From Acinetobacter lanii (GTDB lineage: Bacteria > Pseudomonadota > Gammaproteobacteria > Pseudomonadales > Moraxellaceae), in NCBI RefSeq assembly GCF_011578285.1, contig NZ_CP049916.1, positions 2,790,001 to 2,854,000 on the forward strand: DNA of 64,000 nucleotides, in the 5' to 3' direction. Below are positions 1-64,000 of this stretch, piece by piece; the stretch's first letter is position 1; every line of letters begins with the position of its first letter. The translations under genes and the position numbers were made by a program. The notes beneath the pieces are model-generated. The model saw nothing but the letters and a program-made list of their open reading frames with translations. It was not told the origin of the DNA and did not search any database.

Positions 1-1202
1 GTCGGTAATAGCGCCGCATTTTCAGCAACCGTGATTGGACCAAACTCACCGCCTGCAAGCTCAGCAATCAACTGAGATGCACGGTGCATCGCGATCATTG
101 GTAATTCGAAATCGACACCACGCTCATAACGTTGCGAAGCATCAGTATGCAAACCAAATTTACGTGCACGACCTGCAATTGCAAGCGGTGCAAAGAATGC
201 AGACTCAAGGAAGATTTCAGTCGTTGCATCGGTCACAGATGAAGATAAACCGCCCATGATCCCTGCAATCGCCAATGCTTTCACATCATCTGCAATCACC
301 ATTACATCTTCAGATAATTCAACTTCTTGTTCATTCAACAACGTCAGTTTTTCAGCAGCCGTTGCTTGACGCACATGTACTGAACCTTCAACTTTACCAC
401 CATCAAATGCATGTAAAGGTTGACCGAGTTCCATTAATACGTAGTTGGTGATGTCGACCAAAATACTATGCTGACGAATCCCTGAACGTGCCAAAGCGCG
501 TTCCATCCACTCAGGTGTCGCTGCTTTGGTATTTACATTTTTAATCACACGACCTAAGTAACGTGGGCAACCCTCAGTTTCCACCACGACCTTTTTCTCA
601 TCAGAGATCGTTGCCGTCACTTCTTTGATTTCAGGTGCAACCACAGGCAATTGGTTAATTACCCCAATTTCACGTGCAATCCCACGAATACTAAAACAGT
701 CACCACGGTTCGGCGTGATGCTGATGTCAATCACGTTGTCATCTAGGTTTAAATATTCACGGATATTCTGACCTACAGGTGCATCGCTTGGTAACTCCAA
801 TAGACCATCGATTTTATCTTCAAGGTCAATTTCAGAAGCACCACACAGCATGCCTTGTGATTCAACACCACGAAGTTTGCCTTTTTTGATTTTGAAATCA
901 CCTGGTAATACAGCACCAATGGTTGCTACTGGGGCTTTCATACCTGCACGTACATTTGGCGCACCACAGACAATTTGTAAAGGCTCAGCTGTACCGATAT
1001 TCACAGTCGTTACGCGTAGACGGTCTGCATCAGGATGTTGTTCTACGGTGAGGACTTCTCCAACAACCACACCGGTGAATGGTTTCGCCGCAGGTGCAAG
1101 TTCGTCAACTTCAAGACCCAACATCGTCAATTGGTCTGACAAAGTATCACTATCGATAGCAGGGTTCACCCACGTGCGTAGCCAATTTTCGCTAATTTTC
1201 AT
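1..1202 (-). CDS. pheT: Phenylalanyl-tRNA synthetase beta subunit (5' part, runs off the window)
   Basis: The reverse strand encodes about 400 codons of PheT, roughly the N-terminal half of a protein of about 790 residues. It starts MKISENWLRTWVNP, followed by the tRNA-binding/EMAP-like domain (GVVVGEVLTVEQHPDADRL, IVCGAPNVRAGMKAPVA, GVESQGMLCGASEI). The 3' end lies beyond base 1. PheT pairs with PheS as an alpha2-beta2 enzyme that charges tRNA-Phe and edits mis-charged tyrosine; the B3/B4 editing region is at or near the window edge. The ATG at 1200-1202 has AGGAAA upstream. The 171-nt gap from pheS is unusually long and holds repeats. Confidence 0.97.
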   Translation of the reverse strand, partial: MKISENWLRTWVNPAIDSDTLSDQLTMLGLEVDELAPAAKPFTGVVVGEVLTVEQHPDADRLRVTTVNIGTAEPLQIVCGAPNVRAGMKAPVATIGAVLPGDFKIKKGKLRGVESQGMLCGASEIDLEDKIDGLLELPSDAPVGQNIREYLNLDDNVIDISITPNRGDCFSIRGIAREIGVINQLPVVAPEIKEVTATISDEKKVVVETEGCPRYLGRVIKNVNTKAATPEWMERALARSGIRQHSILVDITNYVLMELGQPLHAFDGGKVEGSVHVRQATAAEKLTLLNEQEVELSEDVMVIADDVKALAIAGIMGGLSSSVTDATTEIFLESAFFAPLAIAGRARKFGLHTDASQRYERGVDFELPMIAMHRASQLIAELAGGEFGPITVAENAALLP

Positions 1203-1373
1203 ACATTCATTTCCTGAATCTCCCCTAGCTGTGCATTTCAACAGTTCCGCCCATTCTTGCGTGAGTTTTAAAAGCAGTGCTTTAAAACCCACTCAGGGGG
1301 ATTTAGGGGGATTTTAAAATCCAAAAATAATCTATTTTCCTCTTAACCCATTTCAGGGAGAGGTTTAAAAGTC
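1203..1373. repeat. Repeat-bearing spacer between pheS and pheT
   Basis: This 171-nt gap in an otherwise tight gene pair holds several short repeats. There is a 10-bp perfect tandem repeat AGGGGGATTT at 1295-1304 and 1305-1314. An inverted repeat at 1265-1288 pairs GTTTTAAAAGC with GCTTTAAAAC. The palindrome ATTTTAAAAT is at 1311-1320, and a CCTCT...AGAGG hairpin with a bulge is at 1339-1363. It resembles the G/C-tract palindromic intergenic elements scattered in Acinetobacter genomes, but I cannot confirm copies elsewhere from this window. Confidence 0.45.
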
Positions 1374-2396
<1,023 letters not shown>

Positions 2397-2398
2397 TT

Positions 2399-2407
2399 AT
2401 TCTAACA
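2399..2407 (-). promoter_or_regulatory. Candidate extended -10 promoter for pheST
   Basis: Read on the minus strand, TGTTAGAAT is an extended -10 (TG-N-TAGAAT) about 45 nt upstream of the pheS start codon. No good -35 is seen at the usual spacing, which is tolerable for extended -10 promoters. No Phe-rich leader peptide or attenuator like E. coli pheM is visible in the leader. Confidence 0.4.
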
Positions 2408-2534
2408 GTTTTTATGCAGTTGGATGAAGCTTCCGCGACAGTAAATCGACAAGAAAATGTGTTTGTAAATTTGATTGGTATTTTGAATTATAAAAAGGAT
2501 AAGATAATGTGACTGTCACACTAAAAGAGAAGCT

Positions 2535-3581
2535 ATGGCACTCGACCCGATTTGGAAACAACAGCTCACGCTCGTCACCTATGGTAATGAATTTTTAAGT
2601 CAAGATTTAAGCTTTAACGCATGGCTTAAACATTCGATTTTTAATCAACATTATTTTGCATTTCGTGATTTAAATTCACAGCATTTGTTGGCGCAACATT
2701 TCCAAGTGTGGCTTGAAGGCTTAAAAAAACAAGGTGTCAGCCGAATTAGTCTACATAATTCAAGCCTGTTGCTGGATGAAAAGAATCCCAACCCGAATGT
2801 AGAATTGCTTCCTTATGCGCATTTTATCGTGAGTCATTTGGGTCATCATAAAACTGCATGGATTTTTGGTAAAGAATTGGCGGAGTGGTATACCGCTGAC
2901 AATGATTATGAAGTGCCTACTGCTCAAAAAATTAGTACGCGCATTGAAACGTTGTGGCGCTACGAGCTAAATACCAGCCATGCCAAACGGGTCGACGCTG
3001 ACTTACAACAGCCGAATTGGGAAGACATACAGGTCTATACTGACAATGAATTGTTTGATCAAAAAATTGCACAAGGTTTAGTCCCTGCTGTGGCGTTGGG
3101 TGAGTCGTATTATGGTTATAGAACATCGAAAATGGATGAGAATCCAATTCAAAACAGCCTCGATTTACCGCTTTTGCCCAACGACTATAATGCAGCTTAT
3201 GCTCATGAAACCTTAATTCGCCTTGAAGCCCTAGATCAGGCTTTAGAGAAAAAACTTAAAGCTCCTGTCAATGAATTGGGCGAAGCGCTGTCTTCAGAAG
3301 AAATTCTCAATATTCGTCACTTCAAGCAAAAGCTTGAAGATTTAACGGCGAAGTTTGTGACCAAAGTGGCGAACCACTATAAAACTGCACGTGTGCGGCC
3401 TGCACAAGTCAGTTCACCGCTAGATGAACCTGCATCACCCCAATCCAAGCAAAAACGTTTCTTTAATGATTTGGAACCTAAAAATAGAGCCGTAGCCACC
3501 AAGTCAGGCAAATCAAGCGTGTTTACTTTGATTTTAATCACAGCAGCCATTTGTATTTGTGCGTATTATTTCGGCTTATGA
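2535..3581 (+). CDS. Unknown protein with a C-terminal membrane anchor
   Basis: This 348-residue protein has no family I recognise. It is mostly polar and aromatic-rich (FAFRDLNSQHLLAQHFQVWL). A helical, probably coiled-coil stretch spans about residues 225-285, followed by a proline/lysine-rich linker. The last 20 residues are a single hydrophobic segment (VFTLILITAAICICAYYFGL), typical of a C-tail-anchored inner-membrane protein with a cytoplasmic body. SD-like AGAGAAG precedes the ATG. A perfect dyad GTGACTGTCAC (2509-2519) sits just after an AT-rich -10-like region and could be an operator. The 3' end overlaps the convergent P-loop gene by 16 nt. It lies between rplT and pheST, where E. 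coli has nothing. Confidence 0.75.
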   Translation: MALDPIWKQQLTLVTYGNEFLSQDLSFNAWLKHSIFNQHYFAFRDLNSQHLLAQHFQVWLEGLKKQGVSRISLHNSSLLLDEKNPNPNVELLPYAHFIVSHLGHHKTAWIFGKELAEWYTADNDYEVPTAQKISTRIETLWRYELNTSHAKRVDADLQQPNWEDIQVYTDNELFDQKIAQGLVPAVALGESYYGYRTSKMDENPIQNSLDLPLLPNDYNAAYAHETLIRLEALDQALEKKLKAPVNELGEALSSEEILNIRHFKQKLEDLTAKFVTKVANHYKTARVRPAQVSSPLDEPASPQSKQKRFFNDLEPKNRAVATKSGKSSVFTLILITAAICICAYYFGL

Positions 3582-4108
3582 TATTTCTCTAGAAAATGAT
3601 GAATATCATTTACCGATCTTAATCGAATCCAATGAATGTGCGACCATTCATTGGATTGCATCATTTCTAGATATTGTTTTCGATTTTTTCGATGCGTCTT
3701 CATCATCCACAAAATAATAGATTCGCGGCTGAATAACTTTTTAAAGGTCTCTTGATTATTCGAACTGTTCCATAATTTTTGTTTTGATACCGCTCTGTAT
3801 ATTGCTCTTTTTACAGCACGATACACATTTACATGAAAAGGCAAATCCAACCAAATAATTGTATCAATGTCTTTCCACTTAATGTGTTTGGTTCGGGTGT
3901 AATTGCCATCAATGACATATCCATCTGATGCTTGATCGATTTTCTGCTGTAATTTTTTAAAAAATGCCTGATCAGACGACTCTTGCCAATCATCTAACCA
4001 AAACAAATCATCCAATTCGATATAACTTAAATTCAGCTGCTGTGCTAATGCTTTGGAAAACGTACTTTTACCTGAAGCAGATGTGCCTACCACATTGATT
4101 CTTTTCAC
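3566..4108 (-). CDS. P-loop nucleoside/adenylate kinase-like protein
   Basis: The 180 residues contain a Walker A motif GTSASGKST at residues 8-16, followed by YIELDDLFW and VIDGNYTRT. The latter is typical of the small adenylate-kinase-like ATPases often annotated as topology-modulation or FlaR-like proteins. TIIWLDLPFHVNVYRAVKR corresponds to the Walker B region and the arginine-rich lid. The substrate is unknown; the fold suggests phosphoryl transfer to a small molecule. It lies 50 nt downstream of the ParB-like gene on the same strand, so the two may be co-transcribed. Its end overlaps the convergent gene that ends at 3581. Confidence 0.8.
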   Translation of the reverse strand: MKRINVVGTSASGKSTFSKALAQQLNLSYIELDDLFWLDDWQESSDQAFFKKLQQKIDQASDGYVIDGNYTRTKHIKWKDIDTIIWLDLPFHVNVYRAVKRAIYRAVSKQKLWNSSNNQETFKKLFSRESIILWMMKTHRKNRKQYLEMMQSNEWSHIHWIRLRSVNDIHHFLEKYHKPK

Positions 4109-4158
4109 AGCAATTCCTTCACATTAATTTTATTTTATATTCAGCCAAATAAGTCTCT

Positions 4159-4533
4159 TTAATCATAAAATAAATCATCTTCATCAATATTGATAAAGTT
4201 CGGCTGTGGCATTTTTTCAAATTGCACAGCAGATATTAAACTTAAATTTTGCATGTGAGCTTTCGCAACTCGATGCATCCCATCCATCACTCTTCCTTCA
4301 GGACAGAGAATAATCGGGTAAGCTAAGTTAGCCTCTTGGATTAATTTAAAATGCTCAATCAATTCAAGGGTGTTGGGATACCGTTTCGGAAACCAATAGG
4401 GCTCATGGAGCTCTTTGATCTGATCGAGTGAGACTTCAATGACAGGTAAATGTCTACTTAAAGCAATAAGTTGATCAACATCCCAAATATAGGTGTCTTC
4501 ACCGACTTTTCTAAAATGATATTGCTTTCGCAT
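4159..4533 (-). CDS. Small ParB/sulfiredoxin-fold-like protein
   Basis: This 124-residue protein carries GRVMDGMHRVAKA. The D84-G-x-H87-R88 core resembles the DGxHR signature of the ParB/Srx nucleotide-binding fold. Upstream segments (WDVDQLIALSRHLPVIEVSLDQI, then ILCPEG) fit the small beta strands of that fold. It lacks the helix-turn-helix and dimer domains of chromosomal ParB, so it is not a partition protein. A stand-alone Srx-fold ATPase, kinase or nuclease is possible. It is followed at 50 nt by the P-loop kinase-like gene, and a strong terminator separates it from rplT upstream. The ParB-fold call rests on a short motif. Confidence 0.6.
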   Translation of the reverse strand: MRKQYHFRKVGEDTYIWDVDQLIALSRHLPVIEVSLDQIKELHEPYWFPKRYPNTLELIEHFKLIQEANLAYPIILCPEGRVMDGMHRVAKAHMQNLSLISAVQFEKMPQPNFINIDEDDLFYD

Positions 4534-4586
4534 CTACATATAACCTTTTATCCAAACTCATGAGCTTGCATCAGTTTAAATGAAAT

Positions 4587-4617
4587 AAAAAAAGACCGCT
4601 AAAAAGCGGTCTTTTTT
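4587..4617 (-). terminator. Rho-independent terminator of rpmI-rplT
   Basis: AGACCGCT-AAAA-AGCGGTCT with A and T tracts on both sides can terminate on either strand. It lies just past the rplT stop codon, so the operon ends here and pheST needs its own promoter. Confidence 0.9.
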
Positions 4618-4630
4618 AAGTCATAAAGAC

Positions 4631-4990
4631 TTATGCAGCTAATGCGCTTTTCGCTTTTTCAGCGATCGCAGCAAATGCAACTGCGTCATGCATAGCGATG
4701 TCTGCAAGTACGCGACGGTCGATAATCACTTGCGCTTTTTTCAAGCCAGCGATCATACGGCTGTACGACAAACCATTTAGACGAGCACCAGCGTTGATAC
4801 GTGCAATCCACAAAGCGCGGAATTGACGTTTCTTTTGACGACGGTCACGGTAAGCATATTGGCCAGCTTTGATTACAGCTTGGAACGCTACGCGATATAC
4901 GCGTGAACGAGCACCATAGTAACCTTTAGCACGGTCAAGAATTTTTTTATGACGACGATGCGCCTGTACACCACGTTTTACACGAGCCAT
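4631..4990 (-). CDS. rplT: 50S ribosomal protein L20
   Basis: At 119 residues it has the standard L20 length. The basic N-terminal extension ([35 protein letters not shown]) threads into 23S rRNA. The globular C-terminus ([31 protein letters not shown]) is the part that in E. coli represses its own operon. It is needed early in 50S assembly. The start lies 12 nt after the rpmI stop, so the two genes are co-transcribed, and the terminator follows directly. Confidence 0.98.
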
Positions 4991-5002
4991 TTATAAATCT
5001 CC

Positions 5003-5197
5003 TTAGATGTATGGGCACATACGGCGAACTGAAGCAACGTCACTTACGTGAACCATTACACAGCCGCGTAATTGACGGATACGCTTAGCAGATTTTTTGG
5101 TCAAAATGTGGCGTTTGAACGCTTGTTTACGCTTAAAACCGTTTGCAGTCGCTTTAAAGCGTTTAGCTGCACCACGGCGAGTTTTCATCTTAGGCAT
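5003..5197 (-). CDS. rpmI: 50S ribosomal protein L35
   Basis: The protein is 64 residues ([20 protein letters not shown]...), the normal L35 size and very basic. The reading frame stays open for another 47 codons upstream, but the true start is the ATG at 5195-5197, preceded by AAGAGGT. L35 is a small late-assembly protein of the large subunit, paired with L20. In E. coli infC would lie immediately upstream; here infC is about 4.3 kb away and rpmI has its own leader. Confidence 0.97.
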
Positions 5198-5290
5198 AAC
5201 AACCTCTTTTGAACACCTGTTCGGAACGTTTGCACCATTGCAAAAACGACCTGCAGGTAAGGGAGCGAATATTCTAAAGCATCTATGTTC
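5198..5290 (-). promoter_or_regulatory. rpmI leader with hairpins and a -10-like box
   Basis: On the minus strand a TAGAAT hexamer lies near 5271-5276. A TTTGCA/TGCAAA hairpin with a 4-nt loop is at 5229-5244, and a GAACA/TGTTC inverted repeat follows close to the Shine-Dalgarno. Because infC is distant, this leader must carry the promoter, and it is where an L20-binding autoregulatory element would lie by analogy with E. coli. I do not recognise a defined L20 motif. Confidence 0.35.
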
Positions 5291-5434
5291 AAAACAAAAG
5301 CAGATAAACCAAATTAACTGATTATTCTGACGAGTCATCTTTCTCTATTCTCAGCAATGTAAATACATTCTGATGCAAATCATTTCAACGATTCAGCAGT
5401 ATACTGCTGAACATCAAAACAACAGTGGACGTCT

Positions 5435-6691
5435 ATGAACCCTGCACAGGATGCATTTGCCGCTTTACGCTATCGCGACTTTTCCATCATTACCCTCAAT
5501 CAATTTTGTCTGACGCTTGCCATCCTTATTCAAGAAATTATTGTGGCTTACTCCCTCTATCAAATTACCAAAGACCCACTCACACTGGGGTTTATTGGTT
5601 TGGCAGAAGCGATTCCCTTTATTGGGTTATCGCTGTGGGGTGGTTATGTCGCTGACCGTTTTAACAAACAAACCATCATGAAAATCTGTTTGTTTTTTGC
5701 GATTCCCATGCCTCTCATTTTATATAGTCTGTTTCATTTTTATGGCTTAGGGCAGATTGGCGTCAGTACGTTGTCTTGGGGCATTTACGCCGTCATCTTT
5801 GGCTTAGGGACGATTCGAGGTTTTTACAATCCCTCTGCAACCTCTTTAAAACCTTTTCTGATTCCGCGTGAACTGTATGCCAATGGTGCCACTTGGACGA
5901 CTATCGGCTGGCAAAGTGGTGTGATCATTGGGCCGATGCTCGGTGGCTTTATGTTGGCTTTTCTAGGTCGTGAATACAGTCTACTGAGTGTGGCTGTCTT
6001 GGTGAGCGTTTGCTTTATTTTGGTCAACTTATTACAGAAACGTAGTTTCCCAAGCATTGAAACTGACAATATTTTAAAGAGTCTAGGTGAGGGATTCCGT
6101 TTTATTTGGAAAACCAAGATTGTGTTATGGGCCATTTCCCTCGATTTAGTTTCAGTGCTTTTTGGTGGCGTGATTGCCCTTCTGCCAATTTTTGCTGAAG
6201 ATATTTTAAAGGTTGGTCCCGAAGGACTCGGTTATTTACGTGCTGCACCTTCGATCGGTGCATTAATCACCATGATCGCACTTACCAAATTTCCACCGAC
6301 GCAAAAGGCTTGGCGCAATATGCTATTGGCAGTCGCAGGCTTTGGTCTATTCACCCTGCTGTTTGCCTCTTCCAATATCATGTGGTTGTCACTATTTGCT
6401 TTGGCGATGACGGGCGCTTGTGACAGTATTTCGGTGGTGGTGCGGCAAACGATTTTACAGATTTACCCCCCTGAACAGATGCGAGGGCGTGTGGCTGCTG
6501 TGAATGGGATGTTTGTATCATCCAGCAATGAACTGGGCGCTTTTGAATCCGGACTCGCAGCTAAATATATGGGTCCGATTATGGCTACCGTGTTTGGTGG
6601 CTGTATGACCATGGCGGTAGTTGCCATCAGTTGGATCAAAACCCATGATTTATTTAGCGTAGATATTCGTGATGGATCAAAATCCGACTAA
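5435..6691 (+). CDS. MFS efflux transporter (EntS-like MFS_3 family)
   Basis: This 418-residue protein has 10-12 predicted membrane segments. The cytoplasmic loop motif GGYVADRFNKQTIMK after helix 2 is the MFS signature. The layout of a single ~420-residue protein with YNPSATSLKPFLIPRELYANGATW and RAAPSIGALITMIAL in the second half resembles the enterobactin-exporter-like MFS_3 group. It probably pumps a small metabolite or drug outward by proton antiport; the substrate cannot be deduced. It is divergent from rpmI and forms the first gene of the accessory block that separates rpmI from infC. Confidence 0.85.
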   Translation: MNPAQDAFAALRYRDFSIITLNQFCLTLAILIQEIIVAYSLYQITKDPLTLGFIGLAEAIPFIGLSLWGGYVADRFNKQTIMKICLFFAIPMPLILYSLFHFYGLGQIGVSTLSWGIYAVIFGLGTIRGFYNPSATSLKPFLIPRELYANGATWTTIGWQSGVIIGPMLGGFMLAFLGREYSLLSVAVLVSVCFILVNLLQKRSFPSIETDNILKSLGEGFRFIWKTKIVLWAISLDLVSVLFGGVIALLPIFAEDILKVGPEGLGYLRAAPSIGALITMIALTKFPPTQKAWRNMLLAVAGFGLFTLLFASSNIMWLSLFALAMTGACDSISVVVRQTILQIYPPEQMRGRVAAVNGMFVSSSNELGAFESGLAAKYMGPIMATVFGGCMTMAVVAISWIKTHDLFSVDIRDGSKSD

Positions 6692-6782
6692 TCTGTTATT
6701 TGCGAGTGGAGCAAATTCCGTCATACTCGCAGCAAAATCAAATTGATTTATTTTTTGCCGTATCAAACTCAAGAATAAAACT

Positions 6783-7526
6783 ATGAAACCAATATTCTGC
6801 TTATCTTTATTGCTCTGTTTTGCAAGCACTGCAACGCACAGTAAAGTGAATAGCAAAGACAACGCCGCACAGCAACTTGCAGTACAACGTTCAACTGCTG
6901 AAGCTGCGCATTTGACCACCCGTATTCAATGGCTCAAATTTCCACAGCTGAAATATTCAGATGCAGATTTGAATGGGCTGGATCGTTTTGCCATTGTGCG
7001 TGTGAAGGCAGATGAATCGGGTAAAGTCATCAGTGCGACCGTAAAAGAAAGTACTGGTTTAAAAAGCCTCGATGACAGATTGGTGCAAGCGGTGTTAAAA
7101 GCCAAGACCAAGCCTGCACAGAAAAATGGCAATGCGGTTGCCATGGTGGGTTATCAGTCGTTCACCTTCAATTTAACAAAAGACCCAGCGGATCGTTGCC
7201 AGTTTAAATTTGACTCCAAAAACTGGATCAAACAACAGGCACAGCAAAAGACACCATTTAGCTATCAAACTCAGCCTGAACTCGACATCAGTAGTGAAGA
7301 CTTAAATGGTTATGATCGTCGCGTCAAATTCAGCTTTAAAGCGGATAAACATGGCAATGTTAAAAAGGCCAAAATCAGCAAAGGTTCAGGACGCTATGAA
7401 CTCGATCAACAGGTCTTAGAGGCCGTGCAAAATGCCAAAGTCGACGTGCCACGCAAATACTGGATCTATAAAAAATCTCATTTAAAAGATGAGATTCAAT
7501 TTAAGCTAGATGAGTGTAAGCAATAA
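6783..7526 (+). CDS. Periplasmic protein with two TonB-C-like repeats
   Basis: A signal peptide (about residues 1-20, MKPIFCLSLLLCFASTATHS) precedes two similar modules, about 45-130 and 165-245. Each contains LNGLDRFAIVRVKADESGKV or LNGYDRRVKFSFKADKHGNV, then LDDRLVQAVLKAK or LDQQVLEAVQNAK. This beta-beta-alpha layout with a conserved D-G-x-V is that of the TonB C-terminal (energy-transducer) fold. There is no N-terminal transmembrane anchor and no proline-rich span, so it cannot act as a classical TonB. A periplasmic binding or scaffolding role is more likely. A terminator follows. Confidence 0.7.
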   Translation: MKPIFCLSLLLCFASTATHSKVNSKDNAAQQLAVQRSTAEAAHLTTRIQWLKFPQLKYSDADLNGLDRFAIVRVKADESGKVISATVKESTGLKSLDDRLVQAVLKAKTKPAQKNGNAVAMVGYQSFTFNLTKDPADRCQFKFDSKNWIKQQAQQKTPFSYQTQPELDISSEDLNGYDRRVKFSFKADKHGNVKKAKISKGSGRYELDQQVLEAVQNAKVDVPRKYWIYKKSHLKDEIQFKLDECKQ

Positions 7527-7539
7527 ACTGGATAGATCC

Positions 7540-7570
7540 AAAAAAAAAGAGGCGTTAGGCCTCTTTTTTT
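7540..7570 (+). terminator. Bidirectional terminator
   Basis: AGAGGC-GTTA-GCCTCT flanked by A9 and T9 tracts. It serves the TonB-like gene and the convergent small membrane-protein gene. Confidence 0.9.
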
Positions 7571-7589
7571 TATGCTGAAATGTGAATAC

Positions 7590-7874
7590 CTAGAGTCCGA
7601 ATTTCTTTTTGGTTTTCTTATATTCTGAAATTGACCATACCATCGCGAGTGCCATCAGTGCATAACGCGTCAAAGAATAACGCATCGTAAGCGGTTCAAC
7701 CGCTTGAGCAATAGCTTGATGGTTTTGCCCAGTCATGCTTTCCACCAACACTTGAACATGAACAGCTTCACCAACCAACAACAGTAAACATGCCACCAAA
7801 CCCACAATAATGCTCGCATAAATTTTGGCATTATGTTCGATCACTTTGGCGAAATTTAAGATAAAAGCTTTCAT
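7590..7874 (-). CDS. Small two-helix membrane protein
   Basis: A 94-residue protein of unknown function starting MKAFILNFAKVIEHN at the ATG 7872-7874; an upstream extension to 7907 lacks a ribosome site and crosses a terminator. One transmembrane helix spans about 18-40 (IYASIIVGLVACLLLLVGEAV) and another about 72-86 (YALMALAMVWSI). A basic tail (YKKTKKKFGL) suggests an inner-membrane protein with a cytoplasmic C-terminus. It lies downstream of the GST gene but is separated from it by a terminator. Confidence 0.65.
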   Translation of the reverse strand: MKAFILNFAKVIEHNAKIYASIIVGLVACLLLLVGEAVHVQVLVESMTGQNHQAIAQAVEPLTMRYSLTRYALMALAMVWSISEYKKTKKKFGL

Positions 7875-7895
7875 GATGAATCCACTCATAGGCAA

Positions 7896-7922
7896 TAAAA
7901 AAACCACCCATCAGGTGGTTTC
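7896..7922 (-). terminator. Terminator of the GST gene
   Basis: On the minus strand AACCACC-TGATG-GGTGGTT is followed by seven Ts, about 65 nt past the GST stop codon. Confidence 0.85.
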
Positions 7923-7984
7923 ACTGTGTTGCGCTATTTTATCACATTCACACTGTGCTTTCAGAGCAGATGCCATTACTCGGT

Positions 7985-8605
7985 TTATTTCAACTGAATC
8001 AAAAGTGCCTTTTGTACAGCAGGACGTGCAGTTAAACGCTCTATATAATCTTTCACCTGTGGGTAATCCTCTAAAGCAATACTTTGCCACTCATGGCGCA
8101 ATAACCACGGTAAAATCGCCATATCCGCAATCGAATATTCACCTGCCACATACTTCTGTCCAATCAGGTGTTTATTCAGCACACCATACAATCGCTTGGT
8201 CTCATTGATATAACGCTCAGCTGCATAGGCAATTCGTTCAGGCGCGAATTGATTAAAATGATGGTTTTGACCGAGCATTGGCCCAAGCCCACCCATTTGC
8301 CACATCAACCACTGCTCAACCTCCACCCGCGCCAATTCGTCGCTTGGGTAAAATAATCCGGTTTTACGCCCCAAATATTGCAAGATTGCACCGGACTCAA
8401 ACACCGAAATCGGCTCACCGTTTGGACCATCCTGATCCACAATGGCAGGGATTTTATTATTGGGAGAAATCTTTAAAAAATCAGCTTGGAACTGATCATC
8501 TTGCAAAATATTAATAGGGAAAATTTGGTAATCTAAGCCCATTTCTTCAAGTGCAATGGTAATTTTATGACCATTGGGCGTTCCCCAATAATATAAGTCA
8601 ATCAT
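7985..8605 (-). CDS. Nu-class glutathione S-transferase / disulfide-bond oxidoreductase (YfcG-like)
   Basis: The protein is 206 residues from the ATG at 8603-8605 (MIDLYYWGTPNGHKITIALEE). An upstream extension to 8719 adds a non-homologous N-terminus. The TPNGHK motif and ISPNNKIPAIVD (glutathione-binding cis-proline) match YfcG-type Nu-class GSTs, which reduce disulfides with glutathione rather than conjugating electrophiles. ESGAILQYLGRKTG completes the thioredoxin-fold half, and the all-alpha C-terminal domain follows (KYVAGEYSIADMAILPWL). It is likely a cytosolic thiol-redox enzyme. It is divergent from the stress gene hsp20, and a terminator follows it. Confidence 0.88.
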   Translation of the reverse strand: MIDLYYWGTPNGHKITIALEEMGLDYQIFPINILQDDQFQADFLKISPNNKIPAIVDQDGPNGEPISVFESGAILQYLGRKTGLFYPSDELARVEVEQWLMWQMGGLGPMLGQNHHFNQFAPERIAYAAERYINETKRLYGVLNKHLIGQKYVAGEYSIADMAILPWLLRHEWQSIALEDYPQVKDYIERLTARPAVQKALLIQLK

Positions 8606-8759
8606 ATTGAATCCTGATTTGTTGTAAGCGTCGTTGTTGGATTTTGCAACATTTATAGCATGTTTAATGTGGTGAATGGATATAAGAATTGCGTATAAGC
8701 ACTGAAACTTAATCCCCAAGCATCCCCCAAAAAAAATTAAAAAAAGTTTAAAAAATATT

Positions 8760-8787
8760 CTTGAAAAATTTTGAGCTATCCCGATAT
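8760..8787 (+). promoter_or_regulatory. Sigma-32 heat-shock promoter of hsp20
   Basis: CTTGAA (8760-8765), a 14-nt spacer, then CCCGATAT (8780-8787). This is close to the RpoH consensus CTTGAAA-N(11-16)-CCCCATNT. The predicted transcript start near 8795 gives a leader of about 100 nt before the hsp20 start. Confidence 0.8.
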
Positions 8788-8794
8788 TAGAATC

Positions 8795-8894
8795 ACAGCA
8801 AGGATCATTGGATCTTGCTCAAACACTGTCGGTGCCATGCACAACAGTTTAAATCTTGTTTTTATAACTTTGCTGACCTCAGGAGGTTCTATCA
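8795..8894 (+). promoter_or_regulatory. hsp20 5' leader, possible RNA thermometer
   Basis: The leader holds a hairpin AGCAAGGATC-ATTG-GATCTTGCT (one bulge, about 8800-8824). Next to the start codon, GACCT-CAGG-AGGTTC partly hides the very strong Shine-Dalgarno AGGAGGT. The UUUGCU just upstream recalls the ROSE-type U-Y-G-C-U motif. The folding is judged by eye only. Confidence 0.4.
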
Positions 8895-9353
8895 ATGAGT
8901 AATATCAGTCTTACTCCACTGTTCCGTCGTAGTATTGGCTTTGACCGTTTAAATGATTTGTTTGACTATGCCATGCAAAGTGAAACACCGAATTACCCTC
9001 CCTATAACATCGAAAAAGCAGGCGACAACCAATATCGCATTGTGGTGGCGACCGCAGGATTTAAAGAAGAAGAGTTGGCGATTCACTTGGAAAACCAAGT
9101 GCTGACCATTACCGGCAAACCTGCTGAACAAGAAGCAGATAGTACCGTAGAGTTGCTACACAAAGGCATTGCACGTCGTTCTTTTAAATTGTCTTTAAGA
9201 CTTGATGAACACATTGAAGTGCAACATGCCAACTATGAAAATGGTTTATTGAGTGTGGAATTGCAACGCATTATTCCTGAAGAAAAAATGCCGCGCCAAA
9301 TTCCCATTGGTCGTAAACTCAGTCCTGCTGCAATTGAAACCGACGCAGCTTAA
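8895..9353 (+). CDS. Small heat-shock protein Hsp20 (IbpA/B-like)
   Basis: The 152-residue alpha-crystallin-type chaperone binds unfolding proteins and hands them to DnaK/ClpB. An N-terminal arm (SLTPLFRRSIGFDRLNDLFDYA) is followed by the alpha-crystallin domain of about residues 34-126: YNIEKAGDNQYRIVVATAGF, LAIHLENQVLTITG, IARRSFKLSLRL, YENGLLSVELQR. The C-terminal tail has the I-P-I (QIPIGRK) oligomerisation motif. A strong AGGAGGT site, a sigma-32 promoter and a terminator frame it as a single heat-shock transcription unit. It sits between the GST gene and infC. Confidence 0.95.
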   Translation: MSNISLTPLFRRSIGFDRLNDLFDYAMQSETPNYPPYNIEKAGDNQYRIVVATAGFKEEELAIHLENQVLTITGKPAEQEADSTVELLHKGIARRSFKLSLRLDEHIEVQHANYENGLLSVELQRIIPEEKMPRQIPIGRKLSPAAIETDAA

Positions 9354-9371
9354 TGTATCGCTACAATAAAC

Positions 9372-9405
9372 AAAAAAAGACCAGCACTGTGCTGGTCTTT
9401 TTTTT
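9372..9405 (+). terminator. Terminator of hsp20
   Basis: AAGACCAGCAC-TGT-GCTGGTCTT followed by T8; the upstream A tract makes it bidirectional. Confidence 0.9.
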
Positions 9406-9438
9406 ATGATCGATTGAACAGTTAGTCTTTAAACCGTT

Positions 9439-9470
9439 AAAAAAAAGCACTGCATGATGCAGTGCTTTTT
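9439..9470 (-). terminator. Terminator of thrS-infC
   Basis: On the minus strand AAGCACTGCAT-CATGCAGTGCTT followed by a T tract, 19 nt past the infC stop. It shows that the thrS-infC transcript ends here and does not reach rpmI-rplT. Confidence 0.9.
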
Positions 9471-9488
9471 CTCACGACAAATACGTCA

Positions 9489-10040
9489 TTACTTTTTCTT
9501 TTTAGGACCAAGTAACATACCCATTTGACGACCTTCCATTTTAGGCGCTTGTTCGATGACACCGAACTCAGCTACGTCAGCTTCAATTTTTTGCAATTGA
9601 GCCAAACCTAACTGTTGATGCGCCATTTCACGACCACGGAAACGTAGAGTAATTTTAACTTTGTTCCCATCTTCTAAGAAACGAAGAATGGCACGCAGCT
9701 TGATGTTGTAATCACCAACGTCTGTACCAGGACGTAACTTAATTTCTTTCACCTGAACTTGATGCTGCTTTTTCTTCGCATCTTTTTGCTTTTGCTTCAG
9801 ATCAAATAAATGTTTGTTAAAATCCATGATCTTACAAACAGGTGGCTCTGCATTAGCAACGATCTCAACAAGATCAAGCTCAACTTCTTCCGCAGCACGC
9901 AATGCTTCAGCTAAAGAAACGATGCCCTTTTGCTCTCCTTCAGCACCAACGAGACGTACTTCTTTTGCACGGATCTCGTCATTTAATGCAGGACGATTGC
10001 TTTTAGCACCTTGTTGTTGGTTACGGTCAGGCTGTTTAAT
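9489..10040 (-). CDS. infC: Translation initiation factor IF-3, ATT start codon
   Basis: This 183-residue IF-3 keeps 30S subunits apart from 50S and proofreads the start codon. The first in-frame ATG-type start would cut off the conserved N-domain ([28 protein letters not shown]). The homologous reading begins at ATT (10038-10040), giving [16 protein letters not shown], with GGAG a few nt upstream. The C-domain ([31 protein letters not shown]) is intact. The ATT start is the known autoregulatory device of infC: IF-3 discriminates against its own AUU codon. The start lies 5 nt past the thrS stop, so the ribosome site overlaps the end of thrS and translational coupling is likely. Confidence 0.96.
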
Positions 10041-10045
10041 CTTTC

Positions 10046-11968
10046 TTACTCCACAATATACCGGCCGCGTTCGGCTACGGCTGCTTTCACTAAGTCAACG
10101 AAGGCATCAATTGACATAGTACCTAAATTTGTTCCAGAGCGAGTACGTACATTCACAGTACCTTCCTCTACTTCTCGGTCCCCAAGTACCAATAAGTAAG
10201 GAATACGCTCTAAAGTACGCTCACGAATCTTAAAGCCGATTTTCTCATTTCTCAAGTCTGAAATCGCACGAATGCCATTTTCTTTGAGTTTAGCAACCAC
10301 GTGATCACACGCTTCGGCTTGAGAATCGGTAATATTCATGACGCATGCTTGGATTGGAGCCAACCATGGTGGCATGAATCCCGCGTAATGTTCAATAAGT
10401 ATACCAATAAAACGTTCAAAACTACCAAGAATTGCACGATGTAACATAACTGGATGATCACGATCATTATCTTCAGTCACATACGAGGCATCTAAACGCA
10501 ACGGTAAGTTGAAGTCACACTGAATTGTACCGCACTGCCAGATACGGCCTAAGCAGTCTTTCAATGAAAATTCAATTTTTGGACCGTAGAATGCGCCTTC
10601 ACCGGGTTGTAAATCCCAAGATAAGCCAGCAGCATCCAAAGCATCCGCCAAAGATTTTTCCGCCACATCCCAAAGTTTGTCATCACCGACACGTTTTTCA
10701 GGACGTGTTGATAATTTCATTTGCACTTCTTCAAAGCCAAAGTCTTTATATACATCAAGCGTTAACTTGATGAAATCTGCAACTTCCTGACCAATTTGTT
10801 CAGTGGTACAGAAAATGTGTGCATCATCTTGGGTAAAGCCACGAACACGCATAATGCCGTGTAAAGAACCCGATGGTTCGTTACGGTGACATGAACCAAA
10901 TTCCGCTAAACGAATTGGCAGGTCACGGTAAGATTTCAAGCCTTGGTTAAAGACTTGTACGTGACATGGGCAGTTCATTGGTTTTACTGCATAGTTACGA
11001 CTCTCAGAATGCGTCGTAAACATGTTTTCAGCATAGTTTGCTGCGTGACCTGATTTTTCCCAAAGCGAGAAATCCACAATTTGTGGGGTTTTAATCTCTT
11101 GGTAACCATTGTCTTGCTGAACTTTACGCATGTACTGTTCAAGCACTTGGTAAATGGTCCAACCATTGGCATGCCAGAACACCATACCCGGTGCTTCTTC
11201 TTGCATATGGAATAGATCTAATGCTTTACCAATTTTACGATGGTCACGTTTTTCCGCTTCTTCAATACGTTTGATATAAGCCGCAAGCTGTTTTTTATCT
11301 GCCCACGCTGTACCATAAATACGTTGAAGTTGTTCGTTTTTCGCATCACCACGCCAGTAAGCGCCTGACATTTTGGTCAATTTGAATGCTTTTAAGAATT
11401 TTGTGTTCGGTACGTGCGGACCACGGCACATATCCAAATAGTCTTGATGGTAGTACAAGCCCATTTGGGTTTCTTCAGGCATGTCTGCGATCAAGCGAAG
11501 TTTATAATCTTCACCACGTTTGGTGAATTCTGCAATCACTTCATCACGTGGGGTCATTTTCTTAATGACATCGTAATCTTGATCGATGAGCTTTTTCATA
11601 CGCTCTTCGATGGCAGCCATATCATCTGGTGTAAATGGCTTTTCACTGAAGATATCGTAATAGAAACCATCTTCAATGACTGGACCAATCACCATCTTTG
11701 CTTCTGGGAACAATTGCTTGACAGCATGACCCACCAAGTGTGCGCAAGAGTGACGAATAATCTCTACGCCTTCTTCATCTTTAGGCGTAATGATTTGCAG
11801 CGTCGCATCTTCAGTGATCAAGTCAGATGCATCGACCAAGCGATCGTTTACACGACCTGCAACGGTGTTTTTTGCAAGACCTGGACCAATGCTCAGCGCA
11901 ACGTCCATAACAGATACGGCGTGATCAAACTGCTTTTGATCGCCATTCGGCAAAGTAATAATTGGCAT
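10046..11968 (-). CDS. thrS: Threonyl-tRNA synthetase
   Basis: The 640-residue class II synthetase has full length. It comprises an N-terminal TGS domain (1-62), the editing domain with [10 protein letters not shown] around residue 75 (removes mischarged Ser), and the catalytic core. The core has the zinc-binding MNCPCHV and motif 2 ([30 protein letters not shown]). The C-terminal anticodon-binding domain starts near [11 protein letters not shown]. The ATG at 11966-11968 has AAGGA upstream. It is the first gene of thrS-infC. Its leader contains a hairpin that copies a tRNA-Thr anticodon arm, pointing to autogenous translational repression as in E. coli. Confidence 0.98.
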
Positions 11969-11987
11969 AAAAAATCCTTAAGGAGTG

Positions 11988-12008
11988 ATGCCCCGTACCA
12001 TAGGGCAT
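11988..12008 (-). promoter_or_regulatory. tRNA-Thr anticodon-arm mimic in the thrS leader (operator)
   Basis: On the minus strand, ATGCCCT-ATGGTAC-GGGGCAT forms a 7-bp stem (six Watson-Crick pairs plus a closing T-G) around a 7-nt loop. Read as an anticodon loop, A32-U33-G34-G35-U36-A37-C38 has the invariant U33, the tRNA-Thr anticodon GGU and a purine at 37. It lies about 20 nt upstream of the start codon, next to the Shine-Dalgarno. Upstream, a GAGG-TTTT-CCTC hairpin (12029-12040) is enclosed by a CACCG/CGGTG stem (12011-12015 with 12053-12057). E. coli ThrRS is known to bind a tRNA-like operator placed in this way. Confidence 0.7.
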
Positions 12009-12476
12009 TTCACCGCGAGATTATGATCGAGGAAAACCTCAAAAGATAAAATCGGTGCAATAAATCTAAGTGCGAAAATTTTACACCCTTAATGATTTTT
12101 TATAAACCATTCCATAGGATTAAACACAAAACAGTGCTATTTTTTTTCGTTTAGCTTTCTAATCCTGCTGTTTTTTAAATATTGTCGCTGTTATTTTCAT
12201 TTTTAAGCCCATCTTGGCATGGATTCATCGATGCTTTAAACACTCAATTGCATATTGCATATTCAAATTGAACCTATTTTTAACGCAAAGTGCTGTCATT
12301 CAATTCAAAGCAGAGCAATCTTTCATCGATAAAAGCAAATTTTAAATTTTTCAATGTAATGCTTATCACTTTTCAAATAAGCACAATTTTTCGACTAAAG
12401 GATTAAAGCATTTACTCTAAAAAGCACATATCTTTTGGGTAGGAATTATAAAAATGATGAACACGGAGTTAGAATC
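12009..12476. other. Gene-free divergent spacer between thrS and the acyl-CoA synthetase
   Basis: AT-rich with no credible open reading frame. It must hold both divergent promoters and the upstream part of the thrS leader. I see no clear -35/-10 pair, terminator or known RNA family here. Confidence 0.6.
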
Positions 12477-14123
12477 ATGTCGAGCGCGTACGATGCATTA
12501 CCTCGCACCCCTGCCAATTTTGTTGCTTTATCGCCTTTACGTTATTTAGAACGTGCTGCCTATATTTATCCCGATCAAGCAGCCATGATTCACGGCGCGC
12601 GACGTATTACTTGGCGTGAAAAATACAACCGTTGCCGTCAATTTGCAGACCAACTCACCAACTTAGGGGTCGGTAAAAACGATACGGTTTCTGTGCTTTT
12701 ACCGAACGTTCCTGCCATGTTGGAGGCGCATTTTGCGGTGCCTATGGCGGGTGCTGTACTGAATACCTTAAACACGCGTTTGGATGCCAAAACTTTGGCA
12801 TTTATGCTCGAACATGCCGAATCTAAAGTACTGTTGGTCGATCCTGAATTTGCAGGTTTGGCACAAGAGGCTTTGGCATTGATATCCCAAGACATCTATG
12901 TCATTGATGTTGCGGATGCTGAATACGAACATCATGCCAATGCAATTTCAATAGGTGAAATTGAATACGAAGACTGGCTCAAAGGTGGCGATGCCAATTT
13001 TGACTGGCAACTTCCGCAAGATGAATGGGATGCCATCAGTTTAAGTTACACCTCAGGCACGACCGGTAATCCGAAAGGCGTGGTGTATCACCATCGTGGG
13101 GCATACATTAACGCAGCCAGCAATATCATTGCTTGTGGGATGACCCCGCGTGCCACCTATTTATGGACACTTCCGCTATTCCACTGTAATGGTTGGTGTT
13201 TCGGTTGGACCATGGCAGCCAATGGTGGAACCAATATCTGCTTACGTAAAGTCGACCCTGAATTGATCTTTAAATTGATTGCTGAACATAAAGTCGATTA
13301 TTTCTGTGGTGCACCGATTGTGCTTTCCATGATGATCAACACGCCTGAAGAAAAACGCCAAAAAATCGAACATCGTGTTGAAGTGATGGTGGCCGGTGCT
13401 GCACCTCCTGCTGCAATCATTGAAGGGATGCGTCATTTAGGCGTGAATGTGACCCATGTTTATGGTTTGACCGAAACCTATGGCCCATCTGCACTGTGTG
13501 CTTCGCAAGCTGGCTGGAGTGATTTATCCATTCAAGAACAAGCGCAACTGCATTCACGTCAAGGTGTACCATATCCACTGCAAGATGGTATGAAAGTGAT
13601 CGACCCTGAAACCATGCAACCGGTCCCGCATGATGGTCAAACCATGGGAGAAATCATGTTCCGTGGCAACATCGTGATGAAAGGTTATTTGAAAAATAAA
13701 CAAGCCACTGAAGAAGCCTTTGCCGGTGGCTGGTTCCATACCGGTGACTTGGCCGTGTGTCAGCCCGATGGCTATGCCAAAATCACCGACCGCTCTAAAG
13801 ATGTGATTATTTCAGGCGGTGAAAATATTTCATCACTCGAAGTCGAAGAAGTGCTGTACCAACACCCTGCCGTAATGACCGCAGCTGTCGTGGCAAAACC
13901 TGACCCACGCTGGCAAGAAGTCCCATGCGCCTTTATTGAGTTAAAAGAAGGTAAAGAGGCGACGGCTGAAGAAATTATTGAATTCTGTAAACAACATTTG
14001 GCCCGTTTTAAAGTCCCAAAAGATGTGGTGATTACTGAAATTCCAAAAACCTCGACCGGCAAATTACAAAAATTCGTTCTTCGTGATTGGGCCAAAGAGC
14101 GCTCGGTGGGTGAATTTAGCTAA
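12477..14123 (+). CDS. Fatty acyl-CoA / AMP-dependent acyl-CoA synthetase
   Basis: The 548-residue ANL-superfamily ligase activates a carboxylic acid as acyl-AMP and then acyl-CoA. The P-loop YTSGTTGNPKG is near residue 184. The A5-type motif YGLTETYGPS, the hinge HTGDLAVCQPDGYAKITDRSKD and the catalytic-lysine segment PKTSTGKLQK near the C-terminus are all present. The sequence resembles the medium/long-chain AlkK/DmdB-type ligases used in fatty-acid or alkanoate degradation; the exact chain length is unknown. I chose the ATG at 12477 (MSSAYDALPRTPANF), which has GGAG upstream, over an in-frame start at 12435. A single-gene unit with its own terminator. Confidence 0.88.
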   Translation: MSSAYDALPRTPANFVALSPLRYLERAAYIYPDQAAMIHGARRITWREKYNRCRQFADQLTNLGVGKNDTVSVLLPNVPAMLEAHFAVPMAGAVLNTLNTRLDAKTLAFMLEHAESKVLLVDPEFAGLAQEALALISQDIYVIDVADAEYEHHANAISIGEIEYEDWLKGGDANFDWQLPQDEWDAISLSYTSGTTGNPKGVVYHHRGAYINAASNIIACGMTPRATYLWTLPLFHCNGWCFGWTMAANGGTNICLRKVDPELIFKLIAEHKVDYFCGAPIVLSMMINTPEEKRQKIEHRVEVMVAGAAPPAAIIEGMRHLGVNVTHVYGLTETYGPSALCASQAGWSDLSIQEQAQLHSRQGVPYPLQDGMKVIDPETMQPVPHDGQTMGEIMFRGNIVMKGYLKNKQATEEAFAGGWFHTGDLAVCQPDGYAKITDRSKDVIISGGENISSLEVEEVLYQHPAVMTAAVVAKPDPRWQEVPCAFIELKEGKEATAEEIIEFCKQHLARFKVPKDVVITEIPKTSTGKLQKFVLRDWAKERSVGEFS

Positions 14124-14163
14124 TCTATTTTTGTTTTCCGATTTGCACCGAAAATGAAAAACA

Positions 14164-14192
14164 AAAAATGACCCGTATGGGTCATTTTTTAT
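14164..14192 (+). terminator. Terminator of the acyl-CoA synthetase gene
   Basis: AAATGACCC-GTAT-GGGTCATTT followed by Ts. The symmetric A tract allows it to serve the convergent C39-like gene as well. Confidence 0.88.
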
Positions 14193-14213
14193 ATTGGCGA
14201 TGAAGATTAACAA

Positions 14214-14735
14214 TTATAAAGCTGAAAATTCACGTCGAATCAAAATCGTTTGTTGGCAAATGCCTTCCGCGCGGTGCTGTTGTTCAAACACTTCAGGACG
14301 CATCACCTCAAAGTGGTCAAAAAAACTAATTTCTTCATTATTGATGTCATAGATCAGCGAGTGATTGCCCACACCATCTGGCATATCGTAATACACAATT
14401 GCCCAATGGTTTTGCTCAACAGCATCTTTCAATTCCACATAGCTCAATGGCGCTAAAATCGGGATTTGTAGACGTTCAGCTTCGGCATAACTCGGCAGTT
14501 CTTTCGGATCTTTATGCAAGTCTTCAGCCGTATGAAATACGACTTTGAATCCCATTTTCTTCAAGCCGACCGCAAGCCCAATGGTAAAAGTCCCATCCTC
14601 TTGATCATAGCCACAGACTTTCGCCAAATCAGCGATATCCAGTTCAATATCGCAATGTTGCAACAGCATCCACACGGCATAGATCCCGCAATTGGCAGGC
14701 AAATTTTGCAATTGTTCAGGAATATCTAAACTCAT
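14214..14735 (-). CDS. C39-like papain-fold cysteine peptidase domain protein
   Basis: A 173-residue stand-alone domain. NLPANCGIYAVWMLLQHC places a cysteine (C16) at the head of a helix, as in C39 peptidases. GTFTIGLAVGLKKMGFKV continues the fold, and GNHSLIYDIN supplies the histidine (H125) followed by FFDHF. This Cys-His order is that of bacteriocin-processing C39 proteases, but there is no ABC-transporter or membrane part, no signal peptide and no bacteriocin gene nearby. It could be a cytosolic peptidase or an inactive relative. It is likely a single-gene unit: the darP terminator lies upstream and the shared terminator downstream. Confidence 0.65.
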   Translation of the reverse strand: MSLDIPEQLQNLPANCGIYAVWMLLQHCDIELDIADLAKVCGYDQEDGTFTIGLAVGLKKMGFKVVFHTAEDLHKDPKELPSYAEAERLQIPILAPLSYVELKDAVEQNHWAIVYYDMPDGVGNHSLIYDINNEEISFFDHFEVMRPEVFEQQHRAEGICQQTILIRREFSAL

Positions 14736-14778
14736 TCGGTTGGCTCATCTATGGATATTGTCAGAGAAAATACAGGAT

Positions 14779-14809
14779 AAAAAAGCGACCTGAATAGGTC
14801 GCCTTTTTA
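14779..14809 (-). terminator. Terminator of rapZ-HPr-darP
   Basis: On the minus strand AGGCGACC-TATTC-AGGTCGCTT followed by a T tract, 20 nt past the darP stop. Confidence 0.88.
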
Positions 14810-14828
14810 GATTCAAGCTACAACTTAC

Positions 14829-15365
14829 TTAAGTGTTGTCCGAGATTAAAGCCACTTGTTGAATATAATTGAACATATTCAATTTTGACTTCGCAACCGC
14901 TTCTTCACCCAAGTTTTGTTTAATGTCACGTTGTACACGTAAAATATGCTGACGAATCGGATGATGCTCAGCCGCATTAAACATTTTCATGAATTCTTTA
15001 ATCGCAGGGTCACCTTGAGCAATCATACGATCGACCCAACGATGCAACTGCGCAGTTTTCTTTAACCCTTGTTTTGGGGTTAAATAAGATAAGATCACGC
15101 TTTCATCTTCATTACGCAACAGTTTACCAATGCGTAAGAATTGACGACGACGTGCTTCACCTGAGGTAATTGAGCGTACATCTTCTAAAGCTTCGATCAG
15201 ACGCTCTTCCACAGGAAGATTTTTAATTTGTTTCGGACTCAATTCAGCGAGTCTTTCACCCAAAGCAGCCATGCGGTGCACAGCTTTCTTTTGTTCGGTT
15301 TTGCTTGCACGTCCTTCTAAAGACTCAAAGTCATCTTCAGTAAAACGTTGCGTTCGACGTGCCAC
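14829..15365 (-). CDS. darP: Dual-action ribosomal maturation protein DarP (YjgA, DUF615)
   Basis: 178 residues, the usual length of this family, all helical and basic. FTEDDFESLEGRASKTEQKKAVHRMAALG, LSPKQIKNLPVEERLIEAL and RRRQFLRIGKLLRNEDE are hallmarks of YjgA/DarP. In E. coli the protein binds late 50S precursors and assists maturation of the peptidyl-transferase centre. It starts 2 nt after the HPr stop, so it is the third gene of rapZ-HPr-darP, a different neighbourhood from E. coli. A terminator follows. Confidence 0.92.
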   Translation of the reverse strand: MARRTQRFTEDDFESLEGRASKTEQKKAVHRMAALGERLAELSPKQIKNLPVEERLIEALEDVRSITSGEARRRQFLRIGKLLRNEDESVILSYLTPKQGLKKTAQLHRWVDRMIAQGDPAIKEFMKMFNAAEHHPIRQHILRVQRDIKQNLGEEAVAKSKLNMFNYIQQVALISDNT

Positions 15366-15367
15366 AG

Positions 15368-15637
15368 TTATTCTGCCTCGTAAAATTTTGCTGCGAATAG
15401 CGCTTGAATCTCAGACGAAGCTTTTTCTTCATCTGCACCCTCAACCACCAAACGCAAAGTAGTACCTTTGCCTGCACCGAGCATCAGCAAAGACATAATG
15501 TTTTTGGCATCAACCAATTTATCGCCCTTACCAATTTGGATTGAACTGCGAAATTTAGTCGTGACTTCAATGAGCTTGCCAGAAGCACGCGCATGTAATC
15601 CTAATTTGTTAATAACGTCAACAGTTGTGTCAATCAT
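15368..15637 (-). CDS. HPr-family phosphocarrier (NPr-like)
   Basis: The 89-residue HPr fold has the phosphoacceptor His15 in [10 protein letters not shown] and the second conserved block [13 protein letters not shown]. Residue 46, Ser in Gram-positive HPr regulated by HPr kinase, is Asn, so that control is absent. No sugar PTS gene is nearby. The linkage to rapZ is that of the nitrogen PTS carrier NPr, which relays phosphate from a PtsP-type enzyme I to PtsN. Its start overlaps the rapZ stop by 4 nt (ATGA) and darP follows after 2 nt, so the three are one operon. Confidence 0.92.
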
Positions 15638-16485
15638 GACCAGTGCTTCATTTCTCTATGCAAGACTTGAATAGACCATTTTGCCTCAAGTGCTTTTTTT
15701 AGTCTATCTACAATATATACAGAACGGTGTTGACCGCCCGTACAGCCAATCGATACCGTAATATAATGGCGATGCCCTTCTGCAAATGCAGGCAACCATT
15801 TTTCTAAAAACTGATTCAAATCTTGGAACATTTCATGGGTTTGTTCAAAGCTGTTGAGAAAGCGTTGAACTGGTTCATCTAAACCCGAGTATGGACGAAG
15901 TTCATTGTCCCAATGTGGATTCGGCAAATGACGCACATCAAAAATAAAATCTGCATCCAATGGAATACCGTGTTTATAGCCAAAGGATTGTAAAATCACA
16001 ATCAGCTTGTCCACCTGTCCAAGCTTGGATAATAAGGTATCTTTTAAGTCATGAACACTTTTATCTGACGTATCAATCTGTACCGTGGCTTTCATCTGAA
16101 TCGGACGAAGTAGTTGTTTCTCTTCTTGGATACATTGATTCAGACTTTTAAAACGATTGGCCAAGGGATGCGGACGACGTGATGCACTAAAACGTGCAAT
16201 CAACTCTTGATCTTTGGTAGTGAGATAAATCACATCCACTTCGCCATGTTTTTGCAGTTGCTGAAAGACTTGATCAAACTCTTGCAAGTCGGCACGTGTG
16301 CTTCGTACATCCACACCCAATGCCAACTGCTCTAAGTTATTTTCTTGATCGAGCTTTCCCACAATTTCAGGCAATAATGCCAAAGGCAAATTGTCGATAC
16401 AGTAATAACCGAGATCTTCAAGTACCTGTAATGCAGATGACTTCCCTGATCCTGATTGTCCTGTCACGATTAATATGCGCTTCAT
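15634..16485 (-). CDS. rapZ: RapZ/YvcJ-type P-loop nucleotide- and RNA-binding protein
   Basis: 283 residues, standard length. The Walker A motif GQSGSGKS is at residues 9-16, the Walker B-like segment ([25 protein letters not shown]) is mid-protein, and the C-terminal RNA-binding half has [11 protein letters not shown] and [19 protein letters not shown]. In enterobacteria RapZ delivers the sRNA GlmZ to RNase E and senses glucosamine-6-phosphate. GlmY/GlmZ are not expected in Acinetobacter, so the RNA partner here is unknown. It overlaps the HPr gene by 4 nt. Confidence 0.94.
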
Positions 16486-16512
16486 GCATGATTACCTATC
16501 ATTCAATTCAAG

Positions 16513-17358
16513 TTAAGCGCTGTGGCTCACTTGTAAATTATCGATTAAACGGGTTTTGCCCAGTTTGGCTGCAACAAACAGCACCACATCCTGATCAAAC
16601 TGTTCCACCGTTTGTAGCATAGGACTGCGTGCTTCCACATAATCCACTTCAAAACCCTGTGCTGTAAGATCAGCACGAATCTGAGCCAAGACATCAGTCA
16701 AAGCTTGACCATTTTTTAAGTCTGTTTCAGCAGCTTTCAGTGCTTTATAAATCGCAGGTGCGGTTGCACGATGCTCTTCAGACAAATAGCCATTACGTGA
16801 ACTTAAAGCCAAGCCATCTTCTGCACGCGTAATCGGCACACCAATCACTTCAATGGGCATGTTTAGATCTTGCACCATTTGCTTAATCACCGCCAATTGC
16901 TGATAGTCTTTTTGACCAAAGAAGGCAAAGTTCGGTTGCACAATATTAAACAGTTTCGTCACCACCACAGCCACGCCATCGAAATGACCTGGACGCTGTG
17001 CACCACATAAGTCGTTGGTAATTTCAGACACGCTGATGGTGGTCAGTCGTTTGTTTTTACCGTACATCTGCTCTACAGAAGGTGCAAAAATGATGTCACA
17101 ACCGACATCAGCCAACAAATTGCTGTCTTGTTCCAATGTTCGTGGGTAGCTATCGAAGTCTTCATTCGGCCCAAACTGAATCGGATTGACAAAGATACTG
17201 ACCACCACCACATCACATATTTTGCGGGCTTCACGAACCAGATTTAAATGACCTTGGTGAAGATTCCCCATCGTTGGCACAAAACCAATGGTTTTACGAG
17301 ATTGGCGTGCGCTACTCAGTGATGCAGATAAACCTTGAATGGTTGTTTCAGTTTTCAT
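16513..17358 (-). CDS. panC: Pantothenate synthetase
   Basis: 281 residues. It ligates pantoate and beta-alanine with ATP to form pantothenate. The HIGH-like motif NLHQGHL (H34, H37) lies in [59 protein letters not shown] and [11 protein letters not shown] complete the nucleotide and pantoate pocket. It lies 74 nt behind panB and is the last gene of pcnB-folK-panB-panC. 27 nt of spacer separate it from rapZ, so read-through into the rapZ operon is possible as no terminator is seen. Confidence 0.97.
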
Positions 17359-17432
17359 TTTTACAGCTCAACTTGTTACAATTCGACTTAACTGTTCAAT
17401 ATGGACTCAAATTTACAAGACTTAAATCAGAC

Positions 17433-18242
17433 TTATAGCTCAACCTGAAACATATGCTCTTTGGCTGGGAAAGACTGATCCTGTACCGCAGCATGATAGG
17501 CTTTGAACGCATCTACAATCGCAGTTTCACCGGATTGTTCTTTCATAAAGTTACGGACAAAACGCGCCACTTTTCCGAAGGTTAAACCCAACATGTCTTG
17601 AACCACCAAGACTTGACCGTCGGTATCGGCACCCGCACCAATACCAATCACAGGTACGGTTGGGAACAATTCCGTGATTTCTTTACCGAGTTGTGCTGGC
17701 ACACATTCAAGTAACAGCACTGCTGCACCGGCTTCAACCACCGCTTTACAGTCTGCAATCAATTGATCCGCTGCATCACGGGTTTTAGCTTGCAATTTAT
17801 AACCGCCGAATACATGCACCGATTGCGGGGTTAAACCCAGATGCACACACACTGGAATACCATTACGAGTCAAAGTCGCAACCGTTTCACTGAGCCAAGC
17901 ACCACCTTCGATTTTGATCATCTGCGCGCCGGCTTGCATCACGGTTTTGGCATTGATCAAGGCATCATTTAAGGTGGCATAACTCATAAACGGTAAATCC
18001 GTCATAATAAAAGAATGCTGATTACCACGGCGTACATTCGCCGTATGGTAAGCCATGTCCGCCACATTGACAGGCAATGTTGAGTCATGCCCTTGTACCG
18101 TCATTCCCAATGAATCACCAATGAGAATAGAATCAATTTCAGCAACTTCCATTGCTTTTGCCATACTTGCATCGTAGCAAGTCAAACATGAAAATCTGCG
18201 ACCTTGCTGTTTGAATTGTCTTAAATCGCTGAGACTAATCAT
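17433..18242 (-). CDS. panB: 3-methyl-2-oxobutanoate hydroxymethyltransferase
   Basis: 269 residues from the ATG at 18240-18242 (MISLSDLRQFKQQG); an upstream in-frame start to 18260 is less likely. It adds a hydroxymethyl group from methylene-THF to ketoisovalerate, the first step to pantothenate. The Mg-binding Asp43 lies in ILIGDSLGM, with the conserved TYHTANVRRGN-like region, IKIEGGAW and the catalytic Glu in LLLECVP. It lies between folK and panC, a grouping linking folate and pantothenate synthesis. Confidence 0.97.
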   Translation of the reverse strand: MISLSDLRQFKQQGRRFSCLTCYDASMAKAMEVAEIDSILIGDSLGMTVQGHDSTLPVNVADMAYHTANVRRGNQHSFIMTDLPFMSYATLNDALINAKTVMQAGAQMIKIEGGAWLSETVATLTRNGIPVCVHLGLTPQSVHVFGGYKLQAKTRDAADQLIADCKAVVEAGAAVLLLECVPAQLGKEITELFPTVPVIGIGAGADTDGQVLVVQDMLGLTFGKVARFVRNFMKEQSGETAIVDAFKAYHAAVQDQSFPAKEHMFQVEL

Positions 18243-18282
18243 TAAGATGTCCTCTAACACAGTTCCTTAGAACATTCTAAAA

Positions 18283-18771
18283 TTAAATATTGATCCAAGA
18301 CGGGTCTGCAAGCACGGTCAAAGTCGACTGCTTGAGAACATCTAAATCCTTAATGGGTTGACCCCGTACAACCAGTTCAGGGTCTAAATCTAACAATGGC
18401 ACCAACACGAAATCTCGCTCAAGCACACCCACATGCGGTACGGTTAAACGTTCATTTTCAATGCTGTCTTGCGCATAAATCAGTAAATCTAAATCCAGTG
18501 TCCGTTCACCCCAATGGCGCAAACGCACACGTCCTGACTCTTGTTCAATTTTTTGTAATTGATCGAGCAAATCCAGTGGTGCAAGATCGGTCTTAAGTTG
18601 CACCACCGCATTATGATAATGCGGTTGATCTTGCGGTCCCATCGGGGGGCTTTGATACAGCTTAGACGCTTTGACTTGCCCCAAGCATGCCAACTTTCGC
18701 ACCGCCTCAGCCATAATCTGCTGAGAATCCCCTAAATTACTCCCTAAGCCAATATAGGTCAGCTGACTCAT
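18283..18771 (-). CDS. folK: 6-hydroxymethyl-7,8-dihydropterin pyrophosphokinase
   Basis: 162 residues. HPPK transfers pyrophosphate from ATP to 6-hydroxymethyl-dihydropterin in folate synthesis. It has YIGLGSNLGD at the N-terminus, the pterin-site segment YQSPPMGPQDQPHYHNAV, and the ATP/Mg motif RHWGERTLDLDLLIY with the paired aspartates. The start overlaps the pcnB stop by 4 nt (ATGA), so it is translationally coupled to pcnB, the arrangement seen widely in gammaproteobacteria. Confidence 0.97.
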   Translation of the reverse strand: MSQLTYIGLGSNLGDSQQIMAEAVRKLACLGQVKASKLYQSPPMGPQDQPHYHNAVVQLKTDLAPLDLLDQLQKIEQESGRVRLRHWGERTLDLDLLIYAQDSIENERLTVPHVGVLERDFVLVPLLDLDPELVVRGQPIKDLDVLKQSTLTVLADPSWINI

Positions 18772-20246
18772 TGTGTTGGACCAAAAACCACTTGTTTCAA
18801 ATCACGTTGTACACGTCGACGTTTTAGAATCGGATGATCCGCATGAATCGTTCCTGGTTCGACCTGTGCCACTGGCGCACGACCACCACGTGAATCTCGA
18901 TTGTTCTCGTAAGGCTGTGCAGCCGGCTTACGCGAACGACGGCTACGAGATTCCGTTTCTTTCACCAAAGGCTCAATGCGTGCAGATACTTGCTCTTCAG
19001 GCACCTGTTCAGCACTGGAAGCTTTACGACGACTCTTATTGCGTTGACGGTTATATTGACCAATCGCACGTTCTTTTTCGTCATTCGACATGACTTGGTA
19101 GCTTTCCCACCAAATGCCCATGCCTTGCGTGGTTTCATCACCTGATTTTTCACGCAGCAACATAAAGTCAAAGCCGGCACGGAAACGCGCATGACTCGAC
19201 AGTGCTTGTATTTGCTGTGGTTTTGGATTCAGCAAACGGGTTTGCATTTCCCACACTTCACGAATAAAGGTTTCAGCAAAACGGGGAATAATAGTGCGTG
19301 TCGCTTGACGTTTTAGAACATCCAAACCGGCTTGGGCACGTGCTTCAGCAGCTACGGTACCTTTATTGGCATAAAATTCACAACGCTCTAAAAATGGCTT
19401 CCACAACAACACCGCATAGAAAAATGCCGGATTGATGGTTTTGCCCATTTGAATCCGTTGATCGGTATTTTTTGCGGCACGTTCCATAAATGGATTGATG
19501 ACCGGTGGAATATCAGCAAATAACTGCTTCCAAATCCCGAACTCGATCAACATTGGCATCACACGATTGAGATGTCCCATGGTAAACAGTTTTTGCGATT
19601 CATCATAGAGACGATGCGGTGACACATCACGCAATAACATGGTCAATTCAGGGGTAAAGACCTTGAGAATGGCAGGATCAATACTGAAATTCAGTTTTGC
19701 TGCGAAGCGCAGGGTCCGCAACATACGTACCGGGTCTTCTTCAAAACGCAACGTTGGATCACCCAAGAGGCGTAAAGTTTTGCTTTTAATGTCATCTATG
19801 GCATTACAGAAATCGAGCACAATGCCTTTGCGGGGTTGATAATACATCGCATTGATCGAAAAATCTCGACGCACGAAATCCTCTTCAATGCTGCCCCAAT
19901 TGTTATCACGCAAAATCATGCCTGAAGCTGACGTCACCGCTTTCTTTGGCGGTGCTCTAAATGTTGCCACTTCAATCAACTCACGCCCTGAATAAACATG
20001 CGCAAGCTCAAAACGTCGACCAATAATACGGCAACGTCGTCCGAATACTTCTTTAATTTGAGAGGGTGTTGCATTGGTTACGGCATCAAAATCCTTGGGT
20101 TCTAAACCCAACATTAAGTCTCGTACCCCACCACCAACGATATAGGCTTCATAGCCTGCTTTTGTTAAAGAATCAATAACATCTAAAATCGAAGAAGGTA
20201 ATTGAGTGGTGGATAATCCACACTTTGACGCGTGCAAAGTTTGCAA
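18768..20246 (-). CDS. pcnB: Poly(A) polymerase I, TTG start
   Basis: 492 residues. It adds 3' poly(A) tails that mark RNA for decay. The nucleotidyltransferase motif GGGVRDLMLG and the catalytic DFD (52-54) are near the N-terminus. RDFSINAMYY and the RNA-binding RMLRTLRFAAKLNF region follow, with a basic Arg-rich tail (RNKSRRKASS, RSRRSRKP). No ATG exists upstream: the frame is closed by TGA about 20 nt before. The start must therefore be TTG (20246), or TTG three codons later, with AGGAG about 10 nt upstream. E. coli pcnB is also limited by a rare weak start codon. First gene of pcnB-folK-panB-panC. Confidence 0.94.
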   Translation of the reverse strand: MQTLHASKCGLSTTQLPSSILDVIDSLTKAGYEAYIVGGGVRDLMLGLEPKDFDAVTNATPSQIKEVFGRRCRIIGRRFELAHVYSGRELIEVATFRAPPKKAVTSASGMILRDNNWGSIEEDFVRRDFSINAMYYQPRKGIVLDFCNAIDDIKSKTLRLLGDPTLRFEEDPVRMLRTLRFAAKLNFSIDPAILKVFTPELTMLLRDVSPHRLYDESQKLFTMGHLNRVMPMLIEFGIWKQLFADIPPVINPFMERAAKNTDQRIQMGKTINPAFFYAVLLWKPFLERCEFYANKGTVAAEARAQAGLDVLKRQATRTIIPRFAETFIREVWEMQTRLLNPKPQQIQALSSHARFRAGFDFMLLREKSGDETTQGMGIWWESYQVMSNDEKERAIGQYNRQRNKSRRKASSAEQVPEEQVSARIEPLVKETESRSRRSRKPAAQPYENNRDSRGGRAPVAQVEPGTIHADHPILKRRRVQRDLKQVVFGPTQ

Positions 20247-20409
20247 AAGACGCTGTCTCCTACGTCAGGACGTAAAAATCATAATTATGCTAATCATATC
20301 TCTAACACAATCAAAGGGCAATTTGATTATCTGAATCTTGCGGGCAAACTTACAACTTTCATGCGCATCGGCACTCTTTCATTTTTACTGCAATTGAGTG
20401 AATGCTGAT

Positions 20410-20874
20410 TTATAAACTTAAACGTGATCGATTCTTTTCCACTAACTTTGGGCCAATGCCTTTAACATTTTCAAGCTCAGCAATGCTTTTAAATTTTCCA
20501 TGCTGATCTCGATACTCAATAATCATTTGCGCTTTCTTTTCCCCGACGCCATTCAGTTGTTGCAATTCCGTCAGATTGGCAGAATTTAAATGCACTTTGT
20601 CATTTGAACTCAATGCGCCCTGTGCTTGAATGGAATTCGAAGATTTGGCTCTAGCTGACTTTAAATTAGATTTCGATCCACTTGATTTGGATAAATTGGG
20701 TTTGGAGAGATAATAATTTGGATCATTGGCTTTTAATTGAGCATCGGCCTTTTCTTGCTCGGCTTTCCATTTCAGATAAGACTGATCAAACTGCTGGGCA
20801 TAAACGGTATTTGACCCGGTAGCACTGATCAAAAGAATCACAAAACACACGAAATTAAAAGTATTCAACTTCAT
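20410..20874 (-). CDS. comEA: ComEA-like helix-hairpin-helix DNA-binding protein
   Basis: 154 residues. A signal peptide (cleavage after VYA, residue 26) precedes a low-complexity Lys/Ser linker (about 50-85). The C-terminal tandem helix-hairpin-helix domain reads VHLNSANLTELQQLNGVGEKKA, then ENVKGIGPKL. ComEA is the periplasmic receptor that pulls transforming DNA through the outer membrane with type IV pili; Acinetobacter species are often naturally competent. It appears to be a single gene between pcnB and mazG. The call relies on the HhH domain plus signal peptide; a periplasmic DNA-binding role is firm, competence use is inferred. Confidence 0.85.
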   Translation of the reverse strand: MKLNTFNFVCFVILLISATGSNTVYAQQFDQSYLKWKAEQEKADAQLKANDPNYYLSKPNLSKSSGSKSNLKSARAKSSNSIQAQGALSSNDKVHLNSANLTELQQLNGVGEKKAQMIIEYRDQHGKFKSIAELENVKGIGPKLVEKNRSRLSL

Positions 20875-21054
20875 CGCTCAGCCCTGCTTATTGTTTTTTA
20901 TTGGATTAATTTTGGGTTGAATGAATAACATCCATGCAACCCGATTGTTTGATTATTTCATTCAGTTCAGTCATCACTGGATTTCCAACCAAGCTATAGT
21001 GATCACCGAACTACAGATTTCACCGTTTTGGCTTACACAAAAGAATGTCTCAAA

Positions 21055-21831
21055 TTAAGCTTTCGATTGTGCACGAAGAAAGACTTTGGCTTGATCCCAC
21101 AACTGATCCATTTCCTGCAAACTCATCTGTTCTAGATCTCTGTGCTGTAGCGCCACTTGATCTTCAATATATTTAAAGCGTGATTTAAACTTGTGAATGG
21201 TGCTTAACAATGCCATTTCACTCGATATACCGAGTTTACGTCCAACATTGATTAATGAAAATAAACAATCCCCAAATTCATCCTGCATTTCATCGGAATT
21301 ATTGTGAAGTACAGCTTCATTAAACTCAGCCAATTCCTCTTCCAACTTGCCATAGGCATCTGCGACATGTTCAAAATCAAAGCCAATTTTTGCGACATTT
21401 TTTTGAATATTTTCCGCTTGAATTAAAGCAGGTGCGTGTTTGACTTGATCTAAACGAGATTTTGGCTTGCCTTGTTTTTCTGTGGCTTTAATGTTCTGCC
21501 AGAGACTCGTCACCTCTTGCTCAGTCATCGTTTCATATTGCTCAGCTTGAAATACATGTGGATGACGGCGAATTAATTTTTCACATATTGTTTCCACCAC
21601 ATCATTAAAATCAAAAGCCCCTTGCTCACTGTACATCTGTGCCTGAAACACCACTTGTAACAACAAATCACCTAACTCTTCTTTCACATGCTCAGCATCT
21701 CCTGAGCGCACAGCCTCTTCAACCTCATAGGCTTCTTCAATCGCATAACGGGTCAAAGATTCAGGGGTTTGTGCTTGATCCCATGGGCATTTTTCTCGAA
21801 GCGTTTGCATGATATTGAGTAAATTTTGCAT
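21055..21831 (-). CDS. mazG: Nucleoside triphosphate pyrophosphohydrolase MazG
   Basis: 258 residues with two MazG domains. It cleaves NTPs/dNTPs to NMP and pyrophosphate, and in E. coli lowers (p)ppGpp. REKCPWDQAQTPESLTRYAIEEAYEVEEA and EELGDLLLQVV form domain 1; KLEEELAEFNEAV and DEFGDCLFSLINV form domain 2. The EExxE plus ExxD metal sites are intact in both. I start at ATG 21829-21831 (MQNLLNIMQTLREK); the upstream 23 codons are not homologous. In related genomes mazG follows relA; here a divergent SDR gene lies between. Confidence 0.95.
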   Translation of the reverse strand: MQNLLNIMQTLREKCPWDQAQTPESLTRYAIEEAYEVEEAVRSGDAEHVKEELGDLLLQVVFQAQMYSEQGAFDFNDVVETICEKLIRRHPHVFQAEQYETMTEQEVTSLWQNIKATEKQGKPKSRLDQVKHAPALIQAENIQKNVAKIGFDFEHVADAYGKLEEELAEFNEAVLHNNSDEMQDEFGDCLFSLINVGRKLGISSEMALLSTIHKFKSRFKYIEDQVALQHRDLEQMSLQEMDQLWDQAKVFLRAQSKA

Positions 21832-21962
21832 AAAAAGACCTGAACGATTAAATACGAAATAAATGAGATGACTTGAAAAAGATGTTGAAATTATGCTCAA
21901 CTGCAGATCATTAAAATATTAACAACACATATATCTGCAAAAAAATAAAAGGACTTAAAAAC

Positions 21963-22739
21963 ATGACACAGAGTATTTTCATTAGTGGTGCAGCACAAGG
22001 CATTGGGGCAGCGATAGCACGCTTATTTTATCAAAAAGGCTATAAGGTCGGCATCTATGACATTAACGCTGTTCAGGCACAGCAATTGGCAGAACAACTC
22101 GGATCCAATGCCAAAGCGGGCTTACTCGATGTCGCCAACTATGAAGATTGGCAAAATGCTTTGGCTGAATTTAGCACTTGGGCAGGTGAACTGAATATTT
22201 TAGTCAATAATGCAGGGATTTTATATTCAGGTGATTTTGAAAAAACCGATATTCAAGCCCATCATCGAACTATCAACATTAACGTCAATGGCGTACTGAA
22301 TGGCTGTCATGCCGCACTGCCCTATTTAAAACAAGCTTCTTTCGCACGGGTCATTAATCTATCCTCAGCTTCTGCCATTTACGGTCAAGCCGATCTGATT
22401 TCCTATTCTGCGAGTAAATTTGCAGTCCGAGGCATCACCGAAGGCTTAGATGTGGAATGGCAAAAATACGGTATTCGTGTGCTTGATGTCATGCCCTTGT
22501 TTGTACAAACTGCGATGGTCAAAGACATGGATGCAGGCACTATTCAAAATATGGGCGTAAAGCTTAAAGCTGAAGACGTGGCAGCACAAATTTATAAAAG
22601 TGCCACTGCAAAAGATCGGGTGACTCTACCGACCCATCATCCTGTTGGCTTTGAAGCGGGAGTGATGTATCACTTGTCTCGATTCAGCCCGCAAGCCGTT
22701 AATCGCATCAGCAATCTTTTTTTAAGCAAAAAGAAATAA
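21963..22739 (+). CDS. Short-chain dehydrogenase/reductase
   Basis: 258 residues, classical SDR. The cofactor motif SGAAQGIG (TGxxxGIG type) is at residues 8-15, followed by a Rossmann fold with D33 (IYDIN), which favours NAD(H). NNAG and the catalytic triad S (INLSSASA), Y and K (YSASK) follow. The C-terminal half is hydrophobic in places, without a clear transmembrane span. The substrate cannot be read from the sequence. It is inserted between mazG and relA in the opposite orientation to both, with a terminator shared with relA. Confidence 0.9.
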   Translation: MTQSIFISGAAQGIGAAIARLFYQKGYKVGIYDINAVQAQQLAEQLGSNAKAGLLDVANYEDWQNALAEFSTWAGELNILVNNAGILYSGDFEKTDIQAHHRTININVNGVLNGCHAALPYLKQASFARVINLSSASAIYGQADLISYSASKFAVRGITEGLDVEWQKYGIRVLDVMPLFVQTAMVKDMDAGTIQNMGVKLKAEDVAAQIYKSATAKDRVTLPTHHPVGFEAGVMYHLSRFSPQAVNRISNLFLSKKK

Positions 22740-22766
22740 TTTTTGCAACCAACATAAAAGTATATT

Positions 22767-22796
22767 AAAAAAAAAGCCTGCTCAAGCAGGCTTTTC
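22767..22796. terminator. Bidirectional terminator between SDR and relA
   Basis: AAAGCCTGCT-CAA-GCAGGCTTTT with an A tract before and T-rich DNA after, between convergent genes. Confidence 0.85.
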
Positions 22797-22813
22797 TCTA
22801 GTTAAGTTCAATA

Positions 22814-25120
22814 TCAGTTACCTTGAACCAAACGACGTGCACTAATGATGCCCGGCTGTTGCTCTAAACGTGCCAACAGACGTGATAATTGTGCCAAGCC
22901 TTTCACTTCAATCAACAACTTCATATTGGCAATACCATCCAATTCAGAAATGGTATTGACCTGTCGAATATTGATTTGATCGGAGAAAATCACTTGAGTC
23001 AGATCTTTCAACAAACCACGGCGGTCATACGCTTCCACCACAATCTGTACACTCTGACCACGTGTGGGTTGCATTTCCCAATCGGCTTCGACTGCACGCT
23101 CAGGTTCCTGACTGATCATACGCATATAGTCTGGACACGCCACTTTATGAATACTGACCCCACGGTTTAAAGTGATATAGCCTGCAATCGACTCACCATG
23201 TACAGGTTGACAGCATTGCGCAATGTGTAGTTCCACATTGTCCAAACCATCAATCAAAATACCATGTGCCGACAAGGTATGACTGGCACGCGGATTCAAA
23301 GTTGGTTTAAGCACCAGTTCAGGTTCATCCTGATCCAGATGCATATGACGATTGACCTGATTAATCAAGGCATGAAGGCTAATGTCGCCACTGACCAAAG
23401 ACACCAAGATGTCTTCACCGGTTTTGACATTGAAATGCTGACAATAGTCATTCAAATCAATACTTTTCGGGTGAATCGCCAAACGAGAGAGCTCTTTGGC
23501 CAGCAGTTCACGACCGACTTCAAGATTTTTACTGCGGTCTTGTTGGCGGAACCAGTGGCGTAATTTGTCACGTGCACGTGAAGTCTTGATATAACCTAAA
23601 GAATTCACCAACCAATCTCGATTTGGTTCACGGTCTTTCTTGGTTAAAATCTCAACTTGTTCACCGGTTTTTAAGGTGTAAGTTAAAGGTACATAACGTT
23701 GATTAACCCGTGCGGCATAACATTTATTGCCGACTTCAGTATGCACATGATAAGCAAAGTCTAAAACAGTTGAATTACGCGGTAATTCTTTAATGTCGCC
23801 ATCACGACTAAACACATAAATCTTTTCAAAGTCTTCAAAATCTTGAAGCTGATCAAAGCTTTCAGTTTCATCTTCATTCGGATGACCACTGGTTTCGTTG
23901 CGCTCTTGATAATGCTCAAGTACCGAACGCAATGAATGTAAGCGATGATTAAATGAATAATCCGTGGTTTTCGAGCCTTCTTTATAATTGAAGTGCGAAC
24001 ACACCCCTAGCTCCGCTTCATTGTGCATTTCATGGGTACGAATTTGAATCTCTAAGGATTTATTTTCCGCAATCACCGCAGTATGCAATGAACGGTAGCC
24101 ATTGGCTTTTGGGTTGGTAATATAGTCATCAAACTGATGCGGAATATGACGCCAAATTTGGTGCACGATCCCGAGGGTGTGATAACACTCAGGCACTTCA
24201 TCCACCAAAACACGTAAAGCACGAATGTCATAAAGCTGATCAAAGCTCAAATTCTTGCTTTTCATTTTTCGGTAGATCGAATAAATATGTTTGACCCGTC
24301 CTGAAATTTCCGCCCGAATGCCATGTTCCGACAACTCGCCACGTAATTTATCCACCACAAACTGAATATATTGCTCACGCTCGAGTCGTTTTTCATTGAG
24401 TAAAGATGCGATTTCTTTATAGCGTTCAGGAGCCAAATAACGGAAGGCTAGATCTTCAAGCTCCCATTTCAGTTGTGCAATACCCAAACGGTGTGCCAAG
24501 GGTGAGTAAATGGTCAAAATCTCACGTGCCACACGTTCTTGGCGTTCACGGGTCGAATGTGCCAACTCACGCAGGGCCAAAGTACGTTCAGCCAGCTTAA
24601 TCAGCACAACACGCACATCTTCGGTGACCGAAATCAGCATTTTATAAATGCCAGTCAAATGCTCACGTTGATTGTTATTGAAATGGTCTTCTAGACGTTT
24701 ATTTTTTTCTATCAGCTCAGACAGTTTACCCATCGCCAAAGTGCCTTTGACGAGGTTATAGACATTTTCACCAAATTGCTTTTTGATTTCCTCAAGTGTG
24801 GTAAACCCCTCACGCACACTCCGGTACAGCATCGCGGCTGATAAAGTATCTTCATCAACATGCAGATGCGCCAAAATATCCGCCATACCCAAGCCTGTGG
24901 CAAAGGTATTGGTTTTATGATTGATGGTGGCACTCAGTTCTTTTTGCAGAACTGTTTGAGCCACTTGTTCTAATTGTTTAAGTTCAATACCGTCTAAAAT
25001 GACACGCGCACGGTCGAGCCAAGTCGCCAATCCCAATTGCGCTTCAGCGGCATGTTCTACAGTCGTTTCCTCAGATAACTCGGTGAGTCGTCCAGGTAAC
25101 TGTTCACGAACTGTGACCAT
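22814..25120 (-). CDS. relA: (p)ppGpp synthetase RelA (hydrolase domain inactive)
   Basis: 768 residues. The N-terminal HD region is present but the His-Asp metal motif is absent: HVDEDTLSAAMLYRSVREG stands where SpoT has its HD pair, so this is a synthetase-only RelA. The synthetase domain (about 235-390) has RVKHIYSIYRKMKSK, YDIRALRVLVDEV, NPKANGYRSLHTAV and LEIQIRTHEMHNEAELGVCSH. A TGS domain (KELPRNSTVLDFAYHVH), a conserved-cysteine region (ECCQPVHGESI-like AQCCQPVHG) and an ACT domain (VVEAYDRRGLLKDLTQV) follow. It is activated on ribosomes by uncharged tRNA. AAAGGAG precedes the ATG. It follows rlmD with a 72-nt gap. Confidence 0.96.
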   Translation of the reverse strand: MVTVREQLPGRLTELSEETTVEHAAEAQLGLATWLDRARVILDGIELKQLEQVAQTVLQKELSATINHKTNTFATGLGMADILAHLHVDEDTLSAAMLYRSVREGFTTLEEIKKQFGENVYNLVKGTLAMGKLSELIEKNKRLEDHFNNNQREHLTGIYKMLISVTEDVRVVLIKLAERTLALRELAHSTRERQERVAREILTIYSPLAHRLGIAQLKWELEDLAFRYLAPERYKEIASLLNEKRLEREQYIQFVVDKLRGELSEHGIRAEISGRVKHIYSIYRKMKSKNLSFDQLYDIRALRVLVDEVPECYHTLGIVHQIWRHIPHQFDDYITNPKANGYRSLHTAVIAENKSLEIQIRTHEMHNEAELGVCSHFNYKEGSKTTDYSFNHRLHSLRSVLEHYQERNETSGHPNEDETESFDQLQDFEDFEKIYVFSRDGDIKELPRNSTVLDFAYHVHTEVGNKCYAARVNQRYVPLTYTLKTGEQVEILTKKDREPNRDWLVNSLGYIKTSRARDKLRHWFRQQDRSKNLEVGRELLAKELSRLAIHPKSIDLNDYCQHFNVKTGEDILVSLVSGDISLHALINQVNRHMHLDQDEPELVLKPTLNPRASHTLSAHGILIDGLDNVELHIAQCCQPVHGESIAGYITLNRGVSIHKVACPDYMRMISQEPERAVEADWEMQPTRGQSVQIVVEAYDRRGLLKDLTQVIFSDQINIRQVNTISELDGIANMKLLIEVKGLAQLSRLLARLEQQPGIISARRLVQGN

Positions 25121-25192
25121 ACCATTCTCCTTTAAATCTACTCTTCATTATATTCAAAATAATATGCAAAATATTCAAACTAAATCTTGGCT

Positions 25193-26569
25193 TTAACTTT
25201 TCTCAAATAAAGCAATAGATTCAACATGCCCCGTATGGGTAAACATGTCCATAACACCCGCTTTTTTTAATTGATATCCATGTTGTACTAATAGTCCAGC
25301 GTCTCTCGCTAATGTAGCAGGATTACATGACACATAAACGATTTTTTTTGCACCAAAATTAGGCACATGCTGCATAATTTCCTCTGCGCCTGCGCGTGGA
25401 GGATCTATTAATAGTGCATCAAAACCTTGATTTGCCCAAGAATGTTGCGAGAAATCTTTTGTTAAATCTTGTGAATAAAATTTAACATTGGTGATGCCAT
25501 TTTTCAGTGCATTTTCTGTACCTCGCTTCACCATATCTTCACTACCTTCAACACCCACGACTTCACCTTGCGAACCGACTTGACGTGCCAATGGCAATGA
25601 AAAATTACCCAAACCACAGAACAAATCCAAAACACGTTGACCCTGCTGCAGTTCAAGCAAATCACATGCCAGTTTGACCATTTGTGGGTTCACCGTTGGA
25701 TTGACTTGGGTAAAATCTGTCGGATGAAACCCAAATTCCACATCAAATTCATCTAAACGGTAATGTAATCGCATCGCAGCATTCGGATCATCCACACGAT
25801 GCACACTGCTTGGTGTCGAAGGTTGCAAATACAATTGCCATTGTCTATCTAACGCAAATTGCGTCAATAGGTTGACATCAGCTTGATTTAATTTATTGAT
25901 ATGCCGAACCAGTAAAGCCACCTCTTGATCACCCTTAGCCAGTTCAATATGTCCAATATCCGATTTACCTTTCAAATTTTGTAAGAGCTTGCGGATTTCA
26001 GGCAATGCTTGATCAAGCTCAGCATCTAAAATTTTACAGGTGTGAATTTCAGTGAGGCGATTACTTTGCGCTTCACGAAAACCCATCAACACCTTGTCTT
26101 TATTGGGTAAATAACGCACCCCAATACGGGCTTTGTGACGGTAATCAATACGGGTTGAACGCAAGGGCTCAAGCCATTGTTCAGGCTGAATCCCGGCAAA
26201 GTGCTCAAAATGAGATTTGAGCACGTCTTGCTTTAAGCGAATTTGTTCATCCGGTTGAATATGTTGCATGCTACAGCCACCACATACCCCGAAATGCGGA
26301 CAAATCGGGGCAATTCGGTGTGGATTTGGCTCGCTAATCAGTTGAATACTGTCTGCTTCTTCGAGTTTTTTGGCTTGATTGGTAATTTGAGCTTCAACCG
26401 TTTCACCCGGCAAAGCATAGCGAATAAAGACTTTTTTGCCCTGCTTATTGCTCGGATGATCCATTCCTTCGGCATAGTGTGCGATCCCTCGCCCTTCGTG
26501 TGAAAGTCTCTCAACTTTAAACATATAACGGGGAAGCTGAGATGGGCGAGATGTTGCTCTATGTTTCAA
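25193..26569 (-). CDS. rlmD: 23S rRNA (uracil-1939-C5)-methyltransferase, probable TTG start
   Basis: 458 residues. It methylates U1939 of 23S rRNA with SAM. An N-terminal TRAM-type domain, a 4Fe-4S cluster motif ([13 protein letters not shown] plus a downstream Cys), and a Rossmann domain ([37 protein letters not shown]) are present. The catalytic cysteine lies in [14 protein letters not shown]. The start appears to be TTG (26567-26569, [18 protein letters not shown]), with AGG 7 nt upstream and 8 nt past the preceding stop; the next ATG (26524) has no ribosome site. It forms an operon with the exonuclease and cysM upstream and relA downstream. Confidence 0.94.
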
Positions 26570-26577
26570 AGGAATAC

Positions 26578-27414
26578 CTAATATTGAATGTCTGGAGGTT
26601 GAATCGTTTCAAAATCTGATGCTGTAAAATCAGTCTGTTTCGACGTGGTTTGCCATACCTGCAAAAATTCTTTTTGCTGTGGCTGACCTTGTAGATAATG
26701 AATGGTGGCTTGGATCCATAAACGATGATCTTCTGGCAGGATTTGACCTTTCAACAGTAAGAAGCGTAAATACACCAACCACGTATTGAGCACATCCCCC
26801 TCACAATAACTGGTCATTTCAAGCCATTGCTGATTGCGAACATACTCAGGGATCAAATAGCTTGCTGGACCACGTTTACCGGGATAACCCAGCAAATGGG
26901 CAATATCGTCTAACTTTTGAAAGTTGCGCCCATTAAACATGGCCATAATGTCCATCAAATCGATATGACGATGATGGTAGCGGTTCTGATAATTATTATA
27001 ACGCTTTTGCGAATCAATTTCGCCTTGATCGAACAAACTCGGTGCAGATAAACCATGGTACATGGCACGGAATAAAATTACCGGCAAATCAAACTGTGAA
27101 CCATTCCAACTCACCAAAGTCGGATTACGCTTTTGAAAAATAGAGAAAAATTTCTGTAAAATTTCAGCTTCCGAGTTGTGCTCGCGGCTAAAAGAGAACA
27201 GTTTCATCTCAGCTTTTTCATCAACCCAAAGGCCTGAAATACATACAATTTCATGCAGGGGCAAGCGTTGAAAATCACTGCCTGATTCTTGACGGCGCAG
27301 TTTGGTCAGCGCTTGCTCAAGATCACCTTCGGGAAGATCCAAGCCATATAAATGCGCTCCCGATTTTAGATCAGTTAAGGTTTCGATATCGAACACTAAA
27401 ACAGGAAGACGCAT
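26578..27414 (-). CDS. Predicted 3'-5' exonuclease related to the PolB proofreading domain
   Basis: 278 residues. The DEDD-type exonuclease signature is present: LVFDIETL (ExoI, D-I-E), [13 protein letters not shown] (ExoII, N-x-x-x-F-D), and [14 protein letters not shown] (ExoIII, with the last D). [17 protein letters not shown] is typical of the stand-alone PolB-exo2 family. It probably degrades DNA or RNA in repair or turnover; no polymerase domain is attached. It lies 21 nt behind cysM and 8 nt ahead of rlmD, so it is co-transcribed with them. Confidence 0.88.
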
Positions 27415-27435
27415 AAATAGACTCTTATATTTAAT

Positions 27436-28350
27436 TTAATCCTCTACAGAGAACAGCCCTGTAGACAAATAGCGATCACCACGATCACATACAATACACA
27501 CAATCACCGCATCTGGATGCTGTTCTGCGATTTTAACCGACGCCCATACTGCACCGCCTGAAGAGGTGCCTGCACTGATGCCTTCTTGACGTGCCAATTG
27601 ACGTGCCGTTTTTTCCGCTTCAATTTGCGGAATATCCATAATTTGATCGACACGGGCTGGATCAAAAATGGTTGGTAAATATTCGGTGGGCCAACGGCGA
27701 ATACCCGCGATATTTGAACCTTCAGAAGGTTGTAAACCAATGATCTGAATATTGGGATTTTGCTCTTTCAGGTATTTGGAAATTCCCATAATTGTGCCAG
27801 TAGTACCCATAGAGCTTACAAAATGGGTAATTTTACCGCCGGTTTGCTGCCAAATTTCAGGACCCGTGGTGAGGTAATGCGCTTCAACATTGTCCGGATT
27901 ACCAAATTGATTCAGCACCAAGCCCACGCCATCTTTTTGCATTTGCAGCGCCATATCACGGGCTTCTTCCATGCCTGTCGCTTCAATCAGCTCAGCACCA
28001 TAGGCACGCATGGCATCTTTACGTTCTTGACTCGAATTGGCCGGCATGATGAGTTTCATTTTATAGCCACGCATGGCAGCAACCATCGCCAAAGCAATAC
28101 CGGTATTGCCACTGGTGGCTTCAATCAAGGTATCGCCGGGTTTAATTTGCCCGCGCTTTTCCGCCTGCATAATCATGTTATAGGCTGGACGATCTTTGAC
28201 TGAACCCGCTGGATTGTTGCCTTCCAATTTGGCCAACACTGTTGCTTGAGTATGACTCGCTAAACGCTGTAAACGCACCAAGGGGGTTTTGCCCACGAAA
28301 TGGTCTAACAGAAAATCGTCCGCTGAAAAGTCAAATTGTGTATTACTCAT
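27436..28350 (-). CDS. cysM: Cysteine synthase B (O-acetylserine/thiosulfate sulfhydrylase)
   Basis: 304 residues from ATG 28348-28350 (MSNTQFDFSADDF). It is a PLP enzyme making cysteine from O-acetylserine with sulfide or thiosulfate. The PLP lysine lies in PAGSVKDRPAYNM, the Asn/Thr loop in EATSGNTGIALA, and the phosphate cradle in SSMGTTGTI. The PSEG and IRRWPTEYLP segments match CysM rather than CysK. It is divergent from gacS and is the first gene of cysM-exonuclease-rlmD-relA, an order also known from pseudomonads. Confidence 0.94.
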   Translation of the reverse strand: MSNTQFDFSADDFLLDHFVGKTPLVRLQRLASHTQATVLAKLEGNNPAGSVKDRPAYNMIMQAEKRGQIKPGDTLIEATSGNTGIALAMVAAMRGYKMKLIMPANSSQERKDAMRAYGAELIEATGMEEARDMALQMQKDGVGLVLNQFGNPDNVEAHYLTTGPEIWQQTGGKITHFVSSMGTTGTIMGISKYLKEQNPNIQIIGLQPSEGSNIAGIRRWPTEYLPTIFDPARVDQIMDIPQIEAEKTARQLARQEGISAGTSSGGAVWASVKIAEQHPDAVIVCIVCDRGDRYLSTGLFSVED

Positions 28351-28502
28351 TATTCGCACCTATATCGAGGTGCGGCTATTGTATGAAAAAATAAACTCAA
28401 CTGCATTAACTTCAACGGCTTTTTATCGAATATGATTAAAGCTCAAGCATTTTAAACAAAGCATGCTAATATCCTGAGCATGGGGAATGAGCCGCTGAAT
28501 AC

Positions 28503-31304
28503 ATGTCGAATTTCAACAATAAACTGTTCAAAAGATTAAAACTGAATCACGCTTATGGGCAATTGATTGCCTTGATTTTTGTACCGATTGTGGTGCTTGC
28601 CAGTGTCGGTTCTGCCTTGGTATTGACCGAAACCTCTAACTCTGCAAAATCTGAACAAAAATTTGCCGCCAATGCGGTGTTAAATCGTTACAAATTTACC
28701 GCAGAAAAGCTCACTTTAGCCTTGGAACGCAACCCCAGCATCGCGCAACAAGACCGTGCCAAAAGCATTCTGCAAAGCATGTTCAATGAAAAATATGTAC
28801 TCAGCGTTGCCATCTTAGATCAGCATCAAAAAAAACATTTAGGGCTCGGCTATAACATTGACCGAGAATGGCCCAAATTCCCAACCAACGGTGCATTTTT
28901 TGGTCCGATTCAAACCGAGCATAACAACTTATATGGTATGCGCCTCAACACCCCATCAAATCATCCCAAATGGTTGGTGATTGAACTCGACAATCAACCG
29001 CTCGAAATTTCTCAATATCGGGTATTTGTGGTGCTGATCACTACGGGTCTACTGACCCTGCTGTTGTTGTTACTGTGTTTGAATTTTTATTCAAGACGGT
29101 GGATTGCACCGATGTACGAAATTCGGATGCAATTACAACGTTTAAATGCAGATACGCTTGATCAGCACATGGTGATTAACAGTACGGGTGAGCTGCGCCT
29201 GCTACAACGGGATATCGCCAATGTGGTGAAACGACTGCATTTCAGCTTCTTAGAACTCAAAGAACATACCGAACAAACCGAAGATGATTTGCGCCGCACA
29301 TTGGACACCTTAGAAGTTCAAAACATTACTTATAAACAAGCGCGTGATCAGGCGATTTCATCCAATCAGGCCAAGTCTGTGTTCTTGGCCAATATTAGTC
29401 ATGAGCTACGCACGCCATTAAACAGTATTGATGGTTTTATTCACCTGTTATTGCGTCAAGATAACCTCAGCAATGACCAGAGTTTGTATTTGCAAACCAT
29501 TCGTAAATCTTCTGCGCATTTGTTGGCTTTGATTAATGACGTTTTGGATTTCTCAAAAATTGATGCCGGCAAACTTGAGCTTGAAACTGCACCCTTTGAT
29601 TTAGAAGAAGCGATTTTCGATGTCATGGACATGCTCTCGCCTTTGGCGGCGCAAAAACAAATTGATATGGCATTCTACTTTGCTGACACCGTGCCGAAGC
29701 ATGTGATTGGTGATGCTTTAAGGGTGAAACAGATTCTGACCAATCTGATTTCCAATGCGATTAAATTTACCCCCGATGGTGAAATCATTGTCCGTGCACG
29801 GATGGAGCATGATGATATTGGGCAGTGTTTATTGCATTTTAGCGTGCAAGACAGTGGTATTGGACTCAGTGGAACGGATCGTAAACGTTTGTTTGAATCT
29901 TTCTCGCAAGGCGATGCATCCGTCACTCGTCAGTTTGGTGGTACAGGACTCGGTCTTGCGATTTCCAAACAACTGGTCAATCTAATGCATGGTCAAATTG
30001 GTTTTGAAGACAACCAAGAGCGTGCGCCAACAGAAAAAGGTTCAACCTTTTGGTTTACTGCACAATTTATGGTGGATGAAGAAGAGATTGTGCATCCTGA
30101 TTTCTCCGATATGCATGTTATTTCCTATTTGGCACACCCTGCCACCGCCAATGTACTGCGCCATTATTTAGAAAATTATCAGGTCGAGCATTTAGAAACC
30201 CAATCGATTTTAGATCTGTTTAGTCGACTGAATAGCAATCACATTGACCCTGAAAATACATGGCTCATTGTGGATCATAGTGGTGACACCGAAGCTCTAC
30301 TGAAAGAAATTCGCGGGCGCTATCAAGGGCATATTGCGGTTTATGGCTATCAGATGGCGCTTGATTTAAACATGCTGAATGAATACAAGGCTCGTCCATT
30401 GTATCAACCGCTGAGTCGAACCTCACTGATTCATTTACTTGAAAACAAACCAATGTTTGAAGCTGAACCGCATGATGATTTAAAAGAACTGAACTTGCAT
30501 GTCTTGGCAGTGGACGATCATTTACCCAATCTAATTGTACTTGAGGCTTTACTCGGGGAAATCAACGTCAAAACAACCAAAGCACAAAGCGGTCAGGAAG
30601 CCTTACAAATCTTGCAAGATCGCATCCAACAAGGGGCCAAACCCTTTGATCTGATTTTTATGGATATTCAAATGCCGGTGATGTCAGGGATTGATACCAC
30701 ACGTGCGATTCGCTCGCTTGAATCGACCCTCGATGGCTTAAAAATGCCGATCATTGCCCTCACCGCGCATGCGCTTGCCGATGAAAAACAAAAACTGTTA
30801 AAAGTCGGTATGGATGACTATGTCACCAAGCCGATTCAGATGGATCAAATCATTCAGATTCTAACCCATTGGACCAGCGACACATTTATCCAACCGAGCA
30901 AAGCACAAGAGAAAGTCACTAAAGCCGACAATATCGATCCGAGCATTTTAAATTGGAAGCAAAGTGTTCAGTTGGCTGCCAATAAAGAAGATTTAGCCCA
31001 AGACCTGATTAAAATGTTGGTGGATAGTTTTCCAACCGAACTCGGTGAAATTGAACAGTTGATTGAGCTTGAAGACTTTCCGCAACTTGAGCATGTATTG
31101 CATCGACTCTATGGCGCAACCCGTTATGTCGGTACGCCAAAACTGCAACAGGTCACGGGTGACTTTGAACAATTTGTTTCCACCTTACGTAAAGAACGTC
31201 GCAAAGCCGATGACAGCTTCATCCAAGAAACGCTCGACCGTTTAAATGAATTACAAGATGTGATTCATGACGTTGAACAAGCGGTTAAACAGGTTTTGTC
31301 GTAG
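28503..31304 (+). CDS. gacS: Hybrid sensor histidine kinase GacS/BarA
   Basis: 933 residues of a tripartite kinase. A transmembrane helix at about 20-40 is followed by a periplasmic sensor and a second helix at about 172-195. The HAMP-like linker and the HisKA domain come next (ANISHELRTPLN, H300). The ATPase domain has LTNLISNAIKFT, DSGIGLSGTDR and GGTGLGLAIS. The receiver has VDDH and the phosphoacceptor D721 in IFMDIQMPVMSG, with K in YVTKPIQ. The C-terminal HPt domain has H867 in LHRLYGATRYVG. All four phosphorelay residues are present. It signals to GacA, not in this window, to control Rsm-type small RNAs, biofilm and secondary metabolism. Confidence 0.95.
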   Translation: MSNFNNKLFKRLKLNHAYGQLIALIFVPIVVLASVGSALVLTETSNSAKSEQKFAANAVLNRYKFTAEKLTLALERNPSIAQQDRAKSILQSMFNEKYVLSVAILDQHQKKHLGLGYNIDREWPKFPTNGAFFGPIQTEHNNLYGMRLNTPSNHPKWLVIELDNQPLEISQYRVFVVLITTGLLTLLLLLLCLNFYSRRWIAPMYEIRMQLQRLNADTLDQHMVINSTGELRLLQRDIANVVKRLHFSFLELKEHTEQTEDDLRRTLDTLEVQNITYKQARDQAISSNQAKSVFLANISHELRTPLNSIDGFIHLLLRQDNLSNDQSLYLQTIRKSSAHLLALINDVLDFSKIDAGKLELETAPFDLEEAIFDVMDMLSPLAAQKQIDMAFYFADTVPKHVIGDALRVKQILTNLISNAIKFTPDGEIIVRARMEHDDIGQCLLHFSVQDSGIGLSGTDRKRLFESFSQGDASVTRQFGGTGLGLAISKQLVNLMHGQIGFEDNQERAPTEKGSTFWFTAQFMVDEEEIVHPDFSDMHVISYLAHPATANVLRHYLENYQVEHLETQSILDLFSRLNSNHIDPENTWLIVDHSGDTEALLKEIRGRYQGHIAVYGYQMALDLNMLNEYKARPLYQPLSRTSLIHLLENKPMFEAEPHDDLKELNLHVLAVDDHLPNLIVLEALLGEINVKTTKAQSGQEALQILQDRIQQGAKPFDLIFMDIQMPVMSGIDTTRAIRSLESTLDGLKMPIIALTAHALADEKQKLLKVGMDDYVTKPIQMDQIIQILTHWTSDTFIQPSKAQEKVTKADNIDPSILNWKQSVQLAANKEDLAQDLIKMLVDSFPTELGEIEQLIELEDFPQLEHVLHRLYGATRYVGTPKLQQVTGDFEQFVSTLRKERRKADDSFIQETLDRLNELQDVIHDVEQAVKQVLS

Positions 31305-31415
31305 CTAAAAAAGAGCCGTGTCAATGCTTGGATTTTTGAGTGACTGCACTGTCATCCATCTACAAATCAGCCATGCTATGCTCTATGGATGGAACAATAA
31401 ATAAGAGTTGGGAAA

Positions 31416-32204
31416 ATGGCTTTACTCCGTATCGAAAAAAATCAAGGCATTGCGACTGTTTACTTAAATCGTCCTGAAAAACGCAATGCCATGAGCTTTG
31501 CATTGCTCAAAGAATTGGTTGCGACCGCAAAAAAGATTAAAGCAGACCGCTCGATTCGCTGTGTCATTTTAACCGGTGAAGCATCAGTCTTTAGTGCCGG
31601 CATTGATTTGGCAGATTTAAACAATCCCAAGAATCGCGCCTATGCCGCTTGGGAGTTAGTGAAACCGGGGCAAAGTCTATTTCAAAAAGCCTTTCTGATT
31701 TGGCAAGAACTGCCTGTTCCTGTAATTGCAGCGATTGAAGGCTTTTGTTTTGGTGCAGGCATGCAGTTGGCTTTGGCTGCGGATATTCGAATTGCCCATC
31801 CTGCAACGCAAATGTCGATTATGGAAACCCGTTGGGGCTTGGTGCCTGATATGGGCTTAACTCGTTCAATCAAAGGCATCATTGGTGTTGACCTTGCTAA
31901 AGAACTATCTCTAACAGCACGTATTTTTGACGGTAACTATGCCAAAGAAATCGGCTTAGTCACCCATTTAGATGAATCACCATTGGTGAAAGCTCAAGCC
32001 ATTGCAGAAGAGATGTTACAACGCTCACCTGATGCCTTGGCTGCGGTTAAACAAGTGCTTGATGCAATGGAGCATCAACCTAAAAAATCATTACGTTTAG
32101 AAAAAATTTGGCAACTCAAATTACTACTCGGTAAAAACAGCCAAATCGCACGTAAAAAGGATAAACATCCTGAGGTGGAATTTTTACCGCGTCAGTATAA
32201 ATAA
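31416..32204 (+). CDS. Crotonase-fold enoyl-CoA hydratase/isomerase family protein lacking one catalytic Glu
   Basis: 262 residues. The oxyanion-hole segments are VFSAGIDLADL and EGFCFGAGMQLALAADIRIA. Aligning with rat enoyl-CoA hydratase, the Glu144 position is Gln117 (GAGMQLAL), while the Glu164 position is kept as Glu137 (MSIMETRWGL). Loss of the first base argues against simple hydration and suits isomerase or other crotonase chemistry. The CoA substrate is unknown. It lies 110 nt after gacS and 50 nt ahead of the dehydrogenase gene. Confidence 0.85.
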   Translation: MALLRIEKNQGIATVYLNRPEKRNAMSFALLKELVATAKKIKADRSIRCVILTGEASVFSAGIDLADLNNPKNRAYAAWELVKPGQSLFQKAFLIWQELPVPVIAAIEGFCFGAGMQLALAADIRIAHPATQMSIMETRWGLVPDMGLTRSIKGIIGVDLAKELSLTARIFDGNYAKEIGLVTHLDESPLVKAQAIAEEMLQRSPDALAAVKQVLDAMEHQPKKSLRLEKIWQLKLLLGKNSQIARKKDKHPEVEFLPRQYK

Positions 32205-32254
32205 TCTCTCAATTTTGAAGTGAATAAATTAAATCAAGGATGGAAAACGGTTCA

Positions 32255-33121
32255 ATGCATTTAAATCAAGACACGCCCATTGCATTTTTAGGGATGGGAC
32301 TCATGGGCAGTCGTATGAGTACTCGACTGCTTCAAGCCGGTTATTCCGTTGCGGTATGGAATCGTACCGCTTCAGCCTGTGACCCGTTGCTTCAACACGG
32401 TGCAATCTTGCTTGATTTCAATCAAATCGCTAACTATCCCCTGATTTTAATCTGCCTATCGGATGATGCTGCTGTCGATTCGGTCTTTAGCCAAATTGAA
32501 AATCAGCTACAAGCCAATCAAGTGATTGTGGATTTTTCCAGTCTGTCTGTGGATAAAACCCTACAACTTGCGGAAAAGTCACAGAACCGAAATGTGCACT
32601 GGATCGATTCCCCTGTGTCTGGCGGTACTGCAGGTGCTGAACAAGGTAATTTGGTGATTTTCGCAGGCGGTGATGCACAATTGATTGAAGAGTTAAATCC
32701 AATTTATGCAGTGCTATCACAACGCGTTACCCGTATGGGGGATATAGGCACAGGACAAGCCACCAAGATTTGTAATCAACTGATTGTCGCTGCCAATAGC
32801 ACCTTGATTGCAGAAGCTGTAGCTTTGGCAGAGCGTTCAGGCGTGGATACAACTTTATTGGCACCCGCACTGGCTGGTGGCTTTGCTGACTCTAAACCTT
32901 TTCAAATTTTGACCCCACGCATGGCAACACAACAGTTCGAACCTGTGCAATGGAAAGTCAAAACCCTGTCTAAAGATTTAAATAATGCCTTAAGTTTAGC
33001 GGCGAAATTTGATCTTGATATTCCTGTGGCAAAGAAAGCGTTTACGCAACTCACAGCGCATCAAGATCAGGGACATGCTGAAGCCGATTTATCCAGTATT
33101 ATCCAACAGCTTAATCATTAA
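32255..33121 (+). CDS. Beta-hydroxyacid dehydrogenase (3-hydroxyisobutyrate / tartronate-semialdehyde reductase family)
   Basis: 288 residues from the ATG at 32255; AAGGATGG sits 11 nt upstream and overlaps an alternative in-frame ATG at 32240. The Rossmann motif is IAFLGMGLMGSRM. The substrate loop is DSPVSGGTAGAEQGNL, and the catalytic lysine lies in GTGQATKICNQL. ETDLSS-like AEADLSSIIQQL closes the C-terminus. It oxidises or reduces small 3-hydroxy acids with NAD(P). The next gene is a hydroxypyruvate-isomerase-like protein, which suggests tartronate semialdehyde or a tetronate as substrate; that is inference from position. Confidence 0.88.
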   Translation: MHLNQDTPIAFLGMGLMGSRMSTRLLQAGYSVAVWNRTASACDPLLQHGAILLDFNQIANYPLILICLSDDAAVDSVFSQIENQLQANQVIVDFSSLSVDKTLQLAEKSQNRNVHWIDSPVSGGTAGAEQGNLVIFAGGDAQLIEELNPIYAVLSQRVTRMGDIGTGQATKICNQLIVAANSTLIAEAVALAERSGVDTTLLAPALAGGFADSKPFQILTPRMATQQFEPVQWKVKTLSKDLNNALSLAAKFDLDIPVAKKAFTQLTAHQDQGHAEADLSSIIQQLNH

Positions 33122-33205
33122 TTTTTAGATTGTTAAAAGCTGTGATGTTTATCCTTTGATTCAATCAAATCACACCATCACATAATCCCTGCAAGGAGTG
33201 CATCC

Positions 33206-33991
33206 ATGATCAAACTGGCGGTCAATTTATCGATGATCTTTAGCGAAGTTCCGCTCATCGAACGCTTTGCTTTAGCCCGTCAACACGGTTTCGATCACGT
33301 TGAAATACAATTCCCTTATGAACTCAGCATTCAACAGATTCGTGAGCAGCTAAATCAACACCAACTCAGCCTGTGTCTGATCAACGTTCCCGCGGGCGAT
33401 TTGATGCAAGGAGGCAACGGTATTGCAGGTATTCCGGGACGTGAAGTTGAATTTAGCCAAGCTGTCGATTTAGCCCTCGAATATGCAGTGGCATTGAATG
33501 TACCGAGCGTGAATATTTTGGCAGGCAAGCAACCGCTTGATTCAGACTTGCTTCCTTGCTTGAACGCCTTAGCGAACAATTTAAAATATGCCTGTGCTAA
33601 ATTCAGCAAGCAACATATTCAACCCGTGATTGAGATGATCAATGGCACCGACATGCCCCGTTTCTTGATTCAAAATATTGCTCAAGCCCAAGACATTTTG
33701 GATGCTGTGAATCATTCTGCCTTAAAGTTGCAATACGATTGTTACCACATGGCCATGATGCAAGAACATGTGCTCGAAGCTCTTCAAGAAAACATTCATA
33801 ATATTGGTCATATTCAATTTGCCGACTGTCCACACCGTCATCAGCCTGATACCGCAAATCTCCCGTATGCCGATATTTTTGAATATTTAGCACAAAGTGA
33901 TTACCGAGGTTTTGTCGCGGCAGAATATAAACCCAGTCCAAACTCTGAACAATCTTTTGCATGGAAAGAAAAATACTTTAGCGAATCATGA
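33206..33991 (+). CDS. Hydroxypyruvate isomerase-like TIM-barrel protein (Hyi/OtnI family)
   Basis: 261 residues of the AP-endonuclease-2/xylose-isomerase-like fold. It has LSMIFSEVPLIERFALARQHGFDHVEIQFPYE, the metal ligands in VIEMIN, LQYDCYHM and IGHIQFADCPHRHQPDT, and the last Glu in FVAAEYKPS. This set matches hydroxypyruvate isomerase and 2-oxo-tetronate isomerase. AAGGAG precedes the ATG by about 8 nt. It follows the hydroxyacid dehydrogenase by 84 nt, as in glyoxylate or tetronate utilisation clusters, but no carboligase or kinase gene is present here. Confidence 0.86.
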   Translation: MIKLAVNLSMIFSEVPLIERFALARQHGFDHVEIQFPYELSIQQIREQLNQHQLSLCLINVPAGDLMQGGNGIAGIPGREVEFSQAVDLALEYAVALNVPSVNILAGKQPLDSDLLPCLNALANNLKYACAKFSKQHIQPVIEMINGTDMPRFLIQNIAQAQDILDAVNHSALKLQYDCYHMAMMQEHVLEALQENIHNIGHIQFADCPHRHQPDTANLPYADIFEYLAQSDYRGFVAAEYKPSPNSEQSFAWKEKYFSES

Positions 33992-34038
33992 TTTAACTCA
34001 AGATTGGTTTGGCTTAAAGCTTTACACAGCGGTTAGAT

Positions 34039-34067
34039 TTGAATTTAAACAGCAAAAGCACTATACT
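34039..34067 (+). promoter_or_regulatory. Sigma-70 promoter of rsfS
   Basis: TTGAAT (34039-34044), a 17-nt spacer, then TATACT (34062-34067). Transcription would start near 34074, which makes the in-frame ATG at 34073 unusable as a normal start and supports the ATG at 34103. Confidence 0.65.
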
Positions 34068-34102
34068 GAAAGATGAGTTATAGTCAGGATAAAACACTTC
34101 TC

Positions 34103-34513
34103 ATGAATTTAGAACCATCGCCCGGCGCTTCTAATTCTCACGAACTCTCAATGAATTCTCAAAATCAAATCGTACAAGCGTGTATCGAAGTTGTACGTGA
34201 AGCATTACTCGACGTTAAAGCAAAAGATATTACTGTGCTTGACGTGAGCTCTGTGAGTAATGTTGCGGATGCTATCGTGATTGCATCTGGTACCTCTACC
34301 CGCCATGTAAAAGCGTTGTCTAACAACGTGGCTGATGAAGCGCGTAAAGCTGGCTTCCGTCCAATTGGTATTGAAGGTGAAAGTGACGCTGAATGGATCC
34401 TTGTCGATCTAGGCAATGTCGTTGTTCATCTTATGTTGCCAACAGCACGTAAGTTCTACGACCTAGAAAGCTTGTGGCGCAATGCTGCAGCAGACAGCGA
34501 ATCAGTAGCGTAA
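34103..34513 (+). CDS. rsfS: Ribosome silencing factor RsfS (YbeB/Iojap family)
   Basis: 136 residues. VREALLDVKAKDITVLDVSSVSNVADAIVIASGTSTRHVKALSNNV, then GIEGESDAEWILVDLGNVVVHLM and RKFYDLESLW are the family signature. RsfS binds L14 on the 50S subunit and blocks 30S joining in starvation. I start at ATG 34103 (MNLEPSPGASN), which has AGGA upstream, because the predicted transcript begins near 34074; ATG 34151 is a further option. In many genomes rsfS sits with nadD and rlmH; neither is here. A terminator follows. Confidence 0.92.
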   Translation: MNLEPSPGASNSHELSMNSQNQIVQACIEVVREALLDVKAKDITVLDVSSVSNVADAIVIASGTSTRHVKALSNNVADEARKAGFRPIGIEGESDAEWILVDLGNVVVHLMLPTARKFYDLESLWRNAAADSESVA

Positions 34514-34518
34514 AATTT

Positions 34519-34545
34519 TAAAAGCGACCTTAGGTCGCTTTTTTA
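34519..34545 (+). terminator. Terminator of rsfS
   Basis: AAAGCGACC-TTA-GGTCGCTTTTTT directly after the rsfS stop. Confidence 0.9.
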
Positions 34546-34627
34546 ATGTCTGAAAACTGTAGAAATTCAATTGACACTGAATCGCTTATCAATACTCGAT
34601 TGTTTACAGCATGATTTAGGTTACTCA

Positions 34628-34999
34628 TCATTTATAATACTCATCAATCGGATAATATTGATTGTGCTCTTTCCATTTTCCCTGAATCAGTTTTCGTTCA
34701 GTGACTTTTACACGCTCGCCACCGACTGCTGAAGTCGCATCCTCAATCAGTTCTTCTACTAAAACCAAACCCTTTTTTGGAAGCACTTGATATTGCAGTG
34801 TCTCGTGATAACAACAACCACCTTTGGAACAGGTCATGATTCTTTTCTTAATTGAGTCCACTTCAAACATACCCAAATTTTCACGGGTTAACGAAGCCAA
34901 GTCTTCACTATAGACAAATTGTTTTTTATTTTTGTGATAAACATAGACATCATAGGTCAGTCCCATACGCCCCACTAAAAAATCAAAATATTAGCCCTA
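34628..34999 (-). pseudogene. C-terminal half of a split XAC2610/FG-GAP-like secreted protein gene
   Basis: The open frame encodes GLTYDVYVYHKNKKQFVYSE, ending in PIDEYYK, with no signal peptide. Only GTG (34975) or an internal ATG (34966) could start it, neither with a clear ribosome site. The codons just upstream, before an in-frame TAA, read YFDFLVGR and continue the same domain, so the frame has been cut rather than starting here. The match is to the C-terminal half of XAC2610-related proteins common in Acinetobacter: DGxxDF, then YDVYVY, LGMF and a GCC(Y/W)H block. The missing N-terminal half is found at 35976-36257 on the same strand, beyond the DUF2971 gene. Family recall is from memory. 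Confidence 0.6.
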
Positions 35000-35057
35000 G
35001 AAAAGCCATAGCTTATTAGAATGCATGATAGTTGCAGTATTAGATCGACTTGATTAT

Positions 35058-35879
35058 TTATACGTTTGAAACTTGAAAATTTTTTCTGAAATCATACCAA
35101 GGGCTACAGTTTTTCCATTTCAATTGTATGTAATCTATACCCCTTTCACAGGTAAGTTTAACAATATTTTGAACAGTATCGTCTGAGCAACTGGCGCCAA
35201 ATACAATACCTTTTAAAGCATATTTAAAAGGAAATAGAAGGTTTTTCTCTGCATACCCTTGCAATATAAATCTATATTCGTTTTCGTTTTTCCAATCTTC
35301 TAATTTTTCAAAAAACAATCGATCTTTAAATCTTTGAGCATGCAAGGAAGTATAATTTTCTAAACCCAATTTTTCCAACTGATCGATATTAATAAGGTAG
35401 GCTAAGTCACGCTCACTAATGAAACGATCTTTATAAGTCATACTCTGCATAAAGTGAGTACAGGAAGAGAATGTTTCTATAAAAAACTTTTCTAATAATT
35501 TTTTATCGAAAATCAAACATACACCTGAGTGGTTTTCAGCGTATTGCGCCCACATCCTCGAATGCCCATATCCTCTTCGGGTTATATCTTCCATATGATC
35601 GCCACTTAGTGGCTGATCTTTAGTAAAACAAATCATATATGTAGATGATTTAATAGATTTGTCTACCTTAGATGATATTACATCTGAATCATATTTATCA
35701 AAATCGGAATTTCGAAACGTATTTAATTCAAATGTCCAATTCTTACATTCTTTAGGGTCATTAGTATTCAGCATACTCCCAAGTTGTAAATTTTGATTTT
35801 TCAAGATGAAATTAATTGCTGTAGAAGCCTTGGTATAATGATATAAATATGTATTTTCGTCAGTTTCAAATATAGTCAT
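35058..35879 (-). CDS. DUF2971 domain protein, inserted within a broken gene
   Basis: 273 residues. The DUF2971 pattern is clear: YLYHYTKASTAINFIL at the start, then LGSMLNTNDPKECKNW. ICFTKDQPL follows, then RMWAQYAENHSGVCLIFDKK, and WKNENEYRFILQGY near the C-terminus. The function of this family is not established; members are common in accessory and mobile regions. The gene and its flanks are clearly more AT-rich than the neighbours and use AT-ending codons. It lies between the two halves of what looks like one secreted-protein gene, so it was probably acquired by insertion. Confidence 0.8.
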   Translation of the reverse strand: MTIFETDENTYLYHYTKASTAINFILKNQNLQLGSMLNTNDPKECKNWTFELNTFRNSDFDKYDSDVISSKVDKSIKSSTYMICFTKDQPLSGDHMEDITRRGYGHSRMWAQYAENHSGVCLIFDKKLLEKFFIETFSSCTHFMQSMTYKDRFISERDLAYLINIDQLEKLGLENYTSLHAQRFKDRLFFEKLEDWKNENEYRFILQGYAEKNLLFPFKYALKGIVFGASCSDDTVQNIVKLTCERGIDYIQLKWKNCSPWYDFRKNFQVSNV

Positions 35880-35975
35880 TGTTTAATCTCAATTTTTTAA
35901 TATTTTAATTTATTTTCACATCTATTACCATGCAGTTCAAAAAAATATCTTTTATTTATCAATTAAATAAACTCA

Positions 35976-36257
35976 TTATAACCGCGCCACATTCACTGTG
36001 GGTTTAGCGTTTTTATCTAAATAAAAATTTAAATCTTCGGATTCGAACGCATCCACTCTTTTTTGAGTATTTTTCTGATACAAGCTCATTTTGCCAAATC
36101 CTGAACACTTATCCACCGTGCAATGCTTTATCTCAATTTTTGCATCGTACAGGTTAGAACCTTCTCGAATCATAAAGGTGTGTGCAACGACTTGAGCGCT
36201 TAACATTATTCCACTCAACATCAAAGCACATGGAAAGATAAATTGCATTAAAGGCAT
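35976..36257 (-). pseudogene. N-terminal half of the split XAC2610/FG-GAP-like secreted protein gene
   Basis: 93 codons. A signal peptide (LMQFIFPCALMLSGIMLSAQVVAH, cleaved near residue 26) is followed by IEIKHCTVDKCSGFGKMSLY and EDLNFYLDKNAKPTVNVARL, then TAA. Intact XAC2610-like proteins continue after this point with a short D-x-N-x-D-G block and the YDVYVY half. That second half is at 34628-34999, downstream on the same strand. About 15 codons seem lost at the junction. The truncated product might still be exported, but the full domain cannot form from it. Confidence 0.6.
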
Positions 36258-36299
36258 TATTTTTGTGGTTTTAAATAGCTTGTCTAAATTCAGTATAAA

Positions 36300-36330
36300 T
36301 AAGAAACCACCCGAAGGTGGTTTCTTATTG
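36300..36330 (-). terminator. Terminator of pntAA-AB-B
   Basis: On the minus strand GAAACCACC-TTCG-GGTGGTTTC, a stable tetraloop hairpin followed by TT-rich DNA, 20 nt past the pntB stop. Confidence 0.82.
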
Positions 36331-36349
36331 TTTAAAGCTTTAGAGCAAC

Positions 36350-37804
36350 TTAGTGACCACCGCCATTAATGGCTTTAGTCATGTCTTCCACAACTTTCTT
36401 CGCATCACCAAAGATCATCATGGTTTTTTCGTTATAGAACAAGTCATTATCTAAACCTGCATAACCAGTTGCCATAGAGCGTTTGATCACCATAATCGTA
36501 CGTGCTTTATGCGCTTCCAAAATTGGCATACCATAAATTGGTGAGCTAGGATCATCTTTCGCCGCAGGGTTCACCACGTCATTCGCACCAATCACCAGCA
36601 CCACATCTGTTGCAGGGAAATCAGAGTTGATCTCATCCATTTCCAAGATGTCTTCATACGCAACATCTGCTTCTGCAAGAAGTACGTTCATGTGACCTGG
36701 CATACGACCGGCTACAGGGTGAATCGCGAAACGAACCGTTACACCTTGCTCTTTTAACACTTCACACAGTTCTTTTACTGCGTTCTGTGCACGACCTTGC
36801 GCCATACCATACCCCGGTACAATCACTACGCTGTCCGCATTTGACATCAAGAAGCCGGCATCATCCGCAGAACCTGAACGATGGTTACGTTGAACTTTTT
36901 CACCATTGTCTGATGCTGCAACCGCTGCACCCCCCATCGCACCACCAAACAGTACGTTGATGATTGAACGGTTCATGGCTTTACACATGATGTAAGACAG
37001 AATCGCACCTGATGAACCTACAAGCGAACCCGCAACAATCAACATATTGTTTTCTAAAGTGAAACCAATCCCTGCTGCCGCCCAACCTGAGAATGAGTTC
37101 AAAAGCGACACCACCACCGGCATATCACCGCCACCGACAGGTGCAATCCACACCCAACCGAAAGCCAGTGCTAAAGCAGTCATTGCCCAGAATGCAGTCA
37201 TATCACCTGTGGTGAAGAAGTAGACCCCACATGCGAGCATCGCAACAAAAATCAAAGCTTGTACAGGTTTAACCCATGCACCTGAAATGGTTTTCGCCCA
37301 TTTTTTCGCAGCCAACTTACCATAAGCAAATACAGACGCGGTAAAGGTAATTGCGCCGACAAAACAACCGACAAACAATTCAAACTTATGCACGGTGCTC
37401 ATGTGCGCATGTTCAACACCCGCAGCAGTTAAAGCCGCCTCATTGTCCGCAAACAATGCCGTCAATTGGTTGTTATGCAAAATTGCAGCAACGGCAATTA
37501 ATACCGCTGCCAAACCCACCAGTGAGTGCATCAATGCAACCGTTTCAGGCATTTGGGTCATAGGGACTGTTTTGGCACGTGCAATACCCACGATCGCACC
37601 CAATACCATTGCCCCCACGATCATCCAAACCACTGGATTGTCAGCAACAAAGAAGGTGGTCATGACGGCAATTGCCATCGCAATCATACCGTAGCGATTA
37701 CCTTGAATCGCAGTTTTAGGCCCTGACAAACCACGCAGGGTTAAGATAAAAAGAACAGCACCAATCAGGTAGAACCATTCTGCATAGTCTCGAATGAATT
37801 CCAT
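36350..37804 (-). CDS. pntB: Proton-translocating NAD(P)+ transhydrogenase subunit beta
   Basis: 484 residues, normal length. Eight to nine membrane helices form the proton channel (about 1-300). The cytosolic dIII domain follows: IVPGYGMAQGRAQNAV binds NADP(H), and VLVIGANDVVNPAA and MVIKRSMATGYAGLDNDLFY are dIII signatures. It couples proton entry to hydride transfer from NADH to NADP+, supplying NADPH. The gene starts 3 nt after the pntAB stop. Together with the split alpha subunit this is the three-gene Pnt type. Confidence 0.97.
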   Translation of the reverse strand: MEFIRDYAEWFYLIGAVLFILTLRGLSGPKTAIQGNRYGMIAMAIAVMTTFFVADNPVVWMIVGAMVLGAIVGIARAKTVPMTQMPETVALMHSLVGLAAVLIAVAAILHNNQLTALFADNEAALTAAGVEHAHMSTVHKFELFVGCFVGAITFTASVFAYGKLAAKKWAKTISGAWVKPVQALIFVAMLACGVYFFTTGDMTAFWAMTALALAFGWVWIAPVGGGDMPVVVSLLNSFSGWAAAGIGFTLENNMLIVAGSLVGSSGAILSYIMCKAMNRSIINVLFGGAMGGAAVAASDNGEKVQRNHRSGSADDAGFLMSNADSVVIVPGYGMAQGRAQNAVKELCEVLKEQGVTVRFAIHPVAGRMPGHMNVLLAEADVAYEDILEMDEINSDFPATDVVLVIGANDVVNPAAKDDPSSPIYGMPILEAHKARTIMVIKRSMATGYAGLDNDLFYNEKTMMIFGDAKKVVEDMTKAINGGGH

Positions 37805-37807
37805 GGT

Positions 37808-38131
37808 TTAGCCCTCTTTTTTCTTTTGCTTCGGCTTGAACATTTCAAGCATACGTGCGGTTACTGCGAAACCACCAAAAATATTGATACTCGCAAGAAA
37901 TACTGCGATTGCACCCAATACGCTCACCACATTAATGCTTTGGAAATCAACACTGCCTTCCACACCCACCATCGGCAAACCCACAGTTTGAATCATTGCA
38001 CCGACAATAATGATCGAGGACAATGCATTGGTCACCGCCATTAATGGGGTATGTAATGCAGGCGTAACACCCCAAACCACGTAGTAACCTACGAAAATAG
38101 CCAGGACGAAAATAGTAATTGTTTCAACCAT
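37808..38131 (-). CDS. pntAB: Transhydrogenase alpha subunit part 2 (membrane part)
   Basis: 107 residues with three membrane helices: [34 protein letters not shown] and [22 protein letters not shown]. The [19 protein letters not shown] motif is typical of the PntA C-terminal membrane domain. In E. coli this is fused to the NAD domain; here it is a separate gene, as in Acinetobacter, Pseudomonas and Rhodospirillum. It lies 11 nt behind pntAA, and pntB follows. Confidence 0.96.
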
Positions 38132-38142
38132 GATTATTCTCC

Positions 38143-39270
38143 TTAACCACGTTTCAACAGCACTTGTCCGCTGTGCGTAACAAGTAATGCTTTTTGAATT
38201 TCTTCTTCTGGATTGATCTTGAAATTTTTCTCTTGATCAAACAGGGTTTCTACAAAGTTATAGACATTACGCGCATACAGTGCAGATGCTTCTGTCGCCA
38301 CCGTTGCAGGAATATTCGGGATGCCTAAGATTTTCACGCCATTGGCCGTCACTGCAGTTTCGCCACAGATTGAACCTTCAACGTTACCACCCGATTCCAC
38401 CGCCATATCCAAAATGATTGAACCCGGTTTCATCTTCGCCACAGTTTCAGCTTTGATTAAACGTGGCGCATCACGACCTGGAAGCAATGCGGTAGTAATC
38501 ACGATGTCTGCATTTGAAACCGCTTTATCGACAATCACGGCTTGATCTTTAATGTATTGTTCACCCGGCATCCAGCCATAACCATTTTTGGCAGCATCGG
38601 CAGCTTTCTGCTTTTCTTCCTCAGACATCGGTACGTCTAACCATTTACCACCGAGTGATTCCACTTGGTCACGTGCAGTCGGACGTAAATCGGTCGCTTC
38701 AACCACTGCGCCCAAACGTTTTGCGGTTGCAATCGCTTGTAGACCTGCAACACCCACGCCCATGATCACCACACGTGCAGGTTTAACTGTACCTGCTGCT
38801 GTCATCAACATGGGGAACATGCGTTGATATTCTGCTGCTGCCAGTAGCACAGATTTATACCCTGCCAAGTTGGCTTGAGAAGACAACACATCCATGTTTT
38901 GCGCACGAGATAAAGTTCGTGGCAAAAGTTCTAATGCAAATGCGGACACTTGTTGAGCGGCAAATTGATCCAACTCAGGGTTGCGGTAAGGGTCAAACAT
39001 TGCAACCACTGCGGTATTGGCTGCAAGCTTTTGAATTTCTTCACCTTTCGGGGAACGAACTTTCAAAATCAATTGGCTACCGGTGTAAGCATCGTCGGTG
39101 AGTGTGGCACCCACTTGCTCATAAGCACTGTCAATATAAGCGGCTTTTACGCCAGCTCCACGTTGGATAACGACGCTATGTCCTGCGCCAATCAACTTCT
39201 TTACTGTTTCTGGTGTCGCAGCAACACGCGTTTCACCAGCGACAGTCTCAGTAGGGATTCCGATCTGCAT
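38143..39270 (-). CDS. pntAA: Transhydrogenase alpha subunit part 1 (NAD-binding)
   Basis: 375 residues from ATG 39268-39270; GAGGA lies 6 nt upstream, whereas the ATG six bases earlier has no spacing. It is the soluble dI domain, homologous to alanine dehydrogenase: [23 protein letters not shown], the NAD Rossmann motif [40 protein letters not shown] and [13 protein letters not shown]. It delivers hydride from NADH to dIII of PntB. First gene of pntAA-AB-B. Confidence 0.97.
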
Positions 39271-40140
39271 GAGCATTCCTCAAGCTAATTTTTCTTAAAG
39301 CAACATTGCATTTCGCAACGTTTCTTCTCACGATTATTCGTATGAAATTTGGATTCTAATTGAACATTTTTAAAATACTACCCAATATTTATTTAATAAA
39401 TACCCTCATTTTGAACTGATCGTTCACGAATATCATTTTTAAACATGTTCAGTATCGTTTTTATTTTAAGCAAATATGCATTTTTCGCTTATCAGTTGAA
39501 TAAATAATAAGAGCAATTATGAATAATTTTTTTTCATTTAAAGACTGTATATTTTTTTCAAAATGATTGCTTTGATCTTTCTGACAAAATAACAGATCAA
39601 AATGGCAACTCTGTCAGTCGATTAAAAAGAGATTTTAGCTATAAAATATAAGTTATTAGCACTAAACTTCGCCATCTATTTGCTTTTCTGACAATTTTTA
39701 ACATTCATAACCAATTTCTAATTTGAATTAAATAAAAATTTATAAGTCATTTCAGCCATAAACTAGCCCAAAGTCTAACATGCAAGTGTTTAAGTTTTGA
39801 GCCATTACTCTTGCACTATTCTCTGAACTCAAAATGCTTCATTTTTTTGCATCAAATTGCAAAAATAAATGGCGGTGTATTTTCTCCGATGATATTGATC
39901 AAGATTTTTTCGATCTTCAATTTATATGCACCAAAATAAAGCACACGTAGCGCAAAGTATCTAGGTTCGTCTATTTGCCTTCACCATGAGCATGCATGAA
40001 TCAGGCTGCAGCACATCTATTCTTATTGGTTATGGATTAGATCATTTTTTTGCATTTTAAGTTGTTTGAATCAGCCCCTATACTGCATGGATCGAGAGAC
40101 TTGTATCGTTAAACAAGCCTGAGCTTGGCAATCCATCTTC
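39271..40140. other. 870-nt gene-free AT-rich spacer between pntAA and the EamA gene
   Basis: I find no credible open frame on either strand. It must carry the divergent pnt and EamA promoters. Two interleaved inverted repeats are present at 39571-39617. An AAGAT/ATCTT hairpin around a TTTTTCG loop is near 39898-39916. A TATACT hexamer at 40079-40084 is a candidate -10 for the EamA gene, with a weak -35. Nothing here matches a tRNA or an RNA family I know. Confidence 0.55.
39571..39617. other. Interleaved inverted repeats (possible pseudoknot)
   Basis: TTTGATC (39571-39577) is complementary to GATCAAA (39595-39601), and CTGACA (39581-39586) to TGTCAG (39612-39617). The two stems interlock as in an H-type pseudoknot, or could be two alternative hairpins or overlapping operators. 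No nearby gene explains them. Confidence 0.35.
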
Positions 40141-41067
40141 ATGAAATTATCACTATCTAGCGTTCAAATCGGTTCGATTTTAGCGCTTGGCGCAGCTTTT
40201 TTATTTAGCACCAAGGCCATTTTTATTAAACAAGCCTATGCGCTCTCGCCGTTGGTCGATGGCACAGTGCTGATGGCTTTACGTATGCTCAGTGCATTGC
40301 CATTCTTCCTTGCCATTGCCTGGTTCAACCGCAGACATAATCAAGGGTTGAAAGGCACAGACTGGGGCTTATTGGTGTTGGCAGGCTTGGTCGGTTATTA
40401 CTTTTCAAGTTGGCTCGACTTTGCAGGATTGATGTACATCAGTGCTTCACTTGAGCGAATCATTTTATTCCTTTACCCCACCCTCACAGTGATTGCTTCA
40501 AGTTTCATTTATAAACTTAAGCTCAGTCTAAAAAGCATCCTCGCAATTGCTTTAAGTTATGGCGGTACTGTGATCGTGATGTTACAAGAACAAAGCAATG
40601 TATCACATGAGGGAGATTTTTGGATTGGGGTGAGTTTGGTCTTTGCCAGTGCCGTGAGTTTTGCCAGTTATTTACTGATGACCCCAAAACTGATTGCCAA
40701 ATTCGGCTCATGGAATTTTACCGGCTTAGCACTGAGTATTGCCTGCATCGGAACGCTCATTCACTATGTCATTAGCACACCTGCACCGATTCAGTTACTT
40801 ACGCAACTGCCGAGCAGTGTGTTGTGGTATGGCATCGCTTTAGGTTTGGGTGTCACCGTGCTTCCTACTATATTAGTGGCACAGAGCATTGCACGAATTG
40901 GTGCATCGCAGACCGCCATGATTGCATCTCTAGGCCCGATTCTCACCATTATTTTAGCCACCCTATTTTTAGGTGAAAGTATGAATACCATTCAATGGTT
41001 CGGCTGTAGCTTAAATATTATTGGCGTCATGATCATTACGCTTTCTAAGAAGAAATTGGGGCATTAA
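40141..41067 (+). CDS. EamA-family DMT transporter
   Basis: 308 residues with ten hydrophobic helices in two five-helix EamA repeats (about 1-145 and 155-305). The first repeat has ALGAAFLFSTKAIFIKQAY and LMYISASLERIILFLYPTLTVIASSFIYKLKL. The second has SIARIGASQTAMIASLGPILTIILATLFLGE with the usual Gly/Ser-rich helix and GxSLNIIGVMIIT end. Such carriers export amino acids or related metabolites; the substrate is unknown. No strong Shine-Dalgarno is visible before the ATG. An MFS gene follows 61 nt later on the same strand. Confidence 0.88.
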   Translation: MKLSLSSVQIGSILALGAAFLFSTKAIFIKQAYALSPLVDGTVLMALRMLSALPFFLAIAWFNRRHNQGLKGTDWGLLVLAGLVGYYFSSWLDFAGLMYISASLERIILFLYPTLTVIASSFIYKLKLSLKSILAIALSYGGTVIVMLQEQSNVSHEGDFWIGVSLVFASAVSFASYLLMTPKLIAKFGSWNFTGLALSIACIGTLIHYVISTPAPIQLLTQLPSSVLWYGIALGLGVTVLPTILVAQSIARIGASQTAMIASLGPILTIILATLFLGESMNTIQWFGCSLNIIGVMIITLSKKKLGH

Positions 41068-41128
41068 TTCTGTATGATCATGCGCATGGTCGATTTAAAT
41101 TAATTATTTATATACAGAATTTTTCAAT

Positions 41129-42322
41129 ATGCATGAAATGACAAATCCCCTCGATATCAGTGAAGATAAAGCACTCCTTTGGCTGATGGCGATCGCATGT
41201 GGGATTTGTGCCGGTGCAAACTACTATGCACAACCCTTAATTCATTCGATTCAATTGTACTTTCAAGCATCGCAATCTGATGTCGCTTTAACCGTCACTT
41301 TTGCGCAAGTGTCTTATGCCTTGGGCTTACTGTTTATTGTGCCGATGGGCGATATCTTAAATAAAACCAAATTTATTCCCCTACTGATGTTTTGCGCCGC
41401 AATGGGTTTATTCATCTGTGCATTCTCAATTAATCTGCCGATGCTATGGCTCGGCACTATTATTGCGGGTTTATTTTCTGTGGCTGCACAGATTCTGATT
41501 CCTTTTGCCACCATGGCGGTGAAACCTGAAAAAACGGGTGAAGTGGTGGGGTTGCTAATGAGTGGGCTTTTGGTGGGGATTTTACTTTCGACCAGCCTTG
41601 CAGGTTTGCTGTCCAACTTATTCAATTGGAAAATTATTTATATTGTCAGTGGCATTTTAATGCTGATGGTTGCTGTGGTTTTAAACGCACGTCTACCACA
41701 TTTAGCCTCTCAGAAAATGAGCTATTTCGGCATTTTCAAATCGATGGGACAATTGATCAAACAGGAACGGCGTTTGGTTTACCGTTCATGTGTAGGCGCT
41801 TTTGCCTTTGCCACCATGAGTATTTTGTTCTCCACGATCGCAATTTTGATGACCCAATCCTTTCAATTGTCGGATGTCATGGTGGGATGCGTGACTTTGG
41901 TTGGGGTGTTCGGGGCATTGTCGACCAAGAAAATCGGAAAAATTGCCGATCGAGGATTTAGTAAAAGCATCACTTGGATTGGCATCGGCATTTTAGCCAG
42001 CGCATGGATTTTTCTGTATTTTGGGCAATATTATTTACTCAGTTATATCGCAGGCTTTGGCTTAATGAATTTAGGCTTGGCCACCGTACATACCAGCAAT
42101 CAAAATATTATTTTCCGCTTAAGACCGGATGCCAAATCACGCATTAACTCGATTTATATGACCAGTTATTTTATTGGCGGTGCATGTGGCTCTGCTTTGG
42201 GGATTTTTGCCTGGCATCATGGCGGTTGGCTTAGCGCATGTTTGGTGGGCATTGGGCTGATTATGGCTTGCGCTGTGTTTGCCCTGCTCGATCTGAACTT
42301 TGTGAAAAAACACGTTGTTTAA
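41129..42322 (+). CDS. MFS transporter
   Basis: 397 residues with twelve predicted membrane helices. LTVTFAQVSYALGLLFIVPMGDILNKTKFIPLLMF contains the helix 2-3 loop motif (G-D-x-x-x-K-x). CGICAGANYYAQPLIHSI resembles the N-terminus of drug or arabinose-type efflux MFS proteins (YnfM/AraJ-like). An extruder of drugs or metabolites is likely; the substrate is unknown. It follows the EamA gene by 61 nt, so the two exporters may be co-transcribed, and it is convergent with the HEPN-like gene. Confidence 0.87.
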   Translation: MHEMTNPLDISEDKALLWLMAIACGICAGANYYAQPLIHSIQLYFQASQSDVALTVTFAQVSYALGLLFIVPMGDILNKTKFIPLLMFCAAMGLFICAFSINLPMLWLGTIIAGLFSVAAQILIPFATMAVKPEKTGEVVGLLMSGLLVGILLSTSLAGLLSNLFNWKIIYIVSGILMLMVAVVLNARLPHLASQKMSYFGIFKSMGQLIKQERRLVYRSCVGAFAFATMSILFSTIAILMTQSFQLSDVMVGCVTLVGVFGALSTKKIGKIADRGFSKSITWIGIGILASAWIFLYFGQYYLLSYIAGFGLMNLGLATVHTSNQNIIFRLRPDAKSRINSIYMTSYFIGGACGSALGIFAWHHGGWLSACLVGIGLIMACAVFALLDLNFVKKHVV

Positions 42323-42332
42323 TAGAATGCTT

Positions 42333-42995
42333 TTAGGACATATGCATGATGGGATAAAACGGCTTGGTAAAATCGAGATGCTGCGCATTTTCAATCAGCA
42401 CTTCCAAAAACACAGGCAACAGCATCAAAAGAATATAGCAACTATCTTTTAATTGTTGCCGATTCATTGCGCTGTTATAACTGGTGCCTCCCAATAAGAT
42501 TTGATTTTTCAGTGTGAGTAAGCGCTCAAATATAGTGACAATAATCCGTTGCGTATCTTTGGCTTGAAAGGCTTCAAGGACACGTTGTTGTTCAACGGCA
42601 AAATTGGATTTCCACGTCAGCTGAGAAATTTTCTGATTTTTATAATTCCAATAGTCTTGAAAGGCGTATGGATGATCCAGCAACCACTGAATTTGCTGAG
42701 GCATTTTATTCCACACCAGATGACTGATTTTTTGACTATGATCTTGTGGGTAAAGACGTTCTAAAAAAACATGAAATTGGCTACTTGATGTTTGATGACA
42801 TTGCTCTGCTGCATCGAGGTCTTGTGCATGCATGGCATTAAAACTAATCCATAGGCTTAAAAATTGGAGATCTAAATCATCTTGAATATACGCCGCCTTT
42901 CTCAGCCAACTTAAAGCACGTTGAATACGTAAGTTAAACTGCTCTGAGTTTTCATTTTTTTTACTTTTAAAGATCTCTTCTAGGACATAGACCAT
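42333..42995 (-). CDS. HEPN (Apea-like) superfamily protein with a degenerate catalytic motif
   Basis: 220 residues, helical. RIQRALSWLRKAAYIQDDLDLQFLSLWISFNAMHA is the N-terminal helix pair seen in Apea-type HEPN proteins. The C-terminal core RLLTLKNQILLGGTSYNSAMNRQQLKDSCYILLMLLPVFLEV aligns with the RNxxxH helix. Here the motif is K163-N164-Q-I-L-L168, so the Arg is replaced by Lys and the His by Leu. RNase activity is therefore doubtful. HEPN proteins often act in toxin-antitoxin or defence systems, but no MNT antitoxin or restriction gene is adjacent. It may be a regulator or a disarmed toxin relative. Confidence 0.6.
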   Translation of the reverse strand: MVYVLEEIFKSKKNENSEQFNLRIQRALSWLRKAAYIQDDLDLQFLSLWISFNAMHAQDLDAAEQCHQTSSSQFHVFLERLYPQDHSQKISHLVWNKMPQQIQWLLDHPYAFQDYWNYKNQKISQLTWKSNFAVEQQRVLEAFQAKDTQRIIVTIFERLLTLKNQILLGGTSYNSAMNRQQLKDSCYILLMLLPVFLEVLIENAQHLDFTKPFYPIMHMS

Positions 42996-43142
42996 ATCGA
43001 CCTCTGCTTTTATTTTTATATTGTCTCTAACATACGCAATTTATAGCGTATTCACAATTTTTCTCGGTTTCATTTTGAAACTCTAAAATGGCTTCACTGC
43101 GTCTACAAGCAGACAAGGCTGTCGATTTTGTGCGAAAGCTCG

Positions 43143-43148
43143 TATAAT
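43143..43148 (+). promoter_or_regulatory. Consensus -10 box of the dusA promoter
   Basis: A perfect TATAAT about 38 nt ahead of the dusA ATG. No good -35 hexamer is seen at 16-18 nt spacing, so activity is inferred from the -10 alone. Confidence 0.45.
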
Positions 43149-43186
43149 TCGGCGCTCACCATTTTCTCTGTCACGGATTATTGTCT

Positions 43187-44212
43187 ATGTCTGCCATCCA
43201 ATCTTTAAGCCCTCGCATTTCGGTCGCTCCGATGATGGATTGGACCACCCGTGACTATCGTTTTTTTGCGCGTTTGTTTAATCCAAACGTGATTCTATAT
43301 ACCGAAATGGTGACCACCGGTGCGATTCTATTTGGTGGTGCAAACCGTCACTTAGACTATAACAATGAAGAACATCCGATTGTGTTACAACTTGGCGGTT
43401 CAAACCCTAAAGATTTAGCGACCTGTAGCAAAATGGCACAAGACTGGGGTTATGACGAAGTCAATCTCAATGTCGGCTGTCCAAGCGACCGTGTGCAGAA
43501 CAACAAAATCGGCGCATGCCTGATGGCTGAACCTGATTTGGTGGCTGAATGTATTGGCGAAATGCGCAATGCGGTTGATATTCCTGTAACGGTAAAGCAT
43601 CGTATCGGGATTGACGACATGCAGTCTTATGAAGAGATGTTACATTTTGTCGATACTGTGGCAAAAACAGGCTGCAATAATTTTATCGTGCATGCGCGTA
43701 TTGCTTTACTGCAAGGTTTATCACCGAAAGAAAATCGTGATGTTCCACCCCTGCGTTATGAAGATGTCTATCGTTTAAAACAAGAGCGTCCAAATCTTTT
43801 AATTGAGATTAATGGTGGTGTCAAAACTTTTGCGGAAACCCAAGAGCATCTGAAATATGTGGATGGTGTGATGATTGGTCGTGAGGCTTACCACAACCCT
43901 TACCTGTTGGCTGAATTGGGTCAGTTGTGGAATTTAGAGATGCCGAATCGTTTTGAGATTATGGATCAGATGATGCCGTATATCGCAAAACGGATGCAAG
44001 AAGGTGCGCCTTTATCAATCATCACCCGTCATATTTTAGGCTTATTCCAAAACTTGCCGGGTGCACGTAAATGGCGTCAGGCTTTGAGCGGTGGCAATGC
44101 CAAAACGTTTGCTGATGTTGAAAATGCGATTGTGAATATTAAAGATGCAATGCAGCGTACAGAAGAGTATTTAAAAGAAAATGAGTTGAAAGCCAATCAG
44201 ACTGAGGCTTAA
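43187..44212 (+). CDS. dusA: tRNA-dihydrouridine(20/20a) synthase
   Basis: 341 residues from ATG 43187 (MSAIQSLSPRISVAPMMDWT); a TTG two codons earlier is less likely. This flavoprotein reduces uridines in the tRNA D-loop with NADPH. ISVAPMMDWTTRDYRFFARL starts the TIM barrel. The catalytic cysteine is C98 in NLNVGCPSDRVQ. The FMN-binding segments are VKHRIGID, FIVHARIA, EINGGVKT and GVMIGREAYHNP. Length and NRDVPPLRYEDVYRLK fit DusA rather than DusB or DusC. A single-gene unit with a -10 box upstream and a terminator downstream. Confidence 0.96.
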   Translation: MSAIQSLSPRISVAPMMDWTTRDYRFFARLFNPNVILYTEMVTTGAILFGGANRHLDYNNEEHPIVLQLGGSNPKDLATCSKMAQDWGYDEVNLNVGCPSDRVQNNKIGACLMAEPDLVAECIGEMRNAVDIPVTVKHRIGIDDMQSYEEMLHFVDTVAKTGCNNFIVHARIALLQGLSPKENRDVPPLRYEDVYRLKQERPNLLIEINGGVKTFAETQEHLKYVDGVMIGREAYHNPYLLAELGQLWNLEMPNRFEIMDQMMPYIAKRMQEGAPLSIITRHILGLFQNLPGARKWRQALSGGNAKTFADVENAIVNIKDAMQRTEEYLKENELKANQTEA

Positions 44213-44231
44213 TTTAAAAAGTTAAGAATTT

Positions 44232-44257
44232 TAAAAGCCCCAATTTTGGGGCTTTTT
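44232..44257 (+). terminator. Terminator of dusA
   Basis: AAAAGCCCC-AATTTT-GGGGCTTTTT between the convergent dusA and tcdA genes; usable on both strands. Confidence 0.88.
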
Positions 44258-44284
44258 GATGCGCTTCTTTTTAAGTTTTCAACA

Positions 44285-45055
44285 TTAAACCTTTGGCTTT
44301 TTTTGATCTAACTTTTTTAACACTTCTGACACCGCCACCATCGCAAAACTAGATGTTACTACCACTGCAGAACCATAACCACCACAGCGTAAGCCTGCAC
44401 TTGGGCAAACCTCTGCACTTGAGAATGGATTATCGATTGAATAAACACAGGTAATCCCAAACTTCTCTTTAGGCTTTTTACAGATGCCTTTACTACGTAA
44501 TTGTGTGCGTAACTTTGCCAACATCGGGTCTTGTTCAGTTTTAGACAAATCAGCAACTCGAATTTTTAAAGGATCCAATTTACCACCTGCCCCACCTGAA
44601 ACAATCAAAGGGATCTTGTTAAAGCGACAATGTAACATCAAAGCGAGCTTCGCCTTAACATCATCGATGCAATCTAAAATCAGATCAGGCTTGCCTTCTA
44701 AAATTTCAGCCACGTTGTCAGGCGTCAAATAATCATCGATCAAATTAATTTTGATACGTGGGTTGATCGAGCGACAACGCTCTGCCATCACTTCAATTTT
44801 TTCATGACCTAAGGTTGAGGTCATCGCCGGTAACTGACGGTTGATGTTCGAGGCCGCAACCACATCCATATCGACAAGGGTTAATTCACCAATACCGGTA
44901 CGTGCTAAGGCTTCAACTGCCCAAGACCCGACACCGCCAATACCGATCACCATCACATGACTTTTTTCATAATGATTAAACGCCTCTTCCCCATAAATTT
45001 TGGCAACACCTGCAAAACGGCGGTCATATTCATCATCTTGGAGAAGTTCGGTCAT
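44285..45055 (-). CDS. tcdA: tRNA threonylcarbamoyladenosine dehydratase
   Basis: 256 residues of the E1-like (ThiF/MoeB) fold. It converts t6A37 into cyclic ct6A in tRNAs that read ANN codons. FAGVAKIYGEEAFNHYEKSHV and the ATP-binding GIGGVGSWAVEALARTGIG are at the N-terminus. LVDMDVVAASNINRQ is the adenylation loop, DCIDDVKAKLAL follows, and the conserved cysteine lies in AEVCPSAGLRCGGYG near the C-terminus. Length and motifs fit TcdA (YgdL/CsdL). A sulfur-relay partner (csdA/csdE) is not nearby. It is convergent with dusA, another tRNA-modification gene. Confidence 0.94.
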   Translation of the reverse strand: MTELLQDDEYDRRFAGVAKIYGEEAFNHYEKSHVMVIGIGGVGSWAVEALARTGIGELTLVDMDVVAASNINRQLPAMTSTLGHEKIEVMAERCRSINPRIKINLIDDYLTPDNVAEILEGKPDLILDCIDDVKAKLALMLHCRFNKIPLIVSGGAGGKLDPLKIRVADLSKTEQDPMLAKLRTQLRSKGICKKPKEKFGITCVYSIDNPFSSAEVCPSAGLRCGGYGSAVVVTSSFAMVAVSEVLKKLDQKKPKV

Positions 45056-45249
45056 TGCTTACATCAAATCTAATAAAAAACAGAGTTACATTTTATCAAA
45101 TTCGTCCAGCTTTTTGAGGATTAATCTTCGTGGCTTTCATCGTAAGTGACATCACATTCAGATCAAAGCATCTGTCGGCAGCTTTCATGCCTTTTTATTG
45201 AATACGTCGATCTGATCTTTGCATTAGGCTTGTAGCGATTCATTGGCCT

Positions 45250-46104
45250 TCAATCGGAATGAAAATGATCTTCTAATGCTAAAACCGCTAAGGTATTTTT
45301 CCACACCTGTTGTGCAACATGTGTGTGTGGTAGGTTCAGGCTATGTGCCAAACCCTCCAACACATACGGTAAATTTACTGGGGTATTGCGAGTCCGATGT
45401 TCAGTCGAACTTTGACAGCACAGCGGTGTCATATCGGGGCAATCGGTTTCTAAAACCAAATGCTCAACACCAACGGCTTGCACCACATGATGCAGTTTTT
45501 TGGCCTGTGGGTTGGTAATTTGACCCGTGACGCCAATTTTAAAACCCATTTTCACAAATGCTTTGGCTTCTTCCACGCCACCGCCAAAAGCATGTGCAAT
45601 CCCGCCGTGTTTAAATTGATGCTTTTTCAGCATTGCCAGTACATCGGCATGGGATTTTCGGATATGCAGTAAGATCGGCTTATCAAACTGCTGTGCTAGT
45701 TCAATTTGTGCATCAAAAAAGATTTTTTGCTTGGCAAATATATCAGACTGTTTGTGTTGCTTTAAAAAGGTGTCTAAACCAATCTCACCAATCGCAACAC
45801 AGTATTGCGTTCTTAGCATCTGTTCAAGATCAAGCAAATGTTGTGGCTGATGTTGCTCGATATAAAACGGATGTAGACCCGGTGCTAAAAAGCTGTTTGG
45901 TGCATTTGTCAGTTGATTCAACTGCTGATGGGTTGAAAGCAAAGTTTGGAATCTTTCTTGCACAAAGCCAATCAAGACCAATGCCTCTACCCCAACCTGC
46001 TTGGCTTGAACAGCCAAAGCTTCACGGTCAGCATCAAAATCAGATACGTCAAAATGAGTATGCGTATCGAACAATGGAAGCACTGGCATGGACTTGGAAT
46101 CCAT
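45250..46104 (-). CDS. TatD-family metal-dependent DNase (YjjV-like)
   Basis: 284 residues of the amidohydrolase fold. The metal ligands are all present: FDTHTHFD (HxH), AIGEIGLD (Glu), LLHIRKSH (His), GIAHAFGG (His) and VLETDCPD (Asp). The family acts as a 3'-5' exonuclease or endonuclease on DNA/RNA. The gene overlaps the upstream lipoprotein gene by one base (TAATG), so they are co-transcribed. A cysteine-containing loop (PLCCQSSTEHRTRNTP) precedes the C-terminus. Confidence 0.92.
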   Translation of the reverse strand: MDSKSMPVLPLFDTHTHFDVSDFDADREALAVQAKQVGVEALVLIGFVQERFQTLLSTHQQLNQLTNAPNSFLAPGLHPFYIEQHQPQHLLDLEQMLRTQYCVAIGEIGLDTFLKQHKQSDIFAKQKIFFDAQIELAQQFDKPILLHIRKSHADVLAMLKKHQFKHGGIAHAFGGGVEEAKAFVKMGFKIGVTGQITNPQAKKLHHVVQAVGVEHLVLETDCPDMTPLCCQSSTEHRTRNTPVNLPYVLEGLAHSLNLPHTHVAQQVWKNTLAVLALEDHFHSD

Positions 46105-47108
46105 TATTCAGCTTGGGTTTTCGGTGTAGAGGTCGTTGATACTACAGCTTCAGAAGCAGCAAGCTGGTTTTTAACAGACTCAGGTAAATACTCAGCTTTT
46201 AAAATCCCCTGTAGCTGATCATAAGGCAAAATCAAGCGCGGTAATCCCACGACATAAGGGCCAATTTCATATTCTTGATACTGCAAAATCAGCCCTTGTT
46301 TAGCCAAGTAAAAATTATCACTGAGCTTAAATTTCCATGCCTGCTCATATTCATCGACATTGTCGGCAAGCTTGGCATCCATGACCCATTTTTTAAAGGC
46401 TTCATGGGCTAAAGCTTCGAGCTTGGCCTGTTGCTTGGGCTGTAGCAATTGCGCCAACTCAACTTGCTTCTGCTGTTTTAAATCAAAATTAAAATAATGT
46501 TGTGCTGACGAACCGTGTGCCCCACCCAAATAACTACTGGTATTCAACACCACCGTTGCCAAAGGTCCATCTGAATTTAAAATTTTAGGACTGACACTCA
46601 AACTGATTTGATGACTGACGCCTAAGGTTTTCAATTCTTTATCAAGTGCAAGGAAACTGTTCACATAGGGTTGCACGCGATCCGACATTAATTGAACGGG
46701 TGTCTTTGGTGCAGCCAATTCACTGGCTGCACGTTGTTCGTCTACGGTCAACGGTTGATCTTGTTTTGCCTGATCCGTCGGGTGGGTGGTGTCGAGTATC
46801 TGGTGAAGCTGTTTTAAAATCGCATCATCAATCAAACTGTCGAGGACAAACTGATTGGTGCTGAGTCGGTCAATCGAAATTTCAGGGCAAGTGTTGCCAT
46901 CACATTCAGTCACATGCACAGGCACTTGTTGGGTGCTGCCTTTCAATGTCAATTGTTCAACCACAGCTTCAGATACCGGGTTTTCATCAGCCTTTGTTTC
47001 AGTTTTTTGATCCGATTTGGGCTGACACGCAGTTAAAGCGACCGTAGCCACCACCATACTTAAACGAGTTAAACGCAGCACATCTAGACTTTTATTTTTT
47101 AACATCAT
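46104..47108 (-). CDS. Lipoprotein with RsiV/DUF3298-like domain
   Basis: 334 residues. A type II signal peptide ends at the lipobox VALTAC (Cys about 28), followed by an acidic/Lys linker. The C-terminal region has the RsiV/DUF3298 pattern: SYLGGAHGSSAQHYFNFDLKQQKQVELAQLL and later YEIGPYVVGLPRLILPYDQLQGIL. In Bacillus the RsiV domain binds lysozyme; here no sigma factor or transmembrane anchor accompanies it, so a periplasmic outer-membrane-anchored role is likely. Two adjacent ATGs are possible starts. It lies 143 nt downstream of a second, related lipoprotein gene. Confidence 0.8.
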   Translation of the reverse strand: MMLKNKSLDVLRLTRLSMVVATVALTACQPKSDQKTETKADENPVSEAVVEQLTLKGSTQQVPVHVTECDGNTCPEISIDRLSTNQFVLDSLIDDAILKQLHQILDTTHPTDQAKQDQPLTVDEQRAASELAAPKTPVQLMSDRVQPYVNSFLALDKELKTLGVSHQISLSVSPKILNSDGPLATVVLNTSSYLGGAHGSSAQHYFNFDLKQQKQVELAQLLQPKQQAKLEALAHEAFKKWVMDAKLADNVDEYEQAWKFKLSDNFYLAKQGLILQYQEYEIGPYVVGLPRLILPYDQLQGILKAEYLPESVKNQLAASEAVVSTTSTPKTQAE

Positions 47109-47251
47109 TCTAACCTTTAGCTAGATATTTCATTCATTTATAACATTAGCCTAGCTCGGTCTGAGGTATGGCTCAAGTCAGTATTGTATGTGTTTAGATG
47201 CAAACTTAAGCTTTATTCACATAACGCTGTCTAAACTTACACTTTGCGTAT

Positions 47252-48085
47252 TTAAAACATTTTTTGGAAAATATTCGGTTGCACAATCTGTTGCGTCTGC
47301 GCTTTGCTCAGATAAATATCGAGTTGTGTTCCGTCTTTGACAATTTCATTGGCACGATAATGCACACCTAAGCCCTCATCATCAAAGAACCAATCATTTT
47401 GACCCCAATATAATTTTTTCGGCGCTGACTTTCTCACTTCCGTTTTTTGTTCTGTCAACCATTCTTGATACTTGGCTTGAATAATCTCATTCATGACGTT
47501 TTGCTGCTTGCTTTCAATCACATCAAGCAAGGACAATTTTTTATGTAATTTACGGTCAACCACAAAGAAATAGCCACGATCTTTAACACTGACGTCTTCT
47601 TGCTTGGTGTTCACAATCACTTGTAATAAGACATACTGATTGCGCTGCGCCGCAATCCGAGTTTGCATATCCAAAGCATAGGCTTGATTGGCTTTAAAAT
47701 CTTGCTGCCATGCATCGGAAGCTTTGACATAAGCATTAATCGCTTGCTGCAAGCTCATCGCCTGTTTTAAACCCAATTGATCTTGAATGACTTTGGCCTG
47801 ACTGTCCGCAATCCATTGATTGATGAATGCATCTTGAGTATGAATGGTCTGAATTTTAACATCGATACAGTCTTTCTTCTCACAGAAAGGTAAGGCATAT
47901 TTGGCCGGTTGCTCTTGAATATTTAAAAATGGTAATACTTCGGCTTTTTCAGTAGGCTGGAGTGTCTTTGGCTGTTTTTGATCATTCACTTTATCTTTGT
48001 TCTTTGGGTCACATGCCACCAACCCAGTCAAACTCAGACCAATAAACACAGCGGTCAAATGATGTCGAGTTTTATTCTTTTGCAC
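47252..48085 (-). CDS. Lipoprotein paralogous to its downstream neighbour
   Basis: About 277 residues. The best-supported start is GTG 48083-48085 (MQKNKTRHHLTAVFIGLSL), because AAGGAA lies about 9 nt upstream and the product is a clean lipoprotein signal peptide ending in GLVAC. An ATG at 48110-48112 would add nine basic residues. After a Lys/Gln-rich linker it shares the plan of the next gene: a short CxxxxC-containing block (FCEKKDCIDVKIQTI against ECDGNTCPEISIDRL), an INQWIAD helix and a C-terminal beta region (FDDEGLGVHYRANEIV). It probably arose by tandem duplication. Function unknown; not a copy of any characterised lipoprotein I can name. Confidence 0.72.
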   Translation of the reverse strand: MQKNKTRHHLTAVFIGLSLTGLVACDPKNKDKVNDQKQPKTLQPTEKAEVLPFLNIQEQPAKYALPFCEKKDCIDVKIQTIHTQDAFINQWIADSQAKVIQDQLGLKQAMSLQQAINAYVKASDAWQQDFKANQAYALDMQTRIAAQRNQYVLLQVIVNTKQEDVSVKDRGYFFVVDRKLHKKLSLLDVIESKQQNVMNEIIQAKYQEWLTEQKTEVRKSAPKKLYWGQNDWFFDDEGLGVHYRANEIVKDGTQLDIYLSKAQTQQIVQPNIFQKMF

Positions 48086-48162
48086 AGCTCTATTTCCTTT
48101 TTTTACATGCATTCTGTCATACACACATGGGCATATCTATGACTTTATTTTACGTGTTTCCG

Positions 48163-48192
48163 AAATAAAAACAGCTTCTCTAGGAAGCTGCT
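48163..48192 (-). terminator. Terminator of prfC
   Basis: On the minus strand CAGCTTC-CTAGA-GAAGCTG followed by TTTTTATTT, about 30 nt past the prfC stop. Confidence 0.85.
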
Positions 48193-48222
48193 TTTATTCA
48201 GTACACAGAGAATAATGATAAA

Positions 48223-49815
48223 TTAATGTTCACGCGTCGCACGGAATACGATGTCAGGATAACGCTCTTGCATTAACTGTAAATTTACACGACTCGGTGC
48301 AAGATAGGTTAGATGACCACCGCCATCGACCGACAATTGATCATGTGCTTTTTTCTTAAATTCATTGAATTTCTTTTCATCATCACATGAGACCCAACGC
48401 ACTGTATTAATACTGACAGGCTCGTAAACGCAGTCGACTTTGTACTCTTCTTTTAAACGGTATGCCACCACTTCAAACTGGAGCACCCCCACAGCACCCA
48501 CGATCAAATCATTGCTGTTTTGTGGCATGAACACCTGTGTTGCGCCTTCTTCTGAAAGCTCTTTTAGACCTTTTTGAAGCTGTTTCGACTTCAAAGGATC
48601 TTTTAAGCGTACACGGCGGAACATTTCAGGGGCAAAGTGTGGAATACCGGTAAATTGAAGTTTTTCACCTGACGTAAAAGTATCGCCAATTTGAATGGTC
48701 CCGTGGTTATGTAAACCAATAATATCGCCCGGCCATGCTTCTTCTAAATGTTGACGGTCACCCGCCAAGAAGGTCAAAGCGTCACTAATACGGACATCTT
48801 TATCAAGGCGCACATGTTTCATTTTCAAACCACGTTCATATTTACCTGAACAGATACGCATAAAGGCAATACGGTCACGATGTTTTGGGTCCATATTGGC
48901 TTGGATTTTAAAGACAAAACCGGTGAAGCCTTCTTCCGTTGCATCCACTTTACGGTCTGCGGTTGGATGTGCTTTAGGCTCGGGGGCATATTGGCTGAAT
49001 GCATCCAGAACGTGATCAACACCAAAGTTACCTAACGCTGTACCGAACAATACTGGGGTTTGTTTGCCTGCTAAGAATAAGTCACGATCCAATGGTTCAT
49101 TGGCCATTTGAACCAATTCCAACGACTCTTCAAAAGCAGCCCAAGCCAAATCACCGACTTTTTCACGAAGGTCAGCATGATCATAACCATCACGCACTTC
49201 AATATCGGTAATCGTTGAACCAAAACCGGCTTTATAGACATAGAACTTTTCTTCGATCAGGTTAAATACCCCTGCGAAGTCACGCCCTGTACCTAAAGGC
49301 CACGTAATCGGAACACATTTAATTTTAAGAACGTTTTCAATTTCATCCAACAGCTCTAAAGGCTCACGGATTTCACGGTCCATTTTGTTCACAAATGAGA
49401 TGATCGGTGTATCACGCATACGACACACGTCCATCAATTTAATGGTCCGTTCCTCGACCCCTTTTGCACCATCAATCACCATCAACGCCGAGTCTACAGC
49501 AGTCAGGGTACGATAAGTATCTTCCGAGAAGTCCTCATGCCCTGGGGTATCGAGCAAGTTAACCATCTTGTCTTTAAATGGAAACTGCATCACTGAGGTG
49601 GTGATCGAAATCCCACGCTCTTTCTCCATTTCCATCCAGTCCGAAGTCGCAGCACGGTCAGATTTACGACTCTTTACCATTCCTGCCACCTGAATTGCTT
49701 GACCCCATAACAGCAGTTTTTCTGTCATGGTGGTTTTACCGGCATCGGGGTGGGAAATGATGGCGAACGTACGTCTTTGAGCGACCTGGGCCGCTAACTC
49801 ATCTTTAAAACTCAT
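48223..49815 (-). CDS. prfC: Peptide chain release factor 3
   Basis: 530 residues. RF3 is the GTPase that ejects RF1/RF2 after termination. G1 is [13 protein letters not shown], the switch I region [20 protein letters not shown]3 [17 protein letters not shown]4 NKMD. Later domains carry [22 protein letters not shown] and [16 protein letters not shown], characteristic of RF3 rather than EF-G. It starts at the ATG 49813-49815. It is a single gene with a terminator downstream. Confidence 0.97.
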
Positions 49816-49948
49816 GGAAAATACCTACTGCAGAGATGCAGTGCAAAGATCAAGTGCTGATCAAATTTAAAAATTGGCGGTATTGTAGCAGATCAATCAA
49901 GATTTTGAATGCAGTGAACAGTAAAGCCCAACAAAACTGGGTTAAGTC

Positions 49949-52012
49949 TTAAACCTTAAAAGTCGACTCTAAACGATCTACCGGCAATGGCATACCAAGC
50001 AAATAGCCTTGGAGTTGCTGACATCCCAAGCGTTTTAAAATATCTGCTTGCTGTTCCGTCTCAACCCCTTCAGCAGTCACAATTAAACCCAAACGATTTG
50101 CCAGTTGAATAATACTTTCTAAAATAATTTCTTCTTTGGTATTCGGCGCAAGATTTTTAATAAATTCACGGTCAATTTTTAATTCATCGACTGGTAAATC
50201 TTTCAAGTATAAGAAACTTGAGTGTCCTGTCCCAAAGTCATCAATCGCGAGAGAAATACCCAAATTACGTAAATTTTCGAAGGTACGGATGCTGACATCA
50301 ATATGGTGCATCGCGGTTGATTCCGTGATTTCAATAATCAAATTTCCGGCATCAATTTGATATTTCTCAATCAACTTACGCAAGGTTTCAATCAAGGGCT
50401 TATGTTCAAACTGTACCGCAGACAAGTTCACTGCAATCGGGCAAAAAGGACGATTTTGTGCCGTCCATTCTTTAATTTGCATACACGCTTGCTCAAGCGC
50501 CCAATAGCCCATTTTAATGATCAGACCGGTTTGCTCCGCACCTTCGATAAACATATTGGGTGCCAGCAAACCCAAGCTAGGGTGCTTCCAACGGATCAGC
50601 GCTTCGACCCCACAGATCTCGCGATTTACCGTAAATTTCGGTTGATAGAACAATACGAACTGTTGCTCTTCAACGGCTTTATATAAATCATTAATCAGTT
50701 TCGATTGGCTACGTGCGACTTCTTGCTGATCGAGCGAGTAATTAAAAATGCTATAGGTATTACGCCCCTGATCTTTCGACATCAGCATGGCTGCATCGGC
50801 ATTGATCAGTAAGTCATGTAAATTGGTGCCATGGTCAGGGTAATACACCACACCTAAACTGGCTGACACATTGATCTCTTTGCCTGCCACATTAAAACTT
50901 TCTTGAATCTTTTGCAGCACTGAATCTGCGACCCGTTCAATCCGATCTGGAGAAAAGTTTTCGAGTACCAATAAAAATTCATCACCACCAATGCGAATCA
51001 GCTTCTGATCAGGCTCAAGTAAGGCATGTAAGCGCTGTGCGAGCTTCACCAACAACTCATCGCCAATGTGATGACCGAAAGCATCATTCACCGCTTTAAA
51101 ACGATCTAGATCGATATAGATCAATGCAATTTTATGGTCTGAAAATTTGTATAGAGAAAACAGTGAACTGGTGTAATCAATCAAAAATAAACGATTTGGT
51201 AATTTGGTCAGATTGTCTTGCAGTGCCAAGTTTTCCAACTCTTTATTCATTCTTAACAGTTGTTGATTACGCTCTTCTAGACGTAACTCTAAAACCGCAA
51301 CAATAAAGGTCGAAATCAGAATCAAACTGGTCACGAATACCGCAATAAATAGCAGTAAACCTTGCCCTTTTTGAAATTGTTCAAGTTGACTAACTGTGGT
51401 ATGCGATGAATGGAAGGACGTGGCGGCCATACCAGTATAGTGCATTCCCACAATACTCAGCGCCAATACACTCGCGGCCACGAATTTTAATAACTTCGAT
51501 TGGGTTTCATCTTGCTTGAGTTTAAACATCAACCAAAATGCCACCCCTGAGCCAAAGATTCCAATCAGTACCGAGAACACCACAAGAATGGCGTTATAGC
51601 CCAATACATAATTTGGAACGATCAAGCCCATCATACCGGTATAGTGCATACCCGAAATTCCAGCCCCCATTAAGAACGCCCCTAAAATGAGGCGACCGAG
51701 AGGCAAAGTATCACGGGTGGTGAGCCATACTGCGAATATGGAGGTTAAAGCGGCGATCACATAGGAAAAGAACGTTAAACTCGGTTCGAAACTAAAGCCT
51801 CTGGGCAAATGGCAGGCCAGCATGCCAACAAAATGCATGATCCAGACGGCAAGACCAAACACCATCCCACTGACTGCAACCAATACTTTTTGGCGGGTCG
51901 GATTAGAATTGCTAAAAATGAGTTGTTCTAATGAAATAGCAATATAGCAGGTAATCACTGCGACAATGGCAGAGCCCGCTACTAATGCATAATCATAACT
52001 CATATGAATCAT
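49949..52012 (-). CDS. MHYT-GGDEF-EAL membrane protein for c-di-GMP turnover
   Basis: 687 residues. The N-terminal seven-helix MHYT sensor (about 1-250) has three motif copies: VWIMHFVGM, SGMHYTGMMG and VGMHYTGMAA. This sensor type is proposed to bind copper and sense oxygen, CO or NO. The GGDEF domain has an intact RIGGDEF and NRLFLIDY start. The EAL domain has GVEALIRWKHP, NLSAVQF, EITES, AIDDFGTGHSS, KIDREFI and AEGVETEQQ, all key residues present, so both synthesis and hydrolysis are possible. It resembles MucR/YkoW-type regulators. It stands alone between prfC and prc. Confidence 0.92.
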   Translation of the reverse strand: MIHMSYDYALVAGSAIVAVITCYIAISLEQLIFSNSNPTRQKVLVAVSGMVFGLAVWIMHFVGMLACHLPRGFSFEPSLTFFSYVIAALTSIFAVWLTTRDTLPLGRLILGAFLMGAGISGMHYTGMMGLIVPNYVLGYNAILVVFSVLIGIFGSGVAFWLMFKLKQDETQSKLLKFVAASVLALSIVGMHYTGMAATSFHSSHTTVSQLEQFQKGQGLLLFIAVFVTSLILISTFIVAVLELRLEERNQQLLRMNKELENLALQDNLTKLPNRLFLIDYTSSLFSLYKFSDHKIALIYIDLDRFKAVNDAFGHHIGDELLVKLAQRLHALLEPDQKLIRIGGDEFLLVLENFSPDRIERVADSVLQKIQESFNVAGKEINVSASLGVVYYPDHGTNLHDLLINADAAMLMSKDQGRNTYSIFNYSLDQQEVARSQSKLINDLYKAVEEQQFVLFYQPKFTVNREICGVEALIRWKHPSLGLLAPNMFIEGAEQTGLIIKMGYWALEQACMQIKEWTAQNRPFCPIAVNLSAVQFEHKPLIETLRKLIEKYQIDAGNLIIEITESTAMHHIDVSIRTFENLRNLGISLAIDDFGTGHSSFLYLKDLPVDELKIDREFIKNLAPNTKEEIILESIIQLANRLGLIVTAEGVETEQQADILKRLGCQQLQGYLLGMPLPVDRLESTFKV

Positions 52013-52171
52013 ATAAAAACTATTCCATTCCCGAACCTAATTATTTTTGTATTCAAACCCCAAAAGTACCGCAATATAAATGTAAGAAGGTTCAACTTTT
52101 TAATGAGCATTTGTCGCTTACAACAATATCACCATCTCCTTGAAGGTCAAGTTCTTTTTAGATTTGCACAT

Positions 52172-52203
52172 TAAAAAATGGCATATAAAAATATGCCATT
52201 TTT
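52172..52203 (-). terminator. Terminator of prc
   Basis: AAATGGCATAT-AAAA-ATATGCCATTT with A and T tracts, 26 nt past the prc stop. Confidence 0.85.
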
Positions 52204-52228
52204 AACTCAATCTTAATAACGCCTGTAG

Positions 52229-54412
52229 CTATTTTCTTAAATCAGCCAAATCCAATAGCACATGAGCGGCTTCCATCACAAAGGTTTCCTCCTCAGGTAA
52301 TGCAGGTCTTTGATTTGCTTTCATTTTTGCCCGAGACTCAGCCAATGCATCAAGTGATGCTTGGTAGCTTTCCCAATTTGAATACGGTTTTTTGCCGGTT
52401 TCAGTACGACGTTTGTTTTCAGCCGCCAAAGTTTTCTGCTCAAGCGCAATCAGTTCAGCCTTGCGTTTGTTGATATCGAGCACAATTTTCTTTTGCTCTT
52501 TGGCGGTTTGTGCCACCGCTTTACGCGCTTCTAGATATTTAAACTGCGAGTCTGCCTCAACACGCTGTTTCGATTTTGCACTGAGCTGTTCAACATAGGC
52601 CTGAATTTCACCCTCACGCTTAAACGGTGCAGTTGGAATCGTATCCCACTCCAAAGCATTCTTCGCCTTACGTTCACCAAATTCTTCGTCATAAATGTCG
52701 ACCAATTTAATGTCTGGCACCACGCCTTTATTCTGGGTACTGCCGCCAGTAATTCGGTAGAACTTACGTTGCGTTAAAGTTGCTTGACCATAAGCCAAGC
52801 TGTCTAATTGAACCTGCGCAGTCCCTTTACCGGTGGTGGTACTGCCAATAATCACACCACGACCATAGTCTTGAATCGCAGCCGAGTAAATCTCACTCGC
52901 TGAAGCAGAGGCCAAGTTGATCATCACGGCTAGAGGGCCGGCATAAGTCTGTTTACCGCCATCAGTGTCTTCAAACACACTGACATTGCCATTGCCATCA
53001 CGGATCTGCACCACAGGGCCAGATTTGACCACCTGTCCAATCATTTTCGACACTTCTTCTAGTGAACCGCCCGGATTATTACGTAGGTCAATAATAATCC
53101 CTTCGACTTTTTGATCCGCTAAAGTTTTCAACGCTTTATTGGTGTCTTCAGAGACAGAACGATATTCAGCCCCTGCACGGCGGGCACGATAGTTCAAATA
53201 GAAGGATGGGATTTCAACCACGCCAAAGGTATGTTTTTTACCGTCACGGGTCAGATCGATGGTACGGCTACGTACACCGGCATCTTCTTCTTGAATCACA
53301 TCACGCACAATGGTCACGGTACGCGCTTGACTCATCGACGCTCCTGTACCGAGCAGTTTGACCGTGACTTTGGTGCCACGTTTACCACGAATTAAACCGA
53401 CAATTTCTGAGCTCGGCCAACCAATGACATCTACCATCTTTTCGCCGTCTTGCGCCACACCAATAATGCGGTCGCCTGACTTCACTTGACCCGTTTTACT
53501 TGCTGGCCCACCATCCACGATGGTTTCAATTTTGGTGTAGTCTTCATTGCCACGTTCCGGACGAATGGATACCCCAATCCCCTCCAACTGCAAAGTGGTT
53601 TGACGATTGAGTTCCATCGCATCGACAGGTGGGAAATAATTACTGTGTGGATCATAGGTGGCCAACATTGCGTTGAGTGTTTTTTCTAACACATCATCAC
53701 TTTTAATCCGTGACATGCGCTCAAGTTGACGGGTATAACGCTTGGTCAAAGTTTGAACTGGGGTTAAATCCTCTGCCGCTGTCAAATCCTGACCATCGGC
53801 TAAAGTTGGATCATCTTTCAATGCTTTTTGCTTGGCTTGATCTTCTTCTTTTGAAATCGTGAGATTGATCAGCTGTGACACCAACATTTTACGCCATTGG
53901 GTCTCTTGCTCAGCACGGGTATTGAAATACGGCGCTTTTTCACGATCAGTTTCAATATAGCTATCCGGCTGATTTAAATTTTGCGGTTTTTTCAGCTCGG
54001 CCAACATGAAAGTATAGAACTGCTTTAAACGGGCACGATATTGCTCATGAATACTGTATGGACCTGTGAGGTTACCGGCTTTTAAAGCTGCCCCAAAAGT
54101 TGGACCGAATTTCTTTTTATAATTGGCCACTTCATCGCTTAAAAACAAACTGTGATCGGGATCTAAGCTGTCCAAATACATGTCTAAAATACGATTCGAT
54201 GTATTGGCATCTAAACGCATATTTAAGTAATGCTGTCGATCGACCAAGGTTGCAAGCTGTCGAGAAACCAAGGCTTGCTCTTGTGTTGGTTGAATACTTT
54301 GAGCCACCGAAGTCATAGGCTCACTCGCCGCAATGGCTTCATTCATCGCATGAGTAAAGAATAAACCACCCGTTGCAACTGCAACTGCGCAAGCTAATGT
54401 TTGAAGTTTCAT
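52229..54412 (-). CDS. prc: Tail-specific C-terminal processing protease (Prc/Tsp)
   Basis: 727 residues from ATG 54410-54412, with a signal peptide (MKLQTLACAVAVATGGLFFTHA). The helical N-domain has LDPDHSLFLSDEVANYKKKFG. A PDZ domain follows (IGVSIRPERGNEDYTKIETIVDGGPASKTGQVKSGDRIIGV). In the S41 catalytic core the serine lies in NLASASASEIYSAAIQDYGR and the lysine in TTTGKGTAQVQ, forming a Ser-Lys dyad. The C-terminal helical DUF3340-like domain closes the protein. It degrades periplasmic proteins and peptidoglycan hydrolases with non-polar C-termini. It is divergent from nagZ, a peptidoglycan-recycling gene. Confidence 0.95.
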   Translation of the reverse strand: MKLQTLACAVAVATGGLFFTHAMNEAIAASEPMTSVAQSIQPTQEQALVSRQLATLVDRQHYLNMRLDANTSNRILDMYLDSLDPDHSLFLSDEVANYKKKFGPTFGAALKAGNLTGPYSIHEQYRARLKQFYTFMLAELKKPQNLNQPDSYIETDREKAPYFNTRAEQETQWRKMLVSQLINLTISKEEDQAKQKALKDDPTLADGQDLTAAEDLTPVQTLTKRYTRQLERMSRIKSDDVLEKTLNAMLATYDPHSNYFPPVDAMELNRQTTLQLEGIGVSIRPERGNEDYTKIETIVDGGPASKTGQVKSGDRIIGVAQDGEKMVDVIGWPSSEIVGLIRGKRGTKVTVKLLGTGASMSQARTVTIVRDVIQEEDAGVRSRTIDLTRDGKKHTFGVVEIPSFYLNYRARRAGAEYRSVSEDTNKALKTLADQKVEGIIIDLRNNPGGSLEEVSKMIGQVVKSGPVVQIRDGNGNVSVFEDTDGGKQTYAGPLAVMINLASASASEIYSAAIQDYGRGVIIGSTTTGKGTAQVQLDSLAYGQATLTQRKFYRITGGSTQNKGVVPDIKLVDIYDEEFGERKAKNALEWDTIPTAPFKREGEIQAYVEQLSAKSKQRVEADSQFKYLEARKAVAQTAKEQKKIVLDINKRKAELIALEQKTLAAENKRRTETGKKPYSNWESYQASLDALAESRAKMKANQRPALPEEETFVMEAAHVLLDLADLRK

Positions 54413-54609
54413 AAATACTTTGACGTTCCTTGGATTAACCAAATGCTATGCTGTTTTTCGATGAGAATGCTTCAGATTCAAAATCTTAAACAACTTTATA
54501 TGTTTATGCCGTGTAGTTTTATCATAATCTGTACTGAGAAAATGTAGCAAATCATTGCAGAATTCGGGTATTGTTTTCTCTTTTTAAAAATACAACCACG
54601 GACTCCACT

Positions 54610-55629
54610 ATGATTGGCGCTTTGATGCTTGATATTGCGGGCACACACCTTACTCAAGAAGATATTCAACTATTGCAAGCTCCGCAAGTCGGCGGCGTGA
54701 TTTTATTTTCAAGAAATATTGAATCGCCTCAACAAGTTCGTGCCTTGACTGATCATATGCGTCAAGTTCGTCCTGATCTTCTCATTGCGGTCGATCAAGA
54801 AGGTGGACGTGTGCAACGTTTAAAAAATGGGTTTACCCTGCTACCGGCTATGGGCAAATTTGGTCAACTTTATTTAACAGAACCCGAACGCGCGTTGAAA
54901 TTGGCGGAACAATGCGGTTGGCTCATGGCAACCGAAGTGTTGGCGGTGGGCATTGATTTTAGTTTTGCCCCTGTTTTAGATATCAATGCTATTAGCGATG
55001 TAATTGGAGATCGTGCTTTTGCCACAAATGTGCAGGACATTATCTCGCTTGCCAGTGCCTTTATGCGTGGGATGAAACGTGCAGGCATGGCCAATACCGG
55101 CAAACATTTTCCCGGTCATGGCTCAGTCAAAGCGGATTCACACGTGGCAGCAGCGGTTGATCCACGTAGCTTTGATGAAATTTATAAAAACGACATGCAA
55201 AGCTTTATTCAGTTGCAACCACAACTCGATGCTTTAATGCCTGCACACGTGATTTATGAAAACGTCGATCCGAATCCTGCTGGCTTTTCACCGTATTGGA
55301 TTCAAAAAGTGTTGCGTCAGGAAATGCAATTTGATGGCGTGCTGTTTTCTGATGATCTGACCATGCAAGCGGCCTGTGTTGCCGGTGGCGCAGATGCTCG
55401 GATTAAAGCCGCATTGGCTGCCGGCTGTGACATGGGCTTGGTGTGTAACCAACGTGAAGCTGCATGTTTGGCCCTTGAAGCGATTACCGATTTACCGCTA
55501 CCAAATCAACAGCGCCTAGAACGCATGCGCGGTAAAATCCCTCAGATTCAGATTGGTGAACAACTAGACCTAGGTGCCGAATGGGCTGAGATTAAACAGG
55601 CGATAGAACAGTTTAAACAGTCTGCTTAA
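54610..55629 (+). CDS. nagZ: Beta-N-acetylhexosaminidase of peptidoglycan recycling
   Basis: 339 residues from ATG 54610 (MIGALMLDIAGTHLT). It is a family GH3 cytosolic enzyme that removes GlcNAc from GlcNAc-anhydroMurNAc-peptides. VAVDQEGGRVQRLKNGFT, ATEVLAVGIDFSFAPVLDI, GDRAFA and the catalytic loop GKHFPGHGSVKADSH are canonical, and the nucleophile Asp lies in VLFSDDLTM. Its single-domain length distinguishes NagZ from large GH3 glucosidases. In bacteria with inducible AmpC its product feeds AmpR signalling. An earlier in-frame start adds 13 unrelated residues. Confidence 0.95.
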   Translation: MIGALMLDIAGTHLTQEDIQLLQAPQVGGVILFSRNIESPQQVRALTDHMRQVRPDLLIAVDQEGGRVQRLKNGFTLLPAMGKFGQLYLTEPERALKLAEQCGWLMATEVLAVGIDFSFAPVLDINAISDVIGDRAFATNVQDIISLASAFMRGMKRAGMANTGKHFPGHGSVKADSHVAAAVDPRSFDEIYKNDMQSFIQLQPQLDALMPAHVIYENVDPNPAGFSPYWIQKVLRQEMQFDGVLFSDDLTMQAACVAGGADARIKAALAAGCDMGLVCNQREAACLALEAITDLPLPNQQRLERMRGKIPQIQIGEQLDLGAEWAEIKQAIEQFKQSA

Positions 55630-55654
55630 CTCACTGGTTCATTCGGTTTTAAAC

Positions 55655-55686
55655 CAAAAGGAACATGAAAATGTTCCTTTTTTTAT
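55655..55686 (+). terminator. Terminator of nagZ
   Basis: AAAAGGAACAT-GAAA-ATGTTCCTTTTTTT, 25 nt after the nagZ stop. Confidence 0.9.
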
Positions 55687-55807
55687 GGCAAGCTTGTTAT
55701 GCTAAAAACATGTTACTGGCTGCGTGAAGTTTTCATGCCCTTGCATGGCGATTGCTTCAACAGCAGATAGATCAAGAATAAAATGTAAGAATAATATAAG
55801 GACGCTT

Positions 55808-56722
55808 ATGTCTTCACACGATTTAAAAAGCAACTCTACACCCGATGTAAAAACCTCTAAGCATCGTCATATCTCATTTACGGCGCATTATACCGGTTAT
55901 ATTTGGTATCAAATGGGGATTTCGCACCCTGCTTTTGCCACACAAAAAGGGCATTTTTTGGCAAAAATGGTCAGCCCCATTGAACGTGTAGCGGAGCGCT
56001 ATATTGGCGGCAGTATGCGCACCACGCTAAAAGCCCGTCATACCCTTTTGGATGCGCATTTAACGGGGCTGATTGAGCAATATCCTGACTTACAAGTGCT
56101 TGAAATTGCGGCAGGACTCTCCCCTCGAGGTTGGTGGTTTAGAACGCATTACCCGCATATTGATTATCGGGAGCTCGATTTACCTGCAATGGCAGAAATC
56201 AAAAACACAGCTTTACAATCGATCGATTCCAATAGCCCTGCCATGTTGTCAGCCGATTTATTTACAGACGATTTCAAGTCTGCATTTGGAGTATTCGATC
56301 CGAACCGACCATTGCTGGTGATCAGTGAGGGTTTAATTAATTACTTTGATAAAAATCTATTACAACAGTTACTCAAATCGATTGTGAACTATGGCAAAGG
56401 CTTTAAAGCCTTGCATTATTTAACGGATGTATATCCTGAACCTGTAAAAAATAAGTTGGCAAAAGTGATTTGGTCGAGCAGTAAATTACTTAAACTCATG
56501 TCACGAAGTGCGTTTAGTTTTCACTTTGTGGACCCAACTGAAGTTGAAACTTTTTTTAAAAACGCAGGTTTTCAACAGGTCAATGTGGTTCAACCGCAGC
56601 TTTATTTTAATCAGCAAGAAATAGGAGATCAGCCAAGTGCTGAACCTGAACGACAGCACAATGAAGTGCAAGAACATCAAGGTGATTTGGTTTGGATGAT
56701 CTATGCAAGCCATCAGGCTTAA
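55808..56722 (+). CDS. SAM-dependent methyltransferase (leucine-carboxyl-methyltransferase-like fold)
   Basis: 304 residues from ATG 55808, with AAGGA 7 nt upstream; the frame is open further back but without a ribosome site. The Rossmann motif I is VLEIAAGLSPRGWWF, near residue 100. YRELDLPAMAEIK is motif II, LLVISEGLINYFDKNLLQQLL is motif IV, and the C-terminus has FHFVDPTEVETFFKNAGFQQVNVV. This E-G-L-x-x-Y-F pattern is shared by Ppm1/LCMT-type methyltransferases. The substrate is unknown. It is convergent with the hydrolase-PilZ gene. A Gln/Glu-rich stretch near the C-terminus is unusual. Confidence 0.82.
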   Translation: MSSHDLKSNSTPDVKTSKHRHISFTAHYTGYIWYQMGISHPAFATQKGHFLAKMVSPIERVAERYIGGSMRTTLKARHTLLDAHLTGLIEQYPDLQVLEIAAGLSPRGWWFRTHYPHIDYRELDLPAMAEIKNTALQSIDSNSPAMLSADLFTDDFKSAFGVFDPNRPLLVISEGLINYFDKNLLQQLLKSIVNYGKGFKALHYLTDVYPEPVKNKLAKVIWSSSKLLKLMSRSAFSFHFVDPTEVETFFKNAGFQQVNVVQPQLYFNQQEIGDQPSAEPERQHNEVQEHQGDLVWMIYASHQA

Positions 56723-56816
56723 GTACTGACCTGCAAATTGAGCTCAGACTTTGCAACATATCACATTGAAACGTACAACAAGGCTCGAATATATAAAGCT
56801 TGGGCTTGAAGTGGGC

Positions 56817-58148
56817 TTAAACCCCTTCAAGCATTTCAACAGTTTGAGTTTGCGCGCAGATAAATTTAAGTAAACGATCTGCCACATCAAATGAACCGTG
56901 TTTAAATAGCGCTCGAATGCCGTTTTGGTCCGCTTCAAAAATCAAACATTCCACTTGAAACTCACCCTCTTCATCAGACAAATGCAATGCCAAATCACGT
57001 GGATGTTGCTGGACAAAATTTAAATCCTGAGCATCAATCAACTGGATATGGACACCAAAATAGTTAATATCCACCACCTCAACAGCGACTGTTTCATGAC
57101 GACCACACAAACTGAGCTGAGTATGTGAATCGACTAACTGAATACGTTCCTCACCACGACGTTCCATGTGGAGCATTTCTTCACGAGTTAAAGTGATAAT
57201 ACCTTCGACTTTGGAAATATCCTGCTCTTTCAAGAAAGTGGTAAATAGGTTCATGGTTTCTTTACGGCGCTGCAACTGCGGGACGTGGTCGGCATTGGCA
57301 ATCATGGCAAATTGCATGTCAGGACATTGCAATGCAAAATTGGCATTTTCATGCGGTAAGGTGAAGCTATCAAACTGACCACAGGCCACTAAAGTTTTGC
57401 ATTGTGGAATCGGCACATTTTCAAGGCGAAGCAACCGATTACAGTTGATTTCGTAACGCTCTTGCTCTGTTTCGGTAAATTGTGCCATCTGTTTAAAGAA
57501 TAAACGCTTCGCGGTGGGTGACATGCGGGTTTTGTCAAGCTTGGCATGATTAACCAAATATAGAATCACCGCTTGACCAAATTCATCCATGCGCTGTTCT
57601 TTCATCAACATTAGTGATTCTTCAAGCAGCATGCGCCAACTTTTGCGGGTCTTTTGCATCACTCCCATCAGAATCATGCGATCCATCAGTTCAGGTCGTT
57701 GTGCTGCAAAACAAGAAGCCACCACTGAACCCAAAGACATGCCCATGACTGAAACTTTGGATATCCCCACAATATCGAGCCATTGTCCTAACATTCTAGA
57801 CAGTTCAGGTAACTCTAAAATCCCTGCCGACTCGCCTGTATCACGATTACGAATTTGTTGGTTAGAACCTAAAGATGGTAAATCGATCAGGATCACCGGA
57901 CCTTTTTCAAACAACTGCTCGACACAATATTTATAAGAATTAAAGTTTTGAAATGCCCCACCGACAATCACAATTGGGGTGTTATGCATGGTTGCAGGGT
58001 CAGCAATCGCCATATATTCAATTTTCCAACCCTCAATCCACGTTACACGTGGCGGTTGTTTGAAGCTATTCTTGTTATACATATCGAAAAAACTAAACCC
58101 AGCATCATTGGGGTAGATTTCATCATCCATTCGTATCATGGAATTCAT
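56817..58148 (-). CDS. Alpha/beta hydrolase fused to a C-terminal PilZ-like domain
   Basis: 443 residues. Residues about 30-310 form an alpha/beta hydrolase. NTPIVIVGGAFQNFNSY supplies the oxyanion segment, the nucleophile is Ser138 in VMGMSLGSVVASCFAA, and ACGQFDSFT and NADHVPQLQRR supply the acid and His. From about residue 325 a PilZ-like domain begins: the R331-GEE-R335 motif (RxxxR) is kept, while the second motif, DxSxxG in true PilZ, is DINYFG with Tyr in place of Ser. It may bind c-di-GMP weakly or only keep the fold. SD GGAGATAAGGAT precedes the ATG. The substrate is unknown; polyhydroxyalkanoate or lipid esters are possible. Confidence 0.75.
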   Translation of the reverse strand: MNSMIRMDDEIYPNDAGFSFFDMYNKNSFKQPPRVTWIEGWKIEYMAIADPATMHNTPIVIVGGAFQNFNSYKYCVEQLFEKGPVILIDLPSLGSNQQIRNRDTGESAGILELPELSRMLGQWLDIVGISKVSVMGMSLGSVVASCFAAQRPELMDRMILMGVMQKTRKSWRMLLEESLMLMKEQRMDEFGQAVILYLVNHAKLDKTRMSPTAKRLFFKQMAQFTETEQERYEINCNRLLRLENVPIPQCKTLVACGQFDSFTLPHENANFALQCPDMQFAMIANADHVPQLQRRKETMNLFTTFLKEQDISKVEGIITLTREEMLHMERRGEERIQLVDSHTQLSLCGRHETVAVEVVDINYFGVHIQLIDAQDLNFVQQHPRDLALHLSDEEGEFQVECLIFEADQNGIRALFKHGSFDVADRLLKFICAQTQTVEMLEGV

Positions 58149-58558
58149 ATCCTTATCTCCATTCTGGCTTTATTGTTTTATTTAGCTCGCCACTTGTCCT
58201 GTCGCTAATACATCGTATGGTCTTCCATCTCACCATACTGCTTTTATCTTAGGCTGTATCTTCAGTGCTTAATCTTGACTGTAAACATGGCTTTGATGAA
58301 TCTTTTGACCACGTTCTCAAATATTATCATTTTAGCAACGCAATCAGCATTTGCTTTCATTCTATACAAGTGAATGTTTTCTACGCAATCATTGTATTGA
58401 CCATTTATCGTGTTTCTCAGCCCAATTGAGAGAAAATTGAAAGAAAAATGGTTACAAGTTTTATCTGCGTTTGGGTTTTTTTGTTGAATAATCATAGATT
58501 GTTCAATCTCGCACTGCTACTATTTGAGTGAGATTTTTAAGTGATCAATTTAACGGCT
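58149..58558. other. Gene-free divergent spacer between the hydrolase-PilZ gene and proA
   Basis: About 400 nt without a convincing gene. A minus-strand open frame at 58262-58495 has no ribosome site and no recognisable product. The region should hold both divergent promoters; I see no strong hexamer pair. Confidence 0.5.
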
Positions 58559-59824
58559 ATGCAAGTTTCAATCGAACAGTATATGCAAATGGTAGGTCAA
58601 AATGCCCGTGAAGCGTCACGCTTCTTGGCAGGTGCCTCTACATTTGAAAAAAATAATGCGTTATCGGCTATTTACACTGCATTGGTAAATAACGAATCGC
58701 AAATTTTAGCAGCCAACCAAATCGACATGACCCAAGGTCGTGAAAAGAATTTGGACAGCGCTTTACTGGATCGTTTGGAACTGACCCCCACACGCTTTAA
58801 GGGCATGCTACAAGGCCTAAAAGATGTGATTGCACTGATTGATCCGATTGGTGAAATTACTGATTTAGCATACCGTCCTTCTGGGATTCAAATTGGCAAA
58901 ATGCGGGTGCCTTTGGGTGTAGTCGGCATGATCTATGAGTCTCGTCCAAACGTGACCTTAGAAGCGGCTTCATTGGCCATCAAATCCGGTAATGCGATTA
59001 TTTTACGTGGTGGTTCTGAAGCTCTACAGTCGAATAAAGCCATTGCCGCAGCGATTCAACACGGTTTAAAAACCGCCGGTGTACCTGAAAATGCGGTGCA
59101 AGTGGTGAATACTGCGGATCGTGCTGCGGTCGGTCAGTTGATCACCATGTCTGAATATGTCGATGTGATTGTGCCTCGTGGCGGTAAAGGGCTGATTGAG
59201 CGGATTACCCATGAAGCCACCATTCCCGTGATCAAACACTTAGATGGTAACTGCCATGTGTTTGTGGAAGCACAAGCCGATTTACATAAAGCCCTGCCAA
59301 TTGCATTGAATGCAAAAACCCATCGTTATGGCGTATGTAATGCCATGGAAACTTTGTTGGTCGATGCAAAAGTGGCGGAAGAATTTTTACCGCGTATTGC
59401 TGAACTGTATGCCGAAAAGCAAGTCGAATTACGTGGCTGTTTAGAAGTACAACGCATCTTGGGCAGTGCCGTAAAACCAGCATCAGAAGAAGATTGGTAT
59501 GAAGAATACCTTGGTCCAATTTTGGCTGTGAAAGTGGTGAGTGGTATTGACGAAGCGATTCTACATATCAACAAATATGGCTCACACCACACTGACTCGA
59601 TCATTACTGAAAACTTTACCCTCGCACGTAAATTCTTAACTCGCGTGGACTCAAGTTCAGTGATGGTGAATGCATCGACCCGTTTTGCCGATGGTTTTGA
59701 ATATGGTCTTGGTGCTGAAATTGGTATTTCCACCGATAAAATCCATGCCCGTGGACCAGTGGGTCTTGAAGGTTTGACCTCACAAAAATGGATTGTGTTG
59801 GGTGATGGTCAAATCCGCCAATAA
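58559..59824 (+). CDS. proA: Gamma-glutamyl phosphate reductase
   Basis: 421 residues from ATG 58559 ([14 protein letters not shown]); a GTG six codons earlier is an alternative. It reduces gamma-glutamyl phosphate to the semialdehyde with NADPH, the second step of proline synthesis. [37 protein letters not shown] is the aldehyde-dehydrogenase NADPH site. The catalytic cysteine lies in [15 protein letters not shown], and [28 protein letters not shown] is the C-terminal signature. No proB is adjacent, so the pathway genes are dispersed. Confidence 0.96.
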
Positions 59825-59877
59825 ATTGATCTGATTCAATTTACCTGAATACTTTAATGCAATCTTGTTAATATATT

Positions 59878-59912
59878 AAAAATCAGCTCCATATTTGGGG
59901 CTGATTTTTTTT
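59878..59912 (+). terminator. Terminator of proA
   Basis: AAATCAGCTCC-ATATTT-GGGGCTGATTTTTTTT, about 55 nt past the proA stop. Confidence 0.88.
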
Positions 59913-60355
59913 GGGGGAGTTTACTAAAAATACCCGATACCCTATCGGATCAACTTGATCATTTCATTTATGGTCAGATTTGAGGGGCTTTTAAAAACTT
60001 TGAACGCTAGGGTCTAGATTGTTGTTTTTCATCTTGGTGATACAAACTGTTTTGTTTTTCTCATGATTTTGATTAAATTTTGCATAAATAATCATCAAAA
60101 ATTCAATATCGTGCTATTTTTAGCCATTCTAAACGTTTTAAAAGCCAACTTTTTAATAAGTTTAACCTATCGAATGATAAATTTTAATTATTATTCAAGA
60201 TTAGGTCGATAGTGCTTAAGTCTAATCTGCTAAAGTCTATCTAGGACACTAAATAAACGCATGATACAAAGAACACACAGATCGCTTGCTTTGAAAAGCA
60301 TCAATCTGAGGACATAAAAATTAAGTACGAGAGTTTACAGTAAGGGAAATACAAC
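59913..60355. other. Spacer upstream of ackA with dyad and candidate promoter
   Basis: No gene is seen in about 440 nt. A perfect dyad CCGATA-CCC-TATCGG lies at 59934-59948. TTGAAA (60291-60296) with a 16-nt spacer and CATAAA (60313-60318) is a plausible promoter giving a leader of about 30 nt before ackA. Confidence 0.45.
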
Positions 60356-61582
60356 ATGTCTAAGTCAGTACTGGTCATCAATTGCGGTTCTTCATCAATT
60401 AAATTTGCATTATTGCTTGAAGACCAAGAATTCCGCATCCATGGTTTAGCTGAAAACTTGGGCACACCTGAAGCACGTATCAAAGGTGTTACGGTGGGCA
60501 ATGAACCTGTTGATATTCGTATTCCCAATGCAGACCACAAAGAAGCCTTAGAAGTCGGTTTGTCGCGTTTAGCCAACTATAAACCAGATGCAATCGGTCA
60601 TCGTATTGTGCATGGTGGAACCTTAACCAAAGCTGAATTGATCACCCCTGAGATTATTGATCGTATTCGTGAAGCAACGCCGCTTGCTCCACTGCACAAC
60701 CCTGCACATTTGGTGGGGATTGAAGCGACTCAACGTTTATTTCCAGATTTACCTCAAGTGGCCGTATTTGATACTGCATTCCATCAAACCATGCCCGCAC
60801 ATGCATACCGTTATGCATTGCCAAAATTTCTTTATACCGAACACAATGTACGCCGTTATGGCTTCCACGGCACCAGTCATGCTTATGTCTCTGAACGTGG
60901 TTCGGAACTTGCCGGCAGCTATAAAGAAGGCGGTTGGTTAACGGCGCATTTAGGCAATGGAAGCTCGACCTGTGCCATTTGGAATGGTGAAAGTGTGGAT
61001 ACTTCTATGGGCTTAACCCCACTTGAAGGGGTAGTGATGGGTACACGTAGTGGTGATGTTGACCCAAGTATTCACTCTTTCCTTGCACAAAACTTAGGTT
61101 GGGATATTTATAAAATTGACAAAATGCTGAATAGCCAAAGTGGCTTATTGGGCTTATCCGACCTATCGAATGACATGCGTACCTTGATTGAAGCCTCTGA
61201 ACAAGGCAATGAAGATGCAAGCCTTGCGATTGAGGTATTCTGCTACCGTCTAGCTAAATCATTAGCAGCATTAAGCTGTGGCTTACCTCGCCTTGATGGT
61301 TTGTTCTTTACTGGTGGTATTGGTGAAAACTCGGCGTACATCCGTGAAAAAACCATGTCGTACTTACCGCACTTTGGTTTTAATTTAAGCAAAGAACGCA
61401 ATGATGGCTTAAAGCGTGGAACAGAAGGTCGGATTGATTCAGGCAAGGGTCCACAAATTTGGGTGGTACCGACCGATGAAGAAGGTCGTATTGCGCAAGA
61501 AACCAAACAAGTGGCCTTTCATGAATTTGATGCTGAGCCTGAATGCCTAAAAAAGTCTGAACACGGCATCGCATTGGCATAA
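60356..61582 (+). CDS. ackA: Acetate kinase
   Basis: 408 residues. It interconverts acetate plus ATP and acetyl phosphate plus ADP. The ASKHA-fold motifs are [16 protein letters not shown] at the N-terminus (phosphate 1), [29 protein letters not shown] and [52 protein letters not shown] and [14 protein letters not shown] complete the active site. SD-like AAGGGAA precedes the ATG. It is followed 128 nt later by pta, the usual partner. Acetyl phosphate made here can also feed response regulators such as those downstream of GacS. Confidence 0.97.
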
Positions 61583-61710
61583 TCGTCTAGTGCTTTGAGT
61601 CATTTGGTGATGCAGGGTTTTGTGCGATTGGCTACTGCCCTGTTTATAGATGATTGAGAACGCTCTAGGTCATTTATTCTGATATTTATTTTTTAGATTT
61701 TGAAGCTTTT

Positions 61711-63852
61711 ATGAAAACAATCTTATTGGTTCCGACGGGCGAAGGTGTTGGTTTAACATCAGCATGCTTAGGTTTAATTTATGCTTTGGAATGCCAAGGC
61801 GTTAAAGCGGGGTTTTTAAAACCCTTTTCACAAGATGAAAAAGCCTCAGCGGAAGACCGCACGACAGCGTTGTATCGTCATTTATTTAAAAATGATACAG
61901 TAGAACCCCTTTCTTTCGCGTCTCTTACCGATCAACTCAATCAAGATCAAACCGATGAAGTGCTCGAAGAAGCGGTTCGTTTGCAGCGTGAAATTGCCAA
62001 AAAGCATGACATCATCATTGTTGAAGGTTTAGTGCCGAGCAGTCGTGATGCCTTTGCCACTGAGCTCAATGCTGATTTAGCCAAAGCGCTCGATGCCAAA
62101 GTGATTATTGTCGGGACTGCGGACGTCAACAACCCTGTTAAATCCGCCGATAAAATTGACAATCAACTGCGTAGTTTAGGGGGCTTGAGTAGCAACCGCT
62201 TGGCAGGTGTGTTGTTTATGCGTACTTTGGGCTTGCCTGAAGAATCCGCACAGATTCCGGTTACCCTCGATTCCAATCTGCGTCTAGTTGATGAAACGAC
62301 ACAATTTATTCAAGCCTTGCAAAAGACCCATGCTCATTTTGGTACGACACAACTGCCTGTGATTGGTTTAGTGCCGTTCAGTAACATCTTGAGTGTGCCG
62401 CGCATGTCGGATATTGCGCAGCAAATTCAAGCTGAGTGGGTGAATTTAGGCGATGCGCAATTGCGCCGTGTTTTACACAGTAGTTTAATTGCTTCAAACA
62501 TTGAACATGAAATGCATAAATTTGTCGCAGGTGAGCTGATCATCAGTGCTTCTGACCGTATTGATGTCTTGCTTGCAAGTAGCTTGGCGAGTAGCAATGG
62601 CATTCCACTGGCAGGTTTAGTGCTCACTGAACACTATGCGCCAAATCCATTGGTACTGGACTTCTGCCAAGTGGCGATCAAGCAAGGGTTACCGATTTTA
62701 CATACCGGTTTAAGTACTTTTGAAACAGCGCAACAACTCTCTAACTTAAGCAATGAGATTCCGGTCGATGACACCGAACGTGCTGAGCAAGTGACCCGAT
62801 TTGTATCGAGTCATGTCGATCCTGAATGGATGACTGCCCTACTCAATGGTTCCTATCAGCCTCGCCTGTCGCCGTCTGCATTCCGTCATGAACTGATCCA
62901 AAAATCCGTTGCTGCGAAAAAACGGGTGGTTCTTCCTGAAGGTGATGAACCTCGTACCATTGAAGCAGCTGCAATTTGTCAATCTCGTGGGATTGCACAG
63001 TGTATATTACTGGCTAAACCCGAAGCGGTGGTTGAAGTGGCTAAAGCACGTGGCATCGAATTACCACATGATTTAGAAATTATTGATCCTGATTTAATCC
63101 GAGATCAATACGTTGAAAAAATGGTAGAGCTACGTAAAGGTAAACTCAACGCGCTTCAAGCCACAGAACAACTACAAGACACGGTTGTCCTCGGCACCAT
63201 GATGTTGGCACTCGATCAAGTGGATGGTTTAGTCTCAGGCGCGGTACACACCACCGCCAATACGGTACGCCCTGCATTTCAATTGATTAAGACCGCACCT
63301 GATTATTCATTGGTGTCATCTGTGTTCTTTATGCTGTTGCCAGATGAAGTCTATGTCTATGGTGACTGTGCAATTAATCCGGATCCTGATGCTGAACAAC
63401 TGGCAGAAATCGCCATTCAATCGGCCGACTCTGCGAAAGCCTTTGGTATCGACCCTCGTATTGCCATGATTTCGTATTCCACAGGCACTTCAGGTGCAGG
63501 TGCAGATGTTGAAAAAGTGGCGAAAGCGACTGAAATCGCAAAACAACGCCGTCCTGATTTACTGATTGATGGACCTTTGCAATATGACGCAGCATCAGTT
63601 GAAAGCGTGGGACGTTCTAAAGCCCCTGATTCAAAAGTCGCAGGTCGTGCCAATGTATTTATTTTCCCTGATTTAAATACAGGTAACACCACCTACAAAG
63701 CCGTGCAACGTGCTGCCAATGTAGTTAGCGTAGGTCCAATGCTGCAAGGCTTAAATAAACCCGTGAATGATTTATCACGTGGTGCGTTGGTGGATGACAT
63801 TGTATTTACCATTGCTTTAACGGCGATCCAAGCGGATCAGCAAACTGCTTAA
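61711..63852 (+). CDS. pta: Phosphate acetyltransferase (long, three-domain form)
   Basis: 713 residues, the long Pta class. An N-terminal P-loop-like domain (TILLVPTGEGVGLTSACLGLIYALE, then DIIIVEGLVPS) is followed by a DRTGG-like domain (about 220-330). The catalytic PTA domain starts near 395: KKRVVLPEGDEPRTIEAAAI, VDGLVSGAVHTTANTVRPAFQLI, PDPDAEQLAEIAIQSADSAKAFGI and FPDLNTGNTTYKAVQR. It transfers acetyl between CoA and phosphate. The N-terminal region in such enzymes is regulatory (NADH, pyruvate). A terminator lies 35 nt downstream. Confidence 0.97.
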   Translation: MKTILLVPTGEGVGLTSACLGLIYALECQGVKAGFLKPFSQDEKASAEDRTTALYRHLFKNDTVEPLSFASLTDQLNQDQTDEVLEEAVRLQREIAKKHDIIIVEGLVPSSRDAFATELNADLAKALDAKVIIVGTADVNNPVKSADKIDNQLRSLGGLSSNRLAGVLFMRTLGLPEESAQIPVTLDSNLRLVDETTQFIQALQKTHAHFGTTQLPVIGLVPFSNILSVPRMSDIAQQIQAEWVNLGDAQLRRVLHSSLIASNIEHEMHKFVAGELIISASDRIDVLLASSLASSNGIPLAGLVLTEHYAPNPLVLDFCQVAIKQGLPILHTGLSTFETAQQLSNLSNEIPVDDTERAEQVTRFVSSHVDPEWMTALLNGSYQPRLSPSAFRHELIQKSVAAKKRVVLPEGDEPRTIEAAAICQSRGIAQCILLAKPEAVVEVAKARGIELPHDLEIIDPDLIRDQYVEKMVELRKGKLNALQATEQLQDTVVLGTMMLALDQVDGLVSGAVHTTANTVRPAFQLIKTAPDYSLVSSVFFMLLPDEVYVYGDCAINPDPDAEQLAEIAIQSADSAKAFGIDPRIAMISYSTGTSGAGADVEKVAKATEIAKQRRPDLLIDGPLQYDAASVESVGRSKAPDSKVAGRANVFIFPDLNTGNTTYKAVQRAANVVSVGPMLQGLNKPVNDLSRGALVDDIVFTIALTAIQADQQTA

Positions 63853-63886
63853 TCTGATCAATAAGCCGTTTGCATAAATTCAGATT

Positions 63887-63925
63887 AAAGTGTCATCCGG
63901 CCTAAGTCCTATGGCACTTTTTTTG
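63887..63925 (+). terminator. Terminator of ackA-pta
   Basis: AAAGTGTCAT pairs with ATGGCACTTT (one wobble) around a 14-nt loop, followed by T7. It closes the ackA-pta unit. The last 75 nt of the window hold no feature I can support. Confidence 0.8.
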
Positions 63926-64000
63926 AGCATCGAAACTAAAAAATAAGCTCAATATTGACGGATTGAGTCTTTTTGAATTGAGCAATGTATAGCATAGCTA

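Follow-up and report, generated by a model that had tools for sequence, protein, structure and literature searches.

The thrS leader in the window (the whole stretch of DNA analysed, 64 kb in length) is very probably a one-arm variant of the translational operator of E. coli threonyl-tRNA synthetase (ThrRS). Its hairpin would be the homologue of operator domain 2 and would serve autogenous repression upon ThrRS binding. As established in E. coli, the thrS operator is a textbook example of tRNA mimicry. Our reading is based on conservation, covariation, position, homology and the presence of one site per genome. An E. coli-type ThrRS anticodon mimic in the thrS leader is strongly supported, since homology, position, covariation and an invariant G35-U36 in the loop all argue for it.

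The hairpin consists of the strands AUGCCCU (12008-12002) and GGGGCAU (11994-11988), which enclose the loop AUGGUAC (12001-11995). All seven stem pairs form, with U-G as the closing pair. When numbered as in a tRNA, the loop features U33 at 12000, G34 at 11999, G35 at 11998, U36 at 11997 and A37 at 11996. Between the end of the stem and the thrS AUG (11968) there are 19 nt on the minus strand, which bears out the 7-bp stem about 20 nt before the start codon described in an earlier, sequence-only reading of this DNA. The 3' flank CACUCC, followed by the Shine-Dalgarno-like (SD-like) sequence, directly adjoins the stem. Perfect hairpins of this 7/7/7 format with a.UGGUA. loop were found twice in total on the two strands of the window (the thrS-leader hairpin and one other), compared to 0.05 expected on each strand from 20 mononucleotide shuffles.

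Table 1. Features of the thrS region in the window
Feature	Positions	Strand	Basis
Anticodon-arm mimic, 7-bp stem and 7-nt loop AUGGUAC	11988..12008	minus	sequence, R1/R2 matches, E. coli K-12 layout
SD-like UUAAGGA	11975..11981	minus	sequence; E. coli SD UAAGGA (PMC3858243, excerpt)
Outer pairs (A12010-U11984, G12011-C11983) beyond an asymmetric internal loop of A12009 and CAC 11987-11985	11983..12011	minus	covariation
Upstream stem-loop CACCG (12057-12053)/CGGUG (12015-12011), inner GAGG-UUUU-CCUC (12040-12029), U-rich internal strand	12011..12057	minus	sequence
Promoter-like TTTATA-17-TAAAAT	12078..12106	minus	pattern; transcript start predicted near 12071
thrS, 640-aa threonyl-tRNA synthetase with N-terminal domains	10046..11968	minus	protein alignment
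infC with AUU as start codon, 5 nt downstream of the thrS stop	9489..10040	minus	sequence

The predicted thrS transcript folds into both leader hairpins, with a z value of -1.46 and with 18 of 200 shuffles equally stable. With an energy this close to background, stability says little by itself, and the case for the hairpins is made by conservation. In the minimal fold of 46 nt of the window sequence by itself, a slipped GUGA/UCAC lower stem is preferred over the outer pairs. This lower stem cannot be formed in most other lineages, and a slipped register is possible for the window. Folds of the transcript and of the 46 nt also predict a mini-hairpin, UCC-UUAA-GGA, over the thrS SD. The stretch 11989-11975, AUCACUCCUUAAGGA, resembles what we take to be the 3' tail of 16S rRNA, joined to the SD.

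In E. coli K-12, the thrS leader reads GUGAUCU-UUCGUGU-GGGUCAC, followed by CACUGCAAAUAAGGAUAUAAA and the AUG. Domain 2 of the E. coli operator, presumably the RNA of structure entry 1KOG, shares with the window a 7-bp stem with a 7-nt NGU loop (UUCGUGU in E. coli, AUGGUAC in the window), an outer A-U pair with an internal loop containing CAC (U/CAC in E. coli) and the 3' flank CACU, followed by the SD UAAGGA and with infC as the next gene. The spacing to the AUG is 19 nt in the window and 21 nt in E. coli. The two differ in the anticodon-like bases (GGU and A37 in the window, CGU and G37 in E. coli) and in the stem bases, and the outer helix of the window is short, compared to about six possible pairs in E. 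coli.

In the accessible portions of the literature, the E. coli operator is described as having two anticodon-like hairpins; their resemblance to the anticodon arm of tRNA-Thr allows ThrRS to bind, which blocks the 30S subunit, and control passes to MetRS when the operator anticodon is swapped to that of methionine (PMC7373986, PMC3858243, PMC9976931, PMC11088916). A U-rich landing site for 30S/S1 is described in an excerpt of one of these sources (PMC3858243). Judged by such excerpts, the window and the four-domain E. coli operator have in common an anticodon-like arm beside the SD, an upstream stem-loop and a U-rich stretch. However, the upstream stem-loop of the window lacks a conserved anticodon-like loop, and the two-arm architecture was not found here. 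The yeast AspRS mRNA anticodon mimic, in the part of the source available (PMC7373986), is another case of a synthetase that binds its own mRNA at a tRNA-like element; enzyme, organism and structure are different, which makes it an analogy only.

To assess conservation, 211 thrS leaders were read, from 50 genus, 40 family, 60 order and 60 class genomes and from E. coli. The genus leaders stem from 50 of 99 genomes (the 30 nearest relatives and 20 others that are mostly divergent), the order was mostly sampled with one genome per family and the class sample favours closer ThrRS; given this sampling, the fractions below are not unbiased prevalences. Hairpins chosen by stem and CACU, with the loop left free, were obtained for 50/50 genus, 25/40 family, 47/60 order and 26/60 class leaders and for E. 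coli (1/1). All of these 149 hairpins, chosen without using the loop, carry GU at positions 35-36 (loop positions 4-5), compared to 0 in the antisense control. When GU and the spacing to CACU were used instead and the stem was left free, 153 of the 211 leaders were chosen (50 genus, 26 family, 49 order, 27 class and E. coli), 149 of which have at least 6 of the 7 stem pairs. Among shuffled leaders from outside the genus, 2.8% of 8050 matched this second choice.

The strict combination of stem and CACU was lacking in 15/40 family, 13/60 order and 34/60 class leaders. By this criterion, the element is absent from many leaders of the family, order and class, and thrS can therefore do without it. 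Three family leaders (L071, L072 and L084) yielded no match to our models even with filters off, and the element was probably lost in them. In leaders L061-L063, from a single genus within the family, the element lies farther upstream: 99-128 nt separate its beginning from the aligned thrS start, compared to about 40 nt otherwise. For some family rows, this distance refers to the first aligned position of the protein match and not to an established start codon. An exact pattern scan returned at least 115 stretches, and among the matches listed are Pseudomonas, Stutzerimonas, Aeromonas, Cellvibrio, Zooshikella, Zhongshania, Sedimenticola and Phytobacter (by pattern only). Pattern matches also occurred in assemblies titled Polyangiaceae (L335) and Verrucomicrobiaceae (L367); the title of the latter may be wrong.

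Covariation was analysed in alignment A1 (118 distinct rows) and in A2 (110 rows), from which eight rows of A1 were left out: L058, L131, L141 and L171 with 2-4 stem pairs and the near-duplicates L004, L015, L049 and L050. A4 is the subset of A2 from the order, the class and E. coli (71 rows). Standard pairs account for 94.1% of the stem cells in A1, compared to 29-53% when the alignment was slid, and the covariation score of 0.563 is above the values for shuffled (0.227) and slid (at most 0.121) controls. For A2, 95.7% of the cells are paired and the score is 0.562. The outer N-N' pair, which was used in no selection, is CG in 70, GC in 27, UG in 13, UA in 2 and AU in 1 of the 118 rows (other combinations in 5). 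The A-U pair beside it is found in 115/118 rows and, being nearly invariant, says little about covariation. The stem and the outer pair are kept by compensatory change and show strong covariation.

Two models were used for searches. R1 was built from A2, so that the window and many of the later matches are among its training rows, while R2 was built from rows of the order, the class and E. coli only and contains no member of the window's family. R1 matches 97 of the 99 same-genus genomes, which are all 97 with a full-length thrS; the best match in each of them ends 11-14 nt upstream of the thrS start (compared by eye). In the two genomes missed, thrS is cut at a contig end (G029) or has no match in the assembly (G030). 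With strict filters, the window's own genome features a single R1 match at E ≤ 1, and, as lower bounds under the same filters, at least 130/370 genomes of a class draw and at least 70/299 genomes of a phylum draw have a match. Of the latter, 69 belong to the class; the lone match outside it lies within gltB, in an assembly (L312) whose contamination is 9%. All 60 fetched loci, made up of the 30 top matches from either draw and including the window, precede thrS, which begins at most about 35 nt away in 59 of them and about 150 nt away in L220.

R2 ranked the thrS-leader site first in the 64-kb window, albeit with a weak score (18.7 bits, E 0.0018 by a rough calibration), ahead of a next match with 13.0 bits. 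Out of 57 leaders from the genus and the family, it recovered 30, namely 14/17 of the genus (10.2-18.1 bits) and 16/40 of the family, which indicates that the window's family is a diverged branch. Two off-site matches among the 57 leaders scored at about 11 bits; the weakest true R2 matches are therefore near noise. A wider ThrRS regulon was considered and rejected, with 8 of 14 weak second matches in the genus retrieved (L303-L310). L303-L306 represent the same stretch of the ilvE coding region, without the loop (the ORF was read for L304 only), and L307-L310 were seen as DNA only. A further second weak match (L311) belongs to a genome of the class.

These results bear on the possibility that ThrRS plays no part and that the hairpin serves, for instance, as a ribosome stand-by site or for mRNA stability, its anticodon-like loop being incidental. 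Any stable hairpin 5' of the SD can act in this way, and the stem and flanks are nearly invariant within the genus. However, such a role leaves unaccounted for the GU at loop positions 4-5 in 149/149 hairpins chosen without the loop and the position of 60/60 best model matches before thrS, and we regard it as quite improbable.

The loop was compared to the threonine tRNAs of the genome in a survey of 13 loci, out of 30 fetched and 84 matches. The anticodon arm of tRNA-Thr(GGU) is CUCCC-UUGGUAA-GGGAG, and two tRNA-Thr(UGU) loci carry ACUGA-CUUGUAA-UCAGU. The leader loop is identical to that of tRNA-Thr(GGU) at positions 33-37 (UGGUA) only, while positions 32 and 38 and the stem differ; the near-perfect copy of this arm claimed earlier was therefore overstated. 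Position 34 is free, with 65 GGU, 45 CGU, 25 UGU and 14 AGU among the 149 hairpins. Within the 50 genus leaders, GGU occurs in 25, UGU in 18, CGU in 6 and AGU in 1, U33 is present in 47, A37 in 42 and G37 in 8. These numbers rule out GGU as a conserved feature. The comparison of leaders suggested in the sequence-only reading thus revealed the expected compensatory changes in the stem, but not an invariant UGGUA loop. Likewise, its proposal that E. coli-type ThrRS control was kept appears sound on the grounds of homology, position, covariation and the invariant G35-U36, except for GGU as the conserved decoy, in whose place NGU is conserved. All threonine anticodons end in GU, and a free position 34 is hence expected for recognition by ThrRS. 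The conserved mimic would be NGU, usually followed by a purine, which seems to suit ThrRS recognition better than a GGU decoy.

A loop carrying the threonine anticodon may also be expected of a tRNA-sensing leader (T-box) or a threonine attenuator. The terminator-bearing thrS leaders of Bacillus subtilis are T-boxes. Such leaders with a terminator are described in the available part of one source (PMC3997798). In the window, no terminator-like site was detected on the minus strand between 9400 and 12460, an anticodon mimic would bind the enzyme rather than pair with the tRNA, and no Rfam model matched at gathering score, which refutes this type of control as far as Rfam models reach. We consider it extremely unlikely. 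The Rfam 15 search of the 64-kb window yielded no match at gathering score at all; for E. coli and five relatives, tRNA genes alone passed, with sub-threshold overlaps of the leader on the opposite strand. The hairpins would represent a conserved operator set across many Gammaproteobacteria with no Rfam 15 match. A literature search, in which subscription journals were thinly covered, found no comparative study of the thrS operator, and older comparisons may exist.

For the ThrRS operator, we infer the following mechanism. The hairpin would imitate the tRNA-Thr anticodon arm via G35-U36, with any base at 34 and usually a purine at 37. Free ThrRS would bind it 19 nt from the AUG, beside the SD, keeping the 30S subunit off and the SD blocked, and tRNA-Thr would relieve repression by competing for ThrRS. 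The upstream stem-loop would probably contribute a U-rich 30S/S1 landing strand or a spacer. The natural variation found (a free base at N34, single or double arms, arms in displaced positions and losses) could be used to test recognition by ThrRS and the need of the dimer for two arms.

The upstream stem-loop had been described earlier as GAGG-UUUU-CCUC inside CACCG/CGGUG and is indeed present (Table 1). Its CRCCG partner is found in 46/50 genus leaders. The outer helix hardly varies, and no covariation beyond shuffles was observed in 30 distinct rows (0.062 compared to 0.061). An anticodon-like frame with GU occurs in the upstream loop of six of the 50 genus leaders, all with the one loop GCUGUGC. 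Based on the UUUU loop of the window, the lack of covariation and this low number, the stem-loop was rejected as a conserved second mimic. Its U-rich strand is invariant in sequence in the genus and would fit a 30S/S1 landing site as in E. coli, going by an excerpt of PMC3858243. The sequence AUCUYGCGGUGA (12021-12010 in the window), located 5' of the hairpin, is present in 50/50 genus leaders, even in those without the CACCG partner.

The test for second arms covered 70 nt, and its power is limited, as the known second arm of E. coli lies partly outside and was missed. Within this range, an E. coli-like second anticodon arm was neither found upstream in the window nor conserved in the genus. 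Upstream 5/7/5 arms carry GU in 6/21 cases in the genus, all with the same loop, and in 16/64 cases across all groups, compared to 55/894 (6%) in shuffles; second anticodon-like arms thus do occur elsewhere above chance. Two full tandem copies of the anticodon-arm element were observed in the thrS leaders L315, L099 and L101 (the latter by sequence) and at 1803-1867 of L377, a putative thrS leader. Tentatively, and with somewhat less than even confidence, the ancestral thrS operator of Gammaproteobacteria may have been a single arm with an asymmetric Y/CAC internal loop. The second arm of E. coli and the tandem copies (L315, L377, L099 and L101) would then be separate later gains, and the upstream hairpin of the window's genus would not be a mimic. 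If this holds true, one arm per mRNA would suffice for control.

The thrS transcript probably starts near 12071, since the promoter-like sequence ends at 12078 and the GTGTAAAAT box (12086-12078) is kept in 46/50 genus leaders, at -108 to -125. The number of promoter-like sites in the region (6) is not above that expected from shuffles (7.1). A fold of 173 nt (z -4.12) predicts that DNA around 12109-12086 pairs with the SD region in a long-range helix, which would hide the SD and form a switch. However, the 5' strand of this helix is located at the GTGTAAAAT box or upstream of it and is thus probably untranscribed DNA, and the helix is absent from the fold begun at the predicted transcript start. 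Such a switch is very improbable and was rejected.

Residues 1-634 of the encoded ThrRS align to 1-635 of 1qf6_A, presumably the E. coli enzyme, over its full length. As stated in the accessible part of PMC7373986, the N-terminal part of E. coli ThrRS is needed for repression. Three genus genomes (L316-L318) feature a second ThrRS, which is 46-47% identical and whose leader has no match to the element. Control by the leader may plausibly also affect infC, which starts immediately after thrS (Table 1). An AUU start codon is also used by E. coli infC. In 12 assemblies of genus g9, thrS is located 451-935 bases from the contig start, which suggests a long repeat just upstream.
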